Virus record (IMG/VR): IMGVR_UViG_3300030329_001764
Location: 1 to 31,255 of that record
DNA length: 31,255 nucleotides
Reading direction: 5' to 3' (one strand)
Source of the DNA: a virus
The notes under the pieces were generated by a model that was not told the origin of the DNA, did not search any database, and worked only from the letters and a program-made list of their open reading frames with translations. Below, one piece after another: positions 1-31,255 of the stretch (position 1 is its first letter; each line of letters begins with the position of its first letter). A program made the translations under genes and the position numbers.

Positions 1-44
1 CGATGACATTCGGTATTACTACCGATGGATATACGCATACGTAA
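1..44 (+). CDS. 3' end of a gene cut by the window edge (tentative)
   Basis: One frame is open from the left edge to a TAA at 42-44 and reads ...MTFGITTDGYTHT. A few bases later come a conserved 13-bp motif and an intrinsic terminator, which is where the last gene of an operon should end. Only about 13 residues are visible, so no function can be given. The overlapping frame that runs on into the terminator hairpin is less likely to be the gene. Confidence 0.3.
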   Translation, partial: MTFGITTDGYTHT

Positions 45-52
45 TTAAAAAA

Positions 53-92
53 TTACTCCAAGAGATGTCGGGTTTTACCCGACATTTTTTTT
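53..92 (+). terminator. Intrinsic terminator preceded by the TTACTCCAAGAGA motif
   Basis: An 8-bp perfect stem, TGTCGGGT (66-73) with ACCCGACA (77-84), has a 3-base loop and is followed by eight T's (85-92). The 13 bases just before it (53-65) recur exactly before the terminator at 1001-1027, so the motif and terminator appear to travel as a unit. Confidence 0.85.
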
Positions 93-95
93 AAC

Positions 96-150
96 TCGGG
101 TTTCGGGTTTCGGGAGCTATTCGGGTTTCGGGAGCTATTCGGGTTTCGGG
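96..150 (+). repeat. G-rich TCGGGTT tandem repeats
   Basis: The block opens with TCGGGTT-type units, then has an 18-bp unit TCGGGTTTCGGGAGCTAT in tandem (103-120 and 121-138) and a third, partial copy from 139. It contains at least four GGG tracts with 4-8 base loops, so a G-quadruplex is possible on the + strand. A related block follows the next terminator at 1031-1078. Such G tracts are foreign to the AT-rich surroundings. Candidate roles are protein binding, an origin or packaging site, or recombination; none is shown. Confidence 0.75.
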
Positions 151-164
151 GTATATAAAACAAT

Positions 165-180
165 CACTACATATAATATA
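165..180 (+). promoter_or_regulatory. Possible promoter -10 region
   Basis: A TATAAT hexamer (172-177) lies in the 293-base gap before the first complete gene, just after the terminator and G-rich repeat. No good -35 box stands 17 bases upstream, so this is only a candidate. After the second repeat block a similar AT-rich ACATAATATAC stretch occupies the same relative place. Confidence 0.3.
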
Positions 181-337
181 ATAAAAAACCTAACAAACTA
201 TTAACAAGACCTTGCACCTGGAACCAGGACGACAAAACTTTCGTGCAGCACGAGGCATAATAATTTCAAAATATATTTGTAATACCTGTAAATTTTGGTA
301 TACTACATATGACAATAACAACATGGAGTATAAGACA

Positions 338-841
338 ATGCATAGAACTTTATTAGGTCATGTAAATGTAGATAGTGGTCAGTTAATGGTGACTGATCCT
401 TGTTACTTAAGTAACTTTCATAACAATGATTTTAATCCTAAAACAAAATATATGAATGTTAGGGACAATAAAAAAATTGTTGTTCATCCCGATGATTTTT
501 TTAATTATGAGGAGGACATGATTGAAGGTTATAATAAGAATATGAATACCCTAATTAAAGAGGGTCTATTTGTTAAACTTGAAGATGAAGAACTTGCCGA
601 TACAAGTTACTCATATAATGGTTCATGTTCAGTAACTTGTTATTCACTAAATCAAGGGGGTGAACTCGGAAACGGACGAGGGGTTTCTTTTTCTAGTGGA
701 TTCGGTGATGGATCTTATCCCGTATATGCTTACTATGAAAAGGTCGATGGATGGGGTACGAGGATCAAAAAAGTTGAAATTGAATTCTTTACCGATGAAG
801 CATTAGAATTTGCAAAAAACAATGAGGACGATGATGAGTAA
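338..841 (+). CDS. DUF4241-like conserved phage protein
   Basis: A 167-residue soluble protein. An N-terminal DSGQLMVTDPCYL segment (about residues 12-24) and a C-terminal FGDGSYPVYAYYE stretch are the two conserved blocks I associate with DUF4241-type proteins; their biochemical role is unknown. I chose ATG 338 because GGAG stands nine bases upstream in the leader catGGAGTataagacaATG, which closely matches the leader of the gene at 1281. ATG 323 and a TTG at 212 are in frame but lack a ribosome site. It overlaps the next tiny gene by 8-11 bases. No signal peptide or membrane segment is seen. Confidence 0.75.
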   Translation: MHRTLLGHVNVDSGQLMVTDPCYLSNFHNNDFNPKTKYMNVRDNKKIVVHPDDFFNYEEDMIEGYNKNMNTLIKEGLFVKLEDEELADTSYSYNGSCSVTCYSLNQGGELGNGRGVSFSSGFGDGSYPVYAYYEKVDGWGTRIKKVEIEFFTDEALEFAKNNEDDDE

Positions 842-977
842 AATGGATTCAAGAACAATTGAAAATATTTTAAATGAAATGTTAACCAGTTTAACAGAAT
901 TCAAATGCGAAGATGTTAAATTTTTTGAGAAAAAAATTTTTGAAATTATGGTCTATATTAAGACGCTTGAAAAATAA
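834..977 (+). CDS. Small hypothetical protein (47 aa)
   Basis: The ORF reads MSKMDSRTIENILNEMLTSL... and ends in YIKTLEK. It looks largely helical and charged. It begins inside the end of the preceding gene (ATG 831 or 834) with GAGG a few bases upstream, so translation is probably coupled. It ends just before the second terminator unit, which makes it the last gene of a two-gene cassette. Not recognised. Confidence 0.6.
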   Translation: MSKMDSRTIENILNEMLTSLTEFKCEDVKFFEKKIFEIMVYIKTLEK

Positions 978-1000
978 ACTTATATTGGTTACTCCAAGAG

Positions 1001-1027
1001 AAGCCTCCCATTCGGGAGGCTTTTTTT
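1001..1027 (+). terminator. Intrinsic terminator
   Basis: The stem GCCTCCC (1003-1009)/GGGAGGC (1014-1020) has the loop ATTC and a run of seven T's (1021-1027). The same 13-bp motif as at 53-65 directly precedes it. It closes the cassette of the genes at 338 and 834. Confidence 0.9.
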
Positions 1028-1030
1028 GTT

Positions 1031-1078
1031 TCGGGTTCGGGTTCGGGACAATTTGAGTCGGGGTTCGGGGTTCGGGAG
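1031..1078 (+). repeat. Second G-rich TCGGGTT/TCGGGGTT repeat block
   Basis: Three TCGGGT-type units occupy 1031-1047 and three TCGGGGT-type units 1058-1076, separated by an 11-base spacer. The 14-mer TCGGGGTTCGGGGT at 1058-1071 is found again, inverted, at 2451-2464, so related repeats flank the cassette of small genes between them. Confidence 0.75.
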
Positions 1079-1184
1079 TCATACAATAAAACATAATATA
1101 CTATGTGTTGGTTCGCCAACTAATATAATGTCTAGGATATCTGCAACTATCAGCTCAAAAATTTTTTAAAAAAATTTAAGCAGT

Positions 1185-1214
1185 TTGTCACTTTTTTGTT
1201 TTATTATGTAGTAT
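1185..1214 (+). promoter_or_regulatory. Candidate sigma70-type promoter
   Basis: TTGTCA (1185-1190) is followed after 18 bases by TAGTAT (1209-1214), about 65 bases before the start of the gene at 1281 and after an upstream terminator. The position fits transcription of the 1281-2351 cassette. In such AT-rich sequence, partial matches arise easily by chance. Confidence 0.35.
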
Positions 1215-1280
1215 TATGTGGTATCAATATAGTTATATTGATATTAATTAAGATATCATTTATTACATGGAGTAAGACTA

Positions 1281-1547
1281 ATGCTTAAAGCAAAAACAAA
1301 AACGACTACTAAAAAATTGTCTTTAACTAAATTAGCCGATTTAGCAGAAGATAGTTTAAATAGAAAATTTCCTATTAATGAAATGTCATATAAAAAACTT
1401 TATAGAATAGGATATGTCTTTTCTAAAATTGCTCTTGATTTAAGACAAACTGCAATTGAACAAGGAATTTGCAAAATCTCAGCAATTAAAGAACAAGAAC
1501 GAAAAGCAACAATTGCAAAAATTAAAACTTATGAATGGAGTAAATAA
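1281..1547 (+). CDS. Hypothetical protein (88 aa)
   Basis: A lysine-rich, probably helical protein with a poly-Lys/Thr N-terminus (KAKTKTTTKK). The start is supported by GGAG eight bases upstream in the leader catGGAGTaagactaATG. It is the first gene of a five-gene cassette of tiny proteins with short gaps or overlaps. No family recognised. Confidence 0.65.
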   Translation: MLKAKTKTTTKKLSLTKLADLAEDSLNRKFPINEMSYKKLYRIGYVFSKIALDLRQTAIEQGICKISAIKEQERKATIAKIKTYEWSK

Positions 1548-1548
1548 A

Positions 1549-1842
1549 ATGGCTAAAAATATATTTGGAAAAATGACTAATATTAATAAACCATATGCAA
1601 TCTATAGATCTCCAATTGGTGATCATTACATTTTAAAAACTTATAAAATGGCTAAAAATGAAAATACTGGTTTTGATAGATGGATGACTTTTTGTAATGG
1701 AGATTATGGAGACATGTATAAGAATGATATTCTTAAACATGGGTTATTAATTCATTCTACAAAAGAATGGTTTGAAACTTATCATAATGGCCAAGAGGAT
1801 AAAATGCCTAAAGATTTAATCATTAGTGGAGAATTAGTTTAA
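1549..1842 (+). CDS. Hypothetical protein (97 aa)
   Basis: Reads MAKNIFGKMTNINKPYAIYRS..., a small soluble protein rich in aromatic residues. ATG 1549 lies one base past the upstream stop and is preceded by GGAG in aatGGAGTaaataaaATG, so I prefer it to the in-frame ATG at 1456, which is buried in the previous gene. Its TAA overlaps the next ATG. Not recognised. Confidence 0.65.
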   Translation: MAKNIFGKMTNINKPYAIYRSPIGDHYILKTYKMAKNENTGFDRWMTFCNGDYGDMYKNDILKHGLLIHSTKEWFETYHNGQEDKMPKDLIISGELV

Positions 1843-1985
1843 TGATTAAGTTTATTAAAAATTATGGAGTATATATAGCCGAGTTTATCTTGGCTATATT
1901 ACTTTTTGTTATTGTTTATTATGGGCTAGTCTTTTTTTGTTTAATAAATGATCGTTGTTATAATTATTATTTTGGAGGGATTTAA
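1842..1985 (+). CDS. Small single-span membrane protein (47 aa)
   Basis: After the N-terminus MIKFIKNYGVYIAEF comes a hydrophobic segment (about residues 12-35, rich in Ile, Leu, Val and Phe), then a short polar tail with Cys and Tyr. It begins at TAATG, overlapping the upstream stop by one base, and its own stop overlaps the next ATG, which strongly suggests coupled translation. It probably acts at the host inner membrane; role unknown. Confidence 0.6.
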   Translation: MIKFIKNYGVYIAEFILAILLFVIVYYGLVFFCLINDRCYNYYFGGI

Positions 1986-2185
1986 TGGAGTGTAATAATA
2001 TAATTCAAATTTGGATAAGTGACAGAATTAATTCTGCGACATTAGAATTTGAACAAGGCCATCATGTTGATCGTAAATGTGGAGCAACTAATTATGAAGG
2101 CAATATTGCTCTATGTGATAAATGCCAAGCCAATCACAAACCTACGATTGAATGGGAAAAAGATAATCCATCATGGGAGGAATAA
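1985..2185 (+). CDS. Small Cys-containing hypothetical protein (66 aa)
   Basis: Starts at a TAATG junction with GGAGGG eight bases upstream. It contains HHVDRKCGATNYEGNIALC and CDKCQANH, so three Cys plus His residues could bind zinc, though the spacing is not a classical finger. Acidic C-terminus. Not recognised. Confidence 0.6.
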   Translation: MECNNIIQIWISDRINSATLEFEQGHHVDRKCGATNYEGNIALCDKCQANHKPTIEWEKDNPSWEE

Positions 2186-2186
2186 A

Positions 2187-2351
2187 ATGGATGATATTGA
2201 TAAAATGATTTTAAATAATCCTATGTTTATACAAGCATTAAAAAATTTTGAAACAATGGGATTTATTAAGATAAAAGAAAATGGTATTGAAATTATAAAC
2301 CGTAAAGGTTTAGAAAATTATTTTGAAGATTTTGGTAAACTTAAAAACTAA
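2187..2351 (+). CDS. Small hypothetical protein (54 aa)
   Basis: Reads MDDIDKMILNNPMFIQALKN...; probably helical with a charged C-terminus. ATG 2187 has GGGAGG seven bases upstream and lies one base after the previous stop. The longer in-frame ORF from 2049 overlaps the previous gene. It is the last gene of the cassette and is followed by two terminators. Confidence 0.6.
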   Translation: MDDIDKMILNNPMFIQALKNFETMGFIKIKENGIEIINRKGLENYFEDFGKLKN

Positions 2352-2376
2352 TAAACAAGATCAAAAATTTTTATTA

Positions 2377-2405
2377 ATGGCATCCGATCGGATGCCATTT
2401 TTTTT
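2377..2405 (+). terminator. Intrinsic terminator
   Basis: A perfect 9-bp stem ATGGCATCC/GGATGCCAT with a GATC loop (2377-2398) is followed by seven T's. It ends the small-gene cassette. A single TCGGGT, the core of the upstream repeats, directly follows it. Confidence 0.9.
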
Positions 2406-2450
2406 CGGGTAACTTTGGCAATTACATTATATTTATTTTATTTTATTTTG

Positions 2451-2482
2451 ACCCCGAACCCCGATTTGGGGCGGGGTTTTTT
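2451..2482 (+). terminator. Second hairpin-terminator made from an inverted G-rich repeat
   Basis: ACCCCG (2451-2456) pairs with CGGGGT (2472-2477), and CCCC (2459-2462) with GGGG (2468-2471), with a two-base bulge, a GATTT loop and a T run (2477-2482). Its left arm is the reverse complement of TCGGGGTTCGGGGT at 1058-1071, so the repeat element has become, or arose from, a terminator. Confidence 0.75.
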
Positions 2483-2600
2483 ATAGAGATACACATAAAA
2501 TGCTAGTCTGATAAATTCATTTGGAGGTATTTTCATTGGGTTGCCCCCACCCCCTTTTTCTGATACTTTTAGTTAGTTGGAGTCCCAGAGGCAAAAATTT

Positions 2601-3023
2601 ATGTACGATCTAAATCATTCTGGTTTTCATTTGCTTGGCGAAGTCATGGAGATGGCATCCAGATTCCCATTTTACAATAAACGTCCGATATCTGATTTAC
2701 GTAGAATTTTTTTACCACCTATCATGCATGGCAAAATAAGACTGTATCGTAAACAACAGGTGCTTGTAGGTTTTGCTACTTGGACTTTTTTGAGTGATGA
2801 AGAAGCAAAAGACCCTCACATTCATTATAAAATGTTCGAAAGACAAAATGGAGATCAAGTTTGGGTTGTTGACATGTGCTCCCAAAATAATGTACTTTAT
2901 ATTGCAAGAGACATGAGAACATTTTTAACAGAGAACATTATGAAATACACTGGTCATAAAAGAGCTTATTGGAATAGACCTCATAAAAAAAGCAACGCAG
3001 GAAGGATTGATCATGGGCAGTAA
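2601..3023 (+). CDS. HlyC-like toxin-activating lysine acyltransferase family protein
   Basis: A 140-aa protein resembling the RTX-toxin acyltransferases (HlyC/ApxC), which move a fatty acyl group from acyl carrier protein to lysines of a protoxin. By eye, residues 19-66 follow the family block SPLHRxWP...LP.I....Y.L......A..SWA.LS, and VWVVDM (88-92) matches HlyC WFIDW, placing D91 at the catalytic Asp. The usual catalytic His (HlyC His23) lines up with Tyr25. It is shorter than HlyC (170 aa). No RTX toxin lies nearby; the substrate could be a phage or host protein. I chose ATG 2601 (AGAGG nine bases upstream) over TTG 2577. Confidence 0.7.
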   Translation: MYDLNHSGFHLLGEVMEMASRFPFYNKRPISDLRRIFLPPIMHGKIRLYRKQQVLVGFATWTFLSDEEAKDPHIHYKMFERQNGDQVWVVDMCSQNNVLYIARDMRTFLTENIMKYTGHKRAYWNRPHKKSNAGRIDHGQ

Positions 3024-4497
3024 TGAAGATACAACTTCTACCGCAGAAGACTTCAATAGTTTAGAAGTTACTGATCCTGGTAGACCAACACAAACACAAG
3101 GAACTGTGTTTGGTGTTAATGGTATTTCTGCAACTGGAAGCACTGAAAGAGATAGAGAAATAGGATATTCTGATGGTCGAGGTAACCCTGGACCAAACTT
3201 TGAGGCTTTTGGTGGTGTTACAAATGAAATGGGAGAACCCATTGGTAAAGTAGCACAAACTCCTTCTCAATTTAATGCTGCATTACAAGCAACTCAAGGT
3301 GGTGATGATTCGACTGTTGTTAGTGTTCCGAGCATAACTGCAGCGTCCTCGAACCTAGCACCAGGGATATTGGGAGAAACATTATCAGACTTTCAATCTG
3401 GTGTTAGAGATGATAGTTTGGCAGCAAGAGGAATGGTAGAAGGAGCCATAACACCAGAGTCTGGTCCTCTTAATATGTTAGAAGCAGCGATTGCATCAAG
3501 ACCTAGAGATTTTTCTAATTTAGACTTAATACCGACAACTGGATTTTTACCTGCACAAGTTACTGTATCTGATGAAACAGGTCCACGCACACAAGCCGCT
3601 ATTGCTGCAACTTTAAGTCAATTAGATCAAGCAAGAGATAGAAAAGTAGGATTAGGTGATAAACGAGGCATTGACTTTGGTGTAACACAACAATTATTAC
3701 CAACCGCTCCACCCCCTAGACCAGTAGATCGAATAGCTGCAATGACAATGCCAGGCACTGCCATGGGCACAACACCACAAGAGACTGGTATCAGCACAGT
3801 AAGAACGGATCAAATTCTAGCTGATCAATCACGAATGCAACAAGGACAGATACCATCAACCACGGCCACTGGAACAACTGGTGGTGAAGATTCATTTGAT
3901 CCAGAAGCAGAAAATTTGATGGACTCTACATTTTTAGATACAACGCCTTATAAAGAAGGCACTGCGGTTGCAGACATTAAGTTAAGAGATGCACCATTTG
4001 ATGAAAACTTAAATTTATTTGGTTTGCAAATTCCTAACTTAGCAGGAAGAGCACTTAACCTTGCTTCAGAAAAATTAAACGATAGATTATTTGATGCCAT
4101 CGTCAAAAAGGGTGGGCAAGCGTTAAGAGATAGTGAGGGCAGAATTATTGGAGCTATGGATCCGACAAATACTTTTTTGATGGAAGGTATGCCTGGTTTG
4201 GATTCAAAAGGTCAGATGCGTGGTCAGACGCAAGAAGATCAAGACGGGGGTGATCAACCTCAAAGAAGGGTTGCACCAAAAGCACCGACCGATCCTTGTC
4301 CCGATGGATATCAGCTTATTGATGGTAAATGCACGTTAGTTGATACAGATGACAAAGGAACGGGATTTATTACTTTTCCACCCGATAGAAATCCACCTTT
4401 TCAATCTGGACCTTTTGAACCTAAATCTAAAGCGACACCAATAGTAGGTATTAGTGGATTGAATCCAATCACGTTCAATAATCCATTTAGAAGATAA
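3013..4497 (+). CDS. Unknown 494-aa low-complexity protein before the terminase
   Basis: Rich in Thr, Gly, Asp and Pro with long, probably disordered stretches. The only clear local motif is a Cys-bounded CPDGYQLIDGKC (residues 429-440), a type of insert I associate with marine phage virion proteins. The C-terminus ends in NPITFNNPFRR. ATG 3013 is preceded by GGAAGG. It overlaps the preceding gene by 11 bases and shares TAATG with the terminase gene. A small terminase is expected near here, but this protein shows no helix-turn-helix and is too long, so I leave it unassigned. Confidence 0.7.
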   Translation: MGSNEDTTSTAEDFNSLEVTDPGRPTQTQGTVFGVNGISATGSTERDREIGYSDGRGNPGPNFEAFGGVTNEMGEPIGKVAQTPSQFNAALQATQGGDDSTVVSVPSITAASSNLAPGILGETLSDFQSGVRDDSLAARGMVEGAITPESGPLNMLEAAIASRPRDFSNLDLIPTTGFLPAQVTVSDETGPRTQAAIAATLSQLDQARDRKVGLGDKRGIDFGVTQQLLPTAPPPRPVDRIAAMTMPGTAMGTTPQETGISTVRTDQILADQSRMQQGQIPSTTATGTTGGEDSFDPEAENLMDSTFLDTTPYKEGTAVADIKLRDAPFDENLNLFGLQIPNLAGRALNLASEKLNDRLFDAIVKKGGQALRDSEGRIIGAMDPTNTFLMEGMPGLDSKGQMRGQTQEDQDGGDQPQRRVAPKAPTDPCPDGYQLIDGKCTLVDTDDKGTGFITFPPDRNPPFQSGPFEPKSKATPIVGISGLNPITFNNPFRR

Positions 4498-5957
4498 TGC
4501 GATATGACACACTTCCAGACGAGGCGTTAAAAGAATTTTTGATGCTCAAGGAAGCTGAAGCACGACTAATTCTTCGTGAAAAAGCACAAAACAACTTCAT
4601 GCCTTTTGTTCATCATGTGTATGAGAACTTCATTGAGGGTCGTCATCATCTTGAGATAGCAGAAAAACTTGAGAAGGTTGCAACTGGCGAGATTACCAGA
4701 TTGATTGTTAACATGCCACCGAGACATTCAAAGTCGGAACTTGCATCTTACTTAATGCCTGCGTGGTTCTTGGGCCGTAATCCTAAATTAAAAATCATTC
4801 AAGCAACGCATAATACAGAGCTTGCGGTGCGATTTGGACGTAAGGTAAGGGACTTGATAGATTCTGAGCGATATGGACATATATTTCCAGACACGGATTT
4901 GAAAGCAGACAGTAAGGCGGCAGGTCGTTGGGAGACAAGTGCAGGTGGAGAGTATTTTGCTGCGGGTGTAGGTGCAGCGGTCACGGGTCGTGGTGCGGAT
5001 TTATTTATTATTGACGATCCACACTCGGAACAAGACGCATTGTCTGAGGGCAGATTGGAGGAGGCGTATGAATGGTACACCTCTGGACCACGGCAAAGAC
5101 TGCAACCTGGCGGAAAAATTATAGTTGTTATGACGAGATGGGGTTTGAGAGATTTAACTGGTCGATTAATCAAGGCGCAAGGCAGTGATGTGCTCTCAGA
5201 TCAGTGGGAAGTTGTTGAATTTCCTGCAATTTTGCCATCTGAGAACCCATTATGGCCAGAATTTTGGAAAAAAGATGATTTATTGAAGGTAAAAGCGTCT
5301 TTGCCCGTACAAAAATGGGGTGCACAGTGGCAACAACAGCCAACTGCGGAAGAAGGAGCGATTGTAAAGAAGGAATGGTGGAAAGTTTGGAAACAAGAGG
5401 ACATTCCAGAGGTAGATTACATAATTCAGAGCTATGATACTGCATTTTCAAAGAAAGAAAGTGCGGATTACAGTGCAATTACGACATGGGGTGTGTTTAG
5501 AAGCGAAGAAACTGGTGCCGATAACATAATTTTGATGGATGCATCGAGAGGTAGGTGGAATTTTCCAGAATTAAAGGAAAAAGCGTTAGAGGAAAACGAA
5601 TATTGGCAACCAGACATGATGATTGTTGAGGCAAAAGCGTCTGGATTGCCATTAACTGATGAATTAAGACGAGCGGGCATACCAATTATGAACTATACGC
5701 CATCAAAAGGCCGTGATAAGGTGACAAGAATGCACACTGTAGCACCACTCTTTGAAGCAGGCATGGTTTGGGCACCCGAAAAGCATTTTGCAGAGGAAGT
5801 CATAGACGAATGTATGGCCTTTCCAAATGGCGAACATGATGATTATGTTGACAGTATGACCATGGCTTTGATAAGATTCAGACAGGGCGGGTTTATATCA
5901 CTACATGGCGAAGATGACGAAACCGACTATTATAGACCAAAAAGGGAGTATTACTAA
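4497..5957 (+). CDS. terL: Terminase large subunit
   Basis: ATPase-nuclease motor that cuts concatemeric DNA and pumps it into the prohead. The 486 residues show a Walker A-type loop MPPRHSKSE (73-81), Walker B LFIIDD (169-174) and an MTRW coupling motif (212-215). The RNase H-like nuclease follows, with acidic residues D314 (SYDTAF), E378 (IVEAK) and D448-D452 (HDDYVD). Full length for the family. Start ATG overlaps the preceding stop. The portal follows after two small genes, the usual packaging order. Confidence 0.97.
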   Translation: MRYDTLPDEALKEFLMLKEAEARLILREKAQNNFMPFVHHVYENFIEGRHHLEIAEKLEKVATGEITRLIVNMPPRHSKSELASYLMPAWFLGRNPKLKIIQATHNTELAVRFGRKVRDLIDSERYGHIFPDTDLKADSKAAGRWETSAGGEYFAAGVGAAVTGRGADLFIIDDPHSEQDALSEGRLEEAYEWYTSGPRQRLQPGGKIIVVMTRWGLRDLTGRLIKAQGSDVLSDQWEVVEFPAILPSENPLWPEFWKKDDLLKVKASLPVQKWGAQWQQQPTAEEGAIVKKEWWKVWKQEDIPEVDYIIQSYDTAFSKKESADYSAITTWGVFRSEETGADNIILMDASRGRWNFPELKEKALEENEYWQPDMMIVEAKASGLPLTDELRRAGIPIMNYTPSKGRDKVTRMHTVAPLFEAGMVWAPEKHFAEEVIDECMAFPNGEHDDYVDSMTMALIRFRQGGFISLHGEDDETDYYRPKREYY

Positions 5958-6199
5958 TGACCAAAAAAATAGATGAATCAAAAATTAAAGTTATTGATGC
6001 AGATCAAGCCTTTAAAGAAGGAATTGCAAAAGGTTTGAAACCAGAGGGTAAAATGTACATGTATACAAAAGATGGTAAACATTTTTTCAAAGATAAAGAG
6101 ACAAGAAAGTATCAAAGTTTTAAAAAAGGTGGTGAAATTACATCAGAGTATCGTGGTGGTGGAGCCGTGAACCTTGGTAATTATAAGGGACAGTTTTAA
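5957..6199 (+). CDS. Conserved small protein between terminase and portal (80 aa)
   Basis: A lysine-rich protein ending in GGGAVNLGNYKGQF, a tail I associate with small proteins of uncultured marine phages. Starts on the terminase stop (TAATG) and its own stop overlaps the next ATG. No catalytic motif. The position suggests a packaging or virion accessory role, which is inference only. Confidence 0.7.
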   Translation: MTKKIDESKIKVIDADQAFKEGIAKGLKPEGKMYMYTKDGKHFFKDKETRKYQSFKKGGEITSEYRGGGAVNLGNYKGQF

Positions 6200-6312
6200 T
6201 GAATGTTTCACGTGAAACATCTAAGAAAAAGAAACCGAAAGGCAAACTGGTCAAGAACCGATTTTCAAAGATTCTGGCACCAGGCAAAAAAAGAGTAACA
6301 AGGATAGTATAA
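6199..6312 (+). CDS. 37-aa basic peptide whose start codes a parS site
   Basis: The ORF reads MNVSRETSKKKKPKGKLVKN... and ends RVTRIV. It sits exactly between two genes with TAATG overlaps on both sides, so it is very likely translated. Codons 2-7 (NVSRET) consist of the parS palindrome at 6204-6219. The rest is strongly basic (Lys/Arg), compatible with nucleic-acid binding. The same NVSRET encoding appears twice in the scaffold-like protein. Function unknown; the DNA site may be a reason for the N-terminal sequence. Confidence 0.7.
   Translation: MNVSRETSKKKKPKGKLVKNRFSKILAPGKKRVTRIV
6203..6220. promoter_or_regulatory. parS: parS centromere site 1 (ParB-binding)
   Basis: TGTTTCACGTGAAACA (6204-6219) is the exact 16-bp bacterial parS consensus bound by ParB, here extended by flanking A/T to an 18-bp perfect palindrome. 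It lies within the first codons of the 37-aa ORF, about 100 bases before the portal gene. The first of three copies in the window. ParB binding here is inferred from sequence identity. Confidence 0.8.
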
Positions 6313-8750
6313 TGGCAACTCCTCCTAGACCCATCGGACCTTTGGTTGATTCTGGAATAGAAGCACCACAAGGTATGGATGTAGACATACCTCAACCAGA
6401 AACATTTGAGGGTGGTGCAGAAGTTCTGCAAAGTCCAGATGGCGGTGCAATGATTCAAGCCTTAATGGGCGAAGAGGGTATTGAAGTACAGACTGAGCAA
6501 TATGATCACAATGCAAACTTAGCAGAAGTGTTGGACGAAAAGATTCTAGATGAATTATCTTCCGAACTACGTGGCCAGTTTGAAGAGGACGTTGAGTCAA
6601 GATCAGATTGGAAAGATGGATATGTAAAGGGTCTAGATTTACTTGGTATCATGTATGAAGAGAGAACTGAGCCTTTTGATGGTGCAAGTGGTGTAACGCA
6701 TCCTTTGATTGCAGAGTCAGTAACTCAGTTTCAAGCACAATCATACAAAGAACTTTTACCATCTGGCGGTCCAGTTAAAATAAATATCATGGGTAATCGA
6801 ACCTTGGAGCGTGAAGCACAAGCTGCAAGGGTTCGTGAGTTTATGAACTATCAGATTACGGAGGTCATGCAAGATTATGATACCGACACTGACCAAATGC
6901 TTTTCTATCTCCCATTGGCGGGTTCTACTTTCAAGAAAATATACTTCGATCCAACTAGGGGTACTGCTGTTTCGAAGTTCGTGCCTGCTGAAGATCTTGT
7001 CGTTCCGTATCAAGCTTCGGACATTAACACAGTCTCCAGAGTTACACATGTACTTAAGATGGATGAAAATGAAATTCGTAAAATGCAAGTGGCGGGCATT
7101 TACAGAGATGTGGAAATCTCAGCATCAGATACAGATCAAGATGTCGTCCAAGAAAAGAAAGACGAAATAGAAGGCGCAAGTAAAGGATATTCAGATGAGA
7201 TATATTCTGTGCTTGAGATGCATACAAATTTAGATCTTGAGGGTTTTGAGGATCTTGGTGCGGATGGTCAGCCAACTGGAATCAAGTTACCCTACATTGT
7301 GACCTTGGATCAAGGATCTGGAGAGATATTATCTATTACACGTAACTTTGATCAAGGCGATAATTTAAAGAAAAAGAGACAATATTTTGTACATTATAAG
7401 TTCCTACCAGGACTAGGATTTTATGGATTTGGCTTGATTCATATGATTGGTGGTCTTGGTAGGGCAGCAACAAGTATATTAAGACAGTTAATCGATGCGG
7501 GAACTTTATCGAACCTACCCGCAGGTTTTAAGGCTAGAGGCATAAGAATTAGAAATGACGATGAACCTTTATCGCCTGGTGAGTTCCGAGACATTGATGC
7601 ACCAGGTGGTGATCTTAGGAACTCCATAGTTCCCCTCCCCTTTAAAGAACCATCTGGTACGCTTTCAAACCTACTTGCTGCATTAATTGAAGCGGGTAGA
7701 CGATTTGTATCTATTGCTGATCAGAAGATTGGTGAGACTAGTGGCGATATGCCAGTTGGGTCTACAGTTGCAATGTTAGAGCGTGGCATGAAAGTTATGT
7801 CCGCTATACATAAAAGATTACATTATGCACAGAAAACTGAGTTTAGATTACTTGCTAGAATATTTGCAGAGAACTTACCATCACAATATCCATACGAGGT
7901 AGCGGGTGGTCAGCAACAAGTTTTTGCAGCAGATTTTGATGGAAGGGTAGACGTATTACCAGTATCAGATCCTAATATATTCTCTATGGCACAGAGGGTT
8001 GCGTTAGCACAAACACAACTACAGATTGCACAAAGCAATCCAGACATACACAATTTGCCTGCTGCATATAGACGATTATATCAAGCACTTGAAGTCCAGA
8101 ACATTGATGAAATCTTACCTCCGAAGAAAGAACCAATGCCAATGGATCCGAGTATAGAGAATGCCAGGGCGTTACAGGGTGAGATTGTGGTAGCCTTTCC
8201 TCAGCAAAACCACGATCAACATATGGCTAATCACATCCTTTTCATGAAAACCCCGATCGTAGCCACTTCTCCTAACGTCATGGCTATTCTTTATGCACAC
8301 ATTCTTGAGCACATTTCACAAAAGGCAACAAATATTGCACAAAGTGAAGCACAACAAGCAGTTCAATTACAATTACTTGCACAACAAGGTGCGATAGATC
8401 CTGCAAACGTACCGCCACAAATCACACCAGAGATTGTTCAAAGTCGTGTTGCAGAATTAGAGGCTCAGTTTACTGCGGACTTCTTACAACAGATGGCACC
8501 ACCAGAAGGTCAAGAAGATCCATTGGTGCAAATAAGAAAACAAGAATTAGCTATTAGAGCAGCAGAGGCAGAAAGATCTGCACAAGTTGACCAACAAAAG
8601 TTAGGACTTGAGGCACAAAAACTTCAACAAAGAGCGGCAACAGATGCAGCGAGATTAGAAACGCAAGAAGAAATTGCCGATGAACGTAACCTTGTTAATC
8701 GTGAGAGAATCCAAACACAGAGAGACATTGCCGCTGCTAGACGGGGGTAA
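6312..8750 (+). CDS. Portal protein
   Basis: An 812-residue protein of the podovirus-type portal class (dodecameric vertex ring through which DNA enters and leaves). Recognised from the core region with FDGASGVTHPLIAES (about residues 121-135), a QFQAQSYKELLPSGGPVK block, and FYLPLAGSTFKKIYFDP (197-213), plus its place just after the terminase. The last 100 residues are Gln/Ala/Glu-rich and probably a long helical barrel or coiled coil ending in DIAAARRG. The N-terminal 40 residues are Pro/Gly-rich. Starts at TAATG. Confidence 0.92.
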   Translation: MATPPRPIGPLVDSGIEAPQGMDVDIPQPETFEGGAEVLQSPDGGAMIQALMGEEGIEVQTEQYDHNANLAEVLDEKILDELSSELRGQFEEDVESRSDWKDGYVKGLDLLGIMYEERTEPFDGASGVTHPLIAESVTQFQAQSYKELLPSGGPVKINIMGNRTLEREAQAARVREFMNYQITEVMQDYDTDTDQMLFYLPLAGSTFKKIYFDPTRGTAVSKFVPAEDLVVPYQASDINTVSRVTHVLKMDENEIRKMQVAGIYRDVEISASDTDQDVVQEKKDEIEGASKGYSDEIYSVLEMHTNLDLEGFEDLGADGQPTGIKLPYIVTLDQGSGEILSITRNFDQGDNLKKKRQYFVHYKFLPGLGFYGFGLIHMIGGLGRAATSILRQLIDAGTLSNLPAGFKARGIRIRNDDEPLSPGEFRDIDAPGGDLRNSIVPLPFKEPSGTLSNLLAALIEAGRRFVSIADQKIGETSGDMPVGSTVAMLERGMKVMSAIHKRLHYAQKTEFRLLARIFAENLPSQYPYEVAGGQQQVFAADFDGRVDVLPVSDPNIFSMAQRVALAQTQLQIAQSNPDIHNLPAAYRRLYQALEVQNIDEILPPKKEPMPMDPSIENARALQGEIVVAFPQQNHDQHMANHILFMKTPIVATSPNVMAILYAHILEHISQKATNIAQSEAQQAVQLQLLAQQGAIDPANVPPQITPEIVQSRVAELEAQFTADFLQQMAPPEGQEDPLVQIRKQELAIRAAEAERSAQVDQQKLGLEAQKLQQRAATDAARLETQEEIADERNLVNRERIQTQRDIAAARRG

Positions 8751-8753
8751 ACT

Positions 8754-9380
8754 ATGGATCCAGTAACAATATCATTAGCTATGGGGGTGGCCTCAAAAGC
8801 ATTTGATGCGATCAAGAAGGGATTTGCAGTCGGACGTGATATTGAGCAAATGTCTGGAGATATTGGACGTTGGATGGGAGCAGTTAGTGATGTTGATAAC
8901 GCAGAAAAGCAAGCAAAAAATCCTCCTTTGTTTGGTAAATTGTTTAAAGCTGGTTCTATTGAAGAAGCCGCTCTTTCCGCTTATTCAGCAAAAAAGAAAC
9001 TTGAGGAACAAAGATACGAACTCAAGATGTTTTTAAATTTGACGTATGGCCCACAAGCATATGATGATCTGTTAAAGATGGAAGGACAGATACGAAAAGA
9101 GCGTCAACAAACGATTTACAGACAACAACAGCTTCGAAGACAGATAGGTGAAGCTATAACTTGGTTTATCGTGATAGCCATAATTGGTGGTTTTATTGCC
9201 TTGGTTGCTGGTATATGGATTAAAGAATCTAAAGCAGAAAATTATTTACATATGACAGAGGGTTATATTTACAAACCAAAAGATTACACTAGACAACAAA
9301 AAATAAATCAAGGTAAAATCAAAAAAAAAAATATACAACTTGCAGACTTGCTAAAAGAATTAAATCTAAAAGTGGTATGA
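8754..9380 (+). CDS. Membrane-anchored phage protein (208 aa)
   Basis: The N-terminal half is helical. Residues 111-133 are a Gln/Arg-rich segment (KERQQTIYRQQQLRRQ), followed by one strong transmembrane helix (about 135-156, ITWFIVIAIIGGFIALVAG). A basic tail of about 50 residues follows. It starts a run of membrane and lysis-type genes, four bases after the portal. It could be a lysis accessory or an inner-membrane protein for DNA entry; no enzyme motif is seen. Confidence 0.7.
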   Translation: MDPVTISLAMGVASKAFDAIKKGFAVGRDIEQMSGDIGRWMGAVSDVDNAEKQAKNPPLFGKLFKAGSIEEAALSAYSAKKKLEEQRYELKMFLNLTYGPQAYDDLLKMEGQIRKERQQTIYRQQQLRRQIGEAITWFIVIAIIGGFIALVAGIWIKESKAENYLHMTEGYIYKPKDYTRQQKINQGKIKKKNIQLADLLKELNLKVV

Positions 9381-9535
9381 TGGCGTGTATTTATATAGGA
9401 GGCAATAAGACATACGAAATGATGATAGAGAGTTGGTGTCCAAAAAAATTTAAATGTGTTTATAATCCTTGGCAAAAAGAGCCAAACATTGATGACATTA
9501 TCGATTCCTTAAATAGTGCGGTGAAAAACAAATGA
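9380..9535 (+). CDS. Small Cys/Trp-containing hypothetical protein (51 aa)
   Basis: Reads MACIYIGGNKTYEMMIESWC... and ends LNSAVKNK. Three Cys residues are present. ATG 9377 and 9380 are both possible; the gene overlaps the stop of the preceding gene and ends in an ATGA overlap with the next, consistent with coupled translation. No family recognised. Confidence 0.6.
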   Translation: MACIYIGGNKTYEMMIESWCPKKFKCVYNPWQKEPNIDDIIDSLNSAVKNK

Positions 9536-9732
9536 CTGCTTTTATGCTTGCATGTTATTTAAATGGTGTAGCTCAAGGAGCAATTTACTTTCGTTCTGTC
9601 AATGATTGTACTTATTACACTAAATTTTTAAGTGAACAAGAGTTTGATAGTGAAACGGGACAAAAGCAAGTTTATAAATGTATTTGCAAATTAGTTCCAA
9701 GTATAAATGATAAAAAAGTAAGAGTGTATTAA
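9532..9732 (+). CDS. Small Cys-rich conserved marine-phage protein (66 aa)
   Basis: Begins MTAFMLACYLNGVAQGAIYF, a moderately hydrophobic start that could be a weak signal or anchor, and ends YKCICKLVPSINDKKVRVY. Four Cys residues suggest disulfides or metal binding. ATGA overlap with the previous gene and TAATG with the next. I recall similar small proteins in marine podoviruses but no known function. Confidence 0.65.
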   Translation: MTAFMLACYLNGVAQGAIYFRSVNDCTYYTKFLSEQEFDSETGQKQVYKCICKLVPSINDKKVRVY

Positions 9733-10055
9733 TGACACAGAAAAAACTTCAAAAAGGCTCTATATTAGATGAATACGATTTAGATGGCGACAACACGATT
9801 ACCAATGAAGAGTTACAAAGAGCAAAAGAAATCAAAGAAACAGAAACTAAACTACGTAAAAATTTAGCACAACTACGTATGGCTAGATACACCTTGATAG
9901 GTATGGGTGTATTTACACTTGCTATGTTTTTAGTCCCAATAGAACGTGTTGAAGCTTTGGCGGATATATCAAACTTGTTTTATATCTCAGGTGCTGGTAT
10001 CGTAGGTACATATATGGGAACATCAGCCTATATGGCAAAGAATGGAGTTAAATAA
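9732..10055 (+). CDS. EF-hand membrane protein, next to holin (107 aa)
   Basis: Residues 16-27, DLDGDNTITNEE, form a canonical EF-hand calcium loop (acidic at 1, 3, 5 and 12, Ile at 8). A charged helix follows, then two predicted membrane helices (about 52-70 and 80-100). The pairing with the holin directly downstream (TAATG overlap) suggests a role in lysis or its timing, perhaps with calcium binding as a structural or sensing element; that role is inferred. Confidence 0.75.
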   Translation: MTQKKLQKGSILDEYDLDGDNTITNEELQRAKEIKETETKLRKNLAQLRMARYTLIGMGVFTLAMFLVPIERVEALADISNLFYISGAGIVGTYMGTSAYMAKNGVK

Positions 10056-10450
10056 TGTTACAAGCGTTAATAGGTCCAGTTACTGGATTACTAGATAAAT
10101 TTATTCCAGACGCAGATCAGAAGGCGAAGCTCGCCCACGAAATAGCCACCATGTCTGAAAAACATGCCCAGGAGGCTTTGCTTGCTCAGTTAGAAATAAA
10201 CAAAGCAGAGGCAGCAAGTGGTTCAATATTCAAGGGCGGCTGGCGACCAGCAGTTGGGTGGGTCTGTGCGATTGCTTTTGCCTATCATTTTATCGTAAAA
10301 GATCTAATTATATTTGGTGCAAGTTTTGCTGGCTTAGAACTGCCAGATTTGCCAGAATTTGATATGGGTACACTTTTAACTGTTCTCGGTGGCATGCTAG
10401 GAATTGGAACGCTCAGAACCTATGAGAAGCAAAAAGGTTTGACTAAATGA
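10055..10450 (+). CDS. GTA-type 3-TM holin
   Basis: Matches by eye the alphaproteobacterial 'holin of 3TMs, for gene-transfer release' family. Conserved parts are LLDKFIPDADQKAKLAHEIATM (residues 12-33), QLEINKAEAAS, the GGWRPAVGWVCAIAFAYHF membrane stretch (61-79) and the C-terminal MLGIGTLRTYEKQKGL. The 131-aa length is typical. It would form pores in the inner membrane at lysis. No endolysin is seen in the window. Confidence 0.9.
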   Translation: MLQALIGPVTGLLDKFIPDADQKAKLAHEIATMSEKHAQEALLAQLEINKAEAASGSIFKGGWRPAVGWVCAIAFAYHFIVKDLIIFGASFAGLELPDLPEFDMGTLLTVLGGMLGIGTLRTYEKQKGLTK

Positions 10451-10548
10451 TTTGGTTTTACTTGTCACTTTCTAAATTCTTCAATAAGATAGGTAATTAT
10501 TACTATAAGCTTCACGTTAAGGAGGTTAGACGTGCTCAAGGACGATGA
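10447..10548 (+). CDS. Tiny basic protein (33 aa)
   Basis: Reads MIWFYLSLSKFFNKIGNYYY... and ends VRRAQGR. It has a short amphipathic or hydrophobic start and a basic end. It starts four bases inside the holin gene (ATGA) and overlaps the next gene, whose ribosome site AAGGAGG lies inside it. Possibly lysis-related by position only. Confidence 0.5.
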   Translation: MIWFYLSLSKFFNKIGNYYYKLHVKEVRRAQGR

Positions 10549-10693
10549 CATATGTTTTATACACAAAATTGCTTATACTAAAACTATCACCGAAGAACCT
10601 ATTCCAACTGTAGGCATGACTAAATTTATAACTTACAAATGTCCAATGTGCGTTATGCCTATAGAGGAGACAGTTTATGCCACTGACAAGTAA
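10532..10693 (+). CDS. Small protein with CxxC motif, GTG start (53 aa)
   Basis: A perfect AAGGAGG ribosome site ends six bases before GTG 10532, which decides the start. The product begins MLKDDDICFIHKIAYTK and has CPMC (residues 38-41), perhaps a metal or redox site. It overlaps the genes on both sides. Not recognised. Confidence 0.6.
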   Translation: MLKDDDICFIHKIAYTKTITEEPIPTVGMTKFITYKCPMCVMPIEETVYATDK

Positions 10694-10850
10694 AGGCAAA
10701 AAAATAATGAAAGCCATGAAAAAGCAGTATGGCAAAGAAGCAGAGGCAGTGTTTTATGCAAGTAAAAACAAAGGAGTTATAAAAGGTGTTGACAAGAAAC
10801 GGAAAACAAAAAGTAAAAAAAGTAGCAAAAATGCTAAAAAAAGCGTCTAA
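10677..10850 (+). CDS. Conserved small Lys-rich marine-phage protein (57 aa)
   Basis: Begins MPLTSKGKKIMKAMKKQYGK and contains VFYASKNKGVIKG, a pattern I recall from many marine phages. The C-terminal 20 residues are almost all Lys/Ser. Preceded by GAGGAG. It may bind DNA or RNA because of its charge; that is inference. It overlaps the next gene, in another frame, by 65 bases. Confidence 0.7.
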   Translation: MPLTSKGKKIMKAMKKQYGKEAEAVFYASKNKGVIKGVDKKRKTKSKKSSKNAKKSV

Positions 10851-10920
10851 CGCTCATGCTAAACAATCAAAAATTTTGTCAAAGTTGGTAAAGAATGGCA
10901 AGAAAAAGAAAAGATCCTAA
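10786..10920 (+). CDS. Tiny Lys-rich protein in an overlapping frame (44 aa)
   Basis: From GTG 10786 the ORF reads MLTRNGKQKVKKVAKMLKKA... and ends VKNGKKKKRS. It has no ATG until residue 16 (10831). It overlaps the preceding gene by 65 bases and the following gene by 26, each in a different frame. Its helix-like pattern and basic charge look protein-like and I recall similar peptides in marine phages, so I think it is real. The start is uncertain. Confidence 0.55.
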   Translation: MLTRNGKQKVKKVAKMLKKASNAHAKQSKILSKLVKNGKKKKRS

Positions 10921-11188
10921 AGTCGGCACTGGTAAAAAACCAAAAGGATCTGGAAGGAGATTATATACAGATGAAAATCCGAAAGACACTGTCAGAATTA
11001 AATATGCGACTGTTGCTGATGCTAGAGCAACTGCAAGAAAAGTTAAAAATATTAACAAACCTTATGCTCGAAAAATTCAAATCCTTACTGTCATGGAACA
11101 AAGAGCAAAAGTTGCAGGTAAAAGAGAACAAGCAGCAATTGCCAAAAGAGCAAAAGAAACCCTCAAAAAAAGGAGAGAAAAAAAATGA
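10895..11188 (+). CDS. Conserved basic protein (97 aa)
   Basis: Contains KKPKGSGRRLYTDENPKD (about residues 14-31), then TVADARATARKVKNINKPYA and KIQILTVMEQRAKVAGK, a block conserved in marine podoviruses in my memory. The C-terminus is nearly all Lys/Arg. Probably nucleic-acid or virion-associated, function unknown. Overlaps neighbouring genes at both ends. Confidence 0.75.
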   Translation: MARKRKDPKVGTGKKPKGSGRRLYTDENPKDTVRIKYATVADARATARKVKNINKPYARKIQILTVMEQRAKVAGKREQAAIAKRAKETLKKRREKK

Positions 11189-11577
11189 AAAAAGAAAACG
11201 GGGCAGACCAAGGAAAGTTTCCTGATTTAAGTGGAGATGGACAAGTAACCATGAAAGATATTTTAATGGGTAGAGGTGTTATTGAAAAAGCTGAAGGTGG
11301 TGATCTTAAAGATCCAAGATATGATCAACTCATGGACATGTTAACAGACGCAAAGAAAGCTGGTGATACAGACAAAATAAGAGAAATAGAGTCTGATTTA
11401 GCTAAAGAATTTGGTGTTGGTATGATGGGGGGTGGTTCCGTTGACGATAAAATGAAGTATGGTGGCGGTGGAAACATCATGATTAAAACTGTTGAAATAT
11501 CAATGAAAGTTCCAGAAAAACAAAAAAGAGGAACTGGCGCAGCTATGTCTGGCACTAAGTTTAGTGGTACATACTAA
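11185..11577 (+). CDS. Small protein with EF-hand-like loop (130 aa)
   Basis: Near the N-terminus, FPDLSGDGQVTMKDILMGRG (residues 12-31) resembles a calcium or dockerin-like loop (Asp at 1 and 5, Gly at 6, hydrophobic at 8, Asp at 12). A helical middle section and a Gly/Met-rich stretch (MMGGGSV) follow, then a basic tail. ATGA overlap with the preceding gene. The second gene in this region with such a loop. Function unknown. Confidence 0.65.
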   Translation: MKKENGADQGKFPDLSGDGQVTMKDILMGRGVIEKAEGGDLKDPRYDQLMDMLTDAKKAGDTDKIREIESDLAKEFGVGMMGGGSVDDKMKYGGGGNIMIKTVEISMKVPEKQKRGTGAAMSGTKFSGTY

Positions 11578-11580
11578 TAC

Positions 11581-12216
11581 ATGTCGGAACTTATATGTAA
11601 CTTACCATCAGTGGATGTTTATGTCCGTAGAGAATATTTAAGAGATCATGAAGATGGTCATGGTAAATTTGTAAAAGGCGTTTGGGTTTCTGCTAAATCA
11701 ATACCTGGTAGAGTTTTCTATTTTGAAACATTTTTACCAGAATATGGTGCTTTATACGATAAACTTCCAATTTCTGCATTTGTTTCAAGTCCAGAAACAC
11801 CTAAACCAGACTTAAGTCTACCTAATTTACAGTTTTGGAATTGCATGGATTATGGCGTAACTTCTATTACAAAACAATTTATAGGCTCTATGGATTTCGA
11901 AATTCTTACTAGAGATCAAGGGGTTATGCACGGATCTTATATCTGTACATTAGATAATTATCATCCAGACTCAGATAACATTGACTATAGCACAAGCGAA
12001 ACACCTGCTGAACATAAATCGTTTAATTTACTTGAGCTAGATAATGGACAATATTGTTTGTATCCGAATAATAGAATGAGAGTCTATGATAATTCACTGA
12101 CTCCTAAAGATCCTAAGATGCCAGATTTTAAGGTAAGCACTGAATATTATCAAGTTGAAAATGGAAATGAATACAGATTAGGTGATACAGATGATTATTT
12201 TTGGAAAGAAAAATAA
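11581..12216 (+). CDS. Conserved hypothetical protein (211 aa)
   Basis: An acidic, aromatic-rich protein. Segments SVDVYVRREYLRDHEDGHG (residues 10-28) and WVSAKSIPGRVFYFETFLPE look globular and are preceded by a clear ATG three bases after the upstream stop. The C-terminal half has several YYQ/YCL aromatic strands, suggestive of beta structure. Neighbours are packaging and capsid genes, so a virion or assembly role is possible. Confidence 0.7.
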   Translation: MSELICNLPSVDVYVRREYLRDHEDGHGKFVKGVWVSAKSIPGRVFYFETFLPEYGALYDKLPISAFVSSPETPKPDLSLPNLQFWNCMDYGVTSITKQFIGSMDFEILTRDQGVMHGSYICTLDNYHPDSDNIDYSTSETPAEHKSFNLLELDNGQYCLYPNNRMRVYDNSLTPKDPKMPDFKVSTEYYQVENGNEYRLGDTDDYFWKEK

Positions 12217-12425
12217 TGGATATAGTTGACTTTTCACAAAAATTGTACAAAAGATTAAAAGAACGTGAAGACGACATCGTCTTGACGCTGACAACTGGTG
12301 CTGTTTCTAATCATGAACAGTACAAGCAGCTAGTAGGTGAGTTACAAGGACTCTCATATACTAAAGACCAAATTAAGTCCTTGCTGGAAGGAAAAATAGA
12401 TGACGAAGACATTATACGTACCTGA
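12216..12425 (+). CDS. Small helical protein (69 aa)
   Basis: Reads MDIVDFSQKLYKRLKERED... and contains EQYKQLVGELQGLSYTKDQI. The heptad-like pattern suggests a helical hairpin or coiled coil. Starts on the previous stop (TAATG) and overlaps the co-chaperonin gene by 26 bases. I recall similar short proteins just before capsid genes of marine podoviruses; it may be an assembly factor. Confidence 0.7.
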   Translation: MDIVDFSQKLYKRLKEREDDIVLTLTTGAVSNHEQYKQLVGELQGLSYTKDQIKSLLEGKIDDEDIIRT

Positions 12426-12816
12426 GTATCTAAAAAATCAATTAGAAAAAAACAAACCTCAAACAGACGATTTAAAACTCAAAGAAAGACTTCCTCAACC
12501 AACAGGTTGGAGAATCTTAGTCATGCCTTACAAAGGTCGTGAAAAAACAGATGGTGGTATTCATTTGCCAGATGCAGTTAGAGATCGTGAAGCATTAGCT
12601 ACAGTTGTAGCCTATGTCCTTAAAGTTGGGCCTTTAGCATATAAAGATCAAGACAAATTTGGAGATGGAGAACCTTGGTGTAAAGAAGGTGATTGGATCT
12701 GTATTGGTCGATATTCTGGATCAAGATTTAGAATAGAAGGCGGAGAAGTAAGAATTATCAACGATGACGAAGTCATAGCCACAATCGTTGACCCAGAAGA
12801 CATTCAGCACATTTAA
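12400..12816 (+). CDS. GroES-like co-chaperonin
   Basis: A 138-aa Cpn10-type protein. Residues 33-70 (PTGWRILVMPYKGREKTDGG..., then IHLPDAVRDREALATVV) correspond to the GroES first strand and mobile loop (GREKTDGGIHLPDAV) that docks onto GroEL. KEGDWICIGRYSG (95-107) matches the GroES VGDxVxFxxYxG block, and VRIINDDEVIATI matches IDNEEVLIMSESDILAIV. No GroEL is in the window, so it should work with host GroEL, as T4 gp31 does, to fold the capsid protein encoded nearby. Confidence 0.88.
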   Translation: MTKTLYVPEYLKNQLEKNKPQTDDLKLKERLPQPTGWRILVMPYKGREKTDGGIHLPDAVRDREALATVVAYVLKVGPLAYKDQDKFGDGEPWCKEGDWICIGRYSGSRFRIEGGEVRIINDDEVIATIVDPEDIQHI

Positions 12817-12825
12817 GGAGATATC

Positions 12826-13734
12826 ATGGTTACTATAGAAAAAAATGAAGTTAAACAAGAAGAAAATGTTTCACGTGAAACAACTGAAGAGAAACCAGTT
12901 GAAGTAGAACTTCCTCTTAACCTTGATGAAAAAGATAAGAAAACAGAAGAAGTTGCTGAAACTAAAGAAGAAAAAAAAGAAGATGAAGTAACGGAATACA
13001 GTAAAAAGGTTCAAACAAGAATAAACCAAATTACCGATCGTTATAGAAAAGAACAAAGAGATAAAGAAGAAGCTGTTAGACTTGCAGAAACTTTGAAATC
13101 TGAAAATGAAAAACTTCAAACTCAAATACAAAATTTAGATAAAGGTTACATCTCTGAGTATGGTACAAGAATTGAATCTCAGCTTTCTTCTGCTTCTGAG
13201 GCATTGAAAAAAGCTCTTGAAGTTAATGACACTGATGCAATAGTTCAAGCGCAACAAGCTATCGCTAAAGTTACAATTGAGCAAGAAAGACACAGAATAG
13301 CTAAAGAAAGACAAGAGCAAAATGTTTCACGTGAAACATCTCAGCCTCAAACTACCCAACAACCACAACCTCAAACTATCCAACAACAGCCAGATCCAAA
13401 GGCAAAAGCGTGGGCGGAAAAGAACACTTGGTTTGGTGAAAATGAGGAAATGACTTATCTTGCTTTAGGTCTTGATAAAAAATTAGTACAAGAAGGATTT
13501 GACTTAGGAAGTGATGAGTACTATTCTGAGTTAGATAAACGAATTAGGAATAGATTTCCCGAGGAGTTTAAACAAGAAACGAGTGGTGTTAACAGAGTCG
13601 CCCCTGCTGATAGCACCGCATCTCGCAGTAATACAAAGGGACGCAGGACTGTGAAGTTGTCGCCATCACAAGTTGCGATGGCAAAAAGACTGAATGTTCC
13701 GTTAGAAGAATATGCTAAATATGTGAAAGAGTAG
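12826..13734 (+). CDS. Scaffold-like coiled-coil protein containing two parS sites
   Basis: A 302-residue, very charged protein. Residues 20-60 are Glu/Lys repeats; 60-165 form a long coiled coil; a Gln/Pro linker (170-190) follows; and a conserved C-terminal region (AWAEKNTWFGENEEMTYLAL at 194-213, then VKLSPSQVAMAKRLNVPLEE). Length, coiled coil and position before the capsid gene fit an internal scaffolding protein. The six residues NVSRET occur twice (14-19 and 166-171), both times coded by the parS palindrome. Clear ribosome site AGGAG. Confidence 0.8.
   Translation: MVTIEKNEVKQEENVSRETTEEKPVEVELPLNLDEKDKKTEEVAETKEEKKEDEVTEYSKKVQTRINQITDRYRKEQRDKEEAVRLAETLKSENEKLQTQIQNLDKGYISEYGTRIESQLSSASEALKKALEVNDTDAIVQAQQAIAKVTIEQERHRIAKERQEQNVSRETSQPQTTQQPQPQTIQQQPDPKAKAWAEKNTWFGENEEMTYLALGLDKKLVQEGFDLGSDEYYSELDKRIRNRFPEEFKQETSGVNRVAPADSTASRSNTKGRRTVKLSPSQVAMAKRLNVPLEEYAKYVKE
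12867..12882. promoter_or_regulatory. parS: parS centromere site 2
   Basis: An exact copy of TGTTTCACGTGAAACA, codons 14-19 of the scaffold-like gene. Flanking bases differ from copies 1 and 3, so the identity is confined to the 16-bp site and its preceding AA. Confidence 0.8.
13322..13339. promoter_or_regulatory. parS: parS centromere site 3
   Basis: Third exact parS (13323-13338), again an 18-bp palindrome with flanking A/T, 456 bases after site 2, in the same gene and reading phase (codons 166-171). Two closely spaced sites resemble the clustering of chromosomal parS. Confidence 0.8.
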
Positions 13735-13740
13735 GATAAT

Positions 13741-14187
13741 ATGACAGACAGAACAACTCCACGATCAGATACTACACGTGCTAAAACAGCACGCAGAAAG
13801 CCATGGGCACCACCTAGTAAGTTGGATGCACCGAAGCCAAAGGATGGATTCAAACATCGTTGGATTAGAACTCATCTAAGAGGAGATGACGATCAAATGA
13901 ACGTTCATCAGAGACTTAGAGAAGGTTATGAGCCAGTGAGATCTGATGAATATCCAGATCAACAATTTGCTTCGGTTGAAGAAGGTAAACATGAGGGTGT
14001 AATTGGTAATGGTGGGTTAATGCTCGCCAGAATACCTGAAGAGACAGTTGAAGAGAGAACTGAATACTTTCGGGATCAGACCCGCAATCAAATGACTGCC
14101 GTAGATCAGGACTTAATGAAGGAACAACATCCTTCGATGCCTATTGAGAAAAGTAGGCGTAGTCAAGTAACTTTTGGAAAGGAATAA
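13741..14187 (+). CDS. Conserved capsid-region protein (148 aa)
   Basis: A basic N-terminus with RRKPWAPPSKLDAPKPKDGF, then KHRWIRTHLRGDDD (38-51), REGYEPVRSDEYPDQQF and NGGLMLARIPEETVEER. This combination of blocks between scaffold and capsid genes is familiar from marine phages; its exact function is not known to me. Perhaps a capsid-internal or assembly protein. Lies six bases after the scaffold gene. Confidence 0.75.
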   Translation: MTDRTTPRSDTTRAKTARRKPWAPPSKLDAPKPKDGFKHRWIRTHLRGDDDQMNVHQRLREGYEPVRSDEYPDQQFASVEEGKHEGVIGNGGLMLARIPEETVEERTEYFRDQTRNQMTAVDQDLMKEQHPSMPIEKSRRSQVTFGKE

Positions 14188-14218
14188 CTCCTTTTCATAA
14201 TTTTATAAGGAGCTATAA

Positions 14219-14845
14219 ATGGCAAATGCAGATTTAAAATTTGGATTGAAGCCGATTAATGCTATGGGGGGTACATTCCCTGGTGGCACAAATCAGTATT
14301 TCATTGCTAGTGATGCATCAGCTATTTTCCAAGGCTCTCCTGTTCAAGCTGAGTTAACTGGTGGCACAGTGCAAGTTTTAGGTAATGCCACTGGTGACAC
14401 AAAGCAGATCTTAGGAGTTTTTGCTGGGTGTGAATATGTTGACGCAACTACAAAGAAATTAAAATTTTCCAATACGTGGCCAGGATCTGGTTCAGCGGAT
14501 ACAAATTTTGATATTAAAGCTTTCGTATATGACAATCCAATGCAAAGGTTTGTTATATGTTCTGATGGTACTAATACTAACAGAGCAACTGCAAAAGCTG
14601 ATATCTTTAAAACCGCTGAGATAGAAAACGCTACAAGTGGAAATACAACAACTGGTATATCAACCGCACAGATTGATATCTCTACTGCTGAAGATTCCGA
14701 TCCATCAAACCCTTTGATGATTGTTGGAATACAAGAGGATGTAGAAAACGAAGATCATTCTGCTGCTGGTGTTAAATATATCGTAAAAATTAACAATCAT
14801 GTCTTCTTCAGTTCTGTTGGAGATGCTGATGCAGCTATATCATAA
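14219..14845 (+). CDS. Probable head decoration/virion protein (208 aa)
   Basis: Starts MANADLKFGLKPINAMGG, a DANFGLKPI-type start I know from virion proteins next to capsid genes. Rich in Thr, Ser, Ala and Gly with beta-strand patterns; NPMQRFVICSDG and VKYIVKINNHVFFS are the more structured parts. Preceded by AAGGAG. Twelve bases before the capsid gene, which fits a decoration or head protein. The exact role is inferred from position. Confidence 0.75.
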   Translation: MANADLKFGLKPINAMGGTFPGGTNQYFIASDASAIFQGSPVQAELTGGTVQVLGNATGDTKQILGVFAGCEYVDATTKKLKFSNTWPGSGSADTNFDIKAFVYDNPMQRFVICSDGTNTNRATAKADIFKTAEIENATSGNTTTGISTAQIDISTAEDSDPSNPLMIVGIQEDVENEDHSAAGVKYIVKINNHVFFSSVGDADAAIS

Positions 14846-14857
14846 GGAGGCTTAATT

Positions 14858-15766
14858 ATGGCTATTTCAAGAGCACAACTCGCCAAAGAATTAGAGCCTG
14901 GTTTAAACGCTCTCTTTGGTATGGAATTCGCAAGGTATGAAAATCAACATGCGGAAATTTTTACAACTGAATCTTCAGACAGATCATTTGAAGAAGAAGT
15001 AATGCTCTCAGGTTTTGGTGCAGCACCAGTGAAACAAGAGGGTTCTGGAGTATCATTTGATGATGCTAACGAATCATTCACTGCTCGTTACAACCATGAG
15101 ACAATTGCTTTGGCATTCTCAATCACTGAAGAAGCAGTTGAGGACAACTTGTATGACAGATTGTCTTCAAGATACACCCGTGCATTAGCAAGATCTATGG
15201 CGCACACAAAGCAAGTTAAGGCAGCTTCTGTTCTTAATAATGCTTTTGATAGCACAGTTACTGGTGGTGACGGAGTTGAATTATGTTCAACTGCACACCC
15301 AATTATAACTGGTGGTACTTTTGCTAATGAGCCATCAACTGATGCAGACCTAAACGAAACATCACTTGAAGATGCTTTAATTAGCATTGCGGGTTTTGTT
15401 GACGAGAGAGGTCTTAAAATTGCATTAACTGGTAGAAAACTTGTTATACCACGTCAATTGCAATTTGTTGCAGAAAGACTAATGGCATCAAATCTAAGAA
15501 CTGCAACAGCAGATAATGACATTAACGCTATTAGATCCACTGGTATGTTACCAGAGGGTTACACAGTTAATGACTTTTTAACTGATACTGATGCATTCTT
15601 CATCTTAACAGATGCTCCAAGAGGGTTCATGCACTTTGAAAGAGTGCCATTAGCCACTCAAATGGAAGCAGATTTTGATACTGGCAACATGAGATTTAAA
15701 GCCAGAGAAAGATATAGTTTTGGATTTTCTGATCCAAGATGTGTCTTTGGATCAAAAGGTGCATAA
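14858..15766 (+). CDS. Major capsid protein (Mu gpT-like)
   Basis: A 302-residue HK97-fold capsid protein of the Mu gpT-like family. Signals include an N-terminal helix region (AKELEPGLNALFGMEFARYE, 8-27), ITEEAVEDNLYDRLSSRYTRA, CSTAHPI, the KLVIPRQLQFVAERLMASN block and the C-terminal RYSFGFSDPRCVFGSKGA. Length is typical, with no N-terminal delta domain, agreeing with a separate scaffold gene upstream. AAGGAGG before the start and a terminator after the stop point to high, insulated expression. Confidence 0.92.
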   Translation: MAISRAQLAKELEPGLNALFGMEFARYENQHAEIFTTESSDRSFEEEVMLSGFGAAPVKQEGSGVSFDDANESFTARYNHETIALAFSITEEAVEDNLYDRLSSRYTRALARSMAHTKQVKAASVLNNAFDSTVTGGDGVELCSTAHPIITGGTFANEPSTDADLNETSLEDALISIAGFVDERGLKIALTGRKLVIPRQLQFVAERLMASNLRTATADNDINAIRSTGMLPEGYTVNDFLTDTDAFFILTDAPRGFMHFERVPLATQMEADFDTGNMRFKARERYSFGFSDPRCVFGSKGA

Positions 15767-15800
15767 TTTAAATTCCTAATCCTCACCGAGTAGGAATGAA

Positions 15801-15829
15801 AGGAGCGACTTTACAGTCGCTCTTTTTTT
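15801..15829 (+). terminator. Intrinsic terminator after the capsid gene
   Basis: Perfect 8-bp stem GAGCGACT (15803-15810)/AGTCGCTC (15815-15822) with loop TTAC, followed by seven T's. The only strong terminator inside the structural block; it would cap capsid transcripts. Confidence 0.9.
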
Positions 15830-15894
15830 ATGTTATAGTTTTAATACCTTGACGAAGAATCAACTTCGACATTGGCCAAGACAAGGAGATTCAT

Positions 15895-16521
15895 ATGGCT
15901 AATACAACTTTCTCGGGTCCAGTCCGATCAGAAGGTGGTTTTACATCAGTAAGTAAAAACGCTACAACTGGAGCATTCACTACACAATCTAGTATTAATT
16001 CAAGCGGTATTGCATCTTTTGACGCTAACACAATGCCAACAGAAGCAGGTACTGGTATTACTGGTGGAACAGGAACTATTTACAGAAGTTCTGTTATGAG
16101 ATCAGGTGGTATCATCACAACAAGAATATTAATAGATTTAACTGGTTTAAGATCAACTGCATCTGGCGACATCATTGGTGTTAATGGAACATCTAATGTT
16201 TGTCATATAGGTCAAATAACTGCTGCTAGAAATGGTACAATCTTAACAGGTAGTATGGAATGTTTTGAAGCACCTGCGGGTGGTGATCCAGACATCAACG
16301 TACATTCTGCTACAGAGAGCACAGGTGTTGAAGATGGAGCTATTAGTGATTTAACTGAGACATTATTGGTTAACGCTGGTGATGCAACACTTGGAAGTAA
16401 AGTTTTCTTCACTGCTGTCCCTGCCGCTGATGAGTTTTTATACTTAACACTTGGTGATACAACAGATGCTGATTACACAGCAGGTAAATTGTTAATTGAA
16501 TTAATGGGTTACGAAGCTTAG
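15895..16521 (+). CDS. Virion-type structural protein (208 aa)
   Basis: A Thr/Ser/Gly/Ala-rich protein, beginning MANTTFSGPVRSEGGF. The FSGPVRSEGGF start is typical of virion proteins that follow the capsid gene in marine phages. No enzyme motif. Ribosome site AAGGAG. A head or head-completion role is inferred from position. Confidence 0.7.
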   Translation: MANTTFSGPVRSEGGFTSVSKNATTGAFTTQSSINSSGIASFDANTMPTEAGTGITGGTGTIYRSSVMRSGGIITTRILIDLTGLRSTASGDIIGVNGTSNVCHIGQITAARNGTILTGSMECFEAPAGGDPDINVHSATESTGVEDGAISDLTETLLVNAGDATLGSKVFFTAVPAADEFLYLTLGDTTDADYTAGKLLIELMGYEA

Positions 16522-16534
16522 TTAGGAGAGTGAT

Positions 16535-17137
16535 ATGGCAGGTCGTTCAGACGTACGAGCACTCACAGTTAGTGATGAAAATGCAGCAAGCACTACAAGA
16601 ATAGCTGCTGCCGCTAGACCAACTGCAGCATTTACTTTAGCTAACACCGATCATGCGGGTGGAGCAGGAAGAAATGTAACAGTGACAACAACTGGCACTG
16701 GAGATAATGCAAAGACTGTTACTGTTGTTGGCACAGATGTTTTTGGCAACGCTTTGACTGAAGTTATTACTTCAACTAGCTCTGCTGAAACAGTGGCAGG
16801 AACAAGTATATTTTTGTCGATATCTTCAGCAACTTGTTCAGCACAATATGCAGCAAACGTTTCTGTTGGTTCTGGATCATTATGCGGACAAGCCATTTTT
16901 GGTGGTAGAACAAGATTGAAAGGTTTTTCTGTAACATCTGGAGGCACTGCAGGTGATGTTGAATTTTTCGATGGCACATCAGAAAGTGGCACTGTTTTAT
17001 TTAAATCAAGAACAAATGGGACTGCTAATACTGTGATTGATAGAAACATACCAGACGAGGGTGTGTTGTTTGCAAGTGGAATGTCTGTGAAATACACAGT
17101 TGACGTTTCAGATATGATGACTTTCTTCTTTGCCTAG
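16535..17137 (+). CDS. Virion-type structural protein (200 aa)
   Basis: Begins MAGRSDVRALTVSDENAAS, followed by Thr/Gly/Val-rich beta repeats (VTVTTTGTGDNAKTVTVVG, about 48-66) and an ordered C-terminus FFDGTSESGTVLFKS...PDEGVLFASGMSVKYT. It looks like a beta-sandwich virion decoration or head-tail protein. AGGAG precedes the start. No known family assigned. Confidence 0.7.
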   Translation: MAGRSDVRALTVSDENAASTTRIAAAARPTAAFTLANTDHAGGAGRNVTVTTTGTGDNAKTVTVVGTDVFGNALTEVITSTSSAETVAGTSIFLSISSATCSAQYAANVSVGSGSLCGQAIFGGRTRLKGFSVTSGGTAGDVEFFDGTSESGTVLFKSRTNGTANTVIDRNIPDEGVLFASGMSVKYTVDVSDMMTFFFA

Positions 17138-17145
17138 GAGAAATA

Positions 17146-17430
17146 ATGTCTAGAAAAAAAGACAAACAACCACCTAAAACAAAAAAGTATTTCCGCCCCA
17201 CTAAAAAAGGGGCGGGGATGACAAAAGCAGGAGTTGCTCGTTACAGAAGAGAAAACCCTGGTAGTAAACTTAAAACTGCTGTTACTGGTAAAGTAAAGCC
17301 TGGTAGTAAAGCAGCTAAAAGAAGAAAGTCTTTTTGTGCTAGGAGTGCAGGTCAAATGAAAAAGTTTCCTAAAGCAGCTAAAAATCCTAACAGCAGATTA
17401 AGACAAGCAAGAAGAAGGTGGAAGTGTTAA
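17146..17430 (+). CDS. Conserved Lys/Arg-rich protein (94 aa)
   Basis: Contains GAGMTKAGVARYRRENPGSK (residues 23-42), LKTAVTGKVKPGSKAAKRRK, SFCARSAGQMKKFPK and a terminal NSRLRQARRRWKC. I recognise this as a conserved family in phages and large DNA viruses but cannot give a function. The many basic residues suggest nucleic-acid binding. First gene of a run of tiny basic proteins ending at 18709. Confidence 0.8.
   Translation: MSRKKDKQPPKTKKYFRPTKKGAGMTKAGVARYRRENPGSKLKTAVTGKVKPGSKAAKRRKSFCARSAGQMKKFPKAAKNPNSRLRQARRRWKC
17193..17215. other. GC-rich hairpin inside the gene at 17146
   Basis: CCGCCCC (17193-17199) and GGGGCGG (17209-17215) form a perfect 7-bp stem with a nine-base A-rich loop. 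The codons are for FRPTKKGAG. It has no T run on the + strand, so it is not a simple terminator. In AT-rich DNA such a stem is unusual. Confidence 0.5.
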
Positions 17431-17603
17431 TGAAAAAATTACCAAAACCAAGACCTAAAGAAAAAGATCTTACAAGTAATCAATTAAGAAACAAATATAG
17501 AATTATGATACAAAATAGACTAGATAGTATGGATGCAAAGAACCGACTACCTTACTTAACAAAAGAATTAAAAAGATTAGGGATATTTAAGATAGAAGAA
17601 TGA
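17430..17603 (+). CDS. Small basic protein (57 aa)
   Basis: Reads MKKLPKPRPKEKDLTSNQLR... and ends KRLGIFKIEE. Probably two helices. Starts on the previous stop (TAATG) at 17430; the in-frame GTG at 17418 is inside the previous gene. Function unknown. Confidence 0.65.
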   Translation: MKKLPKPRPKEKDLTSNQLRNKYRIMIQNRLDSMDAKNRLPYLTKELKRLGIFKIEE

Positions 17604-17758
17604 CATCAAAAGAATTATTAAAAATGTTAGAAAAACACGAGAAAGTTTGTAATTCTCGTTTTGATGGTATCAATAACAAACTAAACAAATTAGATACTCG
17701 ATTGTGGGGTATTTATGGTGTTATCATAGGTGTTGCAGTTTTAGAGAAGTTTTTCTAA
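17600..17758 (+). CDS. Small coiled-coil/membrane protein (52 aa)
   Basis: MTSKELLKMLEKHEKV... is a helical, coiled-coil-like segment, followed by a hydrophobic helix LWGIYGVIIGVAVLEKFF (35-52). This layout, a short coiled coil plus one C-terminal membrane helix, resembles small haemolysin XhlA-type or holin-accessory proteins, but the similarity is only architectural. ATGA overlap at the start, TAATG overlap at the end. Confidence 0.6.
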   Translation: MTSKELLKMLEKHEKVCNSRFDGINNKLNKLDTRLWGIYGVIIGVAVLEKFF

Positions 17759-17928
17759 TGGCAATGGGTAGAGCCCAAATGAGTAAACAGGTGACGAAGT
17801 CACCAGGAAAGAGAAAGTGGAGTGCTAAAAGAAAGAGGAAAATCGATTGTACCAGACCTCGTGGATTTTCTGAAAAAGCACATTGTGCCTCTAAAAAAAG
17901 GAGAGGTAATAAAAGGAAAACCAGTTAA
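17758..17928 (+). CDS. Tiny Lys/Arg/Cys-rich protein (56 aa)
   Basis: Begins MAMGRAQMSKQVTKSPGKRK and contains DCTRPRGFSEKAHCASKK, a C...RPxGFSxKAHC block I recall from small marine-phage proteins. Strongly basic. Start at TAATG; the in-frame ATG at 17704 lies within the preceding gene. Likely nucleic-acid or metal binding, unproven. Confidence 0.65.
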   Translation: MAMGRAQMSKQVTKSPGKRKWSAKRKRKIDCTRPRGFSEKAHCASKKRRGNKRKTS

Positions 17929-17998
17929 AAGATGTTATCAATGCAAAAAAGTATATTTTATGTGTGATTGTTGGAGACTAGAAAAAAGGAGATTTTAA
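17885..17998 (+). CDS. Out-of-frame Cys-rich mini-gene (37 aa, GTG start)
   Basis: It overlaps the end of the previous gene in another frame. From GTG 17885 it reads MPLKKGEVIKGKPVKR, then CYQCKKVYFMCDCWRL. Four Cys as CxxC...CxC plus conservation-like aromatic residues look like a zinc knuckle. Its TAA overlaps the next ATG (TAATG), as in most real gene junctions here, which supports translation. The frame is open further upstream, so the start is uncertain. Confidence 0.55.
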   Translation: MPLKKGEVIKGKPVKRCYQCKKVYFMCDCWRLEKRRF

Positions 17999-18282
17999 TG
18001 CCAAAAGACGCTTGTTATTATAAAGTTAAAGCCAGATATAAAGTATTTCCATCAGCTTATGCTTCAGGAGCTATAGCTAAATGCAGAAAAGTTGGTGCTG
18101 CAAACTACGGCACTGGTGGCAAAAAGAAAAAAACTAAGAAAAAAGCTGAAGGCGGTGTAGTTATGTTAAATGCTGGTGGTGCAACCATGCCAAAGAATAA
18201 CAGAAAACGTGCTTCTAATAAGAAAAATGTAGCACGAGGTTGTGGTGTTGTAATGAGAAGAAAAGAAACGTTTTACGCATAA
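17998..18282 (+). CDS. Conserved basic protein (94 aa)
   Basis: The N-terminal half has KDACYYKVKARYKVFPSAYA and SGAIAKCRKVGAANYGTGG, a family I have seen in phages and giant viruses without known role. Then come a poly-Lys stretch, GGVVMLNAGGATM and ARGCGVVMRRKETFYA. ATG 17998, with AAAGGAG upstream, is better than the earlier in-frame TTG at 17968. Confidence 0.75.
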   Translation: MPKDACYYKVKARYKVFPSAYASGAIAKCRKVGAANYGTGGKKKKTKKKAEGGVVMLNAGGATMPKNNRKRASNKKNVARGCGVVMRRKETFYA

Positions 18283-18560
18283 TGGCAGTTAGAAAAACAA
18301 AAGCGGGTTTAGCACTTAAAAGATGGTTCAAAGAAGATTGGAAAGATCAAAGAACTGGTAAGAAGTGCGGCAGACAAAAAGGTGAGAAAAGAGGCACACC
18401 TTATTGTAGACCAACTAAACGTATTTCTAAAAAAACACCTAAAACAGCATCAGAGATGACAGCGGCTGAAAAACGTAGTAGGATAGCACAGAAGAAGAGA
18501 TTAGGACAACCTGCGGGTAAACCTAGAAGAGTTAAAGCATTAAAAAGGAAAAAGAAATGA
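18282..18560 (+). CDS. Conserved basic protein (92 aa)
   Basis: Contains KAGLALKRWFKEDWKDQRTG (6-25), KKCGRQKGEKRGTPYCRPTK (26-45) and KTPKTASEMTAAEKRSRIAQKK. The W-x-D-x-x-T-G-x-x-CGR...P-x-CRP-x-x-R pattern is a recognisable small family shared with large eukaryotic viruses. The Cys pair may bind metal. Highly basic. Starts at TAATG. Confidence 0.75.
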   Translation: MAVRKTKAGLALKRWFKEDWKDQRTGKKCGRQKGEKRGTPYCRPTKRISKKTPKTASEMTAAEKRSRIAQKKRLGQPAGKPRRVKALKRKKK

Positions 18561-18709
18561 ACAAAAAAACCGCACTTAATAAAGCCATACAGAATGTTAA
18601 AAATAAAACAAACACTAAATCTAAAACAAAAGGTAAACTTAATCCTAGTCTTCAAGCTTTCTTAAATAAGAAAAAGAAAATGGCTAATAACAAAAAGAAA
18701 ATGGCTTAA
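18557..18709 (+). CDS. Tiny poly-lysine protein (50 aa)
   Basis: Reads MNKKTALNKAIQNVKNKTNT... with a tail of KKKKMANNKKKMA. About a third of the residues are Lys. ATGA overlap with the gene before it. Real translation is likely from the packing, function unknown; a DNA-neutralising role can be imagined. Confidence 0.55.
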   Translation: MNKKTALNKAIQNVKNKTNTKSKTKGKLNPSLQAFLNKKKKMANNKKKMA

Positions 18710-18712
18710 AAT

Positions 18713-19378
18713 ATGACAACATCTGGATCAAGAGATTTTAATTTAGATGTAGCAGAAGCTATTGAAGAGGCTTATGAACGTTGTGGTTTAGAGATGAAAA
18801 CTGGATACGATGCAAAAACTGCACGTAGATCTTTGAACATAATGTTTTCTGAATGGGCAAATAGAGGATTAAATCTTTGGACTGTTGAACAAAGGACTCA
18901 AGCTTTAACTTCTGGCACCGCATCCTACACTTTTGATGCAGATCATACTGACTTGTTAGAAGTTGTTATTCGAAGAAGTGGAACAGATTTTAGTCTATCT
19001 AGAATGTCTAGAGGTGATTATTTGAATTTACCTAATAAAGATCAAAGTGGTAGACCAAGTCAATATTATTTTGACAGAAAAATCACTCCTGCTTTAATAC
19101 TCTGGCCGACTCCAGATTCTAGTTCAGATAGCTTAATTTATTATTATGTTCGTAGAATTCAAGATGCAGATACTTTGCAAAATACAACTGATATACCCTT
19201 TCGTTTTCTACCTTGTCTAGTTGCAGGACTTGCATATTATATATCCATGAAAAGAGCACCAGAAAGAATACAAATATTAAAATCTGTATACGAAGAGGAA
19301 TTTCAAAGAGCAAGTGATGAAGATGAAGATAGAGTACCACTTAAACTTACACCAGATATTAAATACTTGAGGGTCTGA
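18713..19378 (+). CDS. Head-tail adaptor protein (221 aa)
   Basis: Resembles the podovirus adaptor/connector class attached beneath the portal. Conserved segments: VAEAIEEAYERCGLEMKTGYDAKTARRSLN (13-42, broken by family variation), LNIMFSEWANRGLNLWTVEQ, TSGTASYTFDADHTDLLEV and YYYVRRIQDADTLQNTTDIPFRFLPCLVAGLAYYIS. The pattern of N-terminal helices, a beta domain and a C-terminal helical part fits. The gene at 19686 looks like a second, divergent member. Confidence 0.8.
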   Translation: MTTSGSRDFNLDVAEAIEEAYERCGLEMKTGYDAKTARRSLNIMFSEWANRGLNLWTVEQRTQALTSGTASYTFDADHTDLLEVVIRRSGTDFSLSRMSRGDYLNLPNKDQSGRPSQYYFDRKITPALILWPTPDSSSDSLIYYYVRRIQDADTLQNTTDIPFRFLPCLVAGLAYYISMKRAPERIQILKSVYEEEFQRASDEDEDRVPLKLTPDIKYLRV

Positions 19379-19689
19379 TGGCTAGATTTGCTAGTAATAA
19401 AAATGCTTTTGGTTATTCTGAACGTTCTGGGTTTCGTTACAAACTTAAGGATATGAGAAAAGAGTGGAATGGTTTGACAGTTGGATACGATGAATATGAA
19501 GCAAAACACCCACAATTAGATCCAATCCGTGTGGGTCCTGATCCTCAAGCATTAAGAAATCCTAAACCAAGAATAGAATTTATTAATGAGAAAATTACTA
19601 TTCCTATTTTTGATTTAAATACTTTAGTTTTTAACGACACACCTAAAGCAACTGGTGAGGTTGGAGAAGTGACAGTGAGTGTATCATGA
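19378..19689 (+). CDS. Conserved hypothetical protein between adaptors (103 aa)
   Basis: Contains ERSGFRYKLKDMRKEWNGLT (15-34) and VGYDEYEAKHPQLDPIRVGPDP, a block I recall near adaptor genes of marine phages, then a C-terminal beta-like region. TGATG overlap with the previous gene and a four-base overlap with the next. A virion role is likely from context. Confidence 0.7.
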   Translation: MARFASNKNAFGYSERSGFRYKLKDMRKEWNGLTVGYDEYEAKHPQLDPIRVGPDPQALRNPKPRIEFINEKITIPIFDLNTLVFNDTPKATGEVGEVTVSVS

Positions 19690-20330
19690 GTTTTACATTA
19701 ACGACATTGAAACAATCTATTCAAGATTGGACAGAAAATGATGAAACTACTTTTGTAAATGAGTTAGATTTCATTATTAAAAATGCTGAAGAGAGAATAC
19801 TTAAATCTGTAGACTTAGATTTTTTTAGAAAAAATGTTACTGGTGGATTCACAACTGGTAATAAATTTTTACAAAAACCAACAGATTATTTAGCTAGTTT
19901 TTCTTTGTCTTTTGTAAAAGATAGTGAAAATGTTTTTCTTTTGCAAAAAGATGTAAATTTTATTCAAGAATTTCATCCTAATCCTTCTACAACTGGTAGT
20001 CCAAGATTTTATTCTTCTTTCGATATTGACAACTTTATTGTAGCTCCAACACCAGATGCAGATTATGTAGCTGAACTTCACTACTATTATAGACCAACTT
20101 CACTCACAACAGATGATTCTGGTACAACTTGGATAAGTACAAATGCGCCAGATGCTTTATTATACGCTTGTCTTATTGAAGCCTATAGTTTTATGAAAGG
20201 TGAATCAGATATTTTACAATTATATACTGCTAGATATGGAGAGGCTATAACTAGACTTAAAGTATACGGAGAGGCACAAGAGAATACTGATGCTTATAGA
20301 GAGGGTTTGGTAAAGATTCCAAAACAATAA
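19686..20330 (+). CDS. Second adaptor/connector protein (214 aa)
   Basis: Shows the adaptor pattern: an N-terminal helical part (LKQSIQDWTENDETTFVNEL, 8-27; IIKNAEERILKSVDLDFFRK), a central beta section and C-terminal APDALLYACLIEAYSFMKGE... with a helix ending in Lys-rich IPKQ. Same fold type as the gene at 18713 by eye. Two stacked adaptors occur in several podoviruses. Confidence 0.78.
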   Translation: MSFTLTTLKQSIQDWTENDETTFVNELDFIIKNAEERILKSVDLDFFRKNVTGGFTTGNKFLQKPTDYLASFSLSFVKDSENVFLLQKDVNFIQEFHPNPSTTGSPRFYSSFDIDNFIVAPTPDADYVAELHYYYRPTSLTTDDSGTTWISTNAPDALLYACLIEAYSFMKGESDILQLYTARYGEAITRLKVYGEAQENTDAYREGLVKIPKQ

Positions 20331-20340
20331 GGAAAGCATT

Positions 20341-21066
20341 ATGGGGAACAAAATAGCTAGCGTAGCCATTGTCGGTCTTGGCAATAGTTGTAGCGAATAT
20401 TTAATGTCTAGAATCAGAAGCGAAAACTATGATGAAGTCTGGGCAATCAATTCAATGTCTAGTGTTATCTATCATGATAAGTGTTTTATGATGGATCCGC
20501 CATCAAGGTTTCTTGATAGTCCTAATGCTGGCAAACAAACAAATATCATGACACAGAGGTTAAATACTAAACTAGGTATTCCAATCTTTTCATGTACTTT
20601 AGATAAAAGGTGTCCAGATGTTATTGAATATCCATTACAAGATGTTCTTAAAAAAGTTGGTTATTCTTATCTTAATAACACAGTAGCTTATGCACTAGCA
20701 TATGCAATATATATAGATGTTAAAGAGTTGCATTTATATGGAATAGACTTCACACACAAAAACGTATCTTTTGCTGAAGCTGGAAGAGGTTGTTGTGAAT
20801 TTTGGTTGGCTATTGCAGCAACAAAAGGTGTAAAAATTAACATTGCTCATAGTTCATCTTTATTAGATACTAGTGTGCCAAATGATCAAAAGTTTTATGG
20901 CTACCATAGATTAGAAGATCCTTTAGTTTCTACTGCAACAAATGGCAATATGTTAATTACAAGAAAATCAAAATTAGAACCACCCGAGCCATTAGACTGT
21001 ACGCCTAACCTTATTGGTAGAGAAGACATACCAGGCCTAACTTATGAGGAGAAAAAAGATGTTTAA
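20341..21066 (+). CDS. DUF115-like Rossmann-fold protein (241 aa)
   Basis: Begins with a nucleotide-binding-like SVAIVGLGNSCSEYL (7-21), then YDEVWAINSMSSVIYHDKCFMMDPP, SYLNNTVAYALAYAI and VKELHLYGIDFT. This resembles DUF115/MAF-type proteins, a Rossmann-like group that includes glycan-modifying flagellin factors and is found in phages. The substrate is unknown; surface glycan or virion glycosylation is possible. AAGGA precedes the ATG. Confidence 0.7.
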   Translation: MGNKIASVAIVGLGNSCSEYLMSRIRSENYDEVWAINSMSSVIYHDKCFMMDPPSRFLDSPNAGKQTNIMTQRLNTKLGIPIFSCTLDKRCPDVIEYPLQDVLKKVGYSYLNNTVAYALAYAIYIDVKELHLYGIDFTHKNVSFAEAGRGCCEFWLAIAATKGVKINIAHSSSLLDTSVPNDQKFYGYHRLEDPLVSTATNGNMLITRKSKLEPPEPLDCTPNLIGREDIPGLTYEEKKDV

Positions 21067-21346
21067 CGTCAATGTATCACAATTAGGGAGTGTAGTCGTC
21101 AAAACCTCAGAACAAGGAGGTTTAAGCAATGAACAGATAGCAGATTTAACTGTAGAAAAAATCGCAAGCGTATCAGAGGATGCTCCACCTCATGTCAAGC
21201 AACAAGCTAATTTATTTAAAGAGCAACTTAAAGGAATAATCTATCATTATCTTATCTTGGCAAGAAAGGAGGAGCGTGCTACAATTATTCAAGCCTTGAG
21301 ATCAAGTGGTCACAAGGAAATGGCTGAATATATAAGGAGACTCTAA
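21059..21346 (+). CDS. Conserved small helical phage protein (95 aa)
   Basis: Contains GGLSNEQIADLTVEKIASVS (19-38), EDAPPHVKQQANLFKEQLKG and a C-terminal HKEMAEYIRRL. I know this layout from marine podoviruses between adaptor and tail genes, as a protein of unknown function. ATG 21059 follows GAGGAG by seven bases; the upstream ATG 21044 is the same reading frame but sits on the ribosome site. Overlaps the preceding gene by eight bases. Confidence 0.75.
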   Translation: MFNVNVSQLGSVVVKTSEQGGLSNEQIADLTVEKIASVSEDAPPHVKQQANLFKEQLKGIIYHYLILARKEERATIIQALRSSGHKEMAEYIRRL

Positions 21347-21347
21347 T

Positions 21348-21803
21348 ATGGCTATAACGCAAGCAATGTGTACTTCCTTCAAGCAAGAGTTGTTAGAAGG
21401 TGTACACAATTTCAAAAACTCAGGTGGTGACACCTTTAAGTTAGCACTTTTCGCAGAGGGAAGTGGTGGAAAATCATCAACAACAGCAACATTAGGAGCA
21501 ACAACGACTGCACTTGTTACAACTGGAGAGGTTGCTTCAAGTGGGACCTATGCTACTGGAGGAGGATCTTTGACAAGAGTAGATCCGTCAACTTCAGGAA
21601 CCACTGCATTTACAGATTTTGCTGATTTAAGTTTTACAACTGCAACAATTACTGCAATGGGAGCTTTGATTTACAATAGTTCTGATAGTAATAAAGCCGT
21701 AGCAGTTTTAGATTTTACATCTAACAAAACGTCTACATCTGGCACTTTTACAATACAGTTCCCTACTGCTGACGCTTCAAATGCTATTATCCGTATAGCG
21801 TAA
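21348..21803 (+). CDS. Virion/tail-associated protein (151 aa)
   Basis: Contains MAITQAMCTSFKQELLEGVH (1-20), FKLALFAEG, DFADLSFTTATITAMGALIY, AVAVLDFTSNKTSTSGTFTI and a terminal NAIIRIA. This conserved marine-phage family is probably a virion protein; the fold looks all-beta. Placed among tail genes. Confidence 0.75.
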   Translation: MAITQAMCTSFKQELLEGVHNFKNSGGDTFKLALFAEGSGGKSSTTATLGATTTALVTTGEVASSGTYATGGGSLTRVDPSTSGTTAFTDFADLSFTTATITAMGALIYNSSDSNKAVAVLDFTSNKTSTSGTFTIQFPTADASNAIIRIA

Positions 21804-21814
21804 GGTTAATCCTA

Positions 21815-22315
21815 ATGTCTAATGGTTGGGGTCAAGGCACTTGGGGCACTGGAGGCTGGGGTGGCATTGATAATGTTTCTTTTGCAGTAACTGGACTCGT
21901 AGGCACAGGTGCAATAGGAGATGCTTTAGGCGGAGGTGGAGCTTTAGTTACCGAAACTGGTCTTACTGGAACAGTAAATATTGGTAATGAAGCAGTAGCA
22001 GGTGGTGCAAATGTATCTGCAACGGGTAGTGCTGGAACAGGTGCAGTAGGAAGCAGTTTAATAATAACTACTACTGGAGCACCTGTTACAAATGTTGTTG
22101 GCACTACAGCGTTAGGATCTGTAACAATTACTGGAGGCAGTGACGTTGCAGTAACTTTAGCAACTGCAACAATTTCAATAGGAACAGTTGCAACAACCGC
22201 TAATTCTGTGGTATCTTTAACTGGAGTAAGTGCTACTGGAGCCACTGGAGAGGAAAATGTTTGGGGATTAATTGTTCCAGATCAAGTAGCTAATTGGATT
22301 GAAAGGGTCGCATAA
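21815..22315 (+). CDS. Repeat-rich tail-region protein (166 aa)
   Basis: A Gly/Trp-rich start (GWGQGTWGTGGWGGID) is followed by about six beta repeats of 20-25 residues, each with a G-T-x-x-I/V-G core (GTGAIG, GTVNIG, GTGAVG, GTTALG, SIGTV and GATG), ending in VWGLIVPDQVANW. The repeats suggest a beta-solenoid or fibre-like structure. Its stop overlaps the tail-fibre gene start (TAATG). Confidence 0.65.
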   Translation: MSNGWGQGTWGTGGWGGIDNVSFAVTGLVGTGAIGDALGGGGALVTETGLTGTVNIGNEAVAGGANVSATGSAGTGAVGSSLIITTTGAPVTNVVGTTALGSVTITGGSDVAVTLATATISIGTVATTANSVVSLTGVSATGATGEENVWGLIVPDQVANWIERVA

Positions 22316-23619
22316 TGGCAACATACGTTAATAATCTTAGGTTAAAAGAAATAACAACTGGGGATGAATCTGGAACTTGGGGTACATCTACTAATACAAA
22401 TTTAGAACTTATAGGTGAAGCACTAGGTTTTGGCACAGAGGGCATAACAACAAATGCTGACACACATACAACGACAGTAGCAGATGGTTCGGCAGATGAA
22501 GGTAGAGCCATGTATATTAAATACACTGGCACATTAGATTCTGCGTGCACGATAACCATAGGTCCAAATACTCTAAAAAGAGTTCATATTATTGAAAATG
22601 CTACAAGTGGATCACAGAACATAATTATATCACAAGGATCTGGTGCAAATGTTACGATCGCACCTGGCACCTCGAAGGTTGTTTATTTGGATGGTGCTGG
22701 ATCTGGAGCAGCAGTTGTTGATGCTTTTGCACACTTAGCCGCAGTTGATTTAACAGTAGATGATGATTTAATTGTGGGAGATAATTTAAGTTTTACTTCA
22801 GATAGTGCAGTGGTATCATTTGGTGCTGATGGTGATACAACATTAACACATACTGACGGAACTGGTCTTACACTAAATAGCACAAACAAACTTTGCTTTA
22901 ATGATGCAAGTCAATTCATACAAGGTGCAAGTGCTACAGTTTTAGATATAGCAGCAACAGACACTATAGAATTGACTGCAACAAATACATCAGTTGTAGG
23001 CACAATGGGTGTTTCAGGTAAAATTACAGCAGATGCAGGAATAGATATTGATAACTTTAACATTGATGGTACAACATTAGCCTTGTCTTCAGGAGATATG
23101 ACAATAGATGTAGCAGGAGATATTGCCATTGATGCAGGTGGTGGTGATATAAGTTTTGATAAAGCTGGAACTTCTTTTTTAAAATTTACTGAAAGTAGTG
23201 GTGATGGAATTATAAACCAAAGTGTATCTGATAAAGATATTTTATTTAATGGCAATGATGGTGGTAGTGGTATTACTGCCCTTACTCTTGATATGTCCGC
23301 TGCAGGTGCCGCAACATTTAACAATGATGTTACTGCCTTCTCTGATAAAAGACTTAAGACAGATATTTCAAACATAGAAAATGGTCTTGACAAAGTAATG
23401 CGTATGCAAGGCGTTCATTATAAAAGAAATGATGTTGAAGATGCGAAGCCACAAATTGGTGTATTAGCACAAGACATGGAAGCAATTGTTCCAGAGGTTG
23501 TGCTGACTGCCGATGATGAAATGCAAACTAAATCAGTGGATTATGGTAAACTCACGGCAGTTTTGATTGAAGCAATCAAAGACCTCAAAGCAGAAATTGA
23601 TGAATTAAAAAAGGGGTAA
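22315..23619 (+). CDS. Tail fibre with C-terminal S74 intramolecular chaperone
   Basis: A 434-residue trimeric-fibre type protein. Residues 1-40 (YVNNLRLKEITTGDESGTWG...) form the conserved virion-attachment end. A Thr/Asp-rich beta-repeat shaft spans about 130-340. The C-terminal 92 residues start with SDKRLK, where S343 and K348 match the Ser-Lys dyad of the peptidase S74 chaperone, followed by QIGVLAQDMEAIVPEVV and a C-terminal helix. The chaperone would trim itself off after folding, leaving the mature fibre that contacts the host. Confidence 0.88.
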   Translation: MATYVNNLRLKEITTGDESGTWGTSTNTNLELIGEALGFGTEGITTNADTHTTTVADGSADEGRAMYIKYTGTLDSACTITIGPNTLKRVHIIENATSGSQNIIISQGSGANVTIAPGTSKVVYLDGAGSGAAVVDAFAHLAAVDLTVDDDLIVGDNLSFTSDSAVVSFGADGDTTLTHTDGTGLTLNSTNKLCFNDASQFIQGASATVLDIAATDTIELTATNTSVVGTMGVSGKITADAGIDIDNFNIDGTTLALSSGDMTIDVAGDIAIDAGGGDISFDKAGTSFLKFTESSGDGIINQSVSDKDILFNGNDGGSGITALTLDMSAAGAATFNNDVTAFSDKRLKTDISNIENGLDKVMRMQGVHYKRNDVEDAKPQIGVLAQDMEAIVPEVVLTADDEMQTKSVDYGKLTAVLIEAIKDLKAEIDELKKG

Positions 23620-23622
23620 ATC

Positions 23623-24618
23623 ATGACGTTACCTACTGGAGCCATATCACTTTCTCAAGTCAATACAGAACTAGGCGTATCACCTTCATCAACTACAATA
23701 AATATGGGATCAACTGCTGTTAGAACATTAGCAGGACAACCTTCTGGTGCCATTGCCATGTCTGATTTACAAGGTGCGAGCAACGCACAATTTGTTGCTG
23801 CGACTGGCGGTACTGTTGCAACATCTGGTGATTTTAGAATACATACTTTTACGAGCTCTGCAAACTTTCAAGTTACAAATGGAGGAAACTCTGCTGGAAG
23901 TAACACTGTAGACTATTTAGTTGTCGCTGGAGGAGCAGGTGGTGGCGGTGGTCAAGGCGGCGGTGGAGGAGGTGCTGGTGGTCGTAGACTATCTTTTCCA
24001 AATCCTGCAACTGGTGGTCTGTCTGTATCTGCACAAACTTACCCTATAACTGTCGGCGGTGGCGGTGCTAGAGCGGCAAACCCTGCTAATGGAAACTCTG
24101 GAGGCAATTCTGTATTCAGTTCAATCACTTCCACTGGTGGAGGTGGTGGAGGTGGCGGTGGTGGTGCACCTGATAGAAGAGTTGGTACACCTGGTGGCTC
24201 TGGTGGTGGCGGAGGAGGTCGTAATGGCACAAGTGGTGCATCTGGCACACCTGGACAAGGAAACTCTGGTGGCAATGCTAGACCTGGCACATCTCCAACT
24301 ACAGACTGTGGTGGAGGTGGCGGTGGAGCTGGTAGTGCTGGTGGCAATGCCTCAACACCATCTGGAGGAAGTGGTGGAAATGGAAGTGCAGATTCAATAA
24401 CTGGTTCTCCTGTAACAAGAGCAGGAGGAGGCGGTGGTGGTCGTGACACTGGTTCTAGTCAAGGAAGTGCTGGACCTGGCGGAGGAGCTGCAGGTGGAAA
24501 TAATAGTGGTTCTTCCAATACTGGAGGTGGAGGTGGCGGTGGCACAGATTATCCTGGTAGTCAACTTGCTGGAAATGGTGGTTCAGGTATTGTAATAATT
24601 AGATATAAGTTTCAATAG
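23623..24618 (+). CDS. Glycine-rich adhesin-like tail protein (331 aa)
   Basis: The N-terminal MTLPTGAISLSQVNTELGVS and LQGAS region is a conserved marine-phage virion start. From about residue 100 it is dominated by poly-Gly runs (up to 9-10 Gly) with Ser, Asn and Ala between, ending GGSGIVIIRYKFQ. Alternating Gly runs and variable loops resemble the polyglycine-helix tip adhesins of T-even phages (gp38-type). It follows the fibre, so a receptor-binding role is likely. Confidence 0.7.
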   Translation: MTLPTGAISLSQVNTELGVSPSSTTINMGSTAVRTLAGQPSGAIAMSDLQGASNAQFVAATGGTVATSGDFRIHTFTSSANFQVTNGGNSAGSNTVDYLVVAGGAGGGGGQGGGGGGAGGRRLSFPNPATGGLSVSAQTYPITVGGGGARAANPANGNSGGNSVFSSITSTGGGGGGGGGGAPDRRVGTPGGSGGGGGGRNGTSGASGTPGQGNSGGNARPGTSPTTDCGGGGGGAGSAGGNASTPSGGSGGNGSADSITGSPVTRAGGGGGGRDTGSSQGSAGPGGGAAGGNNSGSSNTGGGGGGGTDYPGSQLAGNGGSGIVIIRYKFQ

Positions 24619-24625
24619 GTTAAGT

Positions 24626-25138
24626 ATGGCACATTTTGCTAAATTAGATGATAACAATGTTGTTTTAAATGTAGAGGTTGTTGATAATAAAAATTGTTTA
24701 GATTCAAGTAACAATGAAAGTGAAGCAGTAGGAGAAGCCTTTTTACAAACTTTGCATAGAGTATCAAATACTTTCAAACAAACATCTTATAACACCTATG
24801 GCGGTAAACATTATGTTGACGGAGGTGGATTGTCTGAAAATCAAAATAAAGCGTTCAGAAAAAATTATGCTACAGTAGGAGGCACATATGACCCAAGTAG
24901 AGATGCTTTTATTGGGATAAAACCTTTTGATTCTTGGTCTCTTAACGAAACAACTTGCTTATGGGATCCTCCAGTAGCCACACCTAACAATAAAAAGTAT
25001 ATAAATAGTGAAGGCGTTGAATTAAATTATGAACTTGTTTGGGATGAAGATAATTTAAGATGGCTAGGTTATGAAAGAGAAGAGCCTTCTACAGTTCACA
25101 TATGGAATCCAGATAATTTAGAGTGGGAAAGCTCTTAA
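24626..25138 (+). CDS. Conserved tail-region protein (170 aa)
   Basis: Contains MAHFAKLDDNNVVLNVEVVD (1-20), KQTSYNTYGGKHYVD, KAFRKNYATVGGTYDPSRDAF and SWSLNETTCLWDPPVATP, a well-conserved marine-phage protein of unknown biochemical role. It is often beside fibre genes, so a fibre-assembly or tip role is suggested by context. Confidence 0.78.
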   Translation: MAHFAKLDDNNVVLNVEVVDNKNCLDSSNNESEAVGEAFLQTLHRVSNTFKQTSYNTYGGKHYVDGGGLSENQNKAFRKNYATVGGTYDPSRDAFIGIKPFDSWSLNETTCLWDPPVATPNNKKYINSEGVELNYELVWDEDNLRWLGYEREEPSTVHIWNPDNLEWESS

Positions 25139-25159
25139 AAGATTAGCTTAGATAGTTAA

Positions 25160-25759
25160 ATGATATTGAATAATTACTATTGGGTGTTTGAAAACGCCAT
25201 ACCTCACAGAATATGTGATCACATTTTAGCTCATGGCAAGTCTCAAAAAGAAAAACTTGCAACTGTATTTAATGATAACAACTTATCAGATTATCAAAAT
25301 GTTGAAAAACTAAAAAAAACAAGAAATTCAAAGGTTGTTTGGATGAATCACCCTTGGATATATAGAGAAATACACAACTGGTTAAACTTGGCAAATCAAA
25401 ATGCTGGTTGGAATTATCAATGGAACTCAAGTGAATCTTGTCAATTTACGATATATTCTGGAGATGAAAAACAACACTATGATTGGCATACAGATGCAGC
25501 AATCACACCAAATGAATTAGGTTTAATTAGAAAATTATCTATGTCTGTAGCTTTGGTTAATGGAACAGAATATGAGGGTGGAGATTTCGAAATAAATGAT
25601 TTATCTCCAAAAAAAAACACAATACATAATGTTAAATCATTAAAGAAAAAAGGTTCAGTCATAGTTTTTCCATCTTTTGTATGGCACAGAGTTACACCAG
25701 TTACAAAAGGCACAAGATATAGTCTTGTTAGTTGGCATTTAGGGAGTCCACACATATGA
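25160..25759 (+). CDS. 2OG-Fe(II) oxygenase (199 aa)
   Basis: A PKHD/PiuC-type dioxygenase that uses Fe(II) and 2-oxoglutarate to hydroxylate a substrate. Visible metal ligands are H110 and D112 (HYDWHTDA) and H176 (FVWHRVTPV); R186 (TRYSLVSW) would bind 2-oxoglutarate. YEGGDFEI and GSVIVFPSFVWHRV are typical family blocks. The substrate is unknown. First of three such genes in a row of four. Confidence 0.88.
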   Translation: MILNNYYWVFENAIPHRICDHILAHGKSQKEKLATVFNDNNLSDYQNVEKLKKTRNSKVVWMNHPWIYREIHNWLNLANQNAGWNYQWNSSESCQFTIYSGDEKQHYDWHTDAAITPNELGLIRKLSMSVALVNGTEYEGGDFEINDLSPKKNTIHNVKSLKKKGSVIVFPSFVWHRVTPVTKGTRYSLVSWHLGSPHI

Positions 25760-26376
25760 GTTTTTTAAAAAATAAATATAAGGTTGTTAGAAATGTTATA
25801 TCAAAAGAGTTGGCAAATTTTTGTTATAGTTACATTTTAAATAAAAATAGAGTTACTCAATACCTATTTCAAAATAATTTAATCTCTCAACACGACACGA
25901 CCTTTGGGCAATATAATGAAAGTCAAATACCAGATACTTATTGTTGTTATAGTGATATTGCTATGGAAACTTTATTAGAAAGAATATTGCCAGTTATGTT
26001 AAAGGAAACTAATTTAAATTTAGTTCCAACATACAGTTATGTTCGGCTCTATAAATATGGAGATATATTGTCTAGACATAAAGATCGACCATCATGCGAA
26101 ATATCTTGTACTCTTAATTTAGGAGGAGATGAATGGGGCATTTTTATTGACCCATCTGGAGAGCAAGGCAATAAAGGAGTTCAAGTAAATTTAAAACATG
26201 GTGATATGCTTATATATAGAGGATATGAATTAGAGCACTGGCGAGAACAATTTGAAGGTAATAATTGTTGTCAAGTTTTTTTACATTATAATGATATTCA
26301 AGGAGATTTTGCAGATGAAAATATATATGATAAAAGACCATTTTTAGGTTTGCCAAACTATTGTCAGAAAAATTAG
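25756..26376 (+). CDS. Second 2OG-Fe(II) oxygenase-like protein (206 aa)
   Basis: Ligands by eye: H108 and D110 (SRHKDRPSCEISCTLNL) and H161 (ELEHWREQF), with HGDMLIYRGYELEHW as the family block. ATG 25756 gives an ATGA overlap with the previous oxygenase gene. The sequence differs from the first oxygenase, so this is not a recent duplication. The substrate is not evident. Confidence 0.82.
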   Translation: MSFLKNKYKVVRNVISKELANFCYSYILNKNRVTQYLFQNNLISQHDTTFGQYNESQIPDTYCCYSDIAMETLLERILPVMLKETNLNLVPTYSYVRLYKYGDILSRHKDRPSCEISCTLNLGGDEWGIFIDPSGEQGNKGVQVNLKHGDMLIYRGYELEHWREQFEGNNCCQVFLHYNDIQGDFADENIYDKRPFLGLPNYCQKN

Positions 26377-26699
26377 TACAAGAAAAATATAATTTTATTT
26401 TAAGTAGACCATATAAACCCTCCAATCATGAAGGACTTGATATGTTTTATGATAAAAATACTTTTATAAAGTTATATAAAAACCACAACATAACTTTATC
26501 TGGGGGCAAAATTTATTTTATAATTAAAAAATTATATGGTCTTAAAGAAGGTAGTTTTGATTTACATCAAGACACACAACTGTATAATTTAACAAGTTCT
26601 AATCTATATTGTGTTTTATCAGATTGTGCTGTTTATAAAGAGGAAAATGAAAATAAACTATTTGTTAAAAATGGAACATCATTAGAGGAGTTACTTTAA
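26361..26699 (+). CDS. Hypothetical protein between oxygenases (112 aa)
   Basis: AT-rich gene whose longest ORF starts at TTG 26361 and overlaps the preceding gene by 16 bases. An alternative ATG at 26442 has AAGGA six bases upstream and gives 85 residues. The extra N-terminal part looks protein-like (EKYNFILSRPYKPSNHEGLD), so I show the longer form. No family recognised. Confidence 0.55.
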   Translation: MSEKLVQEKYNFILSRPYKPSNHEGLDMFYDKNTFIKLYKNHNITLSGGKIYFIIKKLYGLKEGSFDLHQDTQLYNLTSSNLYCVLSDCAVYKEENENKLFVKNGTSLEELL

Positions 26700-27293
26700 A
26701 TGATAGACAAATTTTTTCCAACTATTATAGGTTTTTATGACAATCCACATCATGATTTGTTCGAAAAAGAATGTATAAATAGATGCTTTGAATTAAAGAG
26801 ATCAACAAAAAAGGGTGGTGATAATTGGTTATCAAAATCTACTTATAATACAATAGGAACTTATAATATTTGGAATGATGAAAAATTCAAAGGTATAAAC
26901 GAGTTTGTTGTAAAAAGTATCCAAGAATATTTTGACGATTGTAAAATAAAGCAATCATGCTTAAATACTAATCCTTATGACGCATGGTTTAACATATATA
27001 AAAAAGGAGATTATCAAGAGTATCATCATCATGGTGGTTGTTTAATTAGTGCAGTTTATTTTTTAAAAGTAACAAAAAAATCTGCAAAAATTTATTTTAA
27101 AACTCCTGTATCTGATATGATAAGTCCTGATGTTGAGGAATATAATCCAGATAATTACCAAACAGTTTATTATGAACCTAGACCTGGTTTGTTATTAATA
27201 TTTAGAAGTTATCTTGAACATAGTGTTGAACAACAATCAGATGATAATTTAAGAATAAGTTTAGCGTATAACTTTAGGAAAAATGATGTATAA
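26700..27293 (+). CDS. Third 2OG-Fe(II) oxygenase (TIGR02466-like, 197 aa)
   Basis: Resembles the TIGR02466/2OG-FeII_Oxy_5 phage family: DAWFNIYKKGDYQEYHHHGG (94-113), SAVYFLKV, then PGLLLIFRSYLEHSVEQ (162-178) and RISLAYNF (185-192). Likely ligands are a His in H109-H111, H174, and R185 for 2-oxoglutarate. Family members are common in cyanophages and marine phages with unknown targets. Confidence 0.8.
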   Translation: MIDKFFPTIIGFYDNPHHDLFEKECINRCFELKRSTKKGGDNWLSKSTYNTIGTYNIWNDEKFKGINEFVVKSIQEYFDDCKIKQSCLNTNPYDAWFNIYKKGDYQEYHHHGGCLISAVYFLKVTKKSAKIYFKTPVSDMISPDVEEYNPDNYQTVYYEPRPGLLLIFRSYLEHSVEQQSDDNLRISLAYNFRKNDV

Positions 27294-27335
27294 TATAATA
27301 AGTTATTTAGCATATTATGTTCTCGGAGTAAAATT
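27285..27335 (+). promoter_or_regulatory. Possible promoter before the large tail gene
   Basis: A TATAAT (27289-27294) is found at the end of the oxygenase gene, followed by an AT-rich leader and the ribosome site GGAGT before ATG 27336. No clear -35 is visible, so the call is weak. Confidence 0.25.
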
Positions 27336-29201
27336 ATGCCTTTAACAAGTTTAAAATTTAGACCAGGAATTAATAGAGAAATAACTTCTTATTCAAACGA
27401 AGGAGGTTATTTTGATTGTGAAAAAGTAAGATTCTATGCAGGCTTTCCAGAAAAATTAGGCGGTTGGGTTAAGCAATCTAGTAGCACTTATCAAGGTACA
27501 GCTAGAGCTTTACACAATTGGTTAGCTTTAGATGGCTCAAATTTTTTAGGAATAGGAACACATCTTAAATATTACATTGAAGAGGGTGGTAGTTTTTTTG
27601 ATATTACTCCTACTCGTAAAACTTCTACCAATAGTATTACGTTTGCAGCAACTGATGGATCTGCTGAATTAGTTGTAACGGATTCAACACATGGCGCAGT
27701 AGCTAATGATTTTGTTACTATATCAAGTGCAGTAACTTTAGGTGGTAATATAACTGCTTCGGTTTTAAATAAAGAACATCAAATTACATCTGTTGTTAAT
27801 GCTAATTCTTACAAAATAACTGTGAGTGCTACCGCTAATTCTTCTGATACTGGTAATGGTGGATCTGGTGTTGATGGTGTTTATCAAATTAATGTTGGAT
27901 TAGATAGCGCAGTTGGTGGAAATGGATGGGGTGCAGGCGGATATGGTGGTGTTAATTCTGATTTAACAACTTTTGGTTGGGGTGAAGCTGCAGCAAGTGG
28001 AACAACTGCTGAAATCAGATTATGGACACATGATAATTTTGGTGAAGATTTATTAATAAATCCAAGAGATGGCGCAATCTTTCACTGGGATAAAACTAAC
28101 GGACTTAGCACTGCAGCAGTTAATATCACTAATTTAACTGGTGCTTCAGATGCACCAACAATTGCAAAGCAAGTTTTAGTATCAGATCTTGATAGACATG
28201 TCATAGTATTTGGAGCAAACACAATTGGAACAACCACTCAAGACCCTCTTCTTATTCGATTTGGCTCTCAAGAATCTTTAACTGATTTTACCCCAACTGC
28301 TACAAATACTGCTGGAGATTTAAGATTAAGTAGTGGTTCTACTTTTATACAAGCCGTAGAAACAAAACAACAAATACTTGTGTACACAGATAGAAGTTTA
28401 TTTAGCATGAGGTTTATCGGACCTCCATTTACTTTTGGTCTACAAGAGTTATCTAAAAATATTACAATCGCAAGTCCAAAAGCGGCAGTCGCAGTTGATG
28501 ATGCAGTGTTTTGGATGGGCAAAGATAATTTTTATCTTTACGCAGGACAAACTCAACAAATACCATGCACAGTAAGAGATAAAGTGTTCTTAGACTTTAA
28601 CACAACACAATCAGATAAAGTTGTTGCTGGAGTTAATTCTAAATGGGGTGAGATATGGTGGTTTTATCCATCAGCTAATTCAGAAGAAAACGATAAGTAT
28701 GTAATTTATAATTATTTAGAAAAAGTATGGTATTATGGAACGTTGACTAGAACTGCTTGGATTGATAGAGGTATCCGCCAGTTTCCTCTTGGTGCAGGCT
28801 CTTCATACATTTTTGAACATGAAAATGGTAATGATGACGATGGTTCTGCTATGACTGCATCTGTTGAATCAAGTCAACTCGATATTGGAGATGGATATCA
28901 ATTTACTTTTATAAAACAGTTAATACCAGACATTACATTTAAAGGTTCTACATCAAATACTGGTAATCCAACTGCTACTTTCACTTTACAAGCTAGAAAA
29001 GGTCCTGGTAGCACATACGATAATAATACTTCTGGATCTAGCACAAGAACATCTACAAGTCCTATAGAACAATTCACAGATTTAATTAATGTTAGATTAA
29101 GAGGTCGTTCTTTCAATATGAAATTAGAATCAACCGAACAAGGTGTTGCTTGGAAACTTGGTACACCAAGGGTGGATATTAGACCCGATGGGAGAAAATA
29201 A
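27336..29201 (+). CDS. P22 gp10-like tail/stabilisation protein (621 aa)
   Basis: Begins MPLTSLKFRPGINREITSYS and EGGYFDCEKVRFYAGFPEKLGGW, the start typical of the marine-phage tail protein related to P22 gp10 (closes the portal channel). The 621-residue length is plausible. Repeated beta-propeller-like strands (ILVYTDRSLFSMRFIGPPFTF; NDKYVIYNYLEKVWYYG) are seen. A Gly/Trp segment GWGAGGYGG resembles the start of the protein at 21815. The next gene starts on its stop. Confidence 0.78.
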   Translation: MPLTSLKFRPGINREITSYSNEGGYFDCEKVRFYAGFPEKLGGWVKQSSSTYQGTARALHNWLALDGSNFLGIGTHLKYYIEEGGSFFDITPTRKTSTNSITFAATDGSAELVVTDSTHGAVANDFVTISSAVTLGGNITASVLNKEHQITSVVNANSYKITVSATANSSDTGNGGSGVDGVYQINVGLDSAVGGNGWGAGGYGGVNSDLTTFGWGEAAASGTTAEIRLWTHDNFGEDLLINPRDGAIFHWDKTNGLSTAAVNITNLTGASDAPTIAKQVLVSDLDRHVIVFGANTIGTTTQDPLLIRFGSQESLTDFTPTATNTAGDLRLSSGSTFIQAVETKQQILVYTDRSLFSMRFIGPPFTFGLQELSKNITIASPKAAVAVDDAVFWMGKDNFYLYAGQTQQIPCTVRDKVFLDFNTTQSDKVVAGVNSKWGEIWWFYPSANSEENDKYVIYNYLEKVWYYGTLTRTAWIDRGIRQFPLGAGSSYIFEHENGNDDDGSAMTASVESSQLDIGDGYQFTFIKQLIPDITFKGSTSNTGNPTATFTLQARKGPGSTYDNNTSGSSTRTSTSPIEQFTDLINVRLRGRSFNMKLESTEQGVAWKLGTPRVDIRPDGRK

Positions 29202-29500
29202 TGTCCTCAAGAGATCTTGCTTCACCAAGACTGCCTTTACCAATTGGTGAAGTAGACCAAACATACATTATAGATTTAGTAAGAGCTTTAGATTTTTTTA
29301 TACAACAATCCAACAATCCTGGTGAAGGTAGAAATACTAAATTGGTATTTACGTCTATGCCTACAAGCGATGTAGGTTTAGAAGCAGGAACCTTGTACAG
29401 ATTTGGAAATGATGTTAAAATTAGTTTAATAAATATAGCAGGTGTTGACGGGATTTCTGTAACTGCTACATTAGGTACTGTTACTGTTGCAGTATCATGA
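29201..29500 (+). CDS. Small virion-region protein (99 aa)
   Basis: Contains PRLPLPIGEVDQTYIIDLVR (9-28), ALDFFIQQSNNPGEGR and a beta-type C-terminus (GISVTATLGTVTVAVS). Starts on the previous stop (TAATG). Position between tail and ejection genes suggests a virion protein. Confidence 0.65.
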   Translation: MSSRDLASPRLPLPIGEVDQTYIIDLVRALDFFIQQSNNPGEGRNTKLVFTSMPTSDVGLEAGTLYRFGNDVKISLINIAGVDGISVTATLGTVTVAVS

Positions 29501-29518
29501 TGTTTATAGGTTTTGTGT

Positions 29519-29893
29519 ATGATTCAAACAGGTATTAGTAGTCTATTAAATTTTAACGATCCAAATACTGGCATGGGTTACAGTTCTATTGAAGAACTTG
29601 AAGATGCAGTTATGGCTAAAATGAATCCGCCAACTAATAGTGGTGGCATCCGAGCTTTGATGGATGGTGGATCTCCAGAGTTTGGTGGTATATTAAAGGG
29701 CCCTGGAACTGGGACCTCGGACAGTATACCAGGCATGATATATCAAGATGGCAAACCAGTCCAACGTGCTGCATTATCTAACAATGAATTTGTTTTTACA
29801 GAAAAAGCAGTCAAAGGTGCTGGTAATGGAAACATAGACAAAGGCATAGCAACAATGTATGATTTAATGGACAAGTTTGAAGGAATGGCATAA
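29519..29893 (+). CDS. Conserved tail-region protein (124 aa)
   Basis: The block GPGTGTSDSIPGMIYQDGKP with NNEFVFTEKAVKGAGNGNID is a strongly conserved signature found in virion proteins of many marine phages. The C-terminal YDLMDKFEGMA is helical. ATG 29519 is preferred over TTG 29513. It overlaps the next ATG. Confidence 0.75.
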   Translation: MIQTGISSLLNFNDPNTGMGYSSIEELEDAVMAKMNPPTNSGGIRALMDGGSPEFGGILKGPGTGTSDSIPGMIYQDGKPVQRAALSNNEFVFTEKAVKGAGNGNIDKGIATMYDLMDKFEGMA

Positions 29894-30771
29894 TGGCAGT
29901 ACAAACAGTTGAACAAAAGACAGTCTTACCAGATTATCAAAGAGATTTTTTAGAAAAACTTTTAACAGATGTTCGAGCAACTGCCGAACAACCAGTTCAG
30001 TTTCCAGAATTACAAATAGCAGAAAGAACACCTTTACAACAACAAGCAGTTAATAGAGCTATTGCTGGTTTAGGTGGTTTTGAAAATTTATTACAAGCAG
30101 GTGCTGATACTGTGGGTGCAGGTATTACTGCCTTACAACCTGGTGGTGCAGATAGATTTCAAAATCAATTTATACAAGATGTAATTGATCAAAATCTTGC
30201 TGATATTACAAGACAAGGTGATATTGCAAGGCAACAAATTGGTAGTAGAGCGGTGCAACAAGGAGCTTTTGGTGGCTCAAGACAAGCAGTAGCTGAACAA
30301 GAATTACAAAGAAATTTAGCAGATACATTTGCAAGACAATCTGCAGGACTCAGAGCACAAGCTTTTGAGTCAGCGCAAGATAGAGCACAAAAAGCCTCTG
30401 AATTATTTACCAAAGCTGGTATTGCAACTGCAGGACTGGGTGAGGCGCAACAAGCCGCTCAATTGAGAGATATAAATTTATTATCTGGATTAGGTGGACA
30501 AGAACAAGCACAACAACAAGCTGAACTAGATGCATTACGAGCTACATCAACCCAAGCTCAATTTGAACCTTATCAAAGATTGTCTTTTATGTCAGATATA
30601 TTCAGAGGTGTGCCATCTACACAAACTCAATTAACTACTACCACGACCCCCGATCCAAGTAGAATATCTCAAGTTGGTGGATTATTAGGTGGTGTAGCCA
30701 GTCTTGCAGGAGCTTTCGGTGGTGGAGGCGGTGGCCTTGGTGGATTACTAGGTGGGTTATTCGGCAAATGA
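29893..30771 (+). CDS. Ejection-type virion protein (292 aa)
   Basis: A Gln/Ala-rich, long-helix protein (residues 60-215) with RQQIGSRAVQQGAFGGSRQA (113-132), a Thr/Pro-rich linker, then a small, highly hydrophobic Gly/Leu tail (GGLLGGVASLAGAFGGGGGG...). The combination fits podovirus internal or ejection proteins that insert into the host membrane. The exact function is inferred from its shape and place near the end of the tail block. Confidence 0.7.
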   Translation: MAVQTVEQKTVLPDYQRDFLEKLLTDVRATAEQPVQFPELQIAERTPLQQQAVNRAIAGLGGFENLLQAGADTVGAGITALQPGGADRFQNQFIQDVIDQNLADITRQGDIARQQIGSRAVQQGAFGGSRQAVAEQELQRNLADTFARQSAGLRAQAFESAQDRAQKASELFTKAGIATAGLGEAQQAAQLRDINLLSGLGGQEQAQQQAELDALRATSTQAQFEPYQRLSFMSDIFRGVPSTQTQLTTTTTPDPSRISQVGGLLGGVASLAGAFGGGGGGLGGLLGGLFGK

Positions 30772-31255
30772 GTGTTATGAATCGTAAAATGTTTAATCGC
30801 AATGCCCGTAACAAATTAAGTGCTATGGGTGGTATAGCTAGTTTTCAGAATGGTGGTCCTACTAGAAATCCAAATTTATATAGTAGAAGATTTTTTATAA
30901 ATCCAAAAGACACTGCTGCTGATATAAAAGATTCAAATATGAATTATTTACAAAAAATAGCATCTCAAGCAAAAAATCAAGGCATTGGATCTTTAAGTGC
31001 AATAGATCAAATTAATTTAAACATGGCAATGGGACAGTTTCAAGGTAGTAAAATGTTACCTGGATTAAAAAGAAATTTAAGAGATAGTGCAGCTTTACCA
31101 TTTATAGAAGCGGGAACTCAAGCATTTGGTGCTTTCGGTCCAGGCACTTTAGGTGGAATAACAAGTGTTTTATTTGGAGGCGATCCAAAAGATAAAGGTT
31201 CTTTTAGTGGTCGATTAGCATCAGCAAGACCAACAGAAGAATTTTTAACCACTAT
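30768..31255 (+). CDS. Partial virion/ejection protein, runs off the right edge
   Basis: ATG 30768 overlaps the previous stop (ATGA). The frame is open to the window end (162 codons plus two bases). It begins MSVMNRKMFNRNARNKLSAM and GGIASFQNGGPTRNP, a start I know from large ejection-type proteins of marine phages. The helical, Asn/Gln-rich middle and a small GFG-type stretch fit. The C-terminus and total size are not visible. Confidence 0.75.
   Translation, partial: MSVMNRKMFNRNARNKLSAMGGIASFQNGGPTRNPNLYSRRFFINPKDTAADIKDSNMNYLQKIASQAKNQGIGSLSAIDQINLNMAMGQFQGSKMLPGLKRNLRDSAALPFIEAGTQAFGAFGPGTLGGITSVLFGGDPKDKGSFSGRLASARPTEEFLTT

Follow-up and report, generated by a model that had tools for sequence, protein, structure and literature searches.

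Two copies of a 13-nucleotide sequence, TTACTCCAAGAGA, open two similarly built units near the beginning of a viral DNA of 31,255 bases (the whole of this stretch is called the window), and the question is what function is served by such units and why their parts stay together. The 13-mer occurs at positions 53-65 and 989-1001 and at no other site of the 31,255-base virus record with up to one mismatch. Both copies run directly into a perfect hairpin, then a T-run (7-8 T after each stem) and then an array of TCGGG motifs. This confirms the original prediction of an exact motif shared by two units with the same order of parts and different hairpins. The G-rich TCGGG repeats that it named are also present in both units, but they form irregular clusters with spacers of 1-12 nt rather than a fixed tandem unit. 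The exact pair of 13-mers alone is not significant, because repeated 13-mers are common in this sequence, with 106 different ones occurring at least twice versus 14-32 in first-order simulations; for the same reason, the weight rests on the shared order of parts and on the relatives. Both copies abut a terminator and an array, and the same arrangement recurs in related phages, which is not chance. A third terminator, at 2376-2399, has no 13-mer and just one TCGGG after it. The search of Rfam gave no match in the window.

Table 1. Positions of the features of the two units, their cassettes and the downstream region in the window.
Feature	Position	Strand	Description
Unit 1 anti-RBS element TTACTCCA	53..60	+	3′ end of upstream cassette; predicted role
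Unit 1 intrinsic terminator (predicted)	60..92	+	purine tract AAGAGA, stem TGTCGGGT/ACCCGACA (66-84), U-run 85-92
Unit 1 TCGGG array	96..151 (start approximate)	+	7 copies; recombinant junction
Predicted cassette-2 promoter	277..304	+	TTGTAA-16-TATACT, TG before second hexamer; consensus match only
RBS TGGAGTA of cassette-2 gene	324..330	+	
Cassette-2 gene, DUF4241-like	338..841	+	PF14025, PHROG 5209
Cassette-2 small ORF, 44 aa	843..977	+	no relatives in compared set
Unit 2 anti-RBS element TTACTCCA	989..996	+	3′ end of cassette 2; predicted role
Unit 2 intrinsic terminator (predicted)	996..1027	+	purine tract AAGAGA, stem AGCCTCCC/GGGAGGCT (1002-1021), U-run 1021-1027
Unit 2 TCGGG array	1031..1076 (start approximate)	+	corresponds to array 3 position of relatives
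Predicted promoter before gene at 1281	1185..1214	+	TTGTCA-18-TAGTAT; consensus match only
RBS TGGAGTAA	1268..1275	+	exact complement of TTACTCCA
First gene after module (C3)	1281..1547	+	no Pfam or PHROG match
Counterpart of conserved non-coding element near presumed genome end of relatives	2404..2560	+	GGGTAACTTTGG ... ATTCATTTGGAGGTATTTTCATTGGGTTGCCCCCACCCCC

The prediction that the units carry an intrinsic (Rho-independent) terminator is well supported. In both units and in all complete units of the relatives, a U-run comes immediately after the G+C-rich hairpin. Unrelated stems, at least five of them, occupy the same place, with folding energies from -17.5 to -25.4 kcal/mol (about -18 kcal/mol in unit 1), and the stem types, which include TGTCGGG, TGGCGGG, AGCCTCCC, ATGCCTCC and AGGCACC, are all perfectly paired. 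The folding of twelve terminator units divides the 13-mer into two parts. The purines after TTACTCC pair with the U-run below the hairpin, so that 5-6 nt of the 13-mer (AAGAGA and its variants) are the purine tract of the terminator, and TTACTCC itself is unpaired or weakly paired in the isolated terminator. Since the purines pair with the U-run and the stems vary, TTACTCCA is taken as the conserved element and the remainder as terminator. The forms TTACTCCAAGAGA, TTACTCCAAGGAA, TTACTCCAGGA and TTACTCCAGTGAA of the 13-mer are found in relatives.

The large terminase of the window is 61% identical to that of Pelagibacter phage HTVC027P and similar to that of HTVC023P; because of this similarity, this uncultured phage is placed near the cultured SAR11 phages of the HTVC023P/HTVC027P terminase lineage. 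A search of the phage collection found no near-identical named phage. The gene that follows the module led to only one further locus, so relatives were gathered with the nuclease gene and the DUF4241 gene; many matches to the motif pattern were judged chance and discarded on context. About a dozen contigs of related phages also have the module, in each case where a small-gene cassette ends on its 3′ side; hairpins and genes differ between them, and within IMG/VR the module is confined to this subclade. The motif does recur next to terminators in related phages, which is what the original prediction asked to be checked. The gene order in relatives is terS, a nuclease, a minus-strand gene, array 2, a slot, the TTACTCC-terminator-array 3 module and conserved genes up to terL. 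The nuclease is PD-(D/E)xK-like (PHROG 2165 and resolvase-like matches). One of the genes upstream of terL, conserved in the whole group, has an HlyC-like acyltransferase domain (PF02794; window 2601-3023). The more distant phages L231 and L232 (terL 60% identical in L232) have TTCGGG arrays directly after terS, and a terminator followed by an array, but no TTACTCC. The GC skew of G001 tracks gene direction only and gave no help.

Relatives differ in what lies in the slot that separates array 2 from the next conserved gene: a DUF4241-like gene together with others, different small genes, or none. Occupied slots end in the TTACTCC element in 12/12 contigs, some of which are close kin (e.g., L139 and L192), so that there are fewer independent cases. 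The terminator and array are seen in ten of them, and the other two (L146 and L147) stop 16 nt after TTACTCC. All three empty slots (L044, L142, L148) are without the TTACTCC module. The window begins inside the last gene of one cassette, of the C16 type, whose stop codon lies at about 42-44, and continues with unit 1, the DUF4241-like gene, the small ORF and unit 2. It therefore contains two cassettes in tandem, and relatives carry none or one. These comparisons of sequence give good support to the view that the module marks where a cassette slot ends on its 3′ side, the slot being empty, variably filled or doubled.

The mode of cassette exchange can be read from the left and right flanks of every array, which were compared with each other. 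Arrays 2 and 3 of most relatives have no flank similarity between them. The left flank of unit 1 in the window is of the array-3 type (87/92 identical to G001) and its right flank of the array-2 type (248/260 identical to L139). The reciprocal arrangement is found in L142, with a left flank of the array-2 type (113/118) and a right flank of the array-3 type (83/95). All four flank combinations thus exist: A2L-A2R and A3L-A3R in most relatives, A3L-A2R in window unit 1 and A2L-A3R in L142. Because the array is the only sequence common to both places, the joints are placed inside it, and recombination of left and right flanks within the TCGGG array is well supported by the aligned sequences. The idea of a recombination boundary at which cassettes are swapped, one of those originally proposed, stands on these combinations and on the empty, varied and doubled slots. 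The arrays are not the sole site of joining, since the joint of L044 lies in the leader and a hairpin was swapped in L040, and they could be passive homology. The same comparison refutes unit 2 as a drifted local copy of unit 1 with some chance resemblance. The exact 13-mer and the part order common to both units are what a local duplication would leave, but the left flanks and the hairpins are unrelated, the right flanks have their matches (up to 95%) at loci of relatives that are not the same for the two units, and the same module stands in other contigs with other genes. Such an origin is hardly credible, and the simple local duplication without recurrence, named at the outset as the finding that would count against the module, did not appear.

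The invariance of TTACTCCA is predicted to reflect a role as an anti-ribosome-binding-site element. The first genes of the units have the ribosome-binding site (RBS) ATGGAGTAA or one near to it, and TTACTCCA is its complement. In the proposed mechanism, each unit would be the closing end of a small, independently transcribed cassette, followed by a member of the TCGGG motif array. When the polymerase reads through the terminator, the run-on RNA would contain TTACTCCA, which would pair with the TGGAGTAA RBS of the next cassette. Only RNA begun at the cassette's own promoter, downstream of TTACTCCA, would then be translated well, and the lock would act only on RNA entering from upstream. The terminator and the lock together would insulate cassettes whatever their neighbours, an arrangement suited to reshuffled parts, and the array would supply the shared sequence at which cassettes recombine, probably as a by-product of another, older function. 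Such a lock fits the absence of the element from empty slots, where no transcription would enter the array from upstream.

For the pairing, run-on RNA of about 280-340 nt was modelled, beginning with TTACTCCA and ending at the next start codon. Between 4.7 and 7.6 of the 8 pairs are expected to form in 11/11 units, which share descent and so do not count as 11 independent events, and 0/40 shuffled 8-mers reached the observed pairing in any of the 11. Among the 87 called genes of G001, TGGAGTA belongs to the top-ranked start regions only at four genes flanking arrays 2 and 3. No covariation is visible, because TTACTCCA and TGGAGTAA are both invariant, and any sequence containing CTCC pairs with GGAG ribosome-binding sites. 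The promoters on which the lock would depend are matches to a consensus, which in the window are overall not above shuffled expectation; the promoter-like sequence of cassette 2 is conserved in the leaders of relatives. The leaders of genes after arrays 2 and 3 have a common motif, TACTACATA-GACAA, before the RBS ATGGAGTA, and the same motif precedes the divergent minus-strand gene.

The RBS of the element's own cassette is a predicted partner as well (6.2 of 8), and pairing there would give feedback and not insulation. This agrees with an alternative in which TTACTCCA is a feedback element or the seed of a 3′-UTR-derived small RNA that pairs with TGGAGTA sites of its own or other cassettes. 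The layout of unpaired seed, purine tract, hairpin and U-tail is the classic one for such an RNA, and there would be targets at several start sites. The complementarity, however, covers 8 nt only and does not extend, and insulation agrees equally well with the element being absent wherever there is no gene upstream; this alternative is considered unlikely. A binding site for a protein or for a processing or termination factor, close to what was first suggested for the 13-mer, appears less probable still. TTACTCCA is indeed invariant while the following bases and hairpins vary, many relatives have a similar GGTTACT motif ahead of hairpins at their presumed genome end, and L107 has GTTACTCCGAGAGA before a terminator at position 319. 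Nevertheless, the complementarity to the next RBS accounts for the conserved bases and half of the 13-mer is the purine tract of the terminator, neither of which needs a protein, and nothing in support of such a protein or antitermination factor, including a candidate for it, was found. TTACTCCA may also be thought of as the RBS of a minus-strand gene. This is plausible only at array 2, where a minus-strand gene starts, and unlikely in general, as inspection of G001 by eye gave no minus-strand ORF longer than about 18 codons at the modules. Taken as a whole, the preferred reading, in which a terminator, an anti-RBS lock and a recombining array close swappable cassettes in the SAR11-phage terminase lineage, is given a slightly better than even chance.

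The TCGGG array is older than the cassette module and separate from it. Arrays are present in the records of 21/30 relatives, always on the strand of terL, and a reversed control pattern gave none. Going from the terS/nuclease genes towards terL, there are about three such clusters; they occupy the interval from terS or the nuclease to a conserved non-coding element located some 2 kb upstream of terL. One array lies inside the nuclease gene and is kept by codons rare elsewhere: Ser TCG in 46/46, Arg CGG in 15/15 and Gly GGG in 46/75 cases, versus 4%, 0.9% and 4%. Sister phages without TCGGG have a different, likewise asymmetric hexamer at the same place, CCTGCG (L072, L078, L098, L115, L054) or ACCAGG (L092), and more distant phages have GTCGGG, TCGCTT or TCATCA arrays. 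An RNA G-quadruplex was rejected as a family-wide feature, as the TCGGG arrays fit the motif and the CCTGCG and ACCAGG arrays of the sisters do not. Strand-asymmetric arrays of short motifs after terS and the nuclease gene are also seen in L150-L158, L163-L186, HTVC027P and 023Pt_psg01, and weaker motifs among relatives are GGCTTGA and GCTCGC. In the control comparison, 17/19 such regions reached the score that was reached by 7/68 other stretches, and those seven resemble repeats of glycine-rich genes.

The distribution of motifs hints at recognition of the arrays by TerS or the nuclease. Pairs of phages with 98% identical TerL differ in motif, and their TerS are 77% and 74% identical; in pairs with the same motif, TerS is closer (85% and 88%). 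The changes of motif type required on midpoint-rooted trees of 19 loci are 4 for TerS, 5 for TerL and 6 for the nuclease, which is a small difference. In L048, terS has moved next to terL and the array stayed at the nuclease gene. This weakens the idea that the array depends on the small terminase alone, and together with the weak tree contrast it counts against certainty. It is quite possible, though below an even chance, that the arrays are recognition sites for packaging by the small terminase or for DNA-end processing and recombination (Chi-like), with cassette shuffling a mere consequence. Their place between terS/nuclease and the presumed genome-end element, their restriction to one strand, the rare codons of the nuclease gene and the different motifs of sisters with diverged TerS would fit such sites; three clusters over 3 kb are wide for pac or cos, and L048 and the small tree contrast again stand against it. 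In a broader and more tentative proposal, the strand-locked array between terS/nuclease and the genome end, whose motif would switch between close sisters along with TerS and the nuclease (TTCGGG, GTCGGG, CCTGCG, ACCAGG, TCGCTT and others), may serve in packaging or recombination as a code of self-recognition that changes fast, and insulated cassettes would be swapped on it. The wider, testable question raised by the arrays is why the short-motif arrays next to the small terminase differ between close relatives whose large terminase is the same.

The conserved non-coding element before terL consists of GGGGTTACTTGG, in many relatives followed by CCCACCCTCCCGCCC, and then ATTCATTnnnnnTTTTCATTGG. 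CCCACCCTCCCGCCC is a tight G4 motif on the opposite strand. Contigs L050, L090 (55 kb) and L097 begin at CCCACCC, which suggests a genome end or an assembly break. The sequence at position 319 of L107, one mismatch away from the 13-mer, stands where relatives have GGGGTTACTTGG.

Several known systems share single properties with this locus. The pac sites recognised by the small terminase in SPP1 (PMC6316719) are likewise lineage-specific sequences near terS; unlike pac, the three arrays extend over about 3 kb, with some inside the nuclease gene, and they are candidate sites only. The Start Associated Sequences (SAS) and stoperators of mycobacteriophages are 13-bp motifs (PMC3203893, PMC3029335) and, like the present motif, short, asymmetric and oriented repeats at gene boundaries. 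SAS are located at gene starts and include the Shine-Dalgarno sequence (SD) itself, and stoperators bind repressor, whereas the window motif stands at cassette ends and is complementary to the SD. With two copies in the window, found at cassette ends only, it is neither a stoperator nor an SAS.

The closest parallel to the predicted lock is the sequestration of ribosome-binding sites in phage T4. In genes e, soc and I-TevI, RNA started upstream hides the RBS, and RNA from the gene's own promoter is without the hiding segment. The cassettes would resemble this, as RNA from their own promoters is without the pairing segment. The T4 structure is a local hairpin, whereas here about 260-300 nt, including a terminator, separate the two partners, and the function is a prediction. 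Modular shuffling is known from the promoter-early-stem-loop (PeSL) cassettes of T4-type phages (Arbiol 2010, Comeau 2014, as cited in PMC4503421), which, as far as described there, also place a terminator hairpin and a promoter between small genes. Recombination between copies to shuffle modules is seen here in the four flank combinations. A T4-type early promoter flanked by stem-loops is not; each unit has one terminator, an array and a different promoter-like site, and no T4-type genes were seen in the window. Unlike PeSL, as represented in that account, the phage is unrelated, the joints lie inside the TCGGG array and not in stem-loops, and there is an additional, predicted anti-RBS element.

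In the part of the pelagiphage genome and transcriptome literature that was searched, such boundaries are not mentioned, and their novelty is provisional. The cassettes themselves are best compared with morons, extra gene units inserted in phage genomes, such as the "ant moron" of P22-like phages (PMC2629481) or those of SPP1 (PMC6316719). Like morons, they are sets of small non-core genes that occupy a fixed slot, vary or are missing among relatives, and have promoter-like and terminator signals of their own. In related genomes, one and the same place has the unit, lacks it or has another instead. The terminator of the unit is present; the promoter is a consensus match of a kind not above shuffled expectation overall. 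Unlike morons, these cassettes end in a conserved, predicted anti-RBS element and are bounded by motif arrays used as joints; to our knowledge, a shared boundary of this kind is not a feature of usual morons. If real, the lock would explain how cassettes are reordered without disturbing their neighbours, and abundant ocean phages would have a boundary design for gene swapping made of a terminator, a predicted lock matched to a shared RBS and a joint array. The object is thus a moron-like cassette with a terminator, of an ordinary kind, and it is the boundary that is unusual.
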